Source: an uncultured Acetobacteraceae bacterium (lineage in GTDB: Bacteria > Pseudomonadota > Alphaproteobacteria > Acetobacterales > Acetobacteraceae). From it: a stretch of 64,000 bases of DNA. Numbering within the stretch: the first letter of the stretch is position 1; the number at the start of each line of letters is the position of its first letter. The stretch covers positions 1-64,000 of the forward strand of contig CAIVPZ010000020.1 in the NCBI GenBank assembly GCA_903907955.1. Direction: 5' to 3'. Below are positions 1 through 64,000 of the stretch, one piece after another. A program made the position numbers and the translations under genes. The notes below the pieces were generated by a model, which did not search any database, was not told where the DNA came from, and saw nothing but the letters and a program-made list of their open reading frames with translations.

Positions 1-440
1 CACCAGCACCAGCGCCGAGCTGGCCGCGGCGCACCTGGTGCACGTGCCGGCGATCGCCGCAGCATCGCCAGTGCCGGGCTGGTGCCCTGGTCCGGCGGCT
101 GCATCCATCGCCTCGGCATCGCCGGCCGCACCAGCACCAGCCCCGAGCTGGCCGCGGCGCACCTGGTGCGCGTGCCGGCGATCGCCGCAGCATCGCCAGC
201 GCCGGGCTGGTGCCCTGGTCCGGCGGCTGCATCAATCGCTGCGGCCTGATCGATCGCGCCAGCGCCGGGCTGGTGCCCTGGTCCGGCCGCTGCATCCATC
301 GCCTCGGCATCGCCGGCCGCGCCAGCACCAGCCCCGAGCTGGCCGCGGCAGACCCGGTGCGCGTGCCGGCGATCGCCGCAGCATCGCCAGCGCCGGGCTG
401 GTGCCCTGGTCCGGCGGCTACAGCTATCGCCTCGCCGATC
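1..440. repeat. Tandem array of 63-65 bp palindrome-rich units
   Basis: Two related units alternate as A-B-A-B-B-A-B. Unit A (about 65 bp) begins CACCAGCACCAG at 1, 129 and 321. Unit B (about 63 bp) carries GCCGGGCTGGTGCCCTGG at four places. Spacings of 128 and 192 bp fit these units. Each unit holds inverted repeats, for example CCAGC-GCCGG-GCTGG in B and CACCAG...CTGGTG in A. The unit lengths are not multiples of three, so the same DNA is read in different frames in successive units, which argues against a coding repeat. The array runs off the left edge, so its full size is unknown. Confidence 0.75.
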
Positions 441-591
441 GCGCTGGCGGCGGGCGGAGGTATGCGTTTTCCGCATAACTTTAGGTGTTAGTTTTGGTGC
501 GGCGAGTGCCGGGAATTACGCTGATACGCAGCCTATTCCGCGATGCAGCGTCCCGATTTGGCGCCGTTTGGCGGCGTTTTGGCGGTGCTCT

Positions 592-701
592 GGAACATCT
601 ACGGGTAACATGTTCCCGCCGCACATCCCGACATGTTCCTTAAGGTTGTTGTATATAACTACGGACTTTCAAAATTGAACATGAAGAACATCAAGAACAT
701 G
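592..701. promoter_or_regulatory. Cluster of six GAACAT/ATGTTC motifs
   Basis: Within 110 bp the motif occurs as GGAACAT at 592, inside the palindrome AACATGTT at 607-614, as ATGTTCC at 633, and as three GAACAT copies at 677, 686 and 695 spaced exactly 9 bp apart. The stretch is much richer in A+T than its surroundings. Repeated half-sites in both orientations look like a protein-binding cluster (operator or iteron-like). No gene that it would serve is evident within 900 bp, so its role is unknown. Confidence 0.4.
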
Positions 702-828
702 TATTTTCGGAAGGGGTGAGGGGTGGCCACGGTGACGGCAATACGTGAGCTATGCATAAAACGCATGCGCTCGCCGGGTGGTCTGCCTGCGGGGTTCTGC
801 GCTGCTGCGGCCCGGTCGGTCGCGTCGG

Positions 829-955
829 CACCAGCGCCGAGCCGGTGCTCGGGCTGCTGCACCGCTCCAGCTTGGCCGGTCGCACCAGTGCCGGGTAGCC
901 GCTGCCATGGGTCCGGCGGTTCCGCTGCCATCTCCGCCAGCGCCGAGGCGAGTGG
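829..955. repeat. Degenerate copy of the left-end repeat units
   Basis: This segment shares several 12-15 bp blocks with the array at 1-440: CACCAGCGCCGAGC, CGCACCAGTGCCGGG, GGTCCGGCGG and CCAGCGCCGAGG, in roughly the same order. It appears to be a diverged, rearranged outlying copy. No reading frame through it looks like a protein. Confidence 0.45.
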
Positions 956-1384
956 GATAAAAAGGGCGTCGCTTGAACCGACGCCCTGCCAGCACGCCAG
1001 CACTGAGACGAGGACAAACAACTTGGCGGCTTAGTTGGCCACATCCCTATGGTATAGCAGGATACTTGCCCGCTTTTGCAGCGGGTCCTTCCTGGAGGAA
1101 CTGCCAACCGCGAGTAATTCGAACCCCGGCCTGTCGGTCCCTTTGACCAAATTTATCAACGCTTTATGTTGTTGTTCGTGTTTTTGTTTAGTGCGGCGGC
1201 GCCGGGGTGCGAACTGGTGCACGATGCCGCGGCTGCCATTGCTGGTCACACATGCACCGCACCCGAAAATCTGCTGCAAGAGCGAGCGGAATTGAAAGCG
1301 GTGCCAACTGAGTCCGCGGTGAGTCCGCAACATTTTTGTGTATTTGAGGGTGCGTAATGAGTTTCGGCTAAGCCTTTGAAAAGG
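956..1384. other. Gene-free, A+T-richer stretch beside tRNA-Ala
   Basis: This stretch, immediately 3' of the tRNA, contains several A/T-rich tracts (around 1150-1190 and 1330-1375) and no frame with credible protein features. It includes a short direct repeat GAGTCCGC (about 1313 and 1321). The 3' flank of a tRNA gene is a common integration site, but no integrase and no clear second copy of the tRNA end was seen. Confidence 0.4.
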
Positions 1385-1460
1385 TGGTGGAGCCAATCGG
1401 GATCGAACCGACGACCTCCTGAATGCCATTCAGGCGCTCTCCCAACTGAGCTATGGCCCC
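1385..1460 (-). tRNA. tRNA-Ala (anticodon GGC)
   Basis: Read on the reverse strand, the sequence folds into a complete cloverleaf. It has a 7-bp acceptor stem starting GGGGCCA, a D arm with AGTTGGGAGAGC, and a 5-bp anticodon stem CCTGA/TCAGG around the loop ATGGCAT (anticodon GGC). The T arm carries GGTTCGATCC, and the 3' CCA is encoded. The GGC anticodon reads GCC/GCU alanine codons, fitting the GC-rich codon use. Confidence 0.96.
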
Positions 1461-1958
1461 ACAGCCTGCGTGCGCCCCGGGGCTGGGTCCCGAGCGCGGA
1501 GGGCGGCATATAGACGCGGGTGGGCGATACAATCAAGGCCCGGAATCACAGGTTTCGCATGTGCACACCACCATTGCGTCCGACACCGCGTCCAGCCAGC
1601 GAAACAGCATCGGTTGGCGCCGAGGCCGTGCTGCTGGAATGGCTCGCCGCGGTTCGTGGCGTGGCATTGCAGGGCCCGGCCGCGCTGCAGGCCTGGGCAC
1701 AGCGCGACAGCACTGGCTTTCGGGCGGAATTCGCCGCTTTCGCCCGCATCGACCCGGGGGTTGCGGCGGCGGCGGCCGGCTGGCTGCTCGGCGCCGGCGT
1801 GCGGCCCGATGACCGGGTATTGTGGACCGGCAATCCGGCCGACCCCTGCCTTGCCGGGCTGGCGGCGATCGGCGGGCGGCGGACGGACCTTCCGGCGCAG
1901 GCCACGATCGTGCGCGACCTGCCGCCGGTCTGGCCCCCGCCTGCCGTGCAGTTGCCGG

Positions 1959-2609
<651 letters not shown>

Positions 2610-2621
2610 GTCCGATCCCCC

Positions 2622-3335
2622 CTAAGCCGCCGGCAACTTGCGCACGGTGCGCTGCTCGATCCGCTTGTGGACCTGCAGCAGCGGCACCAGGCGCTTGACG
2701 AAAACCCCGGGCGTGTGGATCTGGTCGGCCTCGATCTCGCCCGGTTCGACCAGGATCTCGACCTGGGCGACGGTCACGCGGGCGGCGGTCGCCATCACCG
2801 GGTTGAAGTTGCGCGCGGTTTTGCGGAACACCAGGTTGCCCTCGGTGTCGGCCTTCCAGGCGTGCACGATGGCAAGGTCGGCTACCAGGCCGCGCTCCAT
2901 CACGTATTTCCTGCCGTCGAACTCCCGCACTTCCTTGCCCTCGGCGATCTGGGTGCCGACCCCGGTGCGGGTGAAGAAGGCCGGGATGCCGGCACCGCCG
3001 GCGCGGATGCGCTCGGCCAGGGTGCCCTGCGGGTTGAACTCGATCTCCAGCTCGCCGGCCAGGTACTGGCGGGCGAAGGTGGCGTTCTCGCCCACGTAGG
3101 AGCTGATCATCTTGCGGATCTGGCGGGTCTGCAGCAGCAGGCCCAACCCGGCGTCATCAACGCCGCAGTTGTTGCTGATGACCGTCAGGTCCTTCACGCC
3201 GGACGCCTTGATGGCCTCGATAAGCGCGGACGGCACGCCGCACAGGCCGAAGCCGCCGGACATGATGGTCATGCCTTCATGCAGCACACCGGCCAGCGCG
3301 GCGGTCGCATCTGGATAGACCTTGTTTACCGCCAT
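2622..3335 (-). CDS. scoA: 3-oxoacid CoA-transferase subunit A
   Basis: The 237-residue alpha subunit of the 3-oxoacid CoA-transferase. The N-terminal MSGGFGLCGVP (residues 25-34) is the conserved CoA-binding glycine loop, followed by TVISNNCG and the typical C-terminal region with HTPGVFV. The gene is first in a two-gene operon with scoB. The ATG at 3335 follows GGAGGAC at a good distance on the reverse strand, which supports this start. The roughly 160 bp upstream contain no obvious operator. Confidence 0.94.
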   Translation of the reverse strand: MAVNKVYPDATAALAGVLHEGMTIMSGGFGLCGVPSALIEAIKASGVKDLTVISNNCGVDDAGLGLLLQTRQIRKMISSYVGENATFARQYLAGELEIEFNPQGTLAERIRAGGAGIPAFFTRTGVGTQIAEGKEVREFDGRKYVMERGLVADLAIVHAWKADTEGNLVFRKTARNFNPVMATAARVTVAQVEILVEPGEIEADQIHTPGVFVKRLVPLLQVHKRIEQRTVRKLPAA

Positions 3336-3500
3336 CGGCGTCCTCCTGCTCAGGTGGCGTTATCTGCCATCGGAACCGGGCGGAGGCAATCAGCGGCACG
3401 CGAAGGGCAGCCAAAGCCGAACTGAAACACTTCCTCACCTCCGTTTCCCCTGAAACACGCTATGCTGCGCATGCTTCAGGGGTGGGAGCGCCGTCCTTGG

Positions 3501-3743
3501 CTACCGACGCCGGGCAGCAAGCTCGTCCCGGATCTCCGCGGCAAGTATCGGGTTGGCCCGGCGCAGCTGGCCAATCCGCAGGGCCGCCGCGGAACCTGGA
3601 ACCGGGCTGATTTCCCAGCGTTCAAGGAACAGCAGATCAGACGCGGATGTGCGGTCGTGGATTGTCGACAGAGCACGTTCGACGGCATGCGTAATCGGCT
3701 GGTCGGATGCAAATGAGGGCATCCGCATGGTCTGGTCAGGCAT
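3501..3743 (-). CDS. Hypothetical protein (80 aa)
   Basis: A small soluble protein of 80 residues beginning MPDQTMRMPSF, with a leucine-rich middle (ASDLLFLERWEI) and an arginine-rich end (RDELAARRR). No domain was recognised. The ATG at 3743 is preceded by GGGGGGA about ten bases upstream, favouring it over the longer frame that starts at 3824. It stands alone between the CoA-transferase operon and ahcY, on the same strand as both. Gene reality rests on the ribosome-binding site and codon use only. Confidence 0.5.
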   Translation of the reverse strand: MPDQTMRMPSFASDQPITHAVERALSTIHDRTSASDLLFLERWEISPVPGSAAALRIGQLRRANPILAAEIRDELAARRR

Positions 3744-3974
3744 AGTCTGGAATCCCCCCAGGTAAGTGGCGCGCGCACGGCCCCCTTCACCAGGCAGGGC
3801 TCCCTGGTGACCCGCGCGTGACATTTTCTAACCTATCCCGGGAGCGCCCGCTCTGCAATCTGGACGTGCCTCACTAACGTCCACGGCATGTACGGGCGGA
3901 CATGAAATTGCAACACGCTCGCGCCTGGGGCGCCTGGCCGGTCATCTCCGGCCTGCACCCCAGGCAGGCCGAGG

Positions 3975-5288
3975 TCAGTAGCGGTAGAGGTCGTGCTTGA
4001 ACGGGCCGCTTGCCGGCACGCCGATGTACTCGGCCTGCTTGGGCGACAGCCGGGTCAGCCTGGCGCCGACCTTGGCCAGATGCAGCGCCGCCACCTTCTC
4101 GTCGAGGTGCTTGGGCAGGGTGTAGACCTGCCGCTGATAGCGGTCGGCCGGCGCGGTCCACAGCTCAAGCTGCGCCAGCACCTGGTTGGTGAAGCTGGCG
4201 CTCATGACGAAGCTGGGGTGGCCGGTGGCGTTGCCCAGATTGACCAGGCGGCCTTCCGACAGCACGATCAGCCGCTTGCCGTCCGGGAACACGACCTCGT
4301 CCACCTGCGGCTTGACGTTGTCCCAGGTGTAGTTGCGCAGCGCGGCGATCTGGATTTCGCTGTCGAAATGGCCGATGTTGCAGACGATGGCGCGGTGCTT
4401 CATCCGCCGCATGTGCTCGATGGTGATGACATCGACATTGCCGGTGGCGGTGACGAAGATGTCGGCCTCCGGCGCGGCGTCGTCCATGGTGGTGACTTCG
4501 TAGCCTTCCATCGCCGCCTGCAGGGCGCAGATCGGATCGACTTCGGTCACCTTCACCCGGCAACCGGCCTGCCGCAGGCTGGCGGCCGAGCCTTTGCCGA
4601 CATCGCCGAAGCCGTTCACCAGCGCGACCTTGCCGGCCATCATGACGTCGGTGCCGCGGCGGATGGCGTCCACCAGGCTCTCGCGACAGCCGTACAGGTT
4701 GTCGAACTTGGACTTGGTCACGCTGTCGTTGACGTTGATGGCGGGCACCAGCAGGGTGCCGGCGCGGGCCATCTCCCACAGCCGGTGTACGCCGGTGGTG
4801 GTTTCCTCGCTGATGCCGCGCACCTCGGCGAGCATCTCGGGGTATTTGTTGTGCAGCAGCAGGGTCAGGTCGCCGCCGTCATCGAGGATCAGGTTGGGGG
4901 TCCAGACGCTGCCGTCAGGCTGGGCAGGGCCGCGCACGGTCTGTTCGATGCACCACCAGAACTCCTCCTCGTTCATGCCCTTCCAGGCAAACACGGGGGT
5001 GCCGGCGGCGGCGATGGCCGCGGCGGCATGGTCCTGGGTCGAGAAGATGTTGCACGACGACCAGCGCACGGTGGCGCCGAGGTGTTCCAGCGTCTGGATC
5101 AGCACCGCGGTCTGGATGGTCATGTGCAGACAGCCGGCGATGCGGGCACCGGCCAGCGGCTTGGTCTCGCCGTATTCGGCGCGGAGTGCCATCAGCCCGG
5201 GCATTTCGTCCTGGGCCATGGAAATTTCCTTCGCGCCCCATTCGGCGAGCGAGAAGTCCTTGACCTTGTAGTCGTTGCTGGCGGGCAT
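3975..5288 (-). CDS. ahcY: Adenosylhomocysteinase (S-adenosyl-L-homocysteine hydrolase)
   Basis: A 437-residue NAD-dependent enzyme that splits S-adenosylhomocysteine into adenosine and homocysteine in the methionine/SAM cycle. Visible features are [16 protein letters not shown] (residues 52-67), the substrate-site [11 protein letters not shown] (77-87), the NAD loop GFGDVGKG (226-233), the lysine region TKSKFDN (191-197) and the C-terminus KHDLYRY typical of the family. The start at 5288 is chosen because homology begins at MPASNDYKV; an upstream extension to 5378 is unlikely. A 20-bp imperfect palindrome lies 29 bp upstream (5317-5336) and may be its operator. Confidence 0.96.
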
Positions 5289-5316
5289 GATGGCGCTCCT
5301 GATGTGCGGCGCGCGT

Positions 5317-5336
5317 ATATAAGGATATCTTGATGT
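5317..5336 (-). promoter_or_regulatory. Candidate operator palindrome upstream of ahcY
   Basis: The 20 bp ATATAAGGATATCTTGATGT match their own reverse complement at 7 of 10 half-site positions around a central AT. The site is A/T-rich in a GC-rich region and lies 29 bp before the ahcY ATG, where a promoter would be. From memory, similar ATATAAAGATATC-type palindromes precede SAM-cycle genes in alphaproteobacteria and are attributed to ArsR-family regulators. The regulator here is not identified. Confidence 0.45.
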
Positions 5337-5493
5337 GCGCAACCCGAACCGGCGCCTGTCCGGTTCCCGTGCTGGCAACGGGCAGGAGGTTAGGGTAGGC
5401 TGTTTCCGCCATTCCCCTGGAACGTCACGATGACATGGCAGCGGTATGCCTCGCGTCGGGCAATCTGACCCGACGCATCAAGGAACCGGCCCA

Positions 5494-5757
5494 ATGAGCG
5501 ACGCCCCGACAGATTACCGCGCGCGCCTTGACCTCTCCGACCTGGTGACGCGGATCGAGCGCCAGCAGGAGGAAACCCGGAAGTTTGTTGCCGAGCAGCA
5601 CAAACTGGCGGCGGAGCGGGACAAACTGGCAGCCGAGGCCCGCAAGCTGGACCGCGACCGGACGCTGGCGCCCTGGCAGGTCACAATCGTGACCATGGGC
5701 GGCTTAGCCGCACTGGTTGGCGGACTGCTGACGATCGTCAAAGCAGTGCATCCGTGA
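5494..5757 (+). CDS. Small coiled-coil membrane-anchored protein
   Basis: An 87-residue protein beginning MSDAPTDYRARLDLSD. Residues about 17-57 are a charged heptad-like coiled coil rich in E, K, R and Q with repeated KLAAE blocks. A single transmembrane helix (about 64-81) follows near the C-terminus, leaving a very short tail. The ATG at 5494 has AAGGAA upstream at good spacing, so the longer frame from 5446 is not favoured. The layout suggests a cytoplasmic coiled coil tethered to the inner membrane. No specific function was recognised. Confidence 0.65.
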   Translation: MSDAPTDYRARLDLSDLVTRIERQQEETRKFVAEQHKLAAERDKLAAEARKLDRDRTLAPWQVTIVTMGGLAALVGGLLTIVKAVHP

Positions 5758-5835
5758 CCAAGCCCGACCTGAAGGCCGCTCCCGCGGAGATGCAGCAAGC
5801 TTGACCTGTCGTTACACCCAAACCTATCGTCATGC

Positions 5836-6141
5836 TTGGTAGCGATACAGGTGCGCTCCGTACCGACGATATGGATCCCGAGACATTGCCCGAATTGCAA
5901 CAGGCGGGTGATCGCAGTTCGCCAAATTCCAGACCACGTCTTACATCTTCTGCTTACCCTGTTGACCGTGGGGGTTTTGTCAATCGTCTGGCTGATCGTC
6001 TCCAGCCGCGCGGCCGTCGCCCCGGGAGCGTGCATAATATGTGCGTCGCCTGCGCCGGAGGACGATCCTCCCGTGGACCACTTGGCAAGACAAGAAAAAC
6101 CTAAGCCTGGTGGCCGCTATCCGGCGCATCCACCGGCGTAA
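5836..6141 (+). CDS. LITAF-like zinc-ribbon membrane protein (TTG start)
   Basis: A 101-residue protein. CPNC at about 18-21 and CIIC at about 66-69 flank a hydrophobic stretch (roughly 37-56). A CxxC-hydrophobic-CxxC arrangement is the layout of LITAF-like zinc ribbons, where the hydrophobic segment dips into the membrane and the two knuckles join. The motif HCPNCNRRV followed by H-x-LHLLL resembles small bacterial members I recall. The frame opens with TTG and has no strong ribosome-binding site. The C-terminal tail is proline-rich and probably disordered. The family call is inference. Confidence 0.5.
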   Translation: MVAIQVRSVPTIWIPRHCPNCNRRVIAVRQIPDHVLHLLLTLLTVGVLSIVWLIVSSRAAVAPGACIICASPAPEDDPPVDHLARQEKPKPGGRYPAHPPA

Positions 6142-6170
6142 ACGCCACATGACTTTTCAGCAGATCAGGT

Positions 6171-6238
6171 AGCGGGGTCAAGGGGGCCACTGCCCCCTTG
6201 CGGGGTCCAGGGGCAGCGCCCCTGGCCTTGCTTCCTTA
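6171..6238 (-). repeat. Family A palindromic repeat, copy A1
   Basis: A double-hairpin element in reverse orientation. Its two stems are GGGGGCCACTGCCCCC and CCAGGGGCAGCGCCCCTGG, and it ends in CTTCCTTA (TAAGGAAG on the other strand). It begins 2 bp past the rho stop codon and probably serves as the rho terminator. Other copies are at 18841, 40455, 50019, 51846, 58993 and 62510. Confidence 0.8.
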
Positions 6239-6240
6239 GC

Positions 6241-7515
6241 TTAAGTATTCATAGCGTCAAAGAAGTCCTGATTGGTCTTGCTGTATTTCAGCTTGTCCAG
6301 CAGGAAGTCCATCGCATCCATCGTGCCCATCGGGTTGAGGATGCGCCGCAGCACCCACATCTTGGACAATGTGCCGCGATCCACCAGCAGTTCTTCCTTG
6401 CGGGTGCCGCTTTTTGTGATGTCGATGGCCGGGAAGGTGCGCTTGTCCGACAGCTTGCGGTCGAGGATGATCTCGGAGTTGCCGGTGCCCTTGAACTCCT
6501 CGAAGATCACCTCGTCCATCCGGCTGCCGGTGTCGATCAGCGCGGTGGAGATGATGGTCAGCGAGCCGCCTTCCTCGATATTGCGGGCGGCGCCGAAGAA
6601 GCGCTTGGGGCGTTGCAGGGCGTTGGCGTCCACGCCGCCGGTCAGCACCTTGCCGGATGACGGCACCACGGTGTTGTAGGCGCGCGCGAGACGGGTGATG
6701 CTGTCGAGCAGGATCACCACATCGCGCTTGTGCTCGACCAGCCGCTTGGCCTTCTCGAGCACCATTTCGGTCACCTGCACGTGCCGCGTCGCCGGCTCGT
6801 CGAAGGTGGAGGCGACCACCTCCCCCTTCACCGTGCGTGACATGTCGGTGACTTCTTCCGGCCGCTCGTCGATCAGCAGCACCATCAGGAACACTTCCGG
6901 ATGGTTGTGGCTGATGGCGGTGGCGATGTTCTGCAGCATCACCGTTTTGCCGGTGCGCGGCGGCGCCACGATCAGGGCGCGCTGGCCCATGCCGATCGGG
7001 GCGATCAGGTCGATCACGCGCGGCGTCAGGTCCTTGGTGGGACCCTTGGCGACCGACTGGAAATTTTCCATTTCCATCTTGAGCCGGCGGTCGGGGTAGA
7101 GCGGCGTCAGGTTGTCGAAGTTGATCCGGTGCTTGACCGCATCCGGCGGCTCGAAATTGATGGTGTTGACCTTGAGCAGCGCGAAATAGCGCTCGCCGTC
7201 CTTGGGGGCGCGGATCTGGCCTTCCACCGTGTCGCCGGTGCGCAACGCGAAGCGGCGCACCTGGGCGGGGCTGATGTAGATGTCGTCCGGTCCGGGCAGG
7301 TAGTTGGAATCGGCGCTGCGCAGGAAGCCGAAGCCGTCCGGCAGGATTTCCAGCGTGCCCTCGCCGTGGATGGCCTGCTCGTTCTCGGCCAGGGTTTTCA
7401 GGATCGCGAACATCATGTCCTGCTTGCGCAGCGACGAGGCGTTTTCGATCTGCAGCGATTCGGCAAAGCTCAGCAGGTCTGCCGGAGACTTGGCCTTGAG
7501 TTCGGCGAGGTGCAT
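6241..7515 (-). CDS. rho: Transcription termination factor Rho
   Basis: A 424-residue hexameric RNA-dependent ATPase that ends transcription of untranslated RNA. The N-terminal Rho-N helix bundle (about 1-45) is followed by the RNA-binding cold-shock-like domain with GFGFLRS (61-67). The ATPase core has Walker A APPRTGKT (184-191) and Walker B in [17 protein letters not shown]-loop and R-loop regions ([18 protein letters not shown]) are intact. Length matches alphaproteobacterial Rho. It lies downstream of the heme operon but is separated from hemJ by about 375 bp, so it probably has its own promoter. Confidence 0.97.
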
Positions 7516-7889
7516 CGGGGCGCCTGATGTTCGGTCGGTCGGGAAGGGAGGACAGCAGCATCGGCCTGGACGCAGGCTGCGCCCGGATGCTTGCCAGCCG
7601 GATCGGGCCGAACAGGGTCGCGAAACCGCGTTCGTGGGCGAACCGGCGCTGTCCCGGAGAAGGAGGGAAGACGGTAGGGTCGCAATGCGATCGCACCAGG
7701 AGCGCAGCGCCGCTCCTGGCAGGCCAAGCTAGGTGCCGCGCCGTGTCGCGTCAACCCTGGCATGTGGAAAAATTGGCACGGCCGGTGGTCAGAGCTTGTG
7801 AAGCAATCGAACTTGCGCATGAACGCCCGCTGATACCGTTGAGCTTTTCCGGCAGGATCGGCGCGTCGCGGGCATTCATTCACAAACTC
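7516..7889. other. Intergenic region rho-hemJ
   Basis: About 374 bp between the rho start and the hemJ stop on the same strand. It should contain the rho promoter and leader. No open frame with protein-like features, no strong hairpin and no repeat from the families described here was seen. Confidence 0.4.
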
Positions 7890-8348
7890 TCAGCCCGGGA
7901 AGGGCTTCACGATGACCATGATGACGACGATGATCATCAGCAGCATCGGCACCTCGTTGGCGATCCGGTAGAATCGCTCGGACAGGCGGTTGCGGTCCTC
8001 GAGAAAGCCGCGCCGCCACACCGCCAGGCCCTGGTGGTAGACCGTCATGCCGATGACGCAGAACACCTTGGTGTGCCACCAGCCCGCCCGCCAGTCGATC
8101 ACGCCGGGGGTCAGTACCAGCAGGATGCCGAAGATCCAGGTGGCGATCATCGCCGGGTTCATGACGGTTTTCAGCAGGCGGCGCTCCATGACCTTGAAGC
8201 GTTCGCTTTCCGGTGTGCCGGGCAGTACCATCGTGTGGTAAACATACAAACGCGGCAGGTAGAGCAGCCCGCCCGTCCAGGCGATCAGACTGATGACGTG
8301 GAACGCCTTGATCCACAGATAGAAACCATGCAGTGCGTCGATGGTCAT
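7890..8348 (-). CDS. hemJ: Protoporphyrinogen IX oxidase HemJ
   Basis: A 152-residue integral membrane protein of the HemJ (UPF0093, CopD-like) family that oxidises protoporphyrinogen IX to protoporphyrin IX, the step before iron insertion. Four hydrophobic helices are visible. The N-terminal KAFHVISLIAWTGGLLYLPR contains the conserved histidine, tryptophan and arginine, and a second histidine follows in LYVYH. Its ATG overlaps the stop of the upstream HAD phosphatase gene (ATGA), so it is translationally coupled in the hemE-hemH-HAD-hemJ operon. Location beside hemH strongly supports the role. Confidence 0.9.
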   Translation of the reverse strand: MTIDALHGFYLWIKAFHVISLIAWTGGLLYLPRLYVYHTMVLPGTPESERFKVMERRLLKTVMNPAMIATWIFGILLVLTPGVIDWRAGWWHTKVFCVIGMTVYHQGLAVWRRGFLEDRNRLSERFYRIANEVPMLLMIIVVIMVIVKPFPG

Positions 8349-9043
8349 GCTGCCCCCCGCAGTGCCGCAGCGACCAGACCCGGCACGTCGAACATCGAAT
8401 GAAACGGCACGGCACCGCTCCCGCGCAGAACGGCGCCGTCGGAATGCGGTGCGTAGGCCAGGCAGTCCATGCCGGCAGCGGCGGCGGCGCGCACGCCCGG
8501 CAGGCTGTCCTCGATCACCACGCATTCCGCCGGCGCCACCCCTTCGGCAGCGGCAGCGGCGAAAAACAGATCGGGCGCCGGCTTGCCCCGCATGACATCG
8601 CGGTGGCTGTGCACCCGGCCGGCAACCACCGACAGCAGACCGAGACGGGTGAACTTGGCGCGCATCTCCGCATGCGAGGAGTTCGACGCCACCCGCCAGG
8701 GCAGCCCAAGCGCCGACACGCCTGCCAGCGCTTCCGGCGCGCCGGCAACCGGTTCCGCCTGCACCTCGAGGGCTTCGACCAGCCGCTGCATCAGCAAATC
8801 CTGCCAGCCCGGCGGCACCGGGCGGCCTAGCCGCTGCTCGATCACCGGCAGCATGTCGGTCAGGGTCATGCCGAGGAACCGGCGATCGGCCTCGGCGGGG
8901 GTCATCTTCCAGCCCAGAACGGCAAGTTCCGCCGCGACCACCCGGTTGGCGACCGGCTCGCTGTCCACCAGCACGCCGTCGCAGTCGAAGATCACCAGCC
9001 GCAGCGCGGCGCGGCGGCGGCGCATCAACTCGAGAGGGCTCAC
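8345..9043 (-). CDS. HAD-family phosphatase (phosphoglycolate-phosphatase/beta-phosphoglucomutase type)
   Basis: About 232 residues. HAD motif I is FDCDGVLVDSEP with both catalytic aspartates, motif II is the ASNSS segment, motif III is the lysine in GKPAPDLF, and motif IV is IEDSLPGV. A helical cap domain sits between I and II, as in subfamily IA. The GTG at 9043 overlaps the hemH stop (GTGA), and the stop overlaps the hemJ start (ATGA). An ATG at 9025 is an alternative start. Coupling on both sides puts it firmly in the heme operon, yet the substrate cannot be read from sequence. Confidence 0.82.
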   Translation of the reverse strand: MSPLELMRRRRAALRLVIFDCDGVLVDSEPVANRVVAAELAVLGWKMTPAEADRRFLGMTLTDMLPVIEQRLGRPVPPGWQDLLMQRLVEALEVQAEPVAGAPEALAGVSALGLPWRVASNSSHAEMRAKFTRLGLLSVVAGRVHSHRDVMRGKPAPDLFFAAAAAEGVAPAECVVIEDSLPGVRAAAAAGMDCLAYAPHSDGAVLRGSGAVPFHSMFDVPGLVAAALRGAA

Positions 9044-10140
9044 CGGGACCGCACCCGCTCGCGCGGATCGGCGCGGGCGAACGGGCAGTCGGTATGCGGG
9101 GTGGGACAGGTGCGCCCGCCGACATGGCTGCAGCCGCCGGGGCCGGCGGCGTGCATGCGCCGCACCAGCCCGGCCAGCGCGGCGATGAAGCCGGCATCGG
9201 CATTCGGGGTCGGCGCCCGGAAGAAATGCGGCACGCCGGCTTCCTCGGCGAATTGCCGGTACTCGATGTCGAGTTCCACCAGCGTCTCGGTATGCTCCGA
9301 GACAAAGGCGATCGGCACCACCAGCACCGCCACCTTGTCGCGCCCGGCGCGCTCGATTTCTTCCTCGGTGGACGGACCGATCCATTCCTGCGGGGTGGCG
9401 CGCGACTGGTAGCAGACGGCGTGATCCAGCCCCTCGATGCCCAGTTGCTGCACCGTGTCGGCCACGCTGTGCTCGATCTGGAACTGGTAGGGATCGCCCT
9501 TGTCGATGATCACCTTCGGCAGCCCATGCGCCGAGAACAGGATGCGCAGCTTCTGGTCGGCCGGCAGCGCCGCCCGCGCGGCCTCCCAGGCGCGCCGCAC
9601 GATCGCCGCCGCGGCATGGGTAAAGCCGTGGTCGCTGTAGTAGCAGCACAGCGAGGTGGTCGGTTTCACCAGCGCCAGCTTGGCCGCCGCCTCGCGCCAG
9701 GCGGTCAGGCTGCTGCCGGTGGTGGTGGTGGAATATTGCGGGTAGAGCGGCAGCAGCAGCACCCGGTCGGGGTTCCAGGCCTGCACCGCCTGCACCACCT
9801 CCTCGCTCATCGGATGCCAGTAGCGCATGGCGACGAAGCAGCGGGCGTCGAAGTCGGGCAATGCCGCCTCGAGGGCGCGTGCCTGCTGCTCGGTCAGCTC
9901 AAGCAGCGGTGAACGGCCGCCGATATGGGCGTAGTTCTCGGTTGCCGGCCGCACCCGGGCCGCGGCGATGATCCGCGCCAGAAACGGCCGGATCAGGAAA
10001 TTCACCCGCAGGATGGCGGGATCGGTGAACAGGTTGATCAGGAACGGCCGGATGCTCTCCGGCCGGTCCGGACCGCCCAGGTTGAACAGAACGATGGCGA
10101 TACGCGGCTTTCTCACCGGCGGAACGTGCGCAATCTTCAC
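9040..10140 (-). CDS. hemH: Ferrochelatase
   Basis: About 366 residues. It inserts Fe2+ into protoporphyrin IX, the last step of protoheme synthesis. Recognisable parts are FNLGGPDRPESI near the N-terminus, PLYPQYS in the porphyrin cleft and the catalytic histidine in FSAHGLPK. The C-terminal tail has three spaced cysteines (GGCSH, GRTC, HTDC), as in ferrochelatases that carry a [2Fe-2S] cluster. The GTG at 10140 is preferred over a TTG at 10152 because GGGCGGA precedes it. hemE ends about 20 bp upstream, and the downstream HAD gene is coupled by GTGA. Confidence 0.93.
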   Translation of the reverse strand: MKIAHVPPVRKPRIAIVLFNLGGPDRPESIRPFLINLFTDPAILRVNFLIRPFLARIIAAARVRPATENYAHIGGRSPLLELTEQQARALEAALPDFDARCFVAMRYWHPMSEEVVQAVQAWNPDRVLLLPLYPQYSTTTTGSSLTAWREAAAKLALVKPTTSLCCYYSDHGFTHAAAAIVRRAWEAARAALPADQKLRILFSAHGLPKVIIDKGDPYQFQIEHSVADTVQQLGIEGLDHAVCYQSRATPQEWIGPSTEEEIERAGRDKVAVLVVPIAFVSEHTETLVELDIEYRQFAEEAGVPHFFRAPTPNADAGFIAALAGLVRRMHAAGPGGCSHVGGRTCPTPHTDCPFARADPRERVRSR

Positions 10141-10161
10141 AATTCCGCCCAATCCCTGCGG

Positions 10162-11184
10162 TCAGGCCGCGCGGACGCGCGCCACCAGTTCGGCAACATG
10201 CTCCGGCGACGTCTGCGGCACGATACCGTGTCCCAGGTTGAAAATGAACGGCCGGCCGCGCAACGCCGCGAGCACCGCGTCCGTCTCCCGCGCCAGCGCT
10301 TCGCCGCCCGCCACCAGCACCAGCGGATCGAGATTGCCCTGGATGGCCACATGCGCCGGCACTTCGCGCGCGGCGACCACCGGATCCGCCGAGGTGTCGA
10401 TGCCGACTCCCTGCACGCCGGTGGCGCGGGCGAACTCGCCCAGCATGCTGCCCGCCTGACGCGGGAAGCCGATCACCGGCACCCCCGGATGCCGCGTCCG
10501 GATGGCCGCGGCGATGCGGGCCGATGGCGCGATGACATGCGCCCGGAACAGCGAGGGCGCCAGCACGCCGGCCCAGGAATCGAACAGCATCACCGCCTCG
10601 GCCCCGGCGTCGATCTGCGCCGAGAGGTAGATGATGGTCTGCTCGGTCACCAGGTTGATCAGCCGGGTAAACAGGTCCGGATTGCACCATGCCATCAGCC
10701 GGACCTGGTCCCACTCCTTCGAGCCGCTGCCCTGCACCATGTAGCAGGCCACGGTGAACGGGCTGCCGGCAAAGCCGATCAGGGTGGCATCCCCAACCGT
10801 GGTGCTGAGACGGCGCACGGTCTCGAGGATCGGTTCGATCGCACCGGGCAGGCGGGCCGGGTCCAGTGCCGCAAGCCCTGCTTCGTCGCGGATCGGCGGC
10901 AGCTGCGGGCCTTCGCCTTCGGCAAACCGCAATCCCTGGCCAAGCGCCCAGGGCAGCATCAGGATGTCGCTGAACAGGATGGCGGCATCGAAGCCATAGC
11001 GGCGCAGCGGCTGCAGCGTCACTTCGGTCGCCAGCGGCGGGTTGGTGCACAGGTCGATGAAGCCGCCGGCCTGTGCCCGCACTTCGCGGTACTCGGGCAG
11101 ATAGCGCCCGGCCTGCCGCATCAACCACATGGGCGGCGGCCACACCGCTTCGCCCGCCAACGCCCGCAACAGCTTCTTCGCCAT
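10162..11184 (-). CDS. hemE: Uroporphyrinogen decarboxylase
   Basis: A 340-residue cytoplasmic enzyme that decarboxylates the four acetate side chains of uroporphyrinogen III to give coproporphyrinogen III. The signature MRQAGRYLPEYR (22-33) is intact with its substrate-binding arginines, followed by the conserved FSDIL segment and GFAGSPFTVA. Length is typical. It is the first gene of the heme operon and faces the candidate replication origin; this position beside oriC is common in alphaproteobacteria. Confidence 0.96.
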   Translation of the reverse strand: MAKKLLRALAGEAVWPPPMWLMRQAGRYLPEYREVRAQAGGFIDLCTNPPLATEVTLQPLRRYGFDAAILFSDILMLPWALGQGLRFAEGEGPQLPPIRDEAGLAALDPARLPGAIEPILETVRRLSTTVGDATLIGFAGSPFTVACYMVQGSGSKEWDQVRLMAWCNPDLFTRLINLVTEQTIIYLSAQIDAGAEAVMLFDSWAGVLAPSLFRAHVIAPSARIAAAIRTRHPGVPVIGFPRQAGSMLGEFARATGVQGVGIDTSADPVVAAREVPAHVAIQGNLDPLVLVAGGEALARETDAVLAALRGRPFIFNLGHGIVPQTSPEHVAELVARVRAA

Positions 11185-11498
11185 GGTACCGGTCCGCCTG
11201 GGTTCGATCGCGCCCCTTTCTAAACAGTGAGAAGAGAAAAGAAACTGGGAGGAGTCCTAAGAGGGCCTGTGGATGACGGGGTACCGCCATGCAGATATCT
11301 TTTTCCCGCCCCTGTCCACAGGGATGGCGGCACACAGCCAACTGAATTCGCTGAATTTTCTGTTTTCATACCGATTCGGTGCCGGGAAGCGGAAAATTCC
11401 GTCCACCGTACCCGCCAGGGACGGCTTGTCCCCGCTATGCCCGGTCCCGGCGCCGGATGGGGGTTTTCATCCCCCTTATCCCCGCTATCCTCCGCCGC
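11185..11498. other. oriC: Candidate chromosomal replication origin (oriC)
   Basis: The gene-free interval between hemE and the DUF299 gene contains DnaA-box-like 9-mers: TGTGGATGA (11268-11276), CTGTCCACA (11312-11320), TTGTCCCCG (11426-11434) and TTATCCCCG (11476-11484). The first two lie in an 8-bp perfect inverted repeat (CCTGTGGA/TCCACAGG). The last two share a direct repeat TCCCCGCTAT. Runs of A/T at 11228-11243, 11290-11304 and 11340-11370 could serve as unwinding sites. The neighbourhood hemE | origin | DUF299-maf is the alphaproteobacterial arrangement. None of the boxes is a perfect TTATCCACA, so this is not certain. Confidence 0.55.
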
Positions 11499-12377
11499 AT
11501 GCCAACCCGCATGAACCTGCATCTGGTGTCCGACGCGACCGGGGAGACGCTGAACTCCATCGCCCGGGCGACGGTGTCGCAGTTCGAGCATGCGAGCATC
11601 CTCTACCATCGCTGGAGCCTGATCCGGACCCGCTTTCAGCTGCACCGGGTGCTGGAAGGCATCGAGGCCGAGCCCGGCCCGGTGCTGTCGACCCTGGTCG
11701 AGACCGGCCTGCGCACCGAGCTGGAGACCTTCTGTCAGCGCCTTGGCCTGCCGGTGGTGAACGTGCTCGACCCGGTGATGAGCATGTTCCAGGAGCAGTT
11801 CGGCGAAAAGGCCGCCGCCCGGCCGGGCCGGCAATACGTGCTGGACGCCGACTATTTCCGCCGCATCGACGCCATGCACTATGTGCTGGCGCATGATGAC
11901 GGCCAGGCGCAGGCCGGCATCGCCGCCGCCGATGTGGTGCTGGTGGGCGTGTCGCGCAGTTCGAAAACCCCGACCTCGTTCTACCTGGCCAATCGCGGCA
12001 TCAAGGCGGCCAATATCCCGCTGGTGCCCGGGCTGCCGGAGCCGCCCGGGCTGGAAAACCCGCGCTGCCCGGTGATCGGCCTGACCATCGAAGCCCAGGC
12101 GCTGATCGAGATCCGCCGGCACCGCCTGCGCATGATCGGCAGCGGGCCGTCACGCGAGGACAGCGGCGATTACGTCGATCTCGACGCGGTGAAGGCGGAA
12201 CTGCTGTGGGCGCGCCGGATGTGCGTCCGGCGCGGCTGGCCGGTGATCGACGTCACCCGGCGCTCGATCGAGGAAACCGCGGCAACCATGCTGCAGCTGA
12301 TGGAAGCCTGGCACGAACGCCACCGCAAGGCCGCCGAGGCAGCCCCGGAGGCGCCGCCTCCGTCTGCCCCGGCGTGA
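11499..12377 (+). CDS. Pyruvate,phosphate dikinase regulatory protein (DUF299 kinase-pyrophosphorylase)
   Basis: A 292-residue bifunctional regulator that inactivates pyruvate,phosphate dikinase (or PEP synthase) by ADP-dependent phosphorylation and reactivates it by phosphorolysis. The family features are N-terminal [14 protein letters not shown], the P-loop [11 protein letters not shown] (150-160) and the region [16 protein letters not shown] just after it. The ATG at 11499 is chosen because homology begins at once; a second ATG at 11511 is possible. The stop overlaps the maf ATG (TGATG). The target dikinase gene is not in the window. Confidence 0.9.
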
Positions 12378-12988
12378 TGCTGCAGGTTGGGGCGCCGCGG
12401 CTGGTGCTGGCCAGCGCTTCGGCGGCGCGCCGGGGGCTGCTCGAGGCGGCCGGGCTGCGGTTCGAGGTGCGGCCGGCCGGGCTGGATGAAACGGCGCTGA
12501 AGCAGGCGGCCCGGGCCGAGCGGCTGGAGGCCGCCGAGGCCGCGCTGCTGCTGGCCGACGCCAAGGCGCGATGGGTGGCAGCGCAGGACCCGGATGCGCT
12601 GGTGATCGGTTGCGACCAGTTGCTGGTGTGTGACGGCCGGTGGTTCGACAAGCCGGCCGACCTGGACGAAGCGCGCGCCCATCTGCGGGCGCTGCGCGGG
12701 CGCACCCATACGCTGGTCACCGCCGCGCTGTGCCGGCGCGGCGAGCAGCGGCTTTGGCAGACGGTGGCCGAACCGCGCCTGACCATGCGGGATTTTTCCG
12801 ACGCGTTTCTCGAACGCTATCTGTCGCTGGAAGCCGCCCACGTGACGGCGACCGTCGGGGCCTACCGGCTTGAGGGCCTGGGCGCGCATCTGTTCGCCGA
12901 GGTCGCGGGCGAACATGCCGCAATCCTGGGGCTGCCGCTGCTCGGGCTGCTTGGGTCCCTGCGGCAGCTTGGGATCGTGATGGGGTAA
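12377..12988 (+). CDS. maf: Maf-family nucleotide pyrophosphatase
   Basis: A 203-residue septum-formation-inhibitor-type nucleoside triphosphate pyrophosphatase thought to clear modified or non-canonical nucleotides. The N-terminal substrate loop LVLASASAARRGLL keeps the S-x-x-RR pattern. The central D-Q dyad is seen in IGCDQLLVCDG and the conserved lysine in FDKPAD. The ATG overlaps the upstream stop by TGATG, so the pair is translationally coupled. In related genomes aroE usually follows maf, but here a DUF2189 gene does. Confidence 0.88.
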   Translation: MLQVGAPRLVLASASAARRGLLEAAGLRFEVRPAGLDETALKQAARAERLEAAEAALLLADAKARWVAAQDPDALVIGCDQLLVCDGRWFDKPADLDEARAHLRALRGRTHTLVTAALCRRGEQRLWQTVAEPRLTMRDFSDAFLERYLSLEAAHVTATVGAYRLEGLGAHLFAEVAGEHAAILGLPLLGLLGSLRQLGIVMG

Positions 12989-13084
12989 TGCCTCTGGCAC
13001 CTTTCCTTACATTGACCACGTAGGCGCTGGGCTGGAAACCGGTTAGCGTTCAGACTGGCGCAATAGGGCCGGGAGGGGAAAATA

Positions 13085-13873
13085 ATGTCCGAATTCACCA
13101 CAACCATGCCGTTGCTGCCCTTCGTCGGGCGTGTCCGGACGGTGCCGGGCGATGCGCCGTTCCGCTGGCTGGCTGCCGGCTGGAGCGACTTCCGGCGCAG
13201 CCGCGGGCTGAGCGCCGCCTATGCATTCGTGTTCGTCATTGCCGGGTTGTGGCTGACCGCCGGTTTGGTGGCGGCCGGCATGGAATACCTCACCGTGCCG
13301 CTGGCCGCCGGGTTCATGCTGGTCGGTCCGGCGCTGACCGTCGGGTTCTATGCCATCAGCCGCGACCTCGAGGCCAACCGCGAGCCCACGCTCCGCGGCG
13401 CCTATGCCGCCTGGCGGAGCAATCCGGAAGCGCTGTTCGCCATGGGGGTGGCGATGGTGCTGTACCTGATGGTGTGGCTGCGTTTCGCCGCGCTGGTGTT
13501 CGCGGTGACGTTCCCGGACCTGGGATTCGACTGGGAACGCGCTTTGGCCGGAACGCTGTTCACCGGGCCGGGGCTGTGGTTCCTGGCCATCGGGGTCGGC
13601 GTGGGCGCGGTCATGGCGAGCGTCGCCTTCATTGTCGGCGCCTTCTCCCTGCCGCTGATGCTGGACCGGAAGATCGGGCTGACCGAAGCGGTGGCGACCA
13701 GTGCCGCGGCAGTGGCCCGCAATCCGCGGGCGATGGCGGTGTGGGGCGGACTGGTCGTGCTGTTCGTCGGCGCGGGCCTGGCCACCTGGTATATCGGCCT
13801 GTGCATCACGCTGCCGCTGATCGGGCATGCGACCTGGCACGCCTATCGCGCGGTGCTCCCCCCGGCCGGCTGA
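13085..13873 (+). CDS. DUF2189 integral membrane protein
   Basis: A 262-residue protein with about six hydrophobic helices: AAYAFVFVIAGLWLTAGLVA near residue 40, then further segments to TWYIGLCITLPLIGHATWHA near the end. The order (short cytosolic N-terminus with RWLAAGWSDFRRS, then a membrane bundle ending in GHATWHAYRAVL) is that of DUF2189, a family of unknown function found mainly in alphaproteobacteria. GGGAGGGG before the ATG supports the start. It lies alone on the forward strand, 96 bp after maf, and converges on the enoyl-CoA hydratase gene. Confidence 0.75.
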   Translation: MSEFTTTMPLLPFVGRVRTVPGDAPFRWLAAGWSDFRRSRGLSAAYAFVFVIAGLWLTAGLVAAGMEYLTVPLAAGFMLVGPALTVGFYAISRDLEANREPTLRGAYAAWRSNPEALFAMGVAMVLYLMVWLRFAALVFAVTFPDLGFDWERALAGTLFTGPGLWFLAIGVGVGAVMASVAFIVGAFSLPLMLDRKIGLTEAVATSAAAVARNPRAMAVWGGLVVLFVGAGLATWYIGLCITLPLIGHATWHAYRAVLPPAG

Positions 13874-13891
13874 CGCCCGCCCTGACCGCCG

Positions 13892-14707
13892 TTACCGGCC
13901 GGCGAAACTCGGCGGCCGTTTTTCCAGGAACGCGCTGACCGCCTCGAGGTGGTCTTCGGTGTTGTGGCACATGCCCTGGGCCATGGCGCAGACATCCAGA
14001 TAGTCGCGGAACTCCATGCGCTGGGCATAGCGCAGCAGACGTTTGGTCAGGCGAACCGCCTGCGGCGGCTTGGCGGCGAAGCCCGCGGCCATCTCGCGCG
14101 CCCGTGCCAGCAGGTCGTCGGGCTCCACCACCTCGAGGAAGATGCCCAGGCGCAGCGCCTCCTCGGCCCCGACCATGCGGCCGGAGAAGGCAAGCTCGGC
14201 GGCGCGCTGCCAGCCGACCAGGCGCTGCAGCAGCCAGCCGCCGCCATCGCCCGGCACCAGGCCGAGGGTGAGAAAGCTTTGCGCCACCCGGGCCTCGGTC
14301 GAGCCGATGCGCAGGTCGCACATGCAGGCAAGGTCGAAGCCCGCGCCGACCGCGGCGCCGTTGACCGCGGCGATGGCCGGCACTTCAAGCGCATGCATCG
14401 CCTGCGCCATGCGCTGGATGCCGTTGCGGTATTTGGTCGCCACCGCGGAGACGTCGCCGCCGAAACTGCCGTGCTCGCGCTCCAGCATGTGCTTGACGTT
14501 GCCGCCGGCCGAAAAGGCCGAGCCTTCGCCGGTGAGCACCAGCACCGACACCCGCTCGTCGCGGTTGATCCACTCCGCGACCTGCGCGATCTCGGCGGCC
14601 AGCTTCGTGCCGGTCAGCTCGTTGCGTACCTCATGGCGGTTGAGTGTCAGCACCGCGATGCGGCCTTCGAGGGACAAAACCGAATCATGCAGTTCCGGCG
14701 GGGTCAT
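13892..14707 (-). CDS. Enoyl-CoA hydratase/isomerase family protein
   Basis: A 271-residue crotonase-fold protein. The oxyanion-hole motifs are visible as FSAGGNVKHM and NGAAVGAGFDLACMCD, and AEEALRLG is typical of the C-terminal part. The usual first catalytic glutamate position after the second motif is not obvious (VPGDGGGWLL occupies the area where PE-x-G often appears), so hydratase activity is not assured. Family members act on acyl-CoA double bonds in beta-oxidation or related pathways. It is transcribed away from the atp operon. The start is set where homology begins. Confidence 0.8.
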   Translation of the reverse strand: MTPPELHDSVLSLEGRIAVLTLNRHEVRNELTGTKLAAEIAQVAEWINRDERVSVLVLTGEGSAFSAGGNVKHMLEREHGSFGGDVSAVATKYRNGIQRMAQAMHALEVPAIAAVNGAAVGAGFDLACMCDLRIGSTEARVAQSFLTLGLVPGDGGGWLLQRLVGWQRAAELAFSGRMVGAEEALRLGIFLEVVEPDDLLARAREMAAGFAAKPPQAVRLTKRLLRYAQRMEFRDYLDVCAMAQGMCHNTEDHLEAVSAFLEKRPPSFAGR

Positions 14708-14861
14708 GCGACGTCCCTTGCTCCCACATCCGATGCGAAGCCATCGCATACAGCAATCCCTGGCGACCCCATAGAGTGTTCGCCGGGTGTTCGGGCAGGT
14801 TCCGTGCCGGGACTGTTACTTTTTGTGCGGCGGCCCGCGACCGGCAGCAAGCCTGCTGTTC

Positions 14862-14890
14862 TTGACACCCCGCTCCCCCCCGGCTAGCAA
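14862..14890 (+). promoter_or_regulatory. Promoter of the atp Fo operon
   Basis: A perfect -35 hexamer TTGACA (14862-14867) is followed after exactly 17 bp by TAGCAA (14885-14890), a reasonable -10 for a GC-rich alphaproteobacterium. The pair lies 42 bp before the atpI ATG on the correct strand. Confidence 0.6.
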
Positions 14891-14932
14891 ACGAACGCTT
14901 TCCCGCAAGGCAACTTGCACAGGGGCAAACGC

Positions 14933-15262
14933 ATGGGCGGAGGCGAGGACGGCGGCGGGTCCTTCGAGGACAGGCTGCAGGCCGCGCGGCGCAGGCAGGG
15001 GATGGACCCCATGCCACCGGATCAATCCGGTGGTTCGGGTCAGCTTGGTCCCTCGGCCCTGGGTATTGGCCTGCGCGTTGGCCTGGAACTCGTTTCTGCA
15101 TTGGTGGTGGCGGTTGCCATCGGCTGGTGGTTGGACAAGTGGCTGCACACTGCGCCGGTTTTCCTCGGCGTGTTTGTGCTGCTCGGCGGTGCGGCTGGTG
15201 TTGCCAATGTCTGGCGGCTGATGGGGCCAGGGCGGCAGGCACCGGGCGAAAGGCGGAACTGA
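14933..15262 (+). CDS. atpI: ATP synthase protein I (AtpI)
   Basis: A 109-residue membrane protein with a glycine-rich cytosolic N-terminus and two transmembrane helices (about 44-64 and 73-94). GWWLDKWLHTAP between them is the family signature. AtpI helps assemble the c-ring of the Fo motor and may aid magnesium entry. It heads the atpI-B-E-F'-F operon. The ATG at 14933 is preferred over a TTG 18 bp upstream because AGGGG lies at good spacing. It is 42 bp before atpB. Confidence 0.88.
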   Translation: MGGGEDGGGSFEDRLQAARRRQGMDPMPPDQSGGSGQLGPSALGIGLRVGLELVSALVVAVAIGWWLDKWLHTAPVFLGVFVLLGGAAGVANVWRLMGPGRQAPGERRN

Positions 15263-15304
15263 GGGGCCATCCGCGCGGCGGCCCCGGTGATAAAGGACGT
15301 GACA

Positions 15305-16060
15305 GTGGCGGCTGAAGGACATGCAATCGACGCCCTGGGGCAGTTCCAGCTCCATACGGCGGGCTCATTCATCGGCGCCGCGGTCAATTTCACCCAAGCC
15401 AACCTGATGATGGTGCTGGCCGCCGGCCTCACCCTGGCAATGCTGCATTTCGGCGCGCGGCCAAAGGCGGTTGTCCCTGGCCGGCTGCAGGCGCTGGCCG
15501 AACTGAGCTACACCTTCATCCACGACATGTGCACCGATCAGATCGGCGAGGCAGGCAAGCGGTTCTTCCCGCTGGTGTTCGCGCTGTTCTTCTTCATCCT
15601 GTTCGGCAACATGATCGGCGTCTGGCCGTATGCCTTCACCTTCACCAGCCACATCGCGACGACGCTCGCGCTGGCGACGCTGGTCATGGTGCTGACGACC
15701 GCCGTGGCACTGCGTCTGCACGGCTGGAAATTCTTCAGCTACTTTGTTCCGGCAGGTGTGCCTAAGCTGCTGCTGCCGCTGCTGGTGCCGATCGAAATCC
15801 TGTCCTACCTGTCGCGGCTCATCTCCCTCTCGGTCCGACTGTTCGCCAACATGATGGCGGGCCACGTGATGCTGGAGGTGTTCGGCGCGTTCATCGTGAT
15901 GCTGGGGACTGCCGGGGTGATCTTCTGGGCACCCGCCGGCCTCTCATTCGCAGTGAACGTCGCGCTGATCGGCTTCGAGTTTCTGGTCGCCGTGCTGCAG
16001 GCCTACGTGTTCGCCGTGCTGACCTGCATCTATCTGCACGACGCCGTGCATCTCCACTAG
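15305..16060 (+). CDS. atpB: ATP synthase Fo subunit a
   Basis: A 251-residue integral membrane protein of the proton channel. Five or more helices are visible. The segment [15 protein letters not shown] holds the essential arginine that faces the c-ring, and the last helices contain [16 protein letters not shown]. Three in-frame GTG codons lie near the start (15287, 15299, 15305). The third is chosen because AAAGGA sits 7 bp before it. No ATG is available nearby, so a GTG start seems certain. Confidence 0.95.
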
Positions 16061-16086
16061 CCGCCGTTATTACCACCATCCGCGTT

Positions 16087-16110
16087 GCCGGCAGCCTCGC
16101 TGCGGCCGGC
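16087..16110 (+). promoter_or_regulatory. Intercistronic hairpin between atpB and atpE
   Basis: GCCGGCAGC and GCTGCGGCCGGC can pair around a CTC loop with a small bulge, 30 bp before atpE. The atpE message is usually translated many times more than its neighbours, and a hairpin here could protect the 3' end of the atpB message or create an atpE-rich fragment. The atpE ribosome-binding site AAAGGAA follows it. Confidence 0.4.
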
Positions 16111-16139
16111 GCCGTTGGACAACGAAAGGAACCGAACAT

Positions 16140-16364
16140 ATGGATCTCGCTTCAGCCAAGCAGATTGGTGCAGGCATTGCCGTGATTGCCCTCGCCGGTG
16201 TCGGCGTCGGTATCGGCAACATCTTCGCAACCCTGGTCTCCAGTGTCGCCCGCAACCCGTCGGCACGTGACAACGTGTTCGGCCTGGCCATCCTGGGCTT
16301 CGCGCTGACCGAGGCCGTGGCGCTCTATGCGCTGGTCATCGCCTTCATCATCCTGTTCGTCTGA
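16140..16364 (+). CDS. atpE: ATP synthase Fo subunit c
   Basis: A 74-residue proteolipid with two helices joined by the polar loop ARNPSAR (37-43), the contact point for the central stalk. The proton-carrying acidic residue is Glu58 in [11 protein letters not shown] on the second helix, as in other alphaproteobacteria. The glycine-rich first helix ([17 protein letters not shown]) allows close packing of the c-ring. A strong AAAGGAA lies before the ATG. Length is normal. Confidence 0.97.
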
Positions 16365-16440
16365 CGGGCCGGTTTGTCTGACAGGGCTGGGCGTGAACCT
16401 GCTCCCAGCCTTCGCAGCCAAACCCCCGCCGGGAGCCGCC

Positions 16441-17010
16441 ATGCGCCGGATTGCCGTCGCCGCAGTCACCCTGTTGGCCCTCCCCACCGCCGCCCTGGCG
16501 GCGGGGATGCCGCAGCTGGACTTCAAGAATCCGCTGATGATCAGCCAGGTGGTCTGGCTGGTCATCATCTTTTCCTTCCTTTACGTCCTGCTGGCCCGCT
16601 GGGCGCTGCCGAAGGTGGCGGGGGTGCTCGAAGCCCGCGCAACGTCGATCGCCGCCGACCTCGATCTTGCGCGCGACGCCAAAGCCAAGTCCGACGCGGC
16701 GGTCGCCGCGATGAACGAGGCGACGCGCAAAGCGCACGCGGCGGCACAGGCCGAGATCGCCGCGGCTGTCGAGCGCAGCAAGGAAAACGCGGCGGCGCAG
16801 ACAGCCGAGCTGAACGCCCGGCTGGAGGCGCAGCTTGCCGCGGCCGAGGCGCGCATCGGGGCCGCCCGCGCAGGCGCCATGCAGGCGCTTCGCGAGGTCG
16901 CGACCGACACTGCCGATGTCGTGGTCACCCGCCTGACCGGCCGCGCGCCGGGCCGCGCTGCGCTGGACCAGGCCGTGGCCGCCGTCCTGGCTGCACGCGG
17001 CCAGGCCTGA
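16441..17010 (+). CDS. atpF': ATP synthase Fo subunit b'
   Basis: A 189-residue b-type peripheral stalk subunit of the divergent b' type. A signal-like hydrophobic N-terminus (RRIAVAAVTLLALPTAALAA) precedes the membrane helix at about 33-52 (VWLVIIFSFLYVLLARWALP). A long alanine- and glutamate-rich helix follows to the C-terminus. Bacteria with both b and b' build a heterodimeric stalk. The position directly before atpF fits. The ATG at 16441 is used because it starts the signal-like segment. Confidence 0.9.
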   Translation: MRRIAVAAVTLLALPTAALAAGMPQLDFKNPLMISQVVWLVIIFSFLYVLLARWALPKVAGVLEARATSIAADLDLARDAKAKSDAAVAAMNEATRKAHAAAQAEIAAAVERSKENAAAQTAELNARLEAQLAAAEARIGAARAGAMQALREVATDTADVVVTRLTGRAPGRAALDQAVAAVLAARGQA

Positions 17011-17020
17011 GGAGGTCACG

Positions 17021-17530
17021 ATGGATTTAGCGGAATTCTTCTCCGAGCCACCGAACTGGGTCGCCCTTGCCTACATCGTCTTTTTCCTCCTGCTCGGGCG
17101 GAAGCTGTGGGCGGTGGTGGCCGGCATGCTGGACGCCCGGACCAACGCGGTTCGTGCCGAACTCGACGAGGTGAAGCGCCTGCGCGACGAAGCCGAGACC
17201 ATGCTGCGGGACGCCAATGCGCGTCGGGTGGCGGCGATCTCGGAAGCGAACGCGCTGCTGGAAGGCGCCCGTGCCGAAGCGATCCGGCTGGCGGCCGCCG
17301 CCGAGGCGGAGGCGAACGCCGCCGCCGCACGCCGCGAGCGGATGGCGCTCGAGCGCATCGCCGCCGCCGAGAAGGCGGCGGTGGATGAGGTTCGCATCGC
17401 CGCCGCCGAAATCGCGTCGATCGCCTCGGAGCATGTCATCCGCGCGGAGTTGACCGCCGAGGCTGGCGCCAGGCTGATCGACAATGCCATCGGCGGCCTG
17501 CCCAGCGCGCTGGGCCGTCGGGCCGCCTGA
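17021..17530 (+). CDS. atpF: ATP synthase Fo subunit b
   Basis: A 169-residue b subunit. The short N-terminus MDLAEFFSEPPNWVALAYI leads into one membrane helix (about 12-30). The rest is a charged coiled helix with the family pattern DARTNAVRAELDE and LRDEAETML. It pairs with b' to hold the F1 head against rotation. GGAGG lies 5 bp before the ATG. It is the last gene of the operon and is followed by an obvious terminator. The F1 genes atpHAGDC are not in the window. Confidence 0.93.
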   Translation: MDLAEFFSEPPNWVALAYIVFFLLLGRKLWAVVAGMLDARTNAVRAELDEVKRLRDEAETMLRDANARRVAAISEANALLEGARAEAIRLAAAAEAEANAAAARRERMALERIAAAEKAAVDEVRIAAAEIASIASEHVIRAELTAEAGARLIDNAIGGLPSALGRRAA

Positions 17531-17534
17531 GAGT

Positions 17535-17607
17535 TTGAAAAAGAATGCCCGCAAGCCGCCGAACGATGGCGGAAAACTCAATGACATCAGCGGGCGTTCT
17601 TTTTCAA
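17535..17607 (+). terminator. Terminator after the atp operon, nested double hairpin
   Basis: An 18-bp stem joins TTGAAAAAGAATGCCCGC (17535-17552) with its complement at 17590-17607, broken only by one G-T pair. The right arm contains TTCTTTTTC. A second small hairpin (CCGCC/GGCGG) sits inside the loop. The element starts 5 bp after the atpF stop. The A and T tracts at its ends would let it stop transcription in both directions. Confidence 0.8.
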
Positions 17608-17658
17608 GTTCGATTGCTTTTCAGGCTCTGAGCCGCCCCGTCTTGCGTGGAGATCACC

Positions 17659-18207
17659 ATGCGCCGGGCCAGACTGCACATCACCGGCGCCGCCGGGTCG
17701 GGCACCACCACGCTGGGCCGCGCGCTCGCCCAGCGGCTGGCCGCACCGCATTTCGATACCGACGACGTATTCTGGGCGCCGACCGATCCGCCCTATCGCC
17801 GCAAGCGCGACGTGGACGACCGGTTGCGCCTGCTCGGCGACCTGCTGGGCGAGCGGCCGGCCTGGGTGCTGTCCGGGTCGCTGGAAAGCTGGGGCGCATC
17901 GTTCGTGCCGCTGTTCGACATGGTGGTCTGGCTGGACGTGCCCACCGCGCTTCGGCTGGCCCGCCTCGCCGCGCGGGAGCGGGTGCGCTATGGCCGCGCC
18001 GCCATCGCCCCGGGCGGGGCGCTGCATGCCGAGCATCGGGACTTTCTTGCCTGGGCCGCCGACTATGATCGCGGCCTGCATGCGGGGCGCAACCGCCACC
18101 GCCACGAGGGCTGGCTGGCCGAACTGCCCTGCAAGGTGCTGCGGCTCGACGGCAGCGGCCCAACCCGCAGCCTGGTGCGCGAAGTGCTGGCGACGGCGGC
18201 GCTTTAG
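17659..18207 (+). CDS. P-loop nucleoside-kinase-like ATPase
   Basis: A 182-residue protein with Walker A GAAGSGTTTLG (10-20), followed by FDTDDVFW, the acceptor-binding motif seen in adenylate-kinase- and shikimate-kinase-like folds. A lid-like basic region with RLARLAARER and YGR lies in the middle. It matches small 'AAA family ATPase' proteins of unknown substrate. The ATG at 17659 follows GGAGAT at good spacing. Its TAG stop is part of repeat copy B1, described at 18205. Confidence 0.7.
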   Translation: MRRARLHITGAAGSGTTTLGRALAQRLAAPHFDTDDVFWAPTDPPYRRKRDVDDRLRLLGDLLGERPAWVLSGSLESWGASFVPLFDMVVWLDVPTALRLARLAARERVRYGRAAIAPGGALHAEHRDFLAWAADYDRGLHAGRNRHRHEGWLAELPCKVLRLDGSGPTRSLVREVLATAAL

Positions 18208-18310
18208 GGCAACGCCGGCCAGACTGGCGCAAGCCGGCCGGCAAAGTTGCTCGCCAAAACAAAGAGCTAGAGCGCGCTGACCGTTTACGGTCAGCCTGAA
18301 AGCGCTCTAG
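18205..18310. repeat. Family B palindromic repeat, copy B1
   Basis: A 106-bp element with a second copy of identical length at 33971-34076. It starts with TAG, which is the stop codon of the forward-strand kinase-like gene. It ends with CTAG, whose complement provides the TAG stop of the reverse-strand exported-protein gene. The 3' part folds as CTAGAGCGC/GCGCTCTAG enclosing GCTGACCG-TTTA-CGGTCAGC. It sits between two convergent genes and may act as a two-way stop and terminator. Confidence 0.85.
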
Positions 18311-18918
18311 GCGAGCCAGCGGCGCCGGACGGTGCCGAGCGCGATCAGGCCGATGCCGATCAGCGCCAGCGTTGCCCGCTCGGCCAGATTCGACCCGGGG
18401 CTGACCAGCAGCGTCAGCCGGCCGCCGCTGATGTCGTGGCCACGCAGATCGACGGCGATGCGGTTGCCGTTGACCATCAGGTCGGCCGGCGTAACCGGGA
18501 TGGTGCTGTCGCCGATCGTCACCTGCAGGTCCTCGTCGTCCGGCAGCGAGGTGAAGGTGACCACCGGCCCGACCAGCGCCTCGCCACCCACTGACTGGCA
18601 ACACCAGCCCTCGGAGAAGGTGAACACCAGCGCCTGCTCGCCCGCCTCCAGGCTGAGCGAGGGATAGAAGCCGAGATCGGTGATCCCCGGGTCCACGCCC
18701 ACGGTGAATTCGCGCGTGACCACGCTGGGATTTCGCGACTCGGAGCGCAGCCGATCGACGCCAAGGTCGGGAACGCGCCATTCGACGGTCGCGGTCTGCC
18801 CGGCCAGCGTGCCGGCGGCCAGGGCGGGGGGGGCGGCCAGGGCAAGCAAGCTGAGCAAGGCACGGAAGGCCAGGGCTCTGCCCTGGACTTCCGTGCCTTG
18901 CTCAGCTTGCTTGCCCAA
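18307..18918 (-). CDS. Exported protein with PEP-CTERM-like C-terminal anchor
   Basis: About 203 residues if it starts at the TTG at 18918. A signal peptide (LLSLLALAAPPALA) ends before AGTLAGQ. A beta-rich middle follows, and then the C-terminal segment NLAERATLALIGIGLIAL ending in RRR, which has the hydrophobic helix and basic end of PEP-CTERM sorting tails, but AER stands where the Pro-Glu-Pro should be. The start region is covered by a 75-nt palindrome, so the native start codon may have been lost. A TTG nearer the signal peptide is possible. It begins 5 bp after the gcvP stop. Function is unknown. Confidence 0.6.
   Translation of the reverse strand: MGKQAEQGTEVQGRALAFRALLSLLALAAPPALAAGTLAGQTATVEWRVPDLGVDRLRSESRNPSVVTREFTVGVDPGITDLGFYPSLSLEAGEQALVFTFSEGWCCQSVGGEALVGPVVTFTSLPDDEDLQVTIGDSTIPVTPADLMVNGNRIAVDLRGHDISGGRLTLLVSPGSNLAERATLALIGIGLIALGTVRRRWLA
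18841..18915. repeat. Family A repeat, copy A2: 36-bp inverted repeat with 3-nt loop
   Basis: Arms 18841-18876 and 18880-18915 are complementary at 35 of 36 positions around the loop TCT. The inner part (GGCCAGGGCTCTGCCCTGGAC) is the first hairpin of repeat family A. The outer 26 bp of each arm are local sequence, including the codons of the downstream gene's signal peptide. The element separates gcvP from the exported-protein gene. Confidence 0.9.
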
Positions 18919-18922
18919 GCCG

Positions 18923-21777
<2,855 letters not shown>

Positions 21778-21781
<4 letters not shown>

Positions 21782-22152
21782 TCGGTCTCCAGCAACGCCT
21801 TGTAGGCGGCCTCGTCCAGCAGGGCGGCGAAGGCGGCCGGGTCGGCCGGCTGCATGCGGAAGAACCAGCCGCCGGTGGTGGCTTCGCGGTTGACCAGAGC
21901 GGGCTCGTCAACGATCGCCTGGTTGTTTTCGACCACCCGGCCGGTCAGCGGGGCGTAGACGTCGGAGGCGGCCTTGACGCTCTCCACCACCGCAACCGAC
22001 TCGCCGGCCTCGATTTCGCGGCCGGGGTCGGGGAGTTCCACGAACACCACGTCGCCGAGCGCTTCCTGCGCATGGTCGGTGATGCCGATGGTGGCGATGC
22101 CGCCTTCGAGGCGGACCCATTCGTGATCCTTGGTGAAGCGGGTCTCGGGCAT
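21778..22152 (-). CDS. gcvH: Glycine cleavage system H protein
   Basis: A 124-residue lipoyl carrier protein that shuttles the aminomethyl intermediate between P, T and L proteins. The lipoylated lysine is Lys60 in [18 protein letters not shown] near the start and GWFFRM near the end are family landmarks. Homology starts at [10 protein letters not shown], so the longer upstream frame is not used. It lies 13 bp after gcvT and overlaps gcvP. Confidence 0.97.
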
Positions 22153-22165
22153 GCGGGCGACTCCT

Positions 22166-23311
22166 TCAGCGCGCGAAGCGGTGGGGGACGAAGGGCAGCG
22201 GGACAACGCAGGCGGGCAGCGAACGGCCGCGCACCTGAAGCCCCACCCTGGTGCCGGGGGCGGCGAGGTCGCGGCGGACATAGCCCATGGCGACCGGGGC
22301 GTTCAGCGAGGGGGCGAAGCCGCCGGAGGTGATGTGGCCAGCCGGCGCGCCATCTTCGCCGACGATGGCGGTCGGGGCACGCGCCGGTGCGCGGCCGTCC
22401 GGGCGGATGCCGACCCGCACCATGTCGGTTCCGTGCTGAAGCTGCTCGCGCAGCACGGTGCCGCCGGGGAAGCCCCAGTCATCGCGCCGGCGCCGGCCGA
22501 TCACCCAGGCCAGCCCGGCCGCGACCGGGGTGGTGCGGTCGTCGATGTCGTTGCCGTACAGGCAGAGCCCGGCCTCCAGCCGCAGGCTGTCGCGGGCGCC
22601 CAGCCCGGCGGGCTTCACCTCGGGCTGCTCGAGCAGCAGGCGGGCCAGATGGTCGGCCTGCGCGTCGGGGGCGGAGATCTCGAACCCGTCCTCGCCGGTA
22701 TAGCCGGAGCGGGACACCAGGCAGTCGGTGCCGCCGATGCGCACCGCGCCGAACCCCATGAACGGCAGGGCGGCGGCAACGGGGCCGAGACGGGCCATGA
22801 CCGCGGCGGCGCCGGGACCCTGCAGGGCCAGCAGGACGCGATCGTCGTGCCGCTCCAGGGTGACGCCGGCCGGCAGGTGGGCCGCGATATGCGGCAGGTC
22901 GACCTCGCGGCGGCTGGCATTGACCACCAGGAAAAGCCGGTCCGGGGCCAGGGCTGCCACCATCAGGTCGTCGATGATGCCGCCGTCCGGGTTGGTCAGC
23001 ACGGTGTAGCGCTGCCGCCCGGGGCGCAGGCCCAGGATGTCGCCGGGCACCAGCGCCTCCAGCGCCGCCGCGGCGCCGCTGCCGTGCAGGCTGGCCTGGC
23101 CCATGTGGGAGACGTCGAACAGCGCCGCGCCGGCCGCGGCGCGGCAGTGCAGGTGCTCGGCCAGCACGCCGGCGCCGTACTGCACCGGCAGCGACCAGCC
23201 GGCGAACGGCACCATGCGACCGCCGAGCGCCCGGTGCAGCAGGTCCAGCGGCACGGTCCTGGGCGGGAGCGGTCCGGCTGCGGCCGTTTCGGATGTGATC
23301 GTGTCTGGCAC
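22166..23311 (-). CDS. gcvT: Aminomethyltransferase, T protein of the glycine cleavage system
   Basis: A 381-residue folate-dependent enzyme that releases ammonia and forms 5,10-methylenetetrahydrofolate from the aminomethyl-H protein. [10 protein letters not shown] and FDVSHMGQ near the N-terminus and [13 protein letters not shown] in the middle are diagnostic, and [16 protein letters not shown] carries the folate-site region. The GTG at 23311 is chosen because GGAG precedes it and homology begins soon after; there is no suitable ATG. It is the first gene of the operon, about 80 bp from the riboswitch. Confidence 0.95.
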
Positions 23312-23393
23312 GGGGTGGCTCCGCTTTCGGGTCGTCCGCCGGCCCGATGCCGGAAGACAGGGCACGGTCGAACGCCTGACCTGACCCTTTGAC

Positions 23394-23606
23394 CCCCCTC
23401 TGTCGCGGAACCTGAGAGATTCAGAAGGGCGTTCCGCCCGTCCTTACTCCGTCGGTGCGGCAGGGCCTGGACCCGGCCGGCTTTCCAGAGATCCGTTCTC
23501 CCGCGCGGTCCTTCTGCCTGAGCGTTTCCGGGGGCCGGTTGCGCCTTCGGCGATCGCCCGGCCTCGCCGGGTGGCGAAGCCGGGCGGTTCTCTCCCGCGC
23601 GGGATA
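23394..23606 (-). promoter_or_regulatory. Tandem glycine riboswitch upstream of gcvT
   Basis: Read on the reverse strand, the first aptamer contains GGGAGAGAACC, the core CGCCGAAGGCGCAA and the closing CTCAGGCAGAAGGACCG. The second contains GATCTCTGGAAAG, a variant core CACCGACGGAGTAA and CTCTCAGGTTCCGCGACAG. Two linked aptamers before gcvT are the classic glycine sensor that switches on the cleavage operon when glycine is abundant. Aptamer boundaries are approximate. Confidence 0.88.
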
Positions 23607-23655
23607 TTCGAACGCGGCCAAAATGCCGGATCGCGGCGGCTGGTTCAAGCCGGCT

Positions 23656-24183
23656 TCAACGCGGCCCGCGCGCCCGGTTGCGCGCCAGTTCCTCCGGCGT
23701 CAGCTGGAAGCTGACGGTGATCCTGTAGGCGGCGGCCGATTTTTCGTGGCTGACCGGCAGCAACAGGCTGATCTCGGAGGTGGTCAGGGTGAGGCGGTCG
23801 GTGTTGGCGGGAAAATCGACCCGGCCGCTGTAGACCTGCTTGTCGAAGATCACGTCGTTCTCGGAGACGGCGACGAAATAGGGCACATCGATGGCGCGCC
23901 CGGGCATGGCGGGGCCCCGGTTGACCGTCATCGTTATCTGCAGCTTCGCCTCGACCCGCTTGTGGGTGTCGTCGGCCCAGTGGCAACTGGCGGGGACGGC
24001 GACGAGGTGGGCGTCAAGCACCAGGTCGGTGAGGTCGCGGCCGTTGCCGGTGAAGCGGGTCAGGTCGGCGCCGTCGCTGAGCAGGCTGAGCTGCGGGCAG
24101 GCCGGGGCGAAGGCATCCGGCTTGGCGCAGGCGCTGAGGGCGGCTGCGGTGGCGGCCAGCAGAATGCCCGTTCGCAGGCCCAT
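23656..24183 (-). CDS. Putative lipoprotein
   Basis: About 175 residues. The N-terminus [19 protein letters not shown] is a lipoprotein signal with lipobox LSAC, the cysteine being residue 19. The mature part is a small beta-rich domain with [12 protein letters not shown] and [10 protein letters not shown]. The frame is open upstream to 24453, but the region before 24183 is proline- and arginine-rich and would precede a signal peptide, so the later ATG is chosen. It is divergent from ispH. No named domain was recognised. Confidence 0.65.
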
Positions 24184-24367
24184 CCGCAGGCCGGGGATTG
24201 CGCCGGGGCGGCGCGTCGCCACTCTCTGGGGCCGGGATGCCCGGGTGCCCGGCGGCGGGGGGCTGGCAGGGTCAGGAAAGCGCATCCGCAACTCCGAGAT
24301 GAGGGGCAGGCATTTGTCGAGGGAACCGATCGCGGCCATAGTGCGACCACCCAGCGCCACGGACAAC

Positions 24368-25321
24368 ATGCCCGAAGCCGTCTCAGCCAAGCCGTCCCTC
24401 CGCATCCTGCTGGCCGCGCCGCGCGGCTTCTGCGCCGGGGTGGACCGTGCCATCCGCGTCGTCGAGGAGGCATTGCGCCGCTACGGCGCACCTGTCTACG
24501 TCCGCCATGAGATCGTGCACAACCGCACCGTGGTGGAACAGCTTGAAGCCAAGGGGGCGGTGTTCGTCGATGAGCTCGACGCCGTGCCCGATGACGGGCA
24601 GGTGGTGTTCTCCGCCCACGGCGTGCCCAAATCGGTGCCCGACGAGGCGCGCCGGCGGCGGCTGCTGTATCTCGACGCCACCTGTCCGCTGGTTTCCAAG
24701 GTGCACCGGGAGGCCGAGCGGCATTTCGCCGCCGAACGCCATATCCTGATGATCGGCCATGCCGGCCATCCCGAGGTGGAAGGCACGATGGGCCAGTTGC
24801 CGCCGGGCGCAATGACCCTGGTGCAGAGCGCCGAGGAGGCCGCCCACGTGCTGCCGCCGCCGGGGGACCTGGCCTTCATCACCCAGACCACCCTGTCGGT
24901 GGACGACACCGCCGGCATCGTGGCGGTGCTGCGCGAGCGCTTCCCCGACATCAGCGGGCCGAAGCGCGAGGACATCTGCTACGCCACCACCAACCGGCAG
25001 GCGGCGGTGAAGGCGATCGCCGCCGGGGCCGACCTGGTGCTGGTGATCGGCAGCCCGAACTCCTCCAACTCGCAGCGGCTGCGCGAGGTGGCCGAGCGCA
25101 CCGGCGCCGCCCGGGCGCTGCTGCTGCCGCGGCCGGAGATGCTGGACTGGGCCGATCTCGACGGGGTGGAGGTGCTGGGCATCAGCGCCGGTGCCTCGGC
25201 GCCGGAGGAACTGGTGGAAGCGCTGCTGGAGCGGCTCGGCAGCCGCTACACGCTTTCGGTGGAGGAACGGCGGGTGGTGGACGAGGACGTGGTGTTCCGG
25301 TTGCCGGCGCCGCTGGCGTGA
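24368..25321 (+). CDS. ispH: 4-hydroxy-3-methylbut-2-enyl diphosphate reductase
   Basis: A 317-residue iron-sulfur enzyme that makes isopentenyl and dimethylallyl diphosphate, the final step of the MEP pathway. The three cluster cysteines are Cys22 ([10 protein letters not shown]), Cys106 ([11 protein letters not shown]) and Cys204 ([11 protein letters not shown]). FSAHGVPK and [14 protein letters not shown] carry conserved substrate histidines. Homology begins at residue 10, so the ATG at 24368 is used. It leads the ispH-thrB-rnhA cluster. Confidence 0.96.
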
Positions 25322-25360
25322 GGTAGGCGGGGCACCTGTTTCGAGGACAGCTCCCCGCCC

Positions 25361-26320
25361 ATGGCCGTCTACACCGAGGTCTCCGACGACGTGCTCGCGG
25401 CGTTCCTGGCCGATTATGACATCGGCGCCCTGGTCGCCTTCCGCGGCATCGCCGAGGGGGTGGAGAACAGCAATTATTCCCTCCGGACCACCGGCGGCGA
25501 TTTCATCCTGACGCTGTATGAGAAGCGGGTGGACCCGGTCGAGCTGCCCTGGTTCCTCGGCCTGATGGAGCACCTCGCGGGGCACAGCATCACCTGCCCG
25601 CGGCCGGTGCATGGGCGCGACGGGGTGGCCTTGCGGAAATTGTGCGGCCGGCATGCCGCCATCACCACCTTCCTGCCCGGGGTGTGGCCGCGGCGGGTGC
25701 GGCCGGAGCATTGCGGCCCGGTGGGGGCGGCGCTGGCGGCGCTGCACCTGGCCGGGGCGGGGTATGCGCCGACACGGCGCAACGCGCTGGGGCCGGAGGG
25801 CTGGGAACCGCTGCTGGAGCGCAGCCGGCCCGGCGCCAACGGCGTGCAGTTCGGGCTCGGGGCGGAGCTGGCGGCGGCGCTGAAGCGCATCCTGGCGGCC
25901 TGGCCGCTTGGTTTGCCGGTCGGGCACATCCATGCCGATCTGTTTCCGGACAACGTGTTTTTTCTGGGGGGCAAACTGTCCGGGCTGATCGACTTCTATT
26001 TCGCCGCCACCGACCTCCTGGCCTACGACCTCGCGGTGTGCCTGAACGCCTGGTGCTTCGAGCCGGACCTGTCGCTGAACGTGACCAAGGCGCGGGCGAT
26101 GTGCAGTGCCTATGCCGCCGTCCGGCCGCTTTCGGCCGCGGAACGCGCGGCCCTGCCGGTGCTGTGCCAGGGGGCGGCGATGCGCTTCGTGCTGACCCGG
26201 CTGTACGACTGGATCAACACCCCGGCCGGGGCGCTGGTGACCCGCAAGGACCCGAAGGAATACGTTCGCCGCCTGCGCTTTCACCTCGCTGCCCCGGATG
26301 AGCGCGCTTATGGACTCTGA
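25361..26320 (+). CDS. thrB: Homoserine kinase (ThrB, aminoglycoside-phosphotransferase-like type)
   Basis: A 319-residue kinase of the choline-kinase-like fold, not the GHMP type found in enterics. It phosphorylates L-homoserine in threonine synthesis. [11 protein letters not shown] near residue 35 is the nucleotide loop, and [14 protein letters not shown] is the catalytic loop, with the metal-binding aspartate following in GLIDFYFA. It begins 40 bp after ispH and its last 23 bp overlap rnhA, so the genes are co-transcribed. This order is common in alphaproteobacteria. Confidence 0.93.
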
Positions 26321-26792
26321 GCCGGGCGATTCCGCCACGGCGGCCGGGCCGGAGGTCGAGATCTGGACCGATGGCGGCTGCAAGCCCAATCCGGGGCCGG
26401 GCGGCTGGGCGGCGATCCTGCGCTTTCGCGGTCGCGAACGGGAGCTGACCGGGGCCGAGCGGGTGACCACCAACAACCGCATGGAACTCACCGCGGCGGC
26501 GGCGGCGCTGGAGGCGCTGACGCGGCCGTGCCGGGTGGTGCTGCACACCGACAGCCAGTATGTACGCAACGGGGTGACGCGGTGGCACACCGGCTGGGTG
26601 CGGCGCAACTGGCGCAACGCGGCCGGCGACCCGGTGGCCAATATCGATCTGTGGCAACGGCTGCTGGCGGCGGAGAAGCAGCATGCGGTGGACTGGCGCT
26701 GGGTGCGCGGCCATTCTGGCGATGAAATGAATGAGCGTGCCGACCAGCTGGCGACGGCGGCGCGGGAGGGGCTGGACGACCGGGTATTGTAG
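26298..26792 (+). CDS. rnhA: Ribonuclease HI
   Basis: A 164-residue endonuclease that cuts RNA in RNA-DNA hybrids. The metal-binding carboxylates are Asp25 ([16 protein letters not shown]), Glu63 ([13 protein letters not shown]), Asp85 (HTDSQYV) and the aspartate in MNERADQLA. The basic handle WVRRNWRN is present, as is the catalytic histidine in WVRGHSG. The ATG at 26298 lies inside thrB; an ATG at 26310 is possible and would shorten the disordered N-terminus. Confidence 0.95.
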
Positions 26793-26794
26793 AA

Positions 26795-26958
26795 TGCGTT
26801 ATAAGTAACATTTACGGCTTCGATGTCGTCGATGCAACCGGCGGCGGCGTCCACACCATCAAGGTGACCAATCCCGCCAGCCGGTCGTCGGGCGGTTGAA
26901 TGCCGGCGATTCGCTGACCCTCATCTCCGTTGCCGAGTGCGGCTTCTTCGGCTGCTGA
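26795..26958 (+). pseudogene. Possible frameshifted gene remnant
   Basis: One frame reads SNIYGFDVVDATGGGVHT-IKVTNPA and then meets a stop. A frame shift near 26885-26895 would join it to PVVGRLNAGDSLTLISVAE ending CGFFGC and a stop. Both halves look protein-like, with sensible residue use, but no start codon precedes them in frame. It may be a decayed small gene between rnhA and the phosphatase gene. The short length makes the call weak. Confidence 0.3.
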
Positions 26959-27083
26959 GAAATTTCCGCCCGGTCAGCCGCGCGGCCGGCCGGGCAGATC
27001 CGGCCGCCGCAGGCGAACCCATGATTTACAATTGTTGCTGAAATAAGCTACAGCTATCCCAGGATACGGGCAAGCAACAGGCA

Positions 27084-27617
27084 ATGACCCAGCATCTCTG
27101 GCTGCTCCGACATGCGAAGTCGTCCCGGGACGATCCAGCCATCCCGGATCACCAACGTCCTCTGAGCAAGCGCGGGGAGAAAGCGGCAGCGGCGATTCGC
27201 CGCATGATGTGGTACAATGGCCTGGTTCCGGACCTTGTGCTGGTGTCCACGGCGCGGCGAACACAGGACACCATGAAATTGCTGCGGCCGTGGGAAAGGC
27301 CGCCGATCGTCGATGCGACGGACGCGCTCTATCTTGCTTCGGCGGCCCGGATTCTGGAGCTGCTGCGCAAGGTGGCGGACCCGGTTCGCAGCGTGCTGGT
27401 GATCGGCCACAACCCCGGTTTACAGGAACTGGCGATGCTGCTGGTGGGAGCGGACGCGAAGGTGGCCGGCGGGAAAGACGCGCGGCGTCTGGCCAAGACC
27501 TTTCCGACGGGTGCGCTCGCCGAATTCGCGCTGTCGGCGCCGTGGTCCAGGATCGGCGAAGGCGCCGGGCAGTTGACCCGCTTCGTCACGCCGCGTGAGC
27601 TGGCGGCTGCCGGCTGA
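27084..27617 (+). CDS. SixA-like histidine phosphatase
   Basis: A 177-residue member of the histidine phosphatase superfamily. The catalytic motif RHAKSS is at residues 9-14, RPLSKRGEKAA provides the next phosphate-pocket residues, and the second catalytic histidine is in VIGHNPGLQEL. The compact length and lack of an insertion place it with SixA-type proteins, which remove phosphate from phosphohistidine in relay proteins. No sensor kinase is adjacent, so the target is unknown. It is alone on the forward strand. Confidence 0.85.
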   Translation: MTQHLWLLRHAKSSRDDPAIPDHQRPLSKRGEKAAAAIRRMMWYNGLVPDLVLVSTARRTQDTMKLLRPWERPPIVDATDALYLASAARILELLRKVADPVRSVLVIGHNPGLQELAMLLVGADAKVAGGKDARRLAKTFPTGALAEFALSAPWSRIGEGAGQLTRFVTPRELAAAG

Positions 27618-27794
27618 CATGCTGCCCCGGTGCCGCGCGGAACCGCCCGCACCGAAGCAGGATGTCGCGGGGCTCAACTTTGGCCGCATCCGCAAGCTGG
27701 CGGTGATCCCTGCCGTCTTTGCATATGCCGCCCACACCGCCGTTGCGGTGCCGTCCATCATGGATGTCGATTGCCGTCGGGAGAACATCGGTCA

Positions 27795-28913
27795 ATGATT
27801 TCCGTCCAAGGGGCCTTGCTGCGTACGGTGTCCCGAAGCATGCGGCGCTTTGGGCCGGCGTTGCTGCTGCTGCCTGTCATCGGGTGCGGGTCGCTGGGGC
27901 CGGCTGTCATCCCGCGCGATCGCACTGAATACCTCTCGTCGATCGCGGATTCCTGGAAGGAGCAGACCCTCCTGAACGTCGTCCGACTTCGCTACGGCGA
28001 TGCCCCGTCCTTCCTCGATGTCTCCTCCGTCGTCAGTTCCTATGCTGTCGGGGGGCAGCTTACCGCTGGCAGCATCATCAACTCCAACCTGACCGGCGTC
28101 GCCCCCTGGAACACGGCGACATTCGGCATCGGGGCTGCCTATCAGGACCGCCCGACCATCTCCTACACGCCGCTCACCGGCGACAAGTTCACCAAAAGCC
28201 TGATGCGACCGATCCCTCCGACGGGGATCTTCCAGCTTATCCAGGCCGGCTACCCTGCGGATTTCGTTTTGCTCGTCACGGTACGCTCACTGAACGGCAT
28301 CTCGAACCAGAGTTCCATGGGCGGCCAGGTTCATCCCGCCGAACCCGAGTTCTACCCGCTGCTGGATGCCTTGCGGCGGCTCCAGCTTTCCGAGGCGGTC
28401 AGTCTGCGGCTGGAAAAGCGCGACAAGGAGGAGGTCGGGAGTCTTGTGTTCGCGCGTAGCCTGTCGCCGCAAGTGAACCGGGACCTCAAATTCGTGTCGG
28501 ATGCGCTCAATCTCAAGCCGGGGAAAAATGACGAAATCACCATCGTCCTGAGCGCCGTCCAGCGCAATGACCGCGAGTTGGCGGTGCTCTCCCGCTCGAT
28601 GACGGAGATTCTGATCGAGCTGGCATCGGGCATCGACGTGCCGGCCGGGCATGTCGCCGAACGGCGCACCGTGCCGTCCGCCCGGCTGGCCAGCGCGGAA
28701 AATCCACGGGACCGGCCGCTGGTGCGAATTCTGTCCGGTCCGGTCGCACCTGACGACGCGTTTTCCGCGGTCCGCTACCGGAACACCTGGTACTGGATCG
28801 ACGACGGCGATTTCGCCTCGAAGCGCATCTTCACGATGCTGATGATGTTCTTCTCGCTGGCCGAAACCGGCGTTACGCCGCAGGTGCCGGCGTTGACGCT
28901 TCCGGTCAACTGA
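27795..28913 (+). CDS. Hypothetical lipoprotein
   Basis: About 372 residues. A basic N-terminus leads to the hydrophobic segment FGPALLLLPVIGC, a clear lipoprotein signal with lipobox VIGC, then GSLGPAVIPRDRTEYLSS. The mature part is a mixed fold with NVVRLRYGDAPSFLDVSSVV, and the C-terminus includes YRNTWYWIDDGDFASKR. That last motif occurs in a group of bacterial lipoproteins I recall but cannot name. An ATG at 27840 would still keep the signal. No domain name can be assigned with confidence. Confidence 0.7.
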   Translation: MISVQGALLRTVSRSMRRFGPALLLLPVIGCGSLGPAVIPRDRTEYLSSIADSWKEQTLLNVVRLRYGDAPSFLDVSSVVSSYAVGGQLTAGSIINSNLTGVAPWNTATFGIGAAYQDRPTISYTPLTGDKFTKSLMRPIPPTGIFQLIQAGYPADFVLLVTVRSLNGISNQSSMGGQVHPAEPEFYPLLDALRRLQLSEAVSLRLEKRDKEEVGSLVFARSLSPQVNRDLKFVSDALNLKPGKNDEITIVLSAVQRNDRELAVLSRSMTEILIELASGIDVPAGHVAERRTVPSARLASAENPRDRPLVRILSGPVAPDDAFSAVRYRNTWYWIDDGDFASKRIFTMLMMFFSLAETGVTPQVPALTLPVN

Positions 28914-28956
28914 ACGCGGATGCCGGATTGCGCAATGAAACCGCGGAATCCCGTGC

Positions 28957-29670
28957 TTATCGCGCATCCTCCCGCAACGCCATGGGCGACGTGCCGCGGA
29001 GATTGTCGATCAGGATGTAGCAGCTCACCAGCAGCACCCAGGCGGGGAAGACGAACAGGACCCAGTCGAAATAGCCGCTGCCGAGAAGCAGGAACGCCGC
29101 CGCTGCGTAGCCGAGCAGCGCAATCCACCGCGCGGTGATGCGCGTGCGCAGCGCCAGCGTCGAGGCGATCATCATGAACACCGCTGCCATCTTGAAGGCG
29201 TAGATGTGCATGATGTCGTAGGTGAAGGCCCGGCCGAACGCAAACGCTGCCGAATCGATCAGCACCATCGGTTGTGCCGCATAAGCCCGGATCAGCCCGC
29301 CAGTGGCTGCGGCGGCAACAAAGACCATGCCGAGGAACAGCAACCCGCTGCCGAGGAAGACCGTGGCAAAGAACTGGTCTTCCTGCCGGCCAAGCCGATC
29401 CCGCAGAACGCCGATGAACCACATGAAGGCAATGCCGGCGACGGGCACCAGGTTCAGGGCGAAAGCTACCCGTTTCGCGCTGGTTTCCAGCCAGGCGCCG
29501 GTCTCGAGCGGATCGGCCGGGATCGACAGCCGGAGCAGCCAAAGACTGTAGATCAGCAGGACCGAAAACAGAATTCCGGCGATGGCCGCCGCGCGCGGTG
29601 TTTTCAGCCGGGCACGGATGAGGAGCGCCCTGGCGCCGTCCTCGCTTTCGGAAACGCTGTCCATGAACAA
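28957..29670 (-). CDS. Hypothetical multi-pass membrane protein
   Basis: A 237-residue protein with a short acidic N-terminus (DSVSESEDGA) and about six transmembrane helices: AAIAGILFSVLLIYSLWLL near residue 28, then segments around 70, 105, 140, 165 and 205. YDIMHIYAFKMAAVFMM contains histidine and tyrosine within the membrane. No family was recognised. It converges on the lipoprotein gene at 27795 and stands 138 bp from the channel gene on the same strand. Confidence 0.65.
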   Translation of the reverse strand: MFMDSVSESEDGARALLIRARLKTPRAAAIAGILFSVLLIYSLWLLRLSIPADPLETGAWLETSAKRVAFALNLVPVAGIAFMWFIGVLRDRLGRQEDQFFATVFLGSGLLFLGMVFVAAAATGGLIRAYAAQPMVLIDSAAFAFGRAFTYDIMHIYAFKMAAVFMMIASTLALRTRITARWIALLGYAAAAFLLLGSGYFDWVLFVFPAWVLLVSCYILIDNLRGTSPMALREDAR

Positions 29671-29808
29671 TTACCCCGCTTCCAGGTTGTGCTTGATCCG
29701 GTCTGGGTGGTCTGTGATGGAATCCCCGCCAGGGCGGCCTGCCCGCCGGACCTGGGTCACTTGCGCATGCACAAGCCGATCATCGTCCAGGTCGGTGCCG
29801 ATGTCGCG

Positions 29809-30891
29809 TCACTTTGCCTGCGCGAACCATTTTCGCGAGATGTCCTCATAGGTGCCATCGGCATACAGCTCCTGCAGGGCTTCGTTGAGGCGCTTGCGCA
29901 GCGGGCTGCCGCGGGCGACGGCGATGCCGTATTTCACCGGCCGGAACACCGGGCCGACCACCTGCAACTCGCCACCGCCCAGCTTTGTCGCCCAGTACTC
30001 CAGGGTCGGCGCATCGAACACGATGGCCTGGATGGTTCCGTCGAGCAGCCGGTCATAGCCGTCCTGGGCGCTGGCGATGCTGACATAGGGCAAATGCAGC
30101 GCGGTCAGATACTCCGCCGCGATGCTGTTCGGCACGGTGGCGATGGTTTTGCCCGGCAGGTCGCCGGGTCCCTGGATGCTCGAATGCAATTGCTGCACCG
30201 TCAGCGAGGCCGTCACCGTGGCGGTGAACTGGGCCACCAGCACGACGCCGACCACCCACATGCCCACCACGGTCAGCCGCTTCACCGCACCGTTGTTCTC
30301 GCGCTCGCCGTGCTCGCCGGTGGCGATGATCAGCATCACGCCCCACAGCCCTTCCAGCACGCCGCGGAGGTAGCCGCGCTGGAAATACGGGTTGCCGCGC
30401 CGCTCGACCAGCCAGAGCAGGTTGGCCAGCAGCAGCACCGTCAGCGATCCCGCCAGCAGGATTTCGGCATTGGCACGCGTCAGCACCGCCGCGAGCGTGG
30501 CACGCCACGCGCTGGCGCTCTCCGGCCGCACCATGATCTGCAGGCCGGAGTCGAAATACGCCATGGAAAAATCAACCAGCTGCTCGCGTGCGGGCGTCAT
30601 GGCGATGGCCGATATCGCCATGTCCGCCTCGCCGTTGCGCACTGCCTGCAACTGCGCCTCGGCGCCGACCCGGCCGAGATCGGTAACGACCACGCCAGCC
30701 CCCAGCCGCTGCGCCAGCACGGTCCACAGATCCACGCTGAACCCGGCCAGCGGGCCATCCTGCGGCAGCACGAAGGGCGCGATCCGGCCGGTGACGATGC
30801 GCAGCGTTTCCGGCTGGGCGATGGCGGCGGCGGGGGCGGCCGCCAGCAGGGCAAGGCAGGCCAGCGCCCCCCGGACAAGGTGCGGTGCCAT
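29809..30891 (-). CDS. Prokaryotic ionotropic-glutamate-receptor-like channel (GluR0 type)
   Basis: A 360-residue protein in which a periplasmic amino-acid-binding domain is split by a pore module. A signal peptide (1-26) is followed by lobe S1 (28-125), whose TPAREQLVDFSMAYFDSG (99-116) carries the ligand-binding arginine Arg102. TM1 is at about 143-162, the pore loop GLWGVMLIIATGEHGE at 181-196 and TM2 at 206-232. Lobe S2 runs from 235 to 360 with Asp293 in VFDAPTLEYW. This is the GluR0 topology. The filter reads TGEHGE instead of TVGYG, so potassium selectivity is doubtful. It follows the DUF2252 gene by 7 bp. Confidence 0.8.
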   Translation of the reverse strand: MAPHLVRGALACLALLAAAPAAAIAQPETLRIVTGRIAPFVLPQDGPLAGFSVDLWTVLAQRLGAGVVVTDLGRVGAEAQLQAVRNGEADMAISAIAMTPAREQLVDFSMAYFDSGLQIMVRPESASAWRATLAAVLTRANAEILLAGSLTVLLLANLLWLVERRGNPYFQRGYLRGVLEGLWGVMLIIATGEHGERENNGAVKRLTVVGMWVVGVVLVAQFTATVTASLTVQQLHSSIQGPGDLPGKTIATVPNSIAAEYLTALHLPYVSIASAQDGYDRLLDGTIQAIVFDAPTLEYWATKLGGGELQVVGPVFRPVKYGIAVARGSPLRKRLNEALQELYADGTYEDISRKWFAQAK

Positions 30892-30898
30892 CGCGCCG

Positions 30899-32326
30899 CT
30901 AGGCCTCGGTCAACACCTGCACCCTGCCTGTCCGCACGGCCGCCTTCAGCGCCGCGTGGTCGGCCTCCGCCTGGTCGGCATAGGCCAGGGCGAAGCGGCC
31001 CATTGCGGTGTCGAACGTGTCGCTCTTGCCGAGATAGCCGCTGATCGTCCAGGCATCGCCGGCCTTGGCGTGGCTGCGTGCCAGCGCCCAGCCGCAGGCC
31101 TTGCCGAAAATCTCCAGCGTTTCGGCGTCGAACGTCTCGATCAACGGCTTGATCTTGGCGTCGCGCAACTGGCGGACGTAGAATTGCCGGCCGCGCGGGC
31201 CGGTGACCCAGCCCAGGAAGACGTCCGAGGCCGGCTGCGCCAGCCGCTGGCCGATCACCACGCGCTGGCCGTGATGCGGATAGGCGCTGGCCCCGGCATA
31301 AGGTTCCAGCACGGACGCGCAGGCCTCCTTGAACTGCAGGAACAGCGGGTCGTTGCCCGGCGACATGAACAGCCCGATCCAGCAGGCGCGGCCGACGCTG
31401 CCGATGCCCACCACCTTGATCGCCGCGTCCACCAGCCGGTAGCGGTCGAGCAGCACGCGGCGGTCATCGGGCAGGGTCTCGCGGTAGGCGGCCATCACGT
31501 CCTCGAGCTGGGCCATGAAGTCCGGCGCGCGTGCGTCCTCCGGGTGGAAGATCAGCGGCGGCGCATCCTTGATGTGGAGATGTCCGCCGACCATGCCGGC
31601 CAGTTGCGGAAAGTCCTGCGCCGAGGCGGATCGCTCCACCGCCCTGGCGATTCGCTTCCTTACAAGCGCCCGGCGTTCAGGGTCGGAAACCAGGCTGAGG
31701 AAATCATCGGCGTCGATGCGCGCATACCAGACTTCCAGCGGCGCCATCGCCGCATATTCGGCCAGTCGCTTGCGGTAGCTGCGTGCCGCCGCCTCGGCGG
31801 CGTCACGCCCGTCGCCATCGGACAGGCCGTTCGCGCGCGCGGCAAGCACGAACGAGGCGGCGAGACGCTTGACGTCCCACTCCCAGGGGGCCGGCAGCGT
31901 TTCGTCGAAATCGTTGATGTCGAAGATGATGTTGCGCTCGGGGGTGGCAAAGCCGCCGAAGTTCAGCAGGTGGCAGTCGCCGCAGGCCTGCACGCGCAGG
32001 CCGGTGGCGGGCGTATTTGCGAGGTCGGCGGCCATCACGCCGGCGGCGCCGCGGTAGAAGGTGAACGGCGAGGCCAGCATCCGCCCATAGCGCACCGGCA
32101 ACAATTCGGCCAGCCGCTCGGGGTCCGAAGCCTGCAGCATGGCGATCGGGTCGGCGCGGTCCTTGGGTTTCTTCCAGGTGCCGTGCGAAACCCTGGTTAC
32201 CGTCGTGCGCAGCTGCTTGCCCGCTTCCAGCAACTCGGCCGGCGCGCGGACCTGGTGTGCGGGCGCAGGCGCTGGTCCGGACGTGAGAGGGACGACGACG
32301 GACGGCTCTTCTTTGACCTTCGCCAT
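30899..32326 (-). CDS. DUF2252 protein
   Basis: A 475-residue cytosolic protein of the DUF2252 family, which has a kinase-like fold of unknown activity. ACGDCHLLNFGGF (115-126) and IIFDINDFDET (133-143) look like a metal-binding HxxN...D pair, followed by PWEWDVKRLAAS. The C-terminus KAGDAWTISGYLG is also typical. The ATG at 32326 is chosen over the longer frame to 32407. It begins a two-gene operon with the glutamate-receptor-like channel and has an FNR-type site 62 bp upstream. Confidence 0.85.
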   Translation of the reverse strand: MAKVKEEPSVVVPLTSGPAPAPAHQVRAPAELLEAGKQLRTTVTRVSHGTWKKPKDRADPIAMLQASDPERLAELLPVRYGRMLASPFTFYRGAAGVMAADLANTPATGLRVQACGDCHLLNFGGFATPERNIIFDINDFDETLPAPWEWDVKRLAASFVLAARANGLSDGDGRDAAEAAARSYRKRLAEYAAMAPLEVWYARIDADDFLSLVSDPERRALVRKRIARAVERSASAQDFPQLAGMVGGHLHIKDAPPLIFHPEDARAPDFMAQLEDVMAAYRETLPDDRRVLLDRYRLVDAAIKVVGIGSVGRACWIGLFMSPGNDPLFLQFKEACASVLEPYAGASAYPHHGQRVVIGQRLAQPASDVFLGWVTGPRGRQFYVRQLRDAKIKPLIETFDAETLEIFGKACGWALARSHAKAGDAWTISGYLGKSDTFDTAMGRFALAYADQAEADHAALKAAVRTGRVQVLTEA

Positions 32327-32737
32327 GGGTTGGCCCGCCTGTTTGTTGCAAGTTGGTGAAACATAGAATGAAAACGGCGCACCGCCGTTGACGTGGATCA
32401 ACCTCAAATTGCCAGCCGGCGGGCGGGACGATCACAATTGCCGGCACTTTGCCAGGTTCGGGTTTGCGCCCCGGCCTGCGGCCATTCCAGACCAGCCGGC
32501 GCGCATTCAAAGGCGCAGCAATCGTTGGCCTTCCGGCATCGGTTCGTCCGGGACATGCCAGGAAACAACGGTGCGATCCCGCACCCTCGGCACCGCATGG
32601 CGGGCCGGATCAACAATTCGCGACCGTCGCCGGCGGGCAGCGTGCGCGGGGTCCGGAAAATGGTTGCGCGACTGCCGCAACATGGGCAGCCTGCGCCGCA
32701 GCGCGCCAATCCAGAATGAACAATTCCGATCCACGCA
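32327..32737. other. Divergent intergenic region, DUF2252 / patatin
   Basis: 411 bp between two divergent genes. It contains the FNR/FixK-like site at 32388-32401 and a short inverted repeat CGGCG-CAC-CGCCG at about 32375-32387 directly beside it. The rest is unremarkable GC-rich DNA with no protein-like frame. Confidence 0.5.
32388..32401. promoter_or_regulatory. Candidate FNR/FixK-type binding site
   Basis: TTGACGTGGATCAA matches the consensus TTGAT-N4-ATCAA at all but one position. It lies 62 bp before the DUF2252 start, a usual position for an activator of the CRP/FNR family, and 336 bp before the divergent patatin gene. Confidence 0.55.
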
Positions 32738-33973
32738 ATGTCTGCACCCGGCATCCGCACCACCGGCATGGCTGAATCGCCATCGCGCCGGAACCTGTTC
32801 GGCATCGCCATCAGCGCCGGCGCTGCGGCTCTGCTGCCGGGATGCGCCATCCCGGAGCGCGGTCCCGGCGTGCCCGTGGGCCAGGTCGCCAAGGCCAGCG
32901 TATTGGGGCTGCCGAACGAGCGCTTCTTTCCGATGCTGGGCAGTGATCGGCTCGAAGCCGAGTTCCTGGCAGCGGCGGTGCGTCAGCGCCGGGCGCGCGG
33001 CCTGGCAGCGGATGCGCCGCTGCCGGAGATGCAGTTGCTGTCGGTGTCCGGCGGCGGCGAGAATGGCGCGTTCGGCGCCGGGCTGCTGTGCGGCTGGTCC
33101 GACCAGGGTACGCGGCCGGAGTTCGATCTGGTCACCGGCGTCAGCACCGGGGCGCTCACCGCGCCGTTTGCTTTTCTCGGTTCCGGCTACGACCCGCAAC
33201 TGCGCAGCGTCTACACCGACCTGACCCAATCCAACGTGCTCATCAAGCGCAGCATCCTCGCGGCGTTGTTCGACGACGCATTGAGCGACAATTCGCCGCT
33301 GTTCAAGACCATCTCCAGCCACCTCAACGAGGCGATGCTGGCCGGCATCGCGAAGGGCTATAACGAGGGCCGCCTGCTGCTGATCGGCACCACCGACCTC
33401 GATGCCCAGCAGCCGGTGATCTGGAATGTGGGCGCCATTGCCGGCAGCGGACATCCGCGCGCATTGGAGATCATCCGCCGCATCCTGCTTGCCTCCTCCG
33501 CCATCCCCGGCGCCTTCCCGCCGACCATGTTCGACGTGACCCTGAACGGGCAACCGTATCAGGAGATGCATGTCGATGGCGGTGCGTTCGTGCAGGCGTT
33601 CCTGTATCCGGCCGCGATGACGCGCCGGCGCCGCGAGCGGATGAAAAGCGGCGCGCAGGTCGTGCCGGCGATCGCGTATGTCATCCGCAACGGCCGGCTC
33701 GACCCTGAATGGTCGGTGGTGGAGCGCAGCACGTTGAGCATCGCCGGGCGCGCCATCTCCACGATGATCACCGCCAGCGGCTACAACGACGTTCTGCGCA
33801 TCTATAACAATACCAGGAATGACGGGATCGACTTCCGGCTTGCCTATATCGGCGCCGATTTCAACAAGGAACTGCCTGAGCCGTTCGACCAGGGCTTCAT
33901 GCGCGCCCTGTTCGATTACGGTTATCAGCGTGCCCGCAAGGGCTATGACTGGGCAACCAGACCGCCGCTTTAG
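32738..33973 (+). CDS. Patatin-like phospholipase, exported lipoprotein type
   Basis: A 411-residue serine lipase of the patatin family. The oxyanion loop is SGGGENGAFGAG (104-115), the nucleophile is Ser136 in GVSTG and the catalytic aspartate is Asp280 in VDGGAF. The N-terminus has SRRNLFG, resembling a Tat signal, and then the lipobox LLPGC with Cys36, so the enzyme is probably anchored in the envelope. The TAG stop is the first codon of repeat copy B2. No strong ribosome-binding site is seen; an ATG at 32768 is an alternative start. Confidence 0.88.
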   Translation: MSAPGIRTTGMAESPSRRNLFGIAISAGAAALLPGCAIPERGPGVPVGQVAKASVLGLPNERFFPMLGSDRLEAEFLAAAVRQRRARGLAADAPLPEMQLLSVSGGGENGAFGAGLLCGWSDQGTRPEFDLVTGVSTGALTAPFAFLGSGYDPQLRSVYTDLTQSNVLIKRSILAALFDDALSDNSPLFKTISSHLNEAMLAGIAKGYNEGRLLLIGTTDLDAQQPVIWNVGAIAGSGHPRALEIIRRILLASSAIPGAFPPTMFDVTLNGQPYQEMHVDGGAFVQAFLYPAAMTRRRRERMKSGAQVVPAIAYVIRNGRLDPEWSVVERSTLSIAGRAISTMITASGYNDVLRIYNNTRNDGIDFRLAYIGADFNKELPEPFDQGFMRALFDYGYQRARKGYDWATRPPL

Positions 33974-34076
33974 AGCAACATCGGCCAGACCGGCGACAGC
34001 CGGTCGATAAAGTTGCCCGCCAAAACAAGGAGCCAGAGCGCGCTGACCGTTTACGGTCAGCCTGAAAGCGCTCTAG
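33971..34076. repeat. Family B palindromic repeat, copy B2
   Basis: A 106-bp element identical in length to B1 and closely similar, with the inner GCTGACCG-TTTA-CGGTCAGC hairpin unchanged. Its first three bases form the stop codon of the patatin gene. Its right end CTCTAG is 84 bp short of the convergent DUF2254 gene, so only one stop is supplied here. Confidence 0.85.
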
Positions 34077-34160
34077 ACGATCCTCCGGCCCTGCCGGGTC
34101 CCGGGCGGAGCGCGCGGCAAAGCCGCGCAAGGCAGGAGCCGGTTTCGCCGCCGGCTGGCA

Positions 34161-35423
34161 TCACAGGGCGGCGGCGCCCCGCGACAGTCCGAGGCCCTGC
34201 CGGTCCTCGCGCCGCGCCATCGCCTTGTCGTCAGAGTCCATCCTGGACCCCTCCACCATCCGGTCAAGATGACCGAGATAGTTGCGTACCGCCGCCGCCC
34301 GCGACGGCGCGTTCACGGAATCCAGCAGGCCGGTGAGCGCGCTGCGCAGCCGTCGCATCACCTGCACCGAATCGGCGCCGTAGAATCGAATTTCGTCGAA
34401 GGACAATGACAGGTAGTCCAGCCAGGTCGGCATGGGGAACACCAGGCGCAGCCGCCCCCCCGCATCGCGCACATAGCCTGCGTCCAGCCGGCATTTCGCC
34501 ATCCGCCGCAGCAGATCCTCGATCTGGTCGAGCGCCTGCACCGCGGTGGTCGGGTCGTTGATCGCCGGCGACAGCGCCTTGATGGCGACGTCCACCAGCA
34601 GTCGCAGCGGGTATTTCGGGTCCTGCTCGAAGGTGCGCTCATCGCTCAGTTGCACCGCCTTCAGCAACGGCCGCTCGGCCAGCGCGGTGCGCGCACCGTA
34701 CACGCGCAGGATCACGGTATCGCCTACCATGGTGTCGCCCACCGCGCTGTCGAGTACGATGACGCCGTCGGCCTGGCTGGCCTGGCGCACCAGCGCGGGG
34801 ATGTCGAGCCGGGCGATGGAGCGCGGTGTGCCGGCGTAGCGCAGCGTCTGCGTCAGCGGACCGAGATCGCCGCGCGCCTCCTCCGCCGCATCGATCACCG
34901 CGGCCACGTCATCACCGCGCGGGAAGGTTTCGCGGATTGTTGCCCGGCCGCGCGATCCGATGAACCGCAGCACGCTGGTGATCTGCAGCGAGCTGATGCG
35001 CTGCACCAGGAGAGCGAACAGCAGCACGCTGGTCAGGGTCAGCCCGGTGACCAGCCAGGTCGAAAAGAACAGCACCTGCCCGGAGCCGTTGCGGTCGATC
35101 CATGCCAGCGTCGCGAGGCTGTAGGTGAAGGTGGCGATGAACACACCCATCGAGTGGAACAGCACCTTGTCGCGGCCGAGCCACTGCACCAGGCGGGGCG
35201 AGTAGGCCACGGCGCTGAACTGCACCATGACGAAGGCGATCGAGAAGACGATGCCGGTCAGCGCCATCATCCCCGAAGCGACGGTGGACAGGAAACTCTG
35301 CGCCGAGGCGACCGAGATCGTCGTCCTGAGCGCGGGGAACAGCGCGGTTTCGATGCGGGGCAGCGTGAAAGCGGCGACCAGGCTGGTCAGCGCATACGAC
35401 ATCGGGATGATCCAGAGTGGCAT
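34161..35423 (-). CDS. DUF2254 membrane protein
   Basis: A 420-residue protein. Four transmembrane helices occupy the first 130 residues or so (including ALTGIVFSIAFVMVQFSAVA and a helix around LVTGLTLTSVLLFALLV). A cytosolic C-terminal half follows with RLLVDVAIKALSPAINDPTT, a strongly conserved DUF2254 segment. Function is unknown. It starts 27 bp after ackA on the same strand, so it is probably the last gene of the DUF3141-pta-ackA operon. Confidence 0.85.
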   Translation of the reverse strand: MPLWIIPMSYALTSLVAAFTLPRIETALFPALRTTISVASAQSFLSTVASGMMALTGIVFSIAFVMVQFSAVAYSPRLVQWLGRDKVLFHSMGVFIATFTYSLATLAWIDRNGSGQVLFFSTWLVTGLTLTSVLLFALLVQRISSLQITSVLRFIGSRGRATIRETFPRGDDVAAVIDAAEEARGDLGPLTQTLRYAGTPRSIARLDIPALVRQASQADGVIVLDSAVGDTMVGDTVILRVYGARTALAERPLLKAVQLSDERTFEQDPKYPLRLLVDVAIKALSPAINDPTTAVQALDQIEDLLRRMAKCRLDAGYVRDAGGRLRLVFPMPTWLDYLSLSFDEIRFYGADSVQVMRRLRSALTGLLDSVNAPSRAAAVRNYLGHLDRMVEGSRMDSDDKAMARREDRQGLGLSRGAAAL

Positions 35424-35450
35424 GCGCGCTCCTTCTCGCCTGCGCCGGCA

Positions 35451-36641
35451 TTACGCCGCGGGCGTGCCGCGCAGGCCCAGCAGGTCGGCGGTATGGCGGG
35501 CGATCATGCGTTCCTCGTCGGTCGGCACCACCCAGGCGGCGATGCGGGACTCCGCGGCGCTGATCCGCCCGGCCCCCTGCGCGTTGCGCGCTTCATCCAG
35601 TGTCAGGCCGAGCCAGCCGCAGCCATGCGCCACCTCGGCGCGGGTGGCGGCGTCGTTCTCGCCGATGCCGCCGGTGAACACCAGGCCGTCAAGCCCGCCC
35701 AGCGCCGCCGCCAGCGAGCCGATTTCGCGGACGATGCGATATACATACAACGCGATCGCCTCGGCGGCTTCGGGCGCCGGCGAGGCGCGCAGGGCGCGCA
35801 TGTCCGAGGAGATGCCGGACACGCCGAGCAGACCCGACTGGCGATACAGCAAATCCTCGATGGCGCGCGCATCCATCCCGAGCGTGTCCATCATGTACAG
35901 CAGCACGCCCGGATCGATGGCGCCGCAGCGTGTGCCCATCAGCAGGCCCTCGAGGCCGGTGAAGCCCATGGTGGTCGCCACGCTGCGTCCGTCCTGCACC
36001 GCGCACAGGCTGGAACCGCTGCCGAGATGGCAGATCACCACCCGGCCCGCGGCGGTGTCGGGCGCCAGCTCGCGCAGCCGGCCGGCGACGAACTCATAGG
36101 ACAGGCCATGGAAGCCGTAACGCCGCACCCCCTCGTCATGCAGCCGGCGCGGCAGGCCGAACCGTTGCACCACCGCCGCCTGGCCGCGATGGAAGCCGCT
36201 GTCGAAGCAGGCCACCTGCGGCAGGTCGGGCCGCAGCACCATGGTCGCGCGGATCGGCGCGAGGTTGTGCGGCTGGTGCAGCGGCGCCAGCGGGATCACC
36301 TGGGTCAGCCCCGCCAGCACCGCCGCATCCACCCGCACCGGCGCCCCGTACTGCGTGCCGCCATGCGCGACGCGGTGGCCGATCGCCTGGATGCGCGCGC
36401 CCTCCAGCACTTCCATGCCGGCCCGCATGATCTCCAGCGTGGCGATCCCGGCATCGAACCCCTCGGCCGGCCAGTGCCGCTCCAGCACGGTTTCGCCGGC
36501 ATGGTCGCGGACGGCCAGGCCCGGCTTGACGCCGATGCCCTGAACCTGGCCCTGGAAGCGCACCGTCTCCCCCCTGGAATCGTAGATGGCGAATTTGATG
36601 CTGGACGAGCCGGCATTGAGCACGGCGATCGGCGCGGTCAT
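35451..36641 (-). CDS. ackA: Acetate kinase
   Basis: A 396-residue enzyme interconverting acetyl phosphate + ADP and acetate + ATP. The N-terminal AVLNAGSSSIKFAIY, RVAHGG and the ATP-site HLGSGSSLCAV are the family signatures. FTGGIGEND and MGFTGLEGLLMGTRCG are also intact. Homology starts at MTAPIAVLNAG, so the ATG at 36641 is used. It lies 10 bp downstream of pta. Together they form ATP from acetyl-CoA by substrate-level phosphorylation, useful when oxygen is scarce. Confidence 0.96.
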   Translation of the reverse strand: MTAPIAVLNAGSSSIKFAIYDSRGETVRFQGQVQGIGVKPGLAVRDHAGETVLERHWPAEGFDAGIATLEIMRAGMEVLEGARIQAIGHRVAHGGTQYGAPVRVDAAVLAGLTQVIPLAPLHQPHNLAPIRATMVLRPDLPQVACFDSGFHRGQAAVVQRFGLPRRLHDEGVRRYGFHGLSYEFVAGRLRELAPDTAAGRVVICHLGSGSSLCAVQDGRSVATTMGFTGLEGLLMGTRCGAIDPGVLLYMMDTLGMDARAIEDLLYRQSGLLGVSGISSDMRALRASPAPEAAEAIALYVYRIVREIGSLAAALGGLDGLVFTGGIGENDAATRAEVAHGCGWLGLTLDEARNAQGAGRISAAESRIAAWVVPTDEERMIARHTADLLGLRGTPAA

Positions 36642-36651
36642 GGCAATGCCC

Positions 36652-37617
36652 TCACGCGATCGAGGCGGCGGCGGTGCTGCGCCGCGCCTCGGCAACCAGC
36701 GATGCGACGGCGCAGGAGGCCAGCCGGACCATCAGCGAATCGGCGCGGCTGGTCAGGATGATCGGCACCCGGGCGCCGAGCACGATGCCGCCGCCATCGG
36801 CCCCGGCCAGGAAGGTCAGGCTTTTCACCAGCATGTTGCCGGCTTCCAGATCGGGCACCACCAGCACGTTCGCGCGCCCCGCGACTTTCGAGACAATGCC
36901 CTTGATCGCGGCGGCCTCAGGGCTGATCGCGTTGTCGAGCGCCAGCGGCCCGTCCAGCAGCGCCCCCTGGATCTGGCCGCGCTCGGCCATCTTGCACAGC
37001 GCGGCCGCCTCCAGGGTCGAGGGCACCTTGGCGTTGATGGTCTCCATCGCGCTCAGGATCGCCACCCGCACTTCCGGGAAGCGCAGGGCGTGCGCAAGCT
37101 CGATCGCGTTCTGCACGATATCGACCTTCTCCTCCAGGGTCGGCGCGATGTTGATCGCGGCATCGGTGATGATCAGCGGATCGCCATGGCCCGGCACGTC
37201 CATGACGAAGCAGTGGCTGATGCGCCGTGCGGTGCGGATGCCGCCCTCGCGCGCCACCACCGCGCCCATCAGCTCGTCGGTGTGCAGGCTGCCCTTCATC
37301 AGCGCCTCGGCATGGCCGAGCCTGACCTGCTCGACCGCCTTCGCCGCCGAATCATGGCTGTGTTCCGTGTCGATGATCGGCATCGCGCCGAGATCGAGCC
37401 CGGCCCGCGCCGCCTCCTCACGGATGCGGGCGGCCGGCCCCACCAGGATCGGCTCGATCAGCCCGAGCCGCTGCCCCTCGAGCGCGCTTTCCAGCGACAC
37501 CTCGTTGCAGGGATGGACGACCGCCGTCCGGGTCGGCCTGAGCTGCCGCGCCGCCGCGATCAGGTGCTCGTAGCGGTCGTGGCGCCGGGGATGGTTGCTG
37601 CCGGGAGCGTCAGGCAT
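36652..37617 (-). CDS. pta: Phosphate acetyltransferase, short PTA/PTB type
   Basis: A 321-residue member of the phosphate acetyl/butyryltransferase family lacking the long N-terminal regulatory domain of the enterobacterial enzyme. Recognisable segments are ALMKGSLHTDELM, CFVMDVPGHG, ITDAAINIAP and the C-terminal LVVPDLEAGNMLVKSL. Its partner ackA suggests acetyl-CoA as substrate, though other acyl-CoAs are possible for the family. The ATG overlaps the last 8 bp of the DUF3141 gene, showing tight coupling. Confidence 0.9.
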   Translation of the reverse strand: MPDAPGSNHPRRHDRYEHLIAAARQLRPTRTAVVHPCNEVSLESALEGQRLGLIEPILVGPAARIREEAARAGLDLGAMPIIDTEHSHDSAAKAVEQVRLGHAEALMKGSLHTDELMGAVVAREGGIRTARRISHCFVMDVPGHGDPLIITDAAINIAPTLEEKVDIVQNAIELAHALRFPEVRVAILSAMETINAKVPSTLEAAALCKMAERGQIQGALLDGPLALDNAISPEAAAIKGIVSKVAGRANVLVVPDLEAGNMLVKSLTFLAGADGGGIVLGARVPIILTSRADSLMVRLASCAVASLVAEARRSTAAASIA

Positions 37618-39820
37618 TGGAAGCCTCCCCCTTGGAAGCGGCCTTGTCGGCGACCTCGAACATCGCCTCCACGCTGGCCAGCCGCGCCTTGCCCTCCTGC
37701 GAGATGCGCCCGCTCGCGCCGACCACCCGCCGCAGTGCCGCGAGCGCCGCCTTGCGCTGCGCCGCCTCCTGCGGCAGCAGCGCCGGAATGGCGCGCACCG
37801 CGCGTTCCTCGTCGAGCTTGAGCAGCAGGAACTGCTCGGCGAACACTTCCTTGAGGCGCACATGGCTGAGCCGCTTGCCGGGCGGCTGCGCCTGGCGGAT
37901 CGACTCCATGGCAACGAAGCCGCGCTCATCAACGCTGCGCTCGGGCAGGCGGATATAGATCAGCGCCCGGAGCAGCACCTCGGGGAGTCCGCCCACCTCA
38001 AACCGGGTTTCGAGTTCGGCCCGCCGCCGCGCCTCGGTCGCCTCCCGCACCAGGTCGCGCTCGATGGCGCGGTTCGCCAGCGGCTGGTCGATGCCCAGGC
38101 CGAGCGCCGCCTGCAGCACCGGCGAGCCGTAGGTGGTCAGGAAGATGTGCTCGGTCAGCATGTCGCGCGCCGCGCCGTAGGCCTTCAGCCAGGTGGTGAT
38201 GCCGTCCGACGCCGCCCGCTCCATCGCCAGCAGGGGATTGTTCGGCGACACCGGCTGGCGGGCCGCGCGCACGCTCTCGGCCAGTGCCTTGACCGGCTGC
38301 ATCAGCGGGTTCTCGTCGGCGAACATCGCCACGCCCACCCGGTTCGGATGCAGCTTGCGCGCCGCCTCGGCGGTCTGCTCGGTGGTCATCGCCCGCACCG
38401 CCGGGGCGAGCAGGGTGCGATACAGGCCAAGATTCACCTCGGACAGCCGCGCCGCCGCGGCGAAGCGCAGCTCATCCTCGGCGTCGTTGCCGCCGAGTGC
38501 GCGGATGTCGGCCAGGCTGCGCGCTTCCAGCCGGAACAGGTAGCGCCCATGGATCAGTTCGGGATTCGCCATGTCCTCGGCGACCTCGGTGATCACCGCC
38601 TCGTACAGGCCCGGCGGCGCCAGATCGATCATGTCCATGCAGCTGGCGAACTCGCCATGCTCCTTGGTGGCGACCTTGCCGGAGACGAAGATGCCGAGAT
38701 GACCGATGGTCTGGTGCAGCGTGTAGACAATGGTCTGGCCGTTGGCGACGATCTCGCTGTCCTGGTCGTACAGGTCGGTGACCCAGCCGAGCGCCTGCTG
38801 CGGCGGGGTGATGTCGTCGCCCCAGGAGCAGAACACCACGATCGGCGAGCGGATGTTGCGCAGGTCCATCCGCACGCCGTCGGACGCATGCAACGCGCCG
38901 GTCGACAGCTTGTTGCCGACGAACAGATTGTCGGCGATCCACTGCATCTCCTGAGCGTTCAGCAGCACCGGGCTGCCCCACCAGGTTTCGAATTCCAGGT
39001 AGCGCGCGGCTTCGGTATCGACCTTGGAATAGACGTTGTACTGCTTCTGCCAATAGGTGTTGGCGGGGTTGCCGGATTCGAAATTGGCGATCAGGTGGGC
39101 GCCGTCGAAAATGCCATGGCCGAGATCGCCGGTCAGCGCGGTCAGCCAGGTGCCGCCGAGCACGCCGCCGAGATAGCGCATCGGGTTCTTGCCGTGCACG
39201 CCGGCCCAGTAGGACAGCGGCGTGCCGGCCAGCATGATCGGCCCGGCGAGGTCCGGCCGCATCGCCGCCATCATCATGATCTGCCAGCCGGCCTGGCAGT
39301 TGCCGATCAGCACCGGCTTGCCATCGCTGGCCGGATGGCGCGCGGCCACCGCCTCGACGAACATCGCTTCGGCGCGGCAGACATCCTCGATCGTCTGGCC
39401 CGGCATGGGATCGGGCAGGAAGCCGACGAAGTAGCAGGGATGGCCGGCCTGCATGGCCATGCCGATTTCGCTGTCGTGCTTCATGCCGCCGATGCCCGGG
39501 CCATGCCCGGCGCGCGGATCGAAGATGATGAACGGCCGCTTGGCCGGGTCGATCGTGGTGCCCGCCGGGGGCACGATCCGCACCAGGCCGTAATTCACCG
39601 GCCGCGCGAAGCTGCGCCCGTCCAGCACCAGTTCAGGAGTGAAGCTCAGCACGTTCGGGGCGCGCCGCGCATTGTGCTCGCGGCTGATGTTGCCGCGCTG
39701 GCGCAATACGTCGAGGAACAGGATGGAGCGCTGCCAGGCGTCCACCCAGTACTCCTGGACCGGATTGGAGACTCCCAACGCCGGCAGTGGGAAACCGATA
39801 CGTCGCGCCTGATCACTCAC
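37610..39820 (-). CDS. DUF3141 alpha/beta-hydrolase-like protein (PHA-synthase-related)
   Basis: A 736-residue protein of the DUF3141 family. The N-terminal half has an alpha/beta-hydrolase fold with IGNCQAGW, a cysteine (Cys175) at the nucleophile elbow as in polyhydroxyalkanoate synthases, and later VVFCSWGDDITPP and a histidine in HQTIGHLGIFV. The long C-terminal half is helical. Genes of this family are often followed by pta and ackA, as here. Its reaction is not established. An FNR/FixK-type site lies 85 bp upstream of the start. Confidence 0.87.
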   Translation of the reverse strand: MSDQARRIGFPLPALGVSNPVQEYWVDAWQRSILFLDVLRQRGNISREHNARRAPNVLSFTPELVLDGRSFARPVNYGLVRIVPPAGTTIDPAKRPFIIFDPRAGHGPGIGGMKHDSEIGMAMQAGHPCYFVGFLPDPMPGQTIEDVCRAEAMFVEAVAARHPASDGKPVLIGNCQAGWQIMMMAAMRPDLAGPIMLAGTPLSYWAGVHGKNPMRYLGGVLGGTWLTALTGDLGHGIFDGAHLIANFESGNPANTYWQKQYNVYSKVDTEAARYLEFETWWGSPVLLNAQEMQWIADNLFVGNKLSTGALHASDGVRMDLRNIRSPIVVFCSWGDDITPPQQALGWVTDLYDQDSEIVANGQTIVYTLHQTIGHLGIFVSGKVATKEHGEFASCMDMIDLAPPGLYEAVITEVAEDMANPELIHGRYLFRLEARSLADIRALGGNDAEDELRFAAAARLSEVNLGLYRTLLAPAVRAMTTEQTAEAARKLHPNRVGVAMFADENPLMQPVKALAESVRAARQPVSPNNPLLAMERAASDGITTWLKAYGAARDMLTEHIFLTTYGSPVLQAALGLGIDQPLANRAIERDLVREATEARRRAELETRFEVGGLPEVLLRALIYIRLPERSVDERGFVAMESIRQAQPPGKRLSHVRLKEVFAEQFLLLKLDEERAVRAIPALLPQEAAQRKAALAALRRVVGASGRISQEGKARLASVEAMFEVADKAASKGEASNA

Positions 39821-39904
39821 CCAACTCTCCCGCGCTGCTGTCGCAAAAGCTTCATTGCCTTTGCTTTGTTGTATCTAACATGGAACATATGCTGCGGTGC
39901 GGCA

Positions 39905-39918
39905 TTGATTCAGGTCAA
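39905..39918. promoter_or_regulatory. Candidate FNR/FixK-type binding site
   Basis: TTGATTCAGGTCAA matches TTGAT-N4-ATCAA at 9 of 10 defined positions. It lies 85 bp before the DUF3141-pta-ackA-DUF2254 operon. A second site of the same type controls the DUF2252 operon, so a common low-oxygen regulator is likely. Confidence 0.6.
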
Positions 39919-40125
39919 GGGGGCCAAAGGAAGCCTCCCGCCATCGGATCACGAAAGCGTGTGCCTTACGAAATGAATCGCCCACCGTCACCGACGAGTG
40001 GCGTCCGCCTGCCGGGTGATGGCACCGGCCGGGCGCATTGCAAGGAATTGCCCTTGCATTCGCTCTTGGCCGGGTATCCGGCATGATCCATGCCAAAGCT
40101 GTTCCCGGAGCGTTCGGCGACGGAC

Positions 40126-40431
40126 ATGAACGACAGCACGCTGCCGCTCCAGGTTCTTATCGTCGATGCCGAACCCTTCCTGCGGGAGGAACTGGAGGAA
40201 TTCCCGACCCTGAGCGGCCTGACGCTCAGCGCGGCCGTGCAGTGCGACCCTGCCGAGCAAGCCGTAGCAAGCCGTAGGGCGGATAAGCGCAGCGTCATCC
40301 GCCAACGCAAGCCGCTGTCTGCACAGGCATTTCCCGATCGGGCGGGATGCCGCGACGTTTCACTGCCGCTCCGCCGCTTCCTGCAGCTCGTTGCCGACCC
40401 CGAGGAAAGCGCCGGTTGCGCTGGCGGATGA
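40126..40431 (+). pseudogene. Response-regulator receiver domain, truncated by repeats
   Basis: The first 45 or so residues, MNDSTLPLQVLIVDAEPFLR onward, match the start of a receiver domain: the beta-1 strand and acidic pair VLIVDAEP, then helix 1. The sequence then enters repeat copy C1 and becomes arginine-rich junk. A short stretch between the repeats (RRFLQLVADPEESA) may be a leftover of the same domain. The phosphorylation aspartate and output domain are missing. A palindrome TGCAAGG-N6-CCTTGCA lies at 40039-40058, in what was probably its promoter. Confidence 0.6.
40274..40352 (+). repeat. Family C repeat, copy C1
   Basis: About 79 bp beginning GTAGGGCGGATAAGCGCAGC and ending in a GATCGGGCGGGATGCCG block. 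It is nearly identical to copy C3 at 42950. The left part has GGCGGAT/ATCCGCC inverted arms. It interrupts the response-regulator remnant. Confidence 0.85.
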
Positions 40432-40448
40432 CGCTACCCTTATCCGCT
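40414..40448 (-). repeat. Family C repeat, copy C2 (inverted, short)
   Basis: The reverse complement reads GCGGATAAGGGTAGCGTCAT and continues CCGCCAGCGC, the core of family C in the opposite direction to C1. C1 and C2 enclose about 61 bp. Confidence 0.7.
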
Positions 40449-40454
40449 TGCTGG

Positions 40455-40532
40455 GTGAGGAAGGAAGGCCACGGCGCTGCCCTGGCCCCCTCCAGCGCGC
40501 CTTCGGCACGACGGGGCAGCGGCCCCTTCAAC
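40455..40532 (+). repeat. Family A repeat, degenerate copy A3
   Basis: Starts GTGAGGAAGGAAGGCCACGG, followed by CGCTGCCCTGG and a later GGGGCAGCGGCCCCTTCAACC. This is the family A order with substitutions and an altered central part. It lies between the response-regulator remnant and the convergent amidohydrolase gene. Confidence 0.6.
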
Positions 40533-40557
40533 CTCATTCGTTAAGTGCAAAGATGTC

Positions 40558-42018
40558 CTACACGGCGTCCTTGTGAATGACGCCATCCTTCATGACGATC
40601 TTGAGGTTGCGCTCCGGCTCTTCGATCAGCCGGATATTGGCGATCGGATCGCCCTCCGCCAGCAGCAGATCCGCCAGCGCGCCTTCCTTCACCACGCCGA
40701 GCGTGCCGGTATAGGGGCTGCGCGGGCCGGACAGGGCCAGCAGCTCCGCATTCACCGATGTGCCCATGCGCAGCACCTCCGCGGCGCTGTACCAGCGGGT
40801 CATCTTGGTGAGCTGCCAGCCCCTGATCGCCGCAATCTCGGGTTCGAACAGCGTGTCGGTGCCCCACGCCGTCCTGATGCTGTATTTTGCGGCCAGGCCG
40901 TAGGCGGTGTCCGTGCCGCGATACATTGCCAGTTGTTTGGCGCGATTGGACGAGCCTTCCGGATAGGGAGATGGCCGGTCGTCGAGGAACGGTTGCAGGC
41001 TCCACCAGATGTTCTTCTCCGCCATCAGCGCCGCGGTGGGCTCATCGAGCAGTTGGCCATGTTCGAGGCATCGCACGCCCGCCTCCAACGCCTGACGCAC
41101 CGCGCGCGGCGTGTAGGCATGCACAGCGGCATACGTGCCCCAGTTTTCGGCCGCCTCCACCGCCGCCCGCAATTCGGGGACGGTGTACTGGGTGACATCA
41201 AGCGGGTCATAGATGGACGCGACGCCGCCTCCGGCCATGAGCTTGATCTGCGAGGCACCCAGGGCAAGCTGCTCGCGGGCGCGCAGACGGACGAGATCTG
41301 GCGAATCGGCGATCGCCGCCCCGCCCACGCGCTCGCTGTAGGTGTAATCTCCCGGACGCGCCGGCAGATCGTTGGGCAGGCGGAAATCGCCATGGCCGCC
41401 CGACTGCGAAATGAACGCGCCGGCTGGCCAGATGCGCGGGCCGGGGACGATCCCGGCATCGATGCCGCGCTTGAGGCCGAACACCGGGCCGCCCATGTCG
41501 CGAATGCTGGTGAAGCCGCGCATCAGCATGTCGTTCGCGGCCTTCACCGCGGCCACGTTCACGAAGCCAATGTCGCCGGTCAGGATCGCGACCTGAGACA
41601 ACGTCTCAAACATGATGTGGGTATGCGCGTCGATCAGGCCGGGCATCAGCGTGCGCCCGTTTCCCCGGATCACCCTGGTATCCTCACCGGGGGGCAGCGG
41701 GATCGGCGCGGTCGAAATGGTCCGGATGATGTTGCCGCTCACCAGCACGTTGGACGGTGGTGACAACTGATCCGACGTGCCGTCAAAGACCCGGACGTTC
41801 TCGAACAGTACGGCCTTCGTCGCCCCTGCCTGCGCCCGTGCCGGCAGGGCCGCGCTTGCCAGCGAGGCCGCGCCGCCGCACAGCACGGCGCGCCGGGACG
41901 TTGCGGCGTTCATGCGGCGGGTGAAGACATTCAATCGCGGGTCACAGCATTGGCAGATCAGGCCGGCGGTCGGGGTTAAGGACACGAATTTCGCCTTCCC
42001 TGCTTTCGGTTTCGGCAT
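40558..42018 (-). CDS. Tat-exported amidohydrolase-family protein
   Basis: A 486-residue metal-dependent hydrolase. The metal site HTH is in LIDAHTHIMFE, other ligands are HAYTPRA and EHGQLL, and the final aspartate is in AWGTDTLF. The twin-arginine signal TSRRAVLCGGAASLASAA starts at residue 40 and ends at ARAQA. A cysteine-rich piece, ICQCCDPRL, precedes it. The ATG at 42018 follows GGAAGGGG closely, supporting the long N-terminus; an ATG at 41913 would start just before the Tat signal. The substrate is unknown; relatives include imidazolonepropionase- and prolidase-like enzymes. Confidence 0.85.
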   Translation of the reverse strand: MPKPKAGKAKFVSLTPTAGLICQCCDPRLNVFTRRMNAATSRRAVLCGGAASLASAALPARAQAGATKAVLFENVRVFDGTSDQLSPPSNVLVSGNIIRTISTAPIPLPPGEDTRVIRGNGRTLMPGLIDAHTHIMFETLSQVAILTGDIGFVNVAAVKAANDMLMRGFTSIRDMGGPVFGLKRGIDAGIVPGPRIWPAGAFISQSGGHGDFRLPNDLPARPGDYTYSERVGGAAIADSPDLVRLRAREQLALGASQIKLMAGGGVASIYDPLDVTQYTVPELRAAVEAAENWGTYAAVHAYTPRAVRQALEAGVRCLEHGQLLDEPTAALMAEKNIWWSLQPFLDDRPSPYPEGSSNRAKQLAMYRGTDTAYGLAAKYSIRTAWGTDTLFEPEIAAIRGWQLTKMTRWYSAAEVLRMGTSVNAELLALSGPRSPYTGTLGVVKEGALADLLLAEGDPIANIRLIEEPERNLKIVMKDGVIHKDAV

Positions 42019-42226
42019 CTTGCCCCTTCCTGGCCCGCGTATCCAGCAAGCCGCAGGGTGGACTTCAGCCCACCATCCCACATTGCCGCCGCCCGCCGAT
42101 ATCAGCCAGCAAGCGGCTGATGCGCGAAACCCGATCCGCCGTCGCAATCATCCGCGCCCACGGTGCCCGCTTCGGCACGAGGTGTTCGCCCCACGCCAAC
42201 GCCCGTTTCCCACCCATTGCAGACAT

Positions 42227-42649
42227 TCACCCCGACAACCCCGCTGCCTCGGCCGCCAGCAGCATGCGCGCCCCGCGGGCGAGCAACGCCGAGCGGCTGG
42301 CGTGCGCCCGGCCGGCAAGGCTGTCCAGGCGGGCGAGCAGTCCATCGTCCATGGTGACGTTGATGCGCACCGATCGACCGCCGACCTCCACTGACAGCAG
42401 CACGATGCGCGGGTCGTGATAGTCCGCCGGGTCGTAGGCTGGTGAATCCGGCGCAGCATCGAAGCTTTCCGGAATCGGCACGCCGTCCGCCTCCATGGCG
42501 GCGACAACCGACGCAAGGGCGTCGCGCGCGTTCGCCATCAGTTCGGCGAAGTTGCCACCGGTGGTGACGGTGCCGGGAAAGGCCGGAAAGCTGATGGACC
42601 AGTTTTCCGGCAGATGTTCGGCAATACCCAGATAGTGACGTGTGGCCAT
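42227..42649 (-). CDS. hicB: HicB-family antitoxin
   Basis: A 140-residue antitoxin. The N-terminal half is the degraded RNase-H-like HicB fold with WSISFPAFPGTVTTGGNFAE. The C-terminal half is a ribbon-helix-helix DNA-binding segment with RINVTMDDGLLARLDSLA and SRSALLARGA. It neutralises HicA and probably represses the operon. It follows hicA by 13 bp; toxin-first order is usual for HicAB pairs. Confidence 0.9.
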   Translation of the reverse strand: MATRHYLGIAEHLPENWSISFPAFPGTVTTGGNFAELMANARDALASVVAAMEADGVPIPESFDAAPDSPAYDPADYHDPRIVLLSVEVGGRSVRINVTMDDGLLARLDSLAGRAHASRSALLARGARMLLAAEAAGLSG

Positions 42650-42662
42650 AGGATTCTCCCGT

Positions 42663-42857
42663 TCAGCGTTGCGGCGGATATTCCCAGCCAGCGGCGGCGC
42701 AGACACTTCGCAAGGTGCCCGGTGCCAGATCACCACGATGGTTCGGCAGCACCACGATGGGATGGCCCGGCTTTCTGTAGCTGGTGTGCGAACCCTTTCC
42801 GGGTCGGGCGGTCCAACCTTCGCGTATGAGCCGGTTCGCTACTTCCCGCGCCATCAT
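42663..42857 (-). CDS. hicA: HicA-family mRNA interferase toxin
   Basis: A 64-residue double-stranded-RNA-binding-fold toxin that cleaves mRNA. It has the catalytic histidine His24 in KGSHTSYRKP and the conserved C-terminal PGTLRSVCAAAGW. The start is MMAREVANRL, with GGAG 9 bp upstream. It is paired with HicB. The repeat copy C3 lies about 90 bp upstream. Confidence 0.9.
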   Translation of the reverse strand: MMAREVANRLIREGWTARPGKGSHTSYRKPGHPIVVLPNHRGDLAPGTLRSVCAAAGWEYPPQR

Positions 42858-42949
42858 GCATCTGCGCTCCAGATGCGCATTGATACACACCGCGCGCGGG
42901 CGGGGCAAGAGGCATACACACTCATGCGCATTCGGCGCTTTCGCCAAGC

Positions 42950-43026
42950 GTAGCGGATAAGCGCAGCGTCATCCGCCAACGCAAGCCGCTGTCTGCACAG
43001 GCATTTCCGGATCGGGCGGGATGCCG
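42950..43026 (+). repeat. Family C repeat, copy C3
   Basis: About 77 bp from GTAGCGGATAAGCGCAGC to GGGCGGGATGCCG. It matches C1 except for a 3-base gap near the start and one substitution (TTTCCGG for TTTCCCG). It lies upstream of hicA and before the gene at 43136. Confidence 0.85.
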
Positions 43027-43135
43027 GAACGCGTCACCGCCGTAACTCGGCCCCCCGTCCCCATCCATCCCGGACGTCGGCATCGAGACACGATCCCCTT
43101 GCCACCATCCCCCGCCTGTGCTAGGAATTTATTCC

Positions 43136-43723
43136 ATGCACGCCCAGCCCCACCCCGCCACCCCCAACCTTGCCCCATCCTGCGGCGTGGCCAGCTTCGG
43201 CGTCATCCTGCGCAACCTCGCCGCCCTCATCGCCCGCCGCTTCCTCCACCACAAGCTGCACGCCGCTTTCATTATCCCGCTGTGGCGGCACCTCACCCAG
43301 GCCGCGCTGCGCCTGGACCGCCTGCGCGCCCGCCTCGCCGCCGGCAAGCTGCTGCCGCCGCGGCCCCGCGCCCGCAACCACAGCGGCCCCCACCAAAAGC
43401 CCCTCTTTCCCACCACCCCCGCCTGGCTGATCAATGCCCTCGGCGCCGAGGCCGCCATCTATGCCGCCCAGCTCGATTCCCTGCTGGCCGACCCCGCAAC
43501 CGCCGACCTGCTCGCCTGCACCGCCGGGCGCCGCACCCTCGCCCCGATCCGCCGCATGCTCGGCCTCGCCCCCGCCCGCCCGGCCGCATCCAGGCAGCCC
43601 GCGCCGCCGCGTAGGCAGCCACCCCGGCCGGAGCCGATCCCGCCCTGCCCCACGATCGACCCGCCGCCCAGCCGCCCGCGCCACCTTTGGTGGCTCCCGC
43701 CGCCCCGGCTGCGCTCCGGCTGA
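43136..43723 (+). CDS. Hypothetical protein, proline-rich C-terminus
   Basis: A 195-residue protein. The N-terminal part is basic and helical (IARRFLHHKLHAAFIIPLW and LRLDRLRARLAAGKLLPPR). A central motif TPAWLINALGAEAAIYAAQL leads to LLADPATADLL and PIRRMLGLAP. A proline/arginine-rich tail follows. The central order (W-L-x8-A-x4-QL, DP, RRMLG) resembles a family I remember as common and multi-copy in Acetobacteraceae, with no known role. AGGAA precedes the ATG at 43136. Codon use is strongly GC-rich. Confidence 0.6.
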   Translation: MHAQPHPATPNLAPSCGVASFGVILRNLAALIARRFLHHKLHAAFIIPLWRHLTQAALRLDRLRARLAAGKLLPPRPRARNHSGPHQKPLFPTTPAWLINALGAEAAIYAAQLDSLLADPATADLLACTAGRRTLAPIRRMLGLAPARPAASRQPAPPRRQPPRPEPIPPCPTIDPPPSRPRHLWWLPPPRLRSG

Positions 43724-43835
43724 CCCGCCCCCCAGACATGCACCCCGCCAGCACCAGCCGCGGCCCGCCGCCGGTTGACCGGCGGCCCGTGGCTCGCCAC
43801 GCTTGCGGCGAGGAACCCGGAGGGACTTTCGCTCC

Positions 43836-45584
43836 ATGCGCACCGAGATGGTCGCCCTGCGCGACGGCGTCCGGCTTGCCACCGATATCCATCTGCCCGC
43901 CGGCCCGGGTCCCTGGCCGGCGGTCCTGGAGCGCACGCCGTATGGCCGCGCCACCGAACTGGCGGCGGCGGTCAACGCCCGCGGCTACGCGCTGGTGGTG
44001 CAGGACTGCCGTGGCCGCGGCGGCTCGGAAGGCCGCTTCGTCAAATACCTCTCCGATCCGGCGGACGGGGCCGATACCTGCGCCTGGATCACCGAGCAGG
44101 ACTGGTGCGATGGGCACATCTGCACAATTGGCCTGTCCTATGCGGCGCACACCCAGGCGGCGCTGGGCTGCCTCGACCCGCCGGGGCTGGTGGCGCAGGT
44201 GCTGGAATGCGGCGGCTTCCACGATGCCTGGGCGAGCGGCGTGCGCCAGGGCGGCGCCTTCGAGTTGCGGCAGGCGGCCTGGGCGTTCCACCAGGCCATC
44301 GAGTCACCGGAAGCGGCGGCAAACCCGTTGCTGCGCGCGGCACTGGCGGCCGAGGACATCGCCGCCTGGTTCGCGGCCTGGCCCTGGCAGCAAGGCCAGT
44401 CGCCGCTGCGCCACCATCCGGACGCCGAAGCCAACCTGTTCGACCAGCTCAGCCACGGCACGCGGGATGCGTACTGGAAGCAGGCGGGACTCTGGGCCGA
44501 TGGGTTCCACCATCGCTACAGCCGCGCCGATTGCGTGCATGTGTCGTCCTGGTTCGACCCCTACGTGCCCACCGCCACCGGCAATTATCGCGGCCTGAGC
44601 GCGGCGGGGCGCGGGCGGCAGCGGCTGGTCCTTGGGCCATGGACGCATGGCGACCGCAGCGGGCGCGTGTCCGGCGATGTCGATTTCGGCCCGGCGGCGC
44701 CGGTGGAAAGCTGGGCCGGCGACTGGCTGGACTACCAGTTGCGCTGTTTCGACGCCGTCACCCGCGGCCTGCCGAACGCCGAGCCGCCGGTGCGGCTGTT
44801 CGTCATGGGCGGCGGCAGCGGGCGGCGCACCGCGGCCGGGCGGCTCGACCATGGCGGGCGCTGGATGTCGGCCGCCGACTGGCCGGTGCCGGGGACCCTG
44901 CCGGTTGCCTGGCACCTGCACAATGATTGCCGGCTCGACCCGCTGCCGCCCGAGGCGCGGGCGATGCCGCTCAGCTACGATTTCGACCCGGCCGACCCGG
45001 TGCCGACGATCGGCGGCAATTTCGGCGCGCTCGACCCGATGGCGCTGCCGGGCAGCTTCGATCAGGCGGGCGATGCGCAGTTCTTCGGCTGCCGCCCGCC
45101 CTTCCTGCCGCTGGCGGCGCGCCGCGACGTGCTGGCGTTCCAGTCGGCCCCTTTGCCCGCGCCGGTGGAGGTGGTCGGGCCGGTGGAGGTGGATCTGTTC
45201 GTCGCCACCGACGGCCCGGATACCGACTTCACCGCCAAGCTGATCGACGTGCATCCGCCAGGCGCCGACTATCCGCGCGGCTACGCCATGCTGCTGGGCG
45301 ATACCATTCTGCGGCTGCGCTATGCCGAAAACCCCGGCGAGCCGCGGTTGCGCCGCGCCGGCGAGGTGGTGCGCATCCGGCTGGTTATCCCCATCGCCAA
45401 TCTGTTCCTGCCCGGGCACCGCATCCGGCTGGATGTGTCCTCGAGCAATTTCCCGAAATTCGACGTCAACCCGAACACCGGCGAGCCGGAGGGGGCGTCG
45501 CGGCGGCGGCGGGTGGCGGTGAACACGGTGTTCGCCGACGCAGCCCGGCCAAGCCGGGTGGTGCTGCCGGTGCTGACTCTGTAG
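43836..45584 (+). CDS. CocE/NonD-family hydrolase
   Basis: A 582-residue serine hydrolase related to cocaine esterase and X-Pro dipeptidyl aminopeptidases. The nucleophile is Ser101 in TIGLSYAAHT, the acid is the aspartate in SSWFDPYVP and the base is the histidine in GPWTHGD. The N-terminal RTEMVALRDGVRLATDIHLP is diagnostic, and a C-terminal jelly-roll domain with RRRRVAVNTVF closes the protein. The start is set at the ATG just before the homology. It converges on the mannosyltransferase-like gene with 9 bp between stops. Confidence 0.9.
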   Translation: MRTEMVALRDGVRLATDIHLPAGPGPWPAVLERTPYGRATELAAAVNARGYALVVQDCRGRGGSEGRFVKYLSDPADGADTCAWITEQDWCDGHICTIGLSYAAHTQAALGCLDPPGLVAQVLECGGFHDAWASGVRQGGAFELRQAAWAFHQAIESPEAAANPLLRAALAAEDIAAWFAAWPWQQGQSPLRHHPDAEANLFDQLSHGTRDAYWKQAGLWADGFHHRYSRADCVHVSSWFDPYVPTATGNYRGLSAAGRGRQRLVLGPWTHGDRSGRVSGDVDFGPAAPVESWAGDWLDYQLRCFDAVTRGLPNAEPPVRLFVMGGGSGRRTAAGRLDHGGRWMSAADWPVPGTLPVAWHLHNDCRLDPLPPEARAMPLSYDFDPADPVPTIGGNFGALDPMALPGSFDQAGDAQFFGCRPPFLPLAARRDVLAFQSAPLPAPVEVVGPVEVDLFVATDGPDTDFTAKLIDVHPPGADYPRGYAMLLGDTILRLRYAENPGEPRLRRAGEVVRIRLVIPIANLFLPGHRIRLDVSSSNFPKFDVNPNTGEPEGASRRRRVAVNTVFADAARPSRVVLPVLTL

Positions 45585-45593
45585 GCGGCCGGT

Positions 45594-46667
45594 TCAGAAC
45601 ACCGCCGGCCGGTCCTGCATCCAGCCCAGCAGCAGCACGATGCCCGCCGCGCCGAGCACGGCCAGCACCGCCCAGGCCACGCGACGGTTCAACCGGGCCA
45701 GCACATCGTGCACGGCAAACAGGAAGGCCGGGTTGCAGGCCACGAAACGCGGCAGCGAATCCAGCCCGGTCGAGGCCGGCAGCAGCACACAGCCGGCCAG
45801 CAGCCAGGCCTCCGCCCAGCGTCGCCGCAGCGCCAGCCATGCCGCCGCCGCCAGTCCCAGAAGCCCCCACGTGGCGAGGAATGACCGGCTGGCCTCCAGC
45901 GTGCCCAGGGCCGCCCAGTCCCAGGCCGCCAGCCCTTCCCACAGGTATGCCTGCGGGCCGCGCCATTCGCGGCCCCAGTATTCCTGCACATGGCTGAACA
46001 TCAGCGGATCGCCGACCGCGATCCACTGGGCCGCCATGTAGCCAACCAGCCCGAGCGGCGCGATCACCGCCGGCAGCAGTGCCCGCACGCCTTCCCGCCG
46101 CAGCCTCAGCAGGCCACGCACCGCGAACACCGGCGCCAGCAGAATGCCGGTCGGCCGGGTCGCGCTGGTCAGTGCCGCCGCCAGGGCGCCGGCGCCCGGC
46201 CTGGCACAGGCCAGCCCCAGCAGCGCCAGGGTGGCGAGGAAAGCAAACAGCGCCTCGGTGTAGACCGCGGTGAAGAACAGCCCGCACGGCACCACCGCCG
46301 CCAGCACCACGAACCGCTCCGGCGCCGCCCGCCCCTGGCGCGTCCGCCGCAGGTAGGCCGCGCCGGCCGCCATGAACCCGGCCAGGAACAGGGCGGACAG
46401 CACGATTCCGGCCAGCCGCGCCGGCTCCCCCGACACCGCCACGCCGAGCCGCAGCAGCATCGGATAGAGCGGAAAGAACGCCCAGTGCGGCAGGCTGCCA
46501 TAGGGTGGCCATTCGGCGTCGGCGCCGTAGCCGGCGAGCGCGATGCGCTCGTACCAGCCGCAGTCGAACTTGCACATCGCCTCGGCCAGCCCGCCAAAGG
46601 GCAGGGCCAGGACGGCATAGGCGGCCAGCCGCAGCAGCACCGCACCAACGATCAGGACGGCCAGCAT
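45594..46667 (-). CDS. PIG-V/mannosyltransferase-like integral membrane protein
   Basis: A 357-residue protein with eight to ten hydrophobic helices. FDCGWYERIALAGY after the first helix and PHWAFFPLYPMLLR are the hallmarks of the PIG-V (GPI mannosyltransferase 2-like) family of GT-C glycosyltransferases, which use a polyprenyl-phosphate-linked sugar. The bacterial role is not defined; the sugar acceptor could be a lipid or surface glycan. It starts 6 bp after trpS. Confidence 0.8.
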   Translation of the reverse strand: MLAVLIVGAVLLRLAAYAVLALPFGGLAEAMCKFDCGWYERIALAGYGADAEWPPYGSLPHWAFFPLYPMLLRLGVAVSGEPARLAGIVLSALFLAGFMAAGAAYLRRTRQGRAAPERFVVLAAVVPCGLFFTAVYTEALFAFLATLALLGLACARPGAGALAAALTSATRPTGILLAPVFAVRGLLRLRREGVRALLPAVIAPLGLVGYMAAQWIAVGDPLMFSHVQEYWGREWRGPQAYLWEGLAAWDWAALGTLEASRSFLATWGLLGLAAAAWLALRRRWAEAWLLAGCVLLPASTGLDSLPRFVACNPAFLFAVHDVLARLNRRVAWAVLAVLGAAGIVLLLGWMQDRPAVF

Positions 46668-46673
46668 GTGCGG

Positions 46674-47678
46674 TCAGACCCGCAGGAAGCCGACCCGTTT
46701 CTCGGCTTCCCGCACGATCGGTTCAGCGATTGCCTCGGCCCGGCCGGCGCCGTCGCGCAGGATGGCGTCGATGGTGGCGGCATCGCCGAGCAGCCGGCGC
46801 ATTTCCTCGGCGATCGGCTCCAGTTTGGCCACCAGCAGGTCGGCGAGGATTTTCTTGTAGTCGCCGAAGCCGCGCCCGCCGTGTTCGCGCAGCACGCTGG
46901 CGTGGTCGGTGTCGGTCAGGGCGGCGTAGATGCCGATCAGGTTGCGCGCCTCCGGCCGCCCTTCCAGCCCCGCGGTGTCGGAGGGCAGCGGCTCGGGGTC
47001 GGTTTTCGCCCGGCGGATCTTCAGCGCGATGGTGTCGGCGTCGTCGGTGAGGTTGATGCGCGACTGGTCGGACGGGTCGGATTTGGACATCTTTTTCGTC
47101 CCGTCGCGCAGGCTCATCACCCGCGCCGCCGGGCCGAGGATCAGCGGCTCGATCAGCGGGAAGAAGGTTTCGCCGGCGCAGAAATCGAAGTTGAACTTCT
47201 GGGCGATGTCGTTGGCGAGTTCAAGGTGCTGGCGCTGGTCGTCGCCCACCGGCACGCGGGTGGCGTGGTAGGCCAGGATGTCGGCGGCCATCAGCGCCGG
47301 GTAGGTATACAGCCCGGCGGAGAAATTCTCCCGGTCCTTGCCGGCCTTGTCCTTGAACTGGGTCATCCGGTTGAGCCAGCCGAGCCGCACCACGCACTCG
47401 AAAATCCAGGCCAGCCGCAGATGCGCCGACACCGCGGACTGGTGGAACAGGGTGGAGCGGGTCGGGTCGATGCCGGCGGCAATCAGCGCCGCCGCCATTT
47501 CCCGCGTCGCCTGGGCGAGCGTTTTCGGGTCGTGCGTCATGGTGATGGCGTGCAGATCGACGACGCAATAGATGCAGTCGTGATCTTCCTGCAGCTTCAC
47601 CCAGTTGCGCACCGCGCCGAGGTAGTTGCCGAGGGTGGGGATGCCGGTGGGCTGGATGCCGGAGAAGACGCGCTGCAT
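46674..47678 (-). CDS. trpS: Tryptophanyl-tRNA synthetase
   Basis: A 334-residue class I synthetase that charges tRNA-Trp. The HIGH-like motif is in [17 protein letters not shown] (7-23), and the KMSKS loop is [12 protein letters not shown]. Length is normal. The ATG at 47678 is used because homology begins at [12 protein letters not shown]. In many alphaproteobacteria trpS follows murJ directly, but here another gene lies between them. Confidence 0.96.
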
Positions 47679-47782
47679 GGCCGTGCGTTCCGAGAAAGGG
47701 AGGGCGGCGTTCTCCGGCGGAAACCGATGACGGTCAACCCTGCCGCCGCTCCGGGCACGACCACGGAAATCCCGTCCGTCGT

Positions 47783-48355
47783 TCATGCTGGCTCGTATAT
47801 GTGCTTCGAAATCACGTCATCGGCACCCTGACGGTCGTAGTCCTCCCGCCGGAGGAACACTGACAAATTCTCTGCCCGCGCGATCTCGCGGACGAACGGC
47901 AGGATGGCATGGTAGTGGGGGCGGATGGCGAAATCATGAATGGCGAGCAGCGCCCCCAGGTCGCAGCGAATCATGGCCTGCATGAAACAAGCCACGCGGA
48001 ACCGGCCATCGACCAGGAACAGGTCGGCATGCGTGGCGCCGGGCACCGACCAGATTGCGGTGTGGTAGTTCGGCCAATCTTCGCGCTTCGTGGGGTCCGT
48101 CGGCCATCCCCAATCGCCGGTCTCTCCCACGTTCGCCGTGACCAGGGTGGGTTGCACCGGGACACACTGCTCGGTGCAGGCCTGCCGCACCCGCTCAATC
48201 CACGCCGCCGACGAATCGACCGAGATGATCGACTCCCGGACCAAAGACGCCGCAGCCAGGGTGCTGCCTCCCGTGCCGAACTCGACGTAGCCTCGAGAAC
48301 AACGCAGCAAGCTCTCGAACAGGGTTCGCTCCACGTCCGTCATTGCGATCTGCAT
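47783..48355 (-). CDS. Methyltransferase-like protein of unknown substrate
   Basis: A 190-residue protein with a Rossmann-like N-terminus: [16 protein letters not shown] could be a SAM-binding glycine loop, then [16 protein letters not shown] as the acidic beta-2 strand. [14 protein letters not shown] matches the motif IV position. The base composition is visibly less GC-rich than murJ and trpS on either side. The ATG at 48355 has AGGGAG upstream; a longer frame starts at 48421. It probably entered by transfer, since it splits the usual murJ-trpS pair. Confidence 0.6.
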
Positions 48356-48445
48356 GGTGGCTGCGGTCTCCCTGCGCCGTCCATCTGCGGCGCCTGATGC
48401 CTGGGCATTGATGCCTAGCATCGAATTGTTAACGGTGGCCGACCA

Positions 48446-49999
48446 TCATCCCGCCGCCGGTCGCCGCCGCACCAGCATCTTTGCCGCCGCGCGCAGATCA
48501 AACCCGCCCAGCACCTGCCCCGCGACCCCATAGGCCGCCAGCCCGGCAGCCACCAGCACCGCCAGCGCCACCCAGCGCAATCCCGCCGAGGCGCCGACGG
48601 CGGCGAACAGCGTGGACTCCACCGCCCACAGCACGCCGCACATCGCCAGCCCCGCCAGCAGCATGCGTGGCAGCCGCCGGCGCAGCACCGCATCGGCCAC
48701 CAGATGGCCGCGCCGGTGCAGCAGCCAGGCCAGCAGCCCGACATTGAACCACGCCGCCACCGAGGACGCCGCCGGCGGACCCATATGCTGCAACGGCACC
48801 ATGAAGGCGAAATTCAGCGCCAGATTCAGCCCCACCGCGAGCGTGCCGGTCCATACCGGGGCGCTGGTATCGCCGCGGGCGAAGAACGCCGGCACCAGCA
48901 CCTTCACGAGAACAAATGCCGGCAACCCCACCGCATAGGCGGCCAGCGCCTGCGCCGAACGCAGCGAGTCGTCGGCGGTGAAGGCGCCGCGGCCGAACAG
49001 CACGGAGACGATCGGCAGCGCCGCCACCAGCAGCGCCAGCGCCGCCGGCAACGTGAGCATCAGCGCATACTCGATCGCCCGGTTCAGCGTGCCGACCGCC
49101 TGCCCGGGCGTCTCGCCATGCACCTGGCGCGACAGCGTGGGCAGCAGCGCGGTGCCCACCGCCGCGCCGATGACGCCAAGCGGCAACTGGTTGATCCGGT
49201 CGGCATAGTAGATCACCGAAACGGTGCCGGCCGGCAGCAGGCCGGCGATGAAGGCATCCACCGCCAGATTGAGCTGGATCACCCCGGAGCCGAGCAGCCC
49301 CGGCGCCATGCGGCGGAACAGGGTGCGCATCTGCGGCGTCAGCCGCGGGCGGGGGATGCGCAGGCGCATGCCGGCACGGGCGACCGCCCAGTACAGCAGC
49401 ACAATCTGGGCGACCCCGGAAACGCTCACCCCCCAGGCGGCGGCATGCCCCACCGTCGGCACGATGCCGGGCAGCGTCAGCATGAAGGCGATCGACACCA
49501 CGTTGTAGATCAGCGGCGCCGCGGCGGCGGCGGCGAACCGGTCCATGCCGTTCAGCACCCCGGACAGCAGCGCCGTCAGGCAGATCAGCGGCATGTAGGG
49601 AAAGGTGATCCGCCCGAGTTCCACCACCAGCGCGAATTTCTCCGCATCGCCGGTGAAGCCGAGCGCATACAACCCCATGATCTGCGGCATGAAGATTTCC
49701 GCCAGCACGGTCAGGCCGAACAGCCAGAACGACATCACCGCAATCGCCTGCTCGGCGAAGCGGCGGGCGGCGTCGGGGCCTTCGGTGGTCAGCAGGCCGG
49801 CGAAGCCGGGGACGAAGGCGGCGTTGAAGGCGCCCTCGCCGAACAGCCGGCGAAACAGATTGGGCAGCCGGTTGGCGAGGAAAAACGCATCCGCCACCGG
49901 CCCGGCCCCGAGCAGGGCGGCGATCAGGATGTCCCGGGCAAAACCCAGGATGCGGCTGGCCATGGTCCAGCCGCCGACGGTGAGAATGCCTCGGATCAT
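48446..49999 (-). CDS. murJ: Lipid II flippase MurJ
   Basis: A 517-residue MATE/MOP-superfamily transporter with 14 predicted helices that moves lipid II across the inner membrane for peptidoglycan synthesis. The N-terminal GGWTMASRILGFARDILIAA and RRLFGEGAFNAAFVP are highly conserved. The start MIRGILTVGG at 49999 is used, not the frame extension to 50026. It is transcribed with the following methyltransferase-like gene and perhaps trpS. Confidence 0.95.
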   Translation of the reverse strand: MIRGILTVGGWTMASRILGFARDILIAALLGAGPVADAFFLANRLPNLFRRLFGEGAFNAAFVPGFAGLLTTEGPDAARRFAEQAIAVMSFWLFGLTVLAEIFMPQIMGLYALGFTGDAEKFALVVELGRITFPYMPLICLTALLSGVLNGMDRFAAAAAAPLIYNVVSIAFMLTLPGIVPTVGHAAAWGVSVSGVAQIVLLYWAVARAGMRLRIPRPRLTPQMRTLFRRMAPGLLGSGVIQLNLAVDAFIAGLLPAGTVSVIYYADRINQLPLGVIGAAVGTALLPTLSRQVHGETPGQAVGTLNRAIEYALMLTLPAALALLVAALPIVSVLFGRGAFTADDSLRSAQALAAYAVGLPAFVLVKVLVPAFFARGDTSAPVWTGTLAVGLNLALNFAFMVPLQHMGPPAASSVAAWFNVGLLAWLLHRRGHLVADAVLRRRLPRMLLAGLAMCGVLWAVESTLFAAVGASAGLRWVALAVLVAAGLAAYGVAGQVLGGFDLRAAAKMLVRRRPAAG

Positions 50000-50018
50000 G
50001 CGGGGGCTGTAGCGCGAA

Positions 50019-50082
50019 GTAAGCAAGGAAGGCCAGGGCGCTGCCCTGGACCCGCCAAGGGCCGGGAGGCCCTTGGAACCCG
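50019..50082 (+). repeat. Family A repeat, copy A4
   Basis: GTAAGCAAGGAAGGCCAGGG is followed by the stems CCAGGGCGCTGCCCTGG and CAAGGGCCGGGAGGCCCTTG. It lies between the TPR gene's stop and the murJ start, so it may end the TPR transcript. Confidence 0.85.
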
Positions 50083-50098
50083 ATCTTTGCGGGGGCGG

Positions 50099-51778
50099 CT
50101 AATGCGAGGCCGCCGGCCCGGCTTGCAGCGCCGCCAGCGCCGCTTCCATCCGGCGGATGTTTTTCTCCGCAATCGGCAGCCAGTAGCTGACGCCGTCCTC
50201 GCGGAAGAAATCGGCTGCGTTACGCATGGCGGCGAGCGCCGCCTCCATGCCGGCCGGGTCGTGCCGGCGGTTCGCCAGCACCTCCAGCGCAAGCCCCAGA
50301 TTGAGCTGCGTGCCGGCCCAGTCGAGCGGCACGCGGTCGCGGGTGTATTCCTGCAAGGCGAGGCGGTAGGCGTCCACCGCCTCCGCCAGCCGCGCGGTGC
50401 CGCTCTCGCGCTCGCCGATCCTCACCAGCGCGGCGCCGAGGTTATTCTGGGTCATCGCCCAGTTGAGCGGCACGCGGTCGCGGGTGCATTCCTGCAAGGC
50501 GAGGCGGCAGGCGTCCACCGCCGCCTCCAGCCGCGCGGTACCGCTCTCGCGCTCGCCGAGCACCCGCAGCGCGTTGCCGAGGTTGTTCTGGGTCGTCGCC
50601 CAGGCGAGCGGCACGCGGTCGCGGGTCCATTCCTGCAAGGCGAGGCGGAAGGCGTCCACCGCCTCCGCCAGCCGCGCGGTGCCGCTCTCGCGCTCGCCGA
50701 GCCTGCACAGCGCGGTGCCGAGGTTGTTCTGGGTCGCCGCCCAGTTGAGCGGCACGCGGTCGCGGGTGAGTTCCTGCAAGGCGAGGCGGCAGGCGCCCAC
50801 CGCTTCCGCCAGCCGCGCGGTGCCGCTCTCGCGCGCGCCGAGCGTCCACAGCGCGGTGCCGAGGTTGTTCTGGGTCATCGCCCAGTCGAGCGGCACGCGG
50901 TCGCGGGTCCAGGCCGCCAGCACCTGCCGGTAGGCGGCGGCGCTTTCGGCCAGCGCCGCGTTGTCGCCGGCCTGCTCGCCGAAGGTAAACAACGCTCCGG
51001 CGAAGGCAAAGCGCACGCCGGCTTCCGTTTCGGCGGGCCAGCTTCCCTGCCGCGCCTGCAGCAGCTTGCGCACCTGGCCGATCAGCGGTTGGAGGCGGGC
51101 GGCGGCGGCGCGGCCCTGCAACTCATCGGCCATCGCCGCCAGCCGGGTTTGCACCAGCAGGCCGAGCACCTGGCGCAGATCGTCCCAGAACAGCGGCGGC
51201 AGGGCGATGCTGTCGGCCGGCAACTGGTAGCGCTCGCTCGGCTTGGCGCCGTCGATGGCGCGGGCGGGGGTCCAGAACAGCCGCAACGCGGTGCGGTTGC
51301 CGAGCGGCAGCACCCGGCCCCAGAGCAGCACGTCGGCGCCGGCCTTCTGCAGCAGCTTTCGTGCCGCCTCGGTGGCCTTTTCGATGCTGGCCTGGTCGGT
51401 TTCGGCGTCCGGCACGGCGATGGTGTGGTCGATTGGCTTGCATTCGGCGCCGTCGAAGCCGTGGGCGAGTTCGTCGCGCAGCAGGGATTCGTGGTGGCCG
51501 TTCGTATCGCCTTGCAGGTGGGCGATGGCGATGGTGAAGCGGCCGTCGCGGACGGGGGTGATCGCCCGGCGGCGCAGCCGGGCGCCGATACGGGCGACGA
51601 GCCGTTCGATGCCGGGTTTCTTTTTAAGGTGTTCCCACGTCCACCATACCAGGATCAGGCCGATTACCGGTATGGCCAGCAATGCGCCCCAGGGGCCGAG
51701 GTGTTCCTGCAACCATTGATACGATCCGGGGAGAGCGTTCCAAATCTGGATGATCAGGTTCGGCTGTGCATCCGCCAT
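50099..51778 (-). CDS. Membrane-anchored TPR protein with five near-identical 47-residue repeats
   Basis: A 559-residue protein. A single transmembrane helix (about 31-47) is followed by a cytosolic alpha/beta domain (80-170) with HLQGDTNGHHESLLRDEL and ADVLLWGRVLPL. Five TPR-type repeats of 47 residues then follow (roughly 285-520). Each holds TRDRVPL-W-TQNNLG-AL and LGERESGTARLAEAV. At DNA level the repeats recur every 141 bp. TPR arrays bind partner proteins; the N-terminal domain may be the output. The function is unknown. Confidence 0.75.
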   Translation of the reverse strand: MADAQPNLIIQIWNALPGSYQWLQEHLGPWGALLAIPVIGLILVWWTWEHLKKKPGIERLVARIGARLRRRAITPVRDGRFTIAIAHLQGDTNGHHESLLRDELAHGFDGAECKPIDHTIAVPDAETDQASIEKATEAARKLLQKAGADVLLWGRVLPLGNRTALRLFWTPARAIDGAKPSERYQLPADSIALPPLFWDDLRQVLGLLVQTRLAAMADELQGRAAAARLQPLIGQVRKLLQARQGSWPAETEAGVRFAFAGALFTFGEQAGDNAALAESAAAYRQVLAAWTRDRVPLDWAMTQNNLGTALWTLGARESGTARLAEAVGACRLALQELTRDRVPLNWAATQNNLGTALCRLGERESGTARLAEAVDAFRLALQEWTRDRVPLAWATTQNNLGNALRVLGERESGTARLEAAVDACRLALQECTRDRVPLNWAMTQNNLGAALVRIGERESGTARLAEAVDAYRLALQEYTRDRVPLDWAGTQLNLGLALEVLANRRHDPAGMEAALAAMRNAADFFREDGVSYWLPIAEKNIRRMEAALAALQAGPAASH

Positions 51779-51845
51779 GTGTCGCCCCGTGGGTCACGGG
51801 GGAAGATACACGTCACGCTGTCGCCACGAAACCACTTAAGGAATC

Positions 51846-51901
51846 GGGGTCTGGGGGCCGTCGCCCCCAGCGGGGTCCAGGGGCAGCGCCCCTGGTCTTA
51901 C
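51846..51901 (-). repeat. Family A repeat, copy A5
   Basis: In reverse orientation, it has the stems CTGGGGGCCGTCGCCCCCAG and CCAGGGGCAGCGCCCCTGG, ending in GTCTTAC (GTAAGAC on the other strand). It begins 3 bp after the gpsA stop and probably serves as its terminator. Confidence 0.85.
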
Positions 51902-51904
51902 TTG

Positions 51905-52855
51905 CTATTCATCCTTCCGAGGCCGCGAAAGCAGCAGCTCCATCGCCTGCTGCACCGTCAGCCGCCCCGTCACGATCCCCGCCACCACCGCGCAGACCGG
52001 CAGTTCGGCGCCGACTTCCTCCGCCCGTGTCAGCAGGGCGGGGGCGGTTGCCACCCCTTCGGTGACCGAAGCGCGCCGGCCCAGCACGTGCGCCAACTGC
52101 TCGCCGCGGCCGAGGGCGAAGCCGAGGCTGTAGTTGCGGCTGGACGGGCCGGTGCAGGTCAGCAGCAGGTCGCCGAGGCCGGACAGGCCGGCCACGGTGT
52201 CGGCCCGGCCGCCGAGTGCCACCGCGAGGCGGGCCAGTTCGGCGAGGCCGCGGGTGACCAGGGCGGCGCGGGCGTTCTCGCCCAGGCCGGCGCCGATGAC
52301 TGCGCCGGCGGCGATCGCCACCACGTTCTTGGCGGCGCCGCCGACCTGGGCGCCGATCGGGTCGTCGTTGCCGTAGATGCGGAAGGCGGGGGTGCCGAGG
52401 GCGGCGGCCACCGCCTCGCGCACCGGGGCTTCGGTGGCGGCGGCCACGGTGGCGGCGGGCAGGCCGGCGGCCACTTCATGGGCGAAGTTGGGGCCGCTGA
52501 GCACCGCGGCGGGGCGGCCGGGCTGGATGTCGGCCAGCACTTCCAGCGGCAGCCGCCGGCTGCCGGATTCGACCCCCTTGGCGCAGACCACCAGCGGCCC
52601 GCCCGGCGGCAGCAGCGCGGCGACGGCGCGCATGTGCTGCAGCGGCACCACCAGCAGCACCAGCGGCGCCGAGGGCAGATCGCCGGTGACCCGGATGGAC
52701 TCGGGCAGGCGGTGGCCGGGCAGGCGGGGGTTCTCGCGCGATGCCAGCCGGGCCGGATCGCGCGCCCACAGCAGCACCGACCGCCCGGCGCGGGCGGCCT
52801 GGATGGCCAGCGCGGTGCCCCAGGCGCCGGCGCCGACGATGGCAATGTCACTCAT
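51905..52855 (-). CDS. gpsA: NAD(P)-dependent glycerol-3-phosphate dehydrogenase
   Basis: A 316-residue enzyme that reduces dihydroxyacetone phosphate to sn-glycerol 3-phosphate for phospholipid synthesis. The Rossmann loop is IVGAGAWGTALA, substrate-binding residues are in SGPNFAHEVA, and the catalytic lysine is in GGAAKNVVAIAAG. GLSGLGDLLLTCTGPSSRN is diagnostic. The ATG overlaps the rlmJ stop by 8 bp. It is the last gene of tsaD-rlmJ-gpsA. Confidence 0.95.
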   Translation of the reverse strand: MSDIAIVGAGAWGTALAIQAARAGRSVLLWARDPARLASRENPRLPGHRLPESIRVTGDLPSAPLVLLVVPLQHMRAVAALLPPGGPLVVCAKGVESGSRRLPLEVLADIQPGRPAAVLSGPNFAHEVAAGLPAATVAAATEAPVREAVAAALGTPAFRIYGNDDPIGAQVGGAAKNVVAIAAGAVIGAGLGENARAALVTRGLAELARLAVALGGRADTVAGLSGLGDLLLTCTGPSSRNYSLGFALGRGEQLAHVLGRRASVTEGVATAPALLTRAEEVGAELPVCAVVAGIVTGRLTVQQAMELLLSRPRKDE

Positions 52856-53669
52856 GGGCGATGCGCTCCACGGCAAATCCTTCTTCCGTCGGGCCGGTGC
52901 CCAGCCGCGCCAGCAGCGCCGCCAGGATGGGTTCCGCCGCCGCCGCGAAGCCGAAGGGCGGGTTGACCACCAGCAGCCCGCAGCCGTTCAGCCGCGCCGG
53001 GTCGAGCGGCGGGCGCAGCCAGAGTTCGGCCGCCACCACGTCGCGCAGGCCGGTGTCGCGGATGGCGTTGTGGAAGCCGCGCACCGGGGCGCGGTGCTTG
53101 ATCGGATACCAGGCGGCGAACACGCCGGCGGGAAAGCGGGCATGGCCGCGGGCAATGCCGGCCGCCAGGCGGGCGAATTCGTCGGTCGCCTCATAGGGCG
53201 GGTCGATCAGCACCAGCGCCCGGCGCAACCCTTCGGGCGGCGGCAGCAGGGCGCCGAGCGCCTCCCAGGCATCGCGCCGGTGCACCGCCGCCCCGCTGCC
53301 GGCCAGGACGGCGCGCAGCTCGGCGTGGTCCTCGGAATGCAGCTCGCAGCAGGCCAGCCGGTCCTGCGGGCGCAGCAGCGCCTCGATCAGCACCGGCGAG
53401 CCGGGGTAGAGGCCGCAATCGCGCACCAGGGCGACGTAATCGGCCAAAGCCGGCGGCGGGTCGTCCAGCAGGCGGGCGATGCCGGTGCGCCACTCGCCGG
53501 TGCGCTCTGCAGGGCCGGTGGAGAGGTCGTAGCGGCCGGCGCCGGCATGGGTGTCCAGCACGAACAGGCCGGCCGGCTTGCGGTGCAGGGCGTGCAGCAG
53601 CCAGACCAGCAGCGCGTGCTTCAGGCAGTCGCCGAAATTGCCGGCGTGGAAGGCGTGGCGGTAATTCAT
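52848..53669 (-). CDS. rlmJ: 23S rRNA (adenine(2030)-N6)-methyltransferase
   Basis: A 273-residue SAM-dependent methyltransferase. The N-terminal NYRHAFHAGNFGDCLKH is the RlmJ signature, DTHAGAGRYDL forms the SAM loop and IDPPYE is the catalytic DPPY motif for adenine N6 methylation. It starts 10 bp after tsaD, with GGAGGCC just before the ATG. No oddities were seen. Confidence 0.93.
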   Translation of the reverse strand: MNYRHAFHAGNFGDCLKHALLVWLLHALHRKPAGLFVLDTHAGAGRYDLSTGPAERTGEWRTGIARLLDDPPPALADYVALVRDCGLYPGSPVLIEALLRPQDRLACCELHSEDHAELRAVLAGSGAAVHRRDAWEALGALLPPPEGLRRALVLIDPPYEATDEFARLAAGIARGHARFPAGVFAAWYPIKHRAPVRGFHNAIRDTGLRDVVAAELWLRPPLDPARLNGCGLLVVNPPFGFAAAAEPILAALLARLGTGPTEEGFAVERIAHE

Positions 53670-53679
53670 GTGGCCTCCT

Positions 53680-54768
53680 TTACGCCAGCGCCATGTCCGG
53701 CGCATCGAGCGGCCAGCGGGGCAGGGGCGCGTGATGCAGCGGGCTGGTGGCGCCGGCGCGCAGCCGCTCCAGCCCGGCCCAGGCGACCATCACCGCGTTG
53801 TCGCCGCACAGCCGGGGAGGTGGGGCGACGAAGCCGAAGCCGCGCGCCGCCGCCGCGCGGTGCAGCGCCGCCCGCACCGCGCCATTGGCGGCGACGCCGC
53901 CGGCGACCACCAGCAGCCGCCCGGAAGGATTGCGTTGCGCGAATGCCTCCAGCGCGTGACCGGCGCGGTCGGCCATCACATCGGCGACCGCCTGCTGGAA
54001 GCCGGCGGCGATGTCGGCGGCATCCTGGCCGGGCAGCGCGCCGGGCGGGTAGCCCGCCACCACCTGCGCCACCGCGGTCTTCAGGCCGGAGAAGCTGAAA
54101 TCGCAGCCGGCGCGGCGCAGCAGCGGGCGCGGGAAGGGGAAGCGGGCCGGGTCGCCCCCGGTCGCCAGCCGCTCCAGCGCCGGCCCGCCGGGCCAGCCCA
54201 GGCCGAGCATTTTTCCCACTTTGTCGAACGCCTCGCCGACCGCGTCGTCGATGGTGGTGCCGAGGCGGTGGTAGCGGCCCAGCGCCTCGACCGAAACGCA
54301 CTGGCAATGCCCGCCGGACAGCAGCAGCAGCAGATAGGGGAACGGCGCGCCGCCCTCCACCAATCCGGGCAGCCGGGGGGTCAGGGCGTGCGCTTCCAGA
54401 TGGTTGACGGCGATGAACGGCAGGTCGAGCGCGATCGCCATCCCCTTGCCGAAGCCGCTGCCGACGATCAGGCCGCCGATCAGCCCCGGCCCGCTGGTGG
54501 CGGCGATGCCGCCGAGTTGATCGTAGCGCAGCCCGGCGCGCGCCATCACCCCGGCCACCAGCCCCGGCAGATGCGCCAGGTGCTGGCGGGCGGCGATCTC
54601 CGGCACCACCCCGCCATAGCGGGCATGCGCCGCCTGGCTCAGCACCGCCTCGGCTAGGATGCTGCCGTCAGCCGCCAGCACCGCGGCGGCGGTCTCGTCG
54701 CAGGAGCTTTCCAGGCCGAGCAGCGGGCCTGGCACTCCCAGGCTTGACACATCGGGGCGGTCGGCCAT
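53680..54768 (-). CDS. tsaD: tRNA N6-adenosine threonylcarbamoyltransferase
   Basis: A 362-residue ASKHA-fold protein that transfers the threonylcarbamoyl group to A37 of ANN-decoding tRNAs. Metal-binding histidines are in VNHLEAHALT, the nucleotide loops are SGGHCQCV and VAGGVAANGAVR, and GLESSCDETAAAV is the family N-terminus. GGAAG precedes the ATG at 54768; a start at 54783 is possible. It is divergent from hemC, a common alphaproteobacterial arrangement. Confidence 0.94.
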   Translation of the reverse strand: MADRPDVSSLGVPGPLLGLESSCDETAAAVLAADGSILAEAVLSQAAHARYGGVVPEIAARQHLAHLPGLVAGVMARAGLRYDQLGGIAATSGPGLIGGLIVGSGFGKGMAIALDLPFIAVNHLEAHALTPRLPGLVEGGAPFPYLLLLLSGGHCQCVSVEALGRYHRLGTTIDDAVGEAFDKVGKMLGLGWPGGPALERLATGGDPARFPFPRPLLRRAGCDFSFSGLKTAVAQVVAGYPPGALPGQDAADIAAGFQQAVADVMADRAGHALEAFAQRNPSGRLLVVAGGVAANGAVRAALHRAAAARGFGFVAPPPRLCGDNAVMVAWAGLERLRAGATSPLHHAPLPRWPLDAPDMALA

Positions 54769-54812
54769 TAGACAATCTTCCATCCGTCATGGCTTGGTTC
54801 TAGGATAAATCG

Positions 54813-55853
54813 ATGCACGACGTCCCTTCCGGCGCGCGGTCCGCGACGCCTCCTGGACCTGCCCAAGGGCACGGTGCGGGCCTCCCCCCCCAGGCCGAGG
54901 CGACGCAGGTGCTCCGGGTGGGCACAAGGGGCTCGCCGCTGGCATTGGTGCAGACCCGCGCCTTCGTCGCCTCGCTGCGGGAATTCAGCCCGGCGCTGCG
55001 TGACCCGGCCAGCATCGACGAACTCATCATCAAAACCAGCGGCGACACCAGCCAGGACAGCGGCCAGCGCCTCGCCGATATCGGGGGCAAGGGGCTGTGG
55101 GCCAAGGAAATCCATGAGGCGCTGCTGGACCGGCGGATCGATTTCGCGGTGCACAGCCTGAAGGACCTCGAGACCGAACTGCCGCCCGGCGTGGTGCTGG
55201 CCGCCACGCTGAAGCGCGAGGACAACCGCGACGCGGTGATCCTCGGCCCGCGCTGCGGCGCGGTCGATCCGGCGCAGCCGCTGGCGGCGCTGCCGGTGGG
55301 CGCGGTGATCGGCTCCAGCTCGGTGCGCCGGCAGTCGCAATTGCTGCACGCCCGGCCGGACCTGAAGGTGACCACCCTGCGCGGCAACGTGCAGACCCGC
55401 ATGGACAAGGTGCGCGACGGGGTGTGCGATGCCACCCTGCTGGCCCTGGCCGGCATGCGCCGGCTCGGCCTCGACCAGCACGCCTCGCTGGTGCTCGACG
55501 CCGAGGTGATGCTGCCGGCGGCCTGCCAGGGCATCGTCGGGGTTACGGCGCGGGCCGGCGATGCCGATCTGCTGGCGCTGCTGGCGGCGGTCGAGGACCC
55601 GGCGGCGCGCGCGGCGGCCGAGGCCGAGCGCGCCCTGCTGGGCGAACTCGACGGCACCTGCCGCACGCCGATCGCCGCCCATGCCCGCCTGCTGCCGAAC
55701 GGCGAGGTGCACCTGATCGCCCTGGTGGCGCGCGCCGACGGCACCTTCCTGCTCCGGCGCGAGGCGACCGGGCCACGCGCCGACGCCGCCCGGCTTGGCC
55801 GCGATCTCGGCCGCAGCCTGCGCGCCGACAGCCCGCGGGACATCTTCGGATGA
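54813..55853 (+). CDS. hemC: Hydroxymethylbilane synthase (porphobilinogen deaminase)
   Basis: A 346-residue enzyme that links four porphobilinogens into hydroxymethylbilane. RVGTRGSPLALVQT starts the conserved part at about residue 35. ADIGGKGLWAKEI, VHSLKD and SSSVRRQSQL are active-site segments. The dipyrromethane cofactor is held by the cysteine in GELDGTCRTPIAAHA. The first 30 residues are proline- and glycine-rich and unusual, so a later start cannot be excluded. It heads a four-gene heme-linked operon. Confidence 0.94.
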   Translation: MHDVPSGARSATPPGPAQGHGAGLPPQAEATQVLRVGTRGSPLALVQTRAFVASLREFSPALRDPASIDELIIKTSGDTSQDSGQRLADIGGKGLWAKEIHEALLDRRIDFAVHSLKDLETELPPGVVLAATLKREDNRDAVILGPRCGAVDPAQPLAALPVGAVIGSSSVRRQSQLLHARPDLKVTTLRGNVQTRMDKVRDGVCDATLLALAGMRRLGLDQHASLVLDAEVMLPAACQGIVGVTARAGDADLLALLAAVEDPAARAAAEAERALLGELDGTCRTPIAAHARLLPNGEVHLIALVARADGTFLLRREATGPRADAARLGRDLGRSLRADSPRDIFG

Positions 55854-55863
55854 GCCGGCGGCG

Positions 55864-56577
55864 GTGAGCGTGCCGGCCGGGTCTGGACTTTCAGTGTTGG
55901 TGACCCGGCCACAACCCGGCGCGGCCGAGACGGCGCGCCGGCTGACCGGAATGGGACGCAAGCCGGTGGTGGCGCCGGTGATCGAGATCGTGCAGCTGGC
56001 GCCGCGGCTGCCGCCGCCCGGCGAGCTTCAGGCGGTGCTGGCCACCAGCGGCAACGCCATCGCCGCGCTGGCCGGCCATGCCGAATTGCCGCTGCTGGCG
56101 GTGGGCGATGCCACCGCGGCCAAGGCGCGGGCGCGCGGCTTCACGGTGGTGCACAGCGCCGGCCGTGACGCGGCGGCGCTGGGTGAACTGGCCGCCCGGA
56201 TGTGCGACCCCGGCGGGCTGCCGCTGCTGTTCGCCAGCCAGCAGAACCAGGGACGCCCGCTGGTGCGGGCCTTGCGCGCGGCCGGGTTCACCGTGCTGCA
56301 CCGCAGCGCCTATGCCGCCCGCGCCGTGCCGGTGCTGCCGGAGCCGGCGCGCGCCGCCCTCGGCGCGCGCACGGTTTCCGCCGTGCTGTTCTTCTCACCG
56401 GCGACTGCACGGGCCTTCGTGGCCTTGGCCGCCGCGCTGCCGGCCGAGCTGTTCGCGCAGGTCGACGCCCTGGCCATCTCGCCTCCCGCCGCGGCGGCGC
56501 TGGCGCCGTTGCCGTGGCGGAGCATCCGTGTCGCCGCCGCTCCGAACCAGGACGAATTGTTAGGGCTTCTGCCATGA
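55864..56577 (+). CDS. hemD: Uroporphyrinogen-III synthase
   Basis: A 237-residue enzyme that closes and inverts the D ring of hydroxymethylbilane. The family is poorly conserved. VLVTRPQPGAAETARRL near the N-terminus, VLATSGNAI and AVLFFSPATARAF are the recognisable parts. It lies 10 bp after hemC. The GTG at 55864 is used because no ATG fits. Its stop overlaps the next gene's ATG (CATGA). Position between hemC and hemY makes the call secure. Confidence 0.88.
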   Translation: MSVPAGSGLSVLVTRPQPGAAETARRLTGMGRKPVVAPVIEIVQLAPRLPPPGELQAVLATSGNAIAALAGHAELPLLAVGDATAAKARARGFTVVHSAGRDAAALGELAARMCDPGGLPLLFASQQNQGRPLVRALRAAGFTVLHRSAYAARAVPVLPEPARAALGARTVSAVLFFSPATARAFVALAAALPAELFAQVDALAISPPAAAALAPLPWRSIRVAAAPNQDELLGLLP

Positions 56578-57722
56578 TCGATCTCGCCCCCGACGCGCCG
56601 CCGCCGCCGAAATCCGCCAAGGGGCCGCCCGGACCGCCCCGGCCGGAGCCGCGCAAGGCCCTGCCGCCATCCGCGCACCCGCACCCGCGCAAGCGGGGGC
56701 TGCTCGGCACGGTGGTGCTGCTGGGCTTCGTCGTTACCGCGGCGGGCGGCGCCGCGCTGTGGCAGCAGCAGCAGGAGATCGCCGCGCGCCTCCAGCCGGC
56801 ACCGGCCGGGGCGGTGCCGGACGGCCGGCTCGACACCCTGCAGCAGCGCCTCGCGCAGCTTGAGCAGCGGGCTGCCCCGACGCCGCTCGCGCCGCTCGAG
56901 CACCGGCTCGGCGTGTTGCAGGAGCGGCTGGCCCAGCTTGAGCAGCGCCCCGCCCCGGCGCCGGATGCCACGCTGGACGAGCGGCTGGGCACCGTCGAGC
57001 AGCGCCTGACGCAGCTTGAGCAGCGCCCCGCCGCGCCGCCGCTCGCCCCGCTGGAGGACCGGCTGGGCACGCTGGAGCAGCGCCTGACCCAGCTTGAGCA
57101 GCATCCCGCCGCGGCGCCGCCCGCCCCGCTGGAGGACCGGCTGGGTGCGGTCGAGCAGCGCCTGGCGCAGTTTGAACAACGCCCCGGCGCGCCGGTCGTC
57201 GCCATGCCGGATGTGCGGCCGCTGGAGCAGCGGCTGGCCCAGGCCGAGCAGGCGATCAGCACCGGCGCCGCCCGCGCCGCCCGGCTTCAGGCCATCAGCG
57301 CGGCGCTCGATGCGGGCCGGCCGCTCGGCGACATCCCCGGCGCCCCGCCGGCGCTGGCGCGGTTCAGTGCCGCCGGCCCGCCCACCGCGGCGTCGCTGCG
57401 GCTGGCCTTTCCCGCCGCCGCCGCCGCTGCCTTGCAGGCCAGCGACCCCGCCACCGCCGGGCTGACCCTGCCCTGGCGTATGTGGCAGCAGGTGCAGACC
57501 CTGCTGACCATCCGGCAGGGCGACAAGATCCTGGTCGGCACCCCGGCGGCGAGCGTGCTGGCGCAGGCACAGGCGCGGCTCGACGCCGGCGACCTCGCCG
57601 GCGCGGTGGCCACGCTGGACCAGCTTGATGCCGCCGCGGCGAAACCGATCGCCGGCTGGCGGGAACAGGCGCAGTCGCTGCTCGATGCCCGGGCGGCGCT
57701 GGCCGGACTGGCGCACTCGTGA
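56574..57722 (+). CDS. Mitofilin/Mic60-like membrane protein
   Basis: A 382-residue protein. A proline-rich cytosolic N-terminus leads into one transmembrane helix (about 44-62, LLGTVVLLGFVVTAAGGAAL). A long coiled coil of five imperfect repeats, each about 32 residues with RLGTLEQRLTQLEQ, follows, and then a helical C-terminal domain. This is the layout of alphaproteobacterial Mic60, which is typically encoded between hemD and hemY and shapes intracytoplasmic or inner membranes. Overlaps with both neighbours (ATGA, TGATG) show translational coupling. Confidence 0.72.
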   Translation: MIDLAPDAPPPPKSAKGPPGPPRPEPRKALPPSAHPHPRKRGLLGTVVLLGFVVTAAGGAALWQQQQEIAARLQPAPAGAVPDGRLDTLQQRLAQLEQRAAPTPLAPLEHRLGVLQERLAQLEQRPAPAPDATLDERLGTVEQRLTQLEQRPAAPPLAPLEDRLGTLEQRLTQLEQHPAAAPPAPLEDRLGAVEQRLAQFEQRPGAPVVAMPDVRPLEQRLAQAEQAISTGAARAARLQAISAALDAGRPLGDIPGAPPALARFSAAGPPTAASLRLAFPAAAAAALQASDPATAGLTLPWRMWQQVQTLLTIRQGDKILVGTPAASVLAQAQARLDAGDLAGAVATLDQLDAAAAKPIAGWREQAQSLLDARAALAGLAHS

Positions 57723-58996
57723 TGTTGCAATCCTTTCTCCTGGTCATCGGCTTTTCCGTCGCGGTGGCGGTCTCCTGGTGGGTCGCCGGCCTGCCGGGTC
57801 ATGTCAGCGCGACCGTCGCCGGGTTGTCCTTCGAAGCCTCGGCCCCGGTCGCCATCGCCGTGCTGGCCGTCTTCGTGCTGGTGGTGCACCTGCTGCTGCG
57901 TCTGCTGGCCGGGCTGGTTCACCTGCCGGGCCGGGTCGGTGGCTGGAAAGCCCGCCGCCGCCGCGGCTCCGGCGACGATGCGGTGTCGCACACCCTGGTG
58001 GCACTGGCCGCCGGCGAGCCGAAGGAAGCGCTGCACGAGGCCGAGCGGGCCCGCCAGTTGCTGGGCGACACGCCGCAGACCCTGCTGCTGGCCGCCGAGT
58101 CGCACCGCCTCGCCGGCGAGCACGACGTTGCCGAGCAGATCTACGAAACCATGTCGGAGCGCGAGGACGCCGCCTTCCTCGGCCTGCGCGGACTGTTCCG
58201 TCAGGCGATGGCGCGCGAGGAGTGGGAAAACGCGGCGGAGATCGCCCGCCGGGCCGAAGCCGCGCACCCGGGCGGCACCTGGCTGCGCGTCGAGCGGGAG
58301 CAACTCGCCGTGCGTATCGGCAACTGGGATGAGGCGCTGGCGCTCGCCGGTCCCGATGCGCCGGTGGCCGATTTCGCCACCGCCGCGGCGCTGGCGGAGG
58401 CCGATCCGGTCGCGGCGATGAAGCTCGCGCGCCGCGCCTGGAAGGCCGATCCCGGCCTGACGCCGGCGGCGCTGGCCTTCGCCCGGCTGCTGCGCCGGGT
58501 CGGCCGGGACTCGCGGGCGAAGGACGTGGTGCGCCAGGCCTGGACGGCATCGCCCCATCCCGATCTGGCGGCGTTCATGCTGGAGGAGGTCACCAACCAG
58601 CTGGAGCGGGTGAAGGTGGCGACGCGGCTGGTGGAGCGGAACCGGGCGCACGTGGAAAGCCACTTCCTGCTGGCGCGGGAATGCCTGGCCGCCGGCCTGA
58701 CCGGTGAGGCGCGGCGCCACGCCGAGGACGCCCGCCGGGCCGGGCTGACCCAGAAGCGGCTGTGGCTGCTGCTGGCCGACATCGAGGTGGAAGACCGCGG
58801 CGAGACCGAGGTCGGCCGCATGGCCCAGCGCGACGCCCTGCGCAAAGCCGCCGCGGCGGAACCGGACTCGGCCTGGCGCTGCGAGAATTGCGGGACGGTG
58901 CAGGCGGGGTGGCTGGCAGCCTGTCCAGCCTGCCAAACGGCCGGGCGCATCCGCTGGGGCGGCGCGGCGCGGCTGGTGCTGCCGGGGCCGGAGTAA
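57722..58996 (+). CDS. hemY: HemY-domain TPR membrane protein
   Basis: A 424-residue protein with two N-terminal transmembrane helices (about 4-24 and 39-64) and a long TPR-like helical part (LVALAAGEPKEALHEAERAR and similar). This matches the HemY_N family, named for its place in heme operons and without a proven catalytic role. The C-terminus carries a zinc-ribbon-like pair CENCG and CPAC. The ATG overlaps the upstream stop (TGATG). Its own stop TAA is part of the GTAAGG end of repeat A6. Confidence 0.88.
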   Translation: MLQSFLLVIGFSVAVAVSWWVAGLPGHVSATVAGLSFEASAPVAIAVLAVFVLVVHLLLRLLAGLVHLPGRVGGWKARRRRGSGDDAVSHTLVALAAGEPKEALHEAERARQLLGDTPQTLLLAAESHRLAGEHDVAEQIYETMSEREDAAFLGLRGLFRQAMAREEWENAAEIARRAEAAHPGGTWLRVEREQLAVRIGNWDEALALAGPDAPVADFATAAALAEADPVAAMKLARRAWKADPGLTPAALAFARLLRRVGRDSRAKDVVRQAWTASPHPDLAAFMLEEVTNQLERVKVATRLVERNRAHVESHFLLARECLAAGLTGEARRHAEDARRAGLTQKRLWLLLADIEVEDRGETEVGRMAQRDALRKAAAAEPDSAWRCENCGTVQAGWLAACPACQTAGRIRWGGAARLVLPGPE

Positions 58997-59080
58997 GGAA
59001 GGCCAGGGGCTTTGCCCCTGGACCCGCCAGGGGTCCACCGACCCCTGGCGGGTCCAGGGCAGCGCCCTGGCCTTCCTTAC
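58993..59080. repeat. Family A repeat, copy A6: two units head to head, 88-bp palindrome
   Basis: It reads GTAAGGAAGGCCAGGG at the left end and CCCTGGCCTTCCTTAC at the right end, with GGACCCGCCAGGGGTC and its complement meeting around a CACC loop. The whole can fold into one long stem. The TAA near the left end is the hemY stop (58994-58996). The TAA near the right end, read on the other strand, is the stop of the M23 peptidase gene (59077-59079). Confidence 0.9.
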
Positions 59081-59592
59081 CTCGCCCGCGCCACCTCCAG
59101 CGTCTCCCGCGAAGCCGGCGCAAGCTGGCATGAGGCCAGGGCGAGGGCTGGTTTCGGGTCCACGGGGCGGTCGTCGATGCGCACTTCGAAGTGCAGGTGC
59201 GGTGTGGTGGCGTGGCCGGTGGCGCCGACGCGGCCCAGCAGGCTGCCCGCCTCGACCATGCTGCCGGGGTGCAGGCCGGGCGCGAAGGCCGACAGGTGGC
59301 CGTAGCGGGTGACGGCGCCGCCCGGGTGAGCAACGTCCACCATGTTTCCATAGCCGAAGAAGCGTCCGGCAAACACCACTGTGCCGGCGGCGGCGGCCCG
59401 CACCGGCGAGCCTTGCGGGGCCAGCAGGTCGATGCCGGGGTGCCCGCCGGAAACGAAGCCGCGGCCGACCGCCTTCAGGGCGGCGGTCGGCATGATCATG
59501 TCCGAACAGTGCGGCGCCGCGGCAAAGGCGGGCGCTGCCGTCAGGTTCAGGACCAGGATCACGATCGTGAGAAGTAAGGTTTTGTGATGCAT
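59077..59592 (-). CDS. M23-family metallopeptidase, secreted
   Basis: A 171-residue LytM-domain peptidase. A signal peptide LLLTIVILVLNLTAAPAFA is followed directly by the catalytic domain. Zinc ligands are the His and Asp of GGHPGIDLLAP, with HLHFEV as the second motif. It lacks any cell-wall-binding domain. It probably trims peptidoglycan cross-links. It converges on hemY and takes its stop codon from repeat A6. A second M23 gene lies 51 bp upstream in the same direction. Confidence 0.88.
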   Translation of the reverse strand: MHHKTLLLTIVILVLNLTAAPAFAAAPHCSDMIMPTAALKAVGRGFVSGGHPGIDLLAPQGSPVRAAAAGTVVFAGRFFGYGNMVDVAHPGGAVTRYGHLSAFAPGLHPGSMVEAGSLLGRVGATGHATTPHLHFEVRIDDRPVDPKPALALASCQLAPASRETLEVARAR

Positions 59593-59643
59593 GACGGCCG
59601 CCTACCATGCATGCCGGCCATGCGCCAGATGAAAGTGTTACAG

Positions 59644-60165
59644 TCAGCAAGAATTCGTGTGCAGGTGGAGCGCCGGATCGACCGGGTTTCCGTCGATGCG
59701 GAGTTCGAAATGCAGGTGGGTACCGCTGGTGATGCCGCTGCGCCCGATCCGGCCGATGCGGTCGCCGGCCGCCACCCGGCTGCTGCCGGTGGCGATGGCG
59801 GGGGCGACGCTGCCGAGATGGGCATAGCGGGTGATGAAGCCGTGGCCGGGCGGGCCGTGGGCGATATCGACCTCCAGGCCGGAGGAGCCGAGGTGACGCA
59901 CGGCGACCACCTGGCCGGCGGCGGCGGCGCCGACCCAGGTGCCGGCGGGGGCGGGCAGGTCAATGCCGTTGTGGAACAGGGCGGCGTGCAGGCCGATGGC
60001 GTGGCGGGCACCGAACGGCGAGGAAATGCAGGCGCCGGGCACCGGCAGGCGCAGTTCGATGCCGCCGGGCAGCCCGGCCGGAAGGGCGTTGTGCGGCTCC
60101 GGCTGCGCCTGGGCCGGGTGCCCCAGCGTCAGCGCCAGCAGAACGAGCATGGCCGGCTTGCGCAT
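59644..60165 (-). CDS. M23-family metallopeptidase, secreted
   Basis: A 173-residue LytM-domain peptidase, a paralogue of the downstream gene. A signal peptide (AMLVLLALTLGHPAQA) precedes PVPGACISSPFGARHAIG. The zinc motif is FHNGIDLPAP, with the asparagine-glycine spacing normal for the family, and HLHFELRIDG is the second. The ATG at 60165 is used; the frame extends to 60222, but that would put charged residues before the signal. Two adjacent peptidases suggest duplication. Confidence 0.88.
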   Translation of the reverse strand: MRKPAMLVLLALTLGHPAQAQPEPHNALPAGLPGGIELRLPVPGACISSPFGARHAIGLHAALFHNGIDLPAPAGTWVGAAAAGQVVAVRHLGSSGLEVDIAHGPPGHGFITRYAHLGSVAPAIATGSSRVAAGDRIGRIGRSGITSGTHLHFELRIDGNPVDPALHLHTNSC

Positions 60166-60261
60166 GTCCCTGTCCTCTCGCGTGGCTGGCTTGCCATCCT
60201 GGCGGCCGCTCGCGCAACGCAACGGGGTTTTCTATCGTTCGGGCGAACGAAACGAGGGTGC

Positions 60262-60534
60262 ATGAGCCTGGTCGCCGGAATTCCCGCCTGCACCGCGGAG
60301 CTGCGGGGCCATATCGGGCATGCCGGCCCGTCGCGCTGCCGCGCCATGCCGGTCCTGCTGCCGCCGGACGGGACCATCGAGGCGGTGCGCGTTGCCACCG
60401 CGCCCGGCTGGGCCTTTGGCGTGCAGTGGCACCCGGAATGGCATTACGCCGGCAATGCGGACAGCATGGCGATCTTCCGTGCGTTCGGCGCGGCGTGCCG
60501 GGCCTATGCCACCGGCCGGCGCAAGGCGGCCTGA
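60262..60534 (+). pseudogene. C26 glutamine amidotransferase (PuuD-like) with internal in-frame deletion
   Basis: A 90-residue frame. The first 33 residues (MSLVAGIPACTAELRGH and on to MPVLLPP) match the N-terminus of gamma-glutamyl-gamma-aminobutyrate hydrolases. The rest (DGTIEAVRVATAPGWAFGVQ, then WHPEW, to the end) matches their C-terminus with the catalytic histidine and glutamate. About 150 middle residues, including the nucleophile cysteine region, are gone, yet the reading frame is kept. GAGGG lies just before the ATG. It is probably inactive, unless it survives as a small protein. Confidence 0.7.
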
Positions 60535-60548
60535 GGCACGGCCCGGGA

Positions 60549-62429
60549 TCAGATCTGCACCCGCACGCCCAGTTCCACCACCCGGTCGCTGGGAATGCGG
60601 AAGAACTCGGTGGCGGACACCGCATTGCGCGCCATCACCAGGAACAGCCAGAGCCGCCAGAGCGGCAGCCGCGGCACCGTCGCCGCCACCAGCGTTTCGC
60701 GGCCGAGGAAGTAGCTGGCCTGCATCGGGTCGAAATCCACCCCCAGGGCGCGCAGCCCGGCCAGGTCGCGCGGGATGTTGGGGCTTTCCATGAAGCCGTA
60801 GCGGGTCACCACCCGGTGGATGCCGGGCGCCAGCTCCTCGACCGTGGTGCGCTCCGCCTGCGGCACGTCCGGCACATCCAGGTTGAGCACGGTGACGAAC
60901 AGCACCCGCTCGTGCAGCACCTTGTTGTGCTTCAGGTTGTGCAGCAGCGCGCCGGGCACGTAGTCCGGGTTGCCGGTGAGGAACACCGCCATCCCCGGCA
61001 CCCGCACGGTGCGCGACTGCGGCAGCCGGGCGAGGAAGCTGGCGAGTGGCAGGCTGTCCTGCCGCCAGCGCGCCAGCAGCAGGTCGCGGCCCTGCTTCCA
61101 CGAGGTCATGACCCCGATGAGCAGCACGCCGAACGCCAGCGGCACCCAGCCGCCCTCCGGCACCTTCACCACGTTGGCGGCGAAGAACACCGTGTCGAGC
61201 ACGAACAGCGGACCGAACACCGCGGCCACCGCCGGGCGGGACCAGCCGAACTGGCGGCGGAACACCACTGCGGCCAGCAGGCAGGTGCACAGAAACGTGC
61301 CGGTGACCGCGATGCCATAGGCGGCGGCCAGCGAATCACTGGTGCGGAAGGCAAACACCAGCAGCAGCACGCCAATGGCAAGCGCCATGTTGATCTGCGG
61401 GACGTAGATCTGTCCCTCCTCGGTCGCGCTGGTGTGGCTCACCTCCAGGCGCGGCAGGAAGCCGAGTTGCACGCACTGGCGCGCCATCGAGTAGGCGCCC
61501 GAGATCACCGACTGGCTGGCGATGACGGTCGCGGCGGTGGCGAGCACCACCAGCGGCAGGCGGATCGCTTCGGGGGCGAGCAGGTAGAACGGGTTCTCGA
61601 CCGCCGCGTTGTCGGCCAGCACCAGCGCCCCCTGGCCGAAATAGTTGAGCACCAGCGACGGCAGCACATAGAACGTCCAGGCCACCCGGATGGGCTGGCG
61701 GCCGAAATGGCCCATGTCGGCATACAGCGCCTCGGCGCCGGTGACCGCGAGCACGACGGCGCCGAGGGTGAAGAACGCCACCCAACGGTCCTCCAGCACC
61801 AGCTGGAACGCAAAGACGGGCGACAGAGCCTGCAGAACCATGGGGTTGTGCATCACCTGGACCAAGCCGAGTCCGCCGATGACCAGGAACCATACCGCCA
61901 TCACCGGGCCGAACACGCGGCCGACCATGGCGGTGCCCTTCCATTGCAGGGCGAACAGCAGGACGATGACGACACAGGAGATCGGCAGGACGTAATCGCG
62001 AAATTGCGTGGTTGAAACGTCCAGGCCCTCGACCGCCGACAGAACGGAAATCGCCGGGGTTATCATGCCGTCGCCGAAAAACAGGCAGGCGCCGCTGATG
62101 CCAATCAGGGAGAGCACGCGGCGGGTCTGATCGCCGGCGGAAACCCGCTGGGCCAGTGCCATGAGGGCCAGGATGCCACCCTCGCCGCGGTTGTCGGCGC
62201 GCATGATCAACGTCACATACTTGACCGTCACGATCAGCACCAGCGACCAGAAGATCATCGACAGGATGCCAAGCACTTCCAGGTCGGTGATGCCGCCCGG
62301 TTTCAGGTGCTCCATACTGGCTTTGAAGGCATAGAGCGGGCTGGTGCCGATGTCGCCATAGACGATGCCGAGCACGCCCAGCACCGCGCCAAATCGCAGC
62401 TTCCTTGGGGCGGCGGAGGCGATGTTCAT
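60549..62429 (-). CDS. kup: Potassium uptake protein Kup
   Basis: A 626-residue K+/H+ symporter of the KUP/HAK family. [16 protein letters not shown] (21-36) is the family signature, and twelve helices follow to about residue 460. [18 protein letters not shown] is also diagnostic. The C-terminal cytosolic part has [20 protein letters not shown]. Length is normal. Kup serves potassium uptake at low pH and high osmolarity. It is alone on its strand; the start at 62429 is clear. Confidence 0.96.
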
Positions 62430-62509
62430 CGGACGGCGCTTCGCATGGATGGCCCCCTGCTGCCGTGGGATCGGCGCGGACGGATACGCCTGGGGGCGGG
62501 GCGGTGCAA

Positions 62510-62572
62510 GTAAGGAAGGCCAGGGGCGCTGCCCCTGGACCCCGCCAAGGGGCAGTGGCCCCTTGGAACCCG
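62510..62572 (+). repeat. Family A repeat, copy A7
   Basis: The cleanest single copy: GTAAGGAAGGCCAGGGG, stem CCAGGGGCGCTGCCCCTGG, linker ACCCCG, stem CCAAGGGGCAGTGGCCCCTTGG. It lies between the yggS stop and the kup start, so it is placed to end the yggS transcript. Confidence 0.9.
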
Positions 62573-62607
62573 CTCCTTTTTCAGGATTGTTTTTTCAGGG
62601 GGCGGAG

Positions 62608-62619
62608 ATGTTGCAACAT
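62608..62619. promoter_or_regulatory. Perfect 12-bp palindrome ATGTTGCAACAT
   Basis: A perfect palindrome in an A/T-richer patch between copy A7 and the yggS stop, about 180 bp upstream of kup. It could be an operator, but no related site was seen in the window and no regulator is suggested. Confidence 0.25.
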
Positions 62620-62671
62620 TTCCTTACTCTTCATGCAATACAACCTGCAATGTAATGGGGCGACCCATTGC

Positions 62672-63355
62672 CTATGCCGGCCGTGTTCCGAAGATGGCAC
62701 TGCCGAGGCGGACATGGGTGGCGCCCTGGGCGATGGCGGTTTCGTAGTCGGCGGACATGCCCATCGACACCACCCTCAGCCCGTGCCGGGCGGCGCACCC
62801 GGCCAGCCAGGCGAAATGCGCGGCCGGATCGGCGTCGAGCGGCGGGATGCACATCAGCCCGGTCAGGGCGGCGCCGAAACGGGCCTGGCAGGTTTCGATG
62901 AAGGCATCGGCGCCGGCGCGCGGGATGCCGGATTTCTGCGCCTCGTCGCCCACATTCACCTGCACCAGCAGGTCCGGGGCGCGGCCTTCCCGGGCGATGG
63001 CGTCTTCCAGCGCGTCGGCCAGGCGGGGGCGGTCGAGGGTTTCGATCACGTCGGCCACGCGCACCGCCTCCCGCGCCTTGTTGGTCTGCAGGCCGCCGAT
63101 AATGTGCAGGCGGAGCCTGGGATTGGCGGCGCGGAGCGGGAGAAACTTGCCGGCGGCTTCCTGCACGCGGTTCTCGCCGAACACGGTCTGGCCGGCGGCG
63201 ACCGCGGCGGCGACCGCCGCGGCGGGGTGGGTTTTCGACACCGCGACCAGGGTGACATCCTGGGGCAGGCGGCCGGCCTGTCGCGCGGCGGCGGCGATGC
63301 GGTCGCGCACGCAGGCGAGATTGGCGGCAATCTCGGACGGGGAGAGTTCGGTCAT
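62672..63355 (-). CDS. yggS: Pyridoxal phosphate homeostasis protein (YggS/PROSC family)
   Basis: A 227-residue TIM-barrel PLP-binding protein that buffers free PLP. The cofactor lysine is in VTLVAVSKTHP, FGENRVQEA follows, then HIIGGLQTNKAR and the C-terminal SMGMSADYETAIAQG with the phosphate-binding loop HVRLGSAIFG. Length is normal. Its ATG shares two bases with the divergent ThiE-like gene's ATG. Confidence 0.94.
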   Translation of the reverse strand: MTELSPSEIAANLACVRDRIAAAARQAGRLPQDVTLVAVSKTHPAAAVAAAVAAGQTVFGENRVQEAAGKFLPLRAANPRLRLHIIGGLQTNKAREAVRVADVIETLDRPRLADALEDAIAREGRAPDLLVQVNVGDEAQKSGIPRAGADAFIETCQARFGAALTGLMCIPPLDADPAAHFAWLAGCAARHGLRVVSMGMSADYETAIAQGATHVRLGSAIFGTRPA

Positions 63356-63938
63356 GGACCAGAGGCTTGTCGGCTGGGCGCGCGCGGTCAAGTCGCGACA
63401 GCGGGCGCGCGGCGCGCCGGTGCTGTGGCTGTTCACCGATGCGCGGCGGCTGGCCGACCCGCTGGCGGCGGCGATGGCGCTGCCGCGGGGCCTGGGCGGG
63501 GTGGTGCTGCGGCATGATGCCGCGCCCGGGCGCGCGGCGCTGGGGCGGGCGCTGGCAGGTGTGTGCCGGGCGCGCGGGCTGGCGCTGGCGGTGGCCGGGG
63601 ACTGGCGGCTGGCGGCGGCGCTGCGGGCCGGGTTGCACCTGCGCGGCGGGCGGCGGCCGGCGGGCGCGCCGCGATGGCTGCGCGGGCTGACCAGCTCGGC
63701 GCATGGCGTGGCGGAGGTGCGGCGGGCGCGGCGGCAGGGGGCGCTGGCGTTTCTCTCGCCTGCCTTCGCAACCGCGAGCCATCCGGGGGCGGCGGGGCTG
63801 GGGCCGTGCCGGTGGGGGCTGGCGGCGCGGCGCGGCGGCGTTGCCAACGCGGCGGCGGCGCTGGGCGGGATCGACGGGCGGCGGGTGCGGCGGCTGCCGG
63901 GGTGCGCCGCGGCGGGGGCGCTCGGGGCGCTGGTGTGA
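63354..63938 (+). CDS. Thiamine-phosphate-synthase-like protein
   Basis: A 194-residue small TIM-barrel-like protein. PVLWLFTDARRLADP at the N-terminus and GVVLRHD match the first strands of ThiE-type enzymes. GLTSSAHGVAEVRRAR holds the mid-barrel helix. AALGGIDGRRVRRLPG, with an alanine-rich ending, is the phosphate-binding end of ThiE. Several ThiE catalytic residues are not obvious, so true thiamine synthase activity is doubtful; TenI-like divergence is possible. GGGAGAG precedes the ATG. Confidence 0.65.
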   Translation: MDQRLVGWARAVKSRQRARGAPVLWLFTDARRLADPLAAAMALPRGLGGVVLRHDAAPGRAALGRALAGVCRARGLALAVAGDWRLAAALRAGLHLRGGRRPAGAPRWLRGLTSSAHGVAEVRRARRQGALAFLSPAFATASHPGAAGLGPCRWGLAARRGGVANAAAALGGIDGRRVRRLPGCAAAGALGALV

Positions 63939-64000
63939 GCGGATTGTGGCTGGATGGACACAGTGTTTCGCAAAAGCCATGGCCGGCTCGTTCCGGCCGT

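Follow-up and report, generated by a model that had tools for sequence, protein, structure and literature searches.

A conserved TGEHGE pore variant in a bacterial glutamate receptor of GluR0 architecture

What kind of pore does a bacterial glutamate receptor possess when another sequence stands in place of its potassium filter? The question is raised by a 64,000-nucleotide stretch of contig CAIVPZ010000020.1 (hereafter, the window), which derives from an uncultured Acetobacteraceae bacterium. Positions 29809-30891 on the minus strand hold an intact 360 amino acid ORF with an ATG start, for which a preliminary description proposed a glutamate receptor-like channel with the pore signature TGEHGE. 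That assignment is confirmed by the ORF list, Pfam, an AlphaFold2 model, and Foldseek: residues 191-196 read TGEHGE and lie gap-free on the TVGYGD filter of relatives. The pore variant is genuine, conserved, and characteristic of one clade, but the architecture that carries it is already known, and no new kind of system is involved. Our favored interpretation, to which we assign a probability of roughly 0.6, is that the gene product is a bacterial amino acid-gated cation channel of GluR0 architecture that has lost potassium selectivity.

The order of parts along the receptor is signal peptide, S1, M1, P-loop, M3, and S2, all encoded on the minus strand. Residues 1-26 (30814-30891) form a probable signal peptide, judged from our reading of the sequence, a hydrophobic stretch followed by an AxA-type end, and from a model helix at residues 3-22. 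The two halves of the ligand-binding domain are defined by Pfam and by alignment to the bacterial glutamate-receptor ligand core 2pyy: S1, residues 28-124 (30520-30810), includes Arg102 and corresponds to 2pyy residues 4-96, and S2, residues 239-358 (29818-30177), includes Asp293 and corresponds to residues 104-222. Between them, the modeled secondary structure places M1 at residues 139-163 (30403-30477), the pore helix of the P-loop at 174-191 (30319-30372), and M3, the second transmembrane helix, at 202-237 (30181-30288), the filter itself being encoded by positions 30304-30321. Within M3, TATVTASLTV may be read as the counterpart of the receptor gate motif SYTANLAAF. Three Pfam families match above their curated cut-offs: SBP_bac_3, split over residues 35-357 (E 5.6e-27), Lig_chan-Glu_bd at 30-123 (E 2.5e-8), and Lig_chan at 151-246 (E 3.9e-8), the last spanning M3; no potassium-pore family was found at E values up to 1. 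NCBIfam gave only matches far below cut-off, the best being GlnH with 111 bits against the 303 needed. The top PDB sequence match is 2pyy (E 2.9e-40), and the delta-2 receptor chain 9nwq covers residues 30-250 (E 3.7e-19). Arg102 and Asp293 are intact, as had been claimed, each pairing with its counterpart in 2pyy; of the 89 aligned rows, 85 have the arginine and 82 the aspartate, position 293 being glutamate in L013 and L074.

The AlphaFold2 monomer was predicted from an alignment of 64 of the 89 proteins, the omitted rows being four from plasmids and 21 that were either near-copies or highly divergent, and has a mean pLDDT of 91.1 and a pTM of 0.77. Its helices are the four given above (3-22, 139-163, 174-191, and 202-237); the filter is modeled as coil with low confidence, the block 191-200 having a mean pLDDT of 69. 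In a Foldseek search of the PDB, glutamate receptors came top, and all 50 of the matches listed are eukaryotic delta, AMPA, kainate, or NMDA chains, the best of those listed being 9nwq (E 7.1e-23, 371 columns). TM-scores by query length are only 0.52-0.68 and rmsd values 4.8-10.7 Å against these whole receptors, so the relative placing of the binding and membrane domains in the model draws no support from the match. A second structural aligner placed 2pyy first (Z 30.4, 39% identity, rmsd 1.6 Å over 212 residues), but the glutamine-binding proteins 8eyz, 9p4d, and 8hnj tie with it within 1 Z, and the ligand-binding domain by itself thus fails to separate a receptor from a transport protein. 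What identifies the architecture as that of GluR0, and bears out the layout originally proposed, is that S1 and S2 surround an M1-P-loop-second transmembrane helix insert and that the ligand arginine and aspartate are both present.

The filter can be placed exactly. In the 89-row alignment, the span from W183 to R205 is 23 residues in all seven rows with GEHG and in all 37 rows with TVGYGD, and TGEHGE therefore falls on TVGYGD position for position. An extra residue inside the filter, as a gap in GEH-GE might imply, is ruled out, since the gap column is shared with the TVGYGD rows and the W183-R205 spans are equal. Comparing TVGYGDK of relatives with TGEHGER here, the substitutions are V to G, G to E, Y to H, and D to E; T191, G195, the following acidic residue (E196), and the basic residue (R197) are kept. 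The potassium filter is thus altered, as the preliminary description had it, but the oddity it saw in two acidic residues and a histidine holds only for E193 and H194. E196 takes the place of the aspartate after GYG, and an acidic residue at this +4 position is common, occurring also in GluR0 and most plant receptors according to the part of PMC12226733 consulted; E196 is therefore ordinary, and what is truly new lies in E193 and H194.

Conservation suggests that the pore is constrained rather than decayed or idle, because its loop is the best-conserved part of the seven proteins that carry TGEHG[E/D]. The longest invariant run among them is LIIATGEHG (residues 187-195), nine residues long, the next longest being four (column-permutation P 0.00115, a statistic that ignores relatedness). 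Invariant positions number 9 of 10 at 188-197, but S1 has only 19 of 97 and S2 35 of 120; around M1 and M3, the counts are 6 of 25 and 14 of 34. The seven proteins are 47-89% identical to the window protein, the closest being L012. Across the ten filter codons, the window gene and L012 differ by one silent change and no amino acid change, set in a whole-gene dN of 0.066 and dS of 0.314; ten codons in a single pair prove little, and the weight rests on the seven-protein comparison. The two glutamates are nevertheless not indispensable because L013, from the same clade, lacks both: its loop, of equal length, reads NGSHGAP.

Over 1948 genome scans, some of them overlapping, seven distinct proteins (19 frames counting repeats) proved to carry TGEHG[E/D]. 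Four are from Acetobacteraceae, namely the window protein, L012 (same genus, 89% identical), and L074 and L075 (same family); the others are from Burkholderia sp. Ac-20365 (L008) and Paraburkholderia sp. C35 (L009), together with L098, which is related only at the phylum level. No further TGEHG protein was present in a draw of 357 genomes from the window's own class or of 340 from other classes, at E values up to 1e-45; six short peptides were also run against 84,980 species genomes, a scan that reaches close relatives only. The clade is rare but spread over distant groups, and this distribution suggests transfer between lineages. A maximum-likelihood tree was made from 89 proteins with the pore columns (residues 183-203) excluded and repeat fetches (L001, L011, L041, L015, L007, L071, L072, and L073) removed. 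All seven TGEHG proteins and L013 form one eight-row clade (bootstrap 100, SH-aLRT 99), within which the window protein, L012, L008, L009, and L098 group together (99/91). The filter is TGEHG in seven of the eight rows and NGSHG in L013. Because a tree lacking the pore columns joins these eight, the filter marks a single lineage with one later change, and the question raised earlier, whether TGEHGE defines a clade, is answered in the affirmative save for that one member. L075 lies at the base of the clade with weak inner support (94/50), and the neighboring L045 carries TVGYGD, again with weak support (87/50). Because of long branches (L016, L095, L091, and L051), the deeper branching order is uncertain, and we rely on the supported clade only.

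TVGYG is the filter of GluR0, and to that extent the preliminary description was right to take it as the prototype for contrast; it is not a rule, in that TVGYGD is missing from many bacterial relatives and a non-potassium group had been described by 2010 (PMC2950845). Filter labels here are patterns of our own writing. In a phylum-wide draw of 398 genomes, the 26 other full-length relatives carry TVGYGD (10), TSGK-type (6), GGF-type (4), TQADQ (2), GPFN (2), TQAG (1), and one other filter; these are 26 of 28 full-length places, as G294 C97, which has no locus, and G311, which is split in two frames, were omitted. The 27 rows from the window's family are TQAG-type (12), TSGK-type (4), GNQT (3), GEHG (3), TVGYGD (2), and other (3), four places without a locus being omitted from family-level sampling. 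A general lack of TVGYGD would be too strong a statement: it is found in 10 of the 26 and in only 2 of the 27 above, yet in 26 of 30 from the family of G392 and in 10 of 12 from that genome's class draw (L053 and nine of L153-L163). Absence of the potassium filter is common yet uneven, and its share varies with the group sampled and the profile used. On the tree, TQAG (13 rows) and GPFN (2) each form one clade, and GNQT (3 rows) is nested within TSGK (15 rows); overall, the nine filter labels require 12 changes, against a minimum of 8 and an average of 48.2 in shuffles. The GNQT proteins L092, L093, and L094 are close to one another; their branch, a long one, lies within the TSGK group, and all three belong to a single genus (g345) whose genomes are 2.7 Mb in size. 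L153 (G1738) has the filter ATQADQMP and one TAA within the search match, possibly reflecting a broken gene or a match overrunning its frame. Two TSGK-type genes, L127 and L128, are plasmid-borne and have efflux-pump genes as neighbors (MdtN and FUSC in Roseibium, an RND adaptor and permease in Paracoccus).

Of known systems, the nearest is GluR0 of Synechocystis PCC 6803, or Group 1 of Ger et al. 2010, with which the window protein shares the S1-M1-P-M3-S2 order, a signal peptide, the ligand-site arginine and aspartate, the lack of both an amino-terminal domain and M4, and the fold of the ligand core (1ii5, Z 28.2 by the second aligner). GluR0 has a GYG potassium filter and conducts potassium (PMC13099474, in the part consulted); here, TGEHGE occupies those six positions, which sets the protein apart from Group 1. 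In the part of Ger et al. 2010 available to us (PMC2950845), 12 receptors with a potassium filter are tallied and 10 without, the latter constituting Group 2, bacterial receptors of the same topology whose P region was not recognized as a known filter. Having that topology, the ligand residues, and no potassium filter, the window protein falls within Group 2 as that paper defines it, a catch-all of 10 proteins. The cyanobacterial L126 (Kovacikia), which has another filter, falls in a different supported set of the tree. Resemblance to the Nostoc punctiforme protein 2pyy, crystallized with L-glutamate, concerns the binding core alone, the one part of that receptor whose structure is solved. With the eukaryotic delta, AMPA, kainate, and NMDA receptors, the fold of the binding and membrane domains is shared, delta-2 being the best whole-chain match listed, but those receptors possess M4 as well as an amino-terminal domain, and their pore is different. 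In cyclic nucleotide-gated channels, a Gly-Glu pair replaces part of the potassium filter, and conduction is cation non-selective with divalent and proton block; the glutamate of TGEHGE is one position off in a gap-free alignment, and the likeness is an analogy only.

How such a receptor might work can be outlined from its relatives. In this receptor family, the bilobed domain closes around its ligand, and the resulting pull on M3 opens the pore. Here, the periplasmic domain would shut on an amino acid held by Arg102 and Asp293, and closure would draw on M3 to open a pore, presumably a tetramer, composed of M1, the P-loop, and M3. The topology of GluR0 is opposite to that of KcsA (PMC13099474, in the part consulted), and if insertion is GluR0-like, the P-loop would therefore enter from the cytoplasm, placing residues 193-196 at the inner mouth. 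Loop charges agree with this orientation only in part under the charge rule: by this topology, the first cytoplasmic loop (164-173) has three basic and no acidic residues, and the second (192-204) has two basic and three acidic. With the first filter glycine replaced by Glu193 and the tyrosine by His194, TGEHGE would break the carbonyl filter; four glutamates and four histidines at the inner mouth would remove the potassium carbonyl cage and, we would guess, could attract divalent cations. The most likely outcome would be a cation channel that does not select potassium and may favor divalent or mixed cations, an ion preference at which we can only guess. Since a small bacterial family has kept the filter unchanged, the protein probably does work as a channel, one that prefers other ions. 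A gate operated by pH, as once suggested, would be guesswork for which the histidine is the sole cue; moreover, a glutamate/histidine ring facing the cytoplasmic mouth, given GluR0-like insertion, does not make outside pH a natural expectation as a direct gate.

A possible partner is encoded 7 nt upstream of the receptor gene, where positions 30899-32326 of the minus strand hold a DUF2252 gene (Pfam E 5.4e-143). DUF2252 belongs to the Pfam kinase clan with its lobes flipped (PMC9758233, in the part consulted), and residues D117, N122, D139, D141, and K333, invariant in seven of seven rows, read as putatively catalytic. An AlphaFold2 model from a seven-row alignment (pLDDT 51.5) was too poor for a fold search. 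The pairing occurs in three genera: in the window and L130 (the L012 locus), in L008 (Burkholderia), and in L009 (Paraburkholderia), the window DUF2252 being 41-42% identical to the two Burkholderiales copies. It is missing upstream of the clade members L131, L132, and L134, and L133 (the L075 locus) starts at a contig edge; in G1108, DUF2252 is on other contigs. For the DUF2252 of the window, identity is 64% to a second G004 copy and 48% to the G1108 gene, which is unlinked, but only 41% to the Burkholderia genes that are linked, so the pairing is either old and lost in places or arose more than once. DUF2252 was rejected as a general partner of such receptors, its profile matching only the window, L012, L008, and L009 among the loci examined; 82 of the 88 receptor loci extend at least 900 nt upstream. 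A functional tie between receptor and DUF2252 protein is possible.

Several alternatives to a cation channel must be weighed against these data. The protein might sense amino acids without conducting, signaling a change of shape to a partner such as the DUF2252 protein, with the loop as a structural plug. Loss of the potassium filter and the presence of a kinase-clan gene (PMC9758233, in part) directly upstream in four loci are what one would then hope to see, but no other stretch is as well conserved in the clade as the loop, which has also kept its exact length, and the gene is not upstream in L131, L132, or L134 and hence is not a general partner; we consider this unlikely, and the non-conducting option of the preliminary description is disfavored. 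Less probable again is that the protein still conducts potassium, the T-G-E-H-G backbone carbonyls preserving the sites of GluR0. Filter length and the flanking threonine, glycine, acidic, and basic positions are those of TVGYGD, and the weakly supported tree neighbor L045 (87/50) retains that filter; however, only the threonine and second glycine of T-V-G-Y-G-D remain, the first filter glycine is glutamate, and no Pfam potassium-pore family appears at E values up to 1.

Least credible, and in our judgment very improbable, is a poreless protein that is anchored in the membrane and binds substrate for an ABC transporter. In its favor, SBP_bac_3 gives the strongest Pfam match, plasmid records label relatives as transporter substrate-binding proteins, and the binding core ties structurally with glutamine-binding proteins. 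Ordinary binding proteins lack the M1-P-M3 insert, however, and the insert here matches both Lig_chan above its cut-off and whole receptor chains; furthermore, no ABC permease or ATPase was found by Pfam among the eight neighboring proteins scanned. The amino acid-gated cation channel thus remains our preferred reading. Of the preliminary interpretation, the layout, filter replacement, and ligand residues stand, and its question about a clade is answered; its view of E196 and its use of the prototype call for correction. A more elaborate version is tentative, and we would not wager on it: an amino acid-gated channel lineage whose Glu-His filter conducts divalent or mixed cations, giving a calcium-like or depolarizing signal, as one of several lineage-specific filters, with some members perhaps tied to a co-transcribed, permuted kinase-like DUF2252 protein.

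If this is true, proteobacterial glutamate receptors would provide a natural series of a potassium pore turning into something else, a conversion that is an assumed step in the origin of neuronal receptors. In the literature consulted, which was seen in part, the bacterial receptor with tested channel function is GluR0, which conducts potassium. A conserved, different filter would allow a change in selectivity to be studied with the ligand-gated architecture constant and minus the extra domains of animal receptors, L013 being a natural control with equal loop length but lacking the two glutamates. Among the papers that literature searches brought up, Ger et al. 2010 alone surveys bacterial receptor pores, and the string TGEHG is absent from the body text of the open-access articles searched (supplements and images lay outside this scope). 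New relative to that literature are the description of the TGEHG filter, its clade, and its constraint, although the supplement of PMC2950845 might already include a member.

Other genes surround the receptor. Just downstream, positions 28957-29670 of the minus strand encode a 237 amino acid protein with no Pfam match; it has a counterpart at 89% in L130 but none in the remaining clade loci that were inspected. Perhaps by coincidence, patatin-like phospholipase genes lie near the receptor gene in the window (32738-33973, plus strand) and in L130, and a different patatin-like type, with DUF3734, lies near that of L132 (5622-6794, plus strand).
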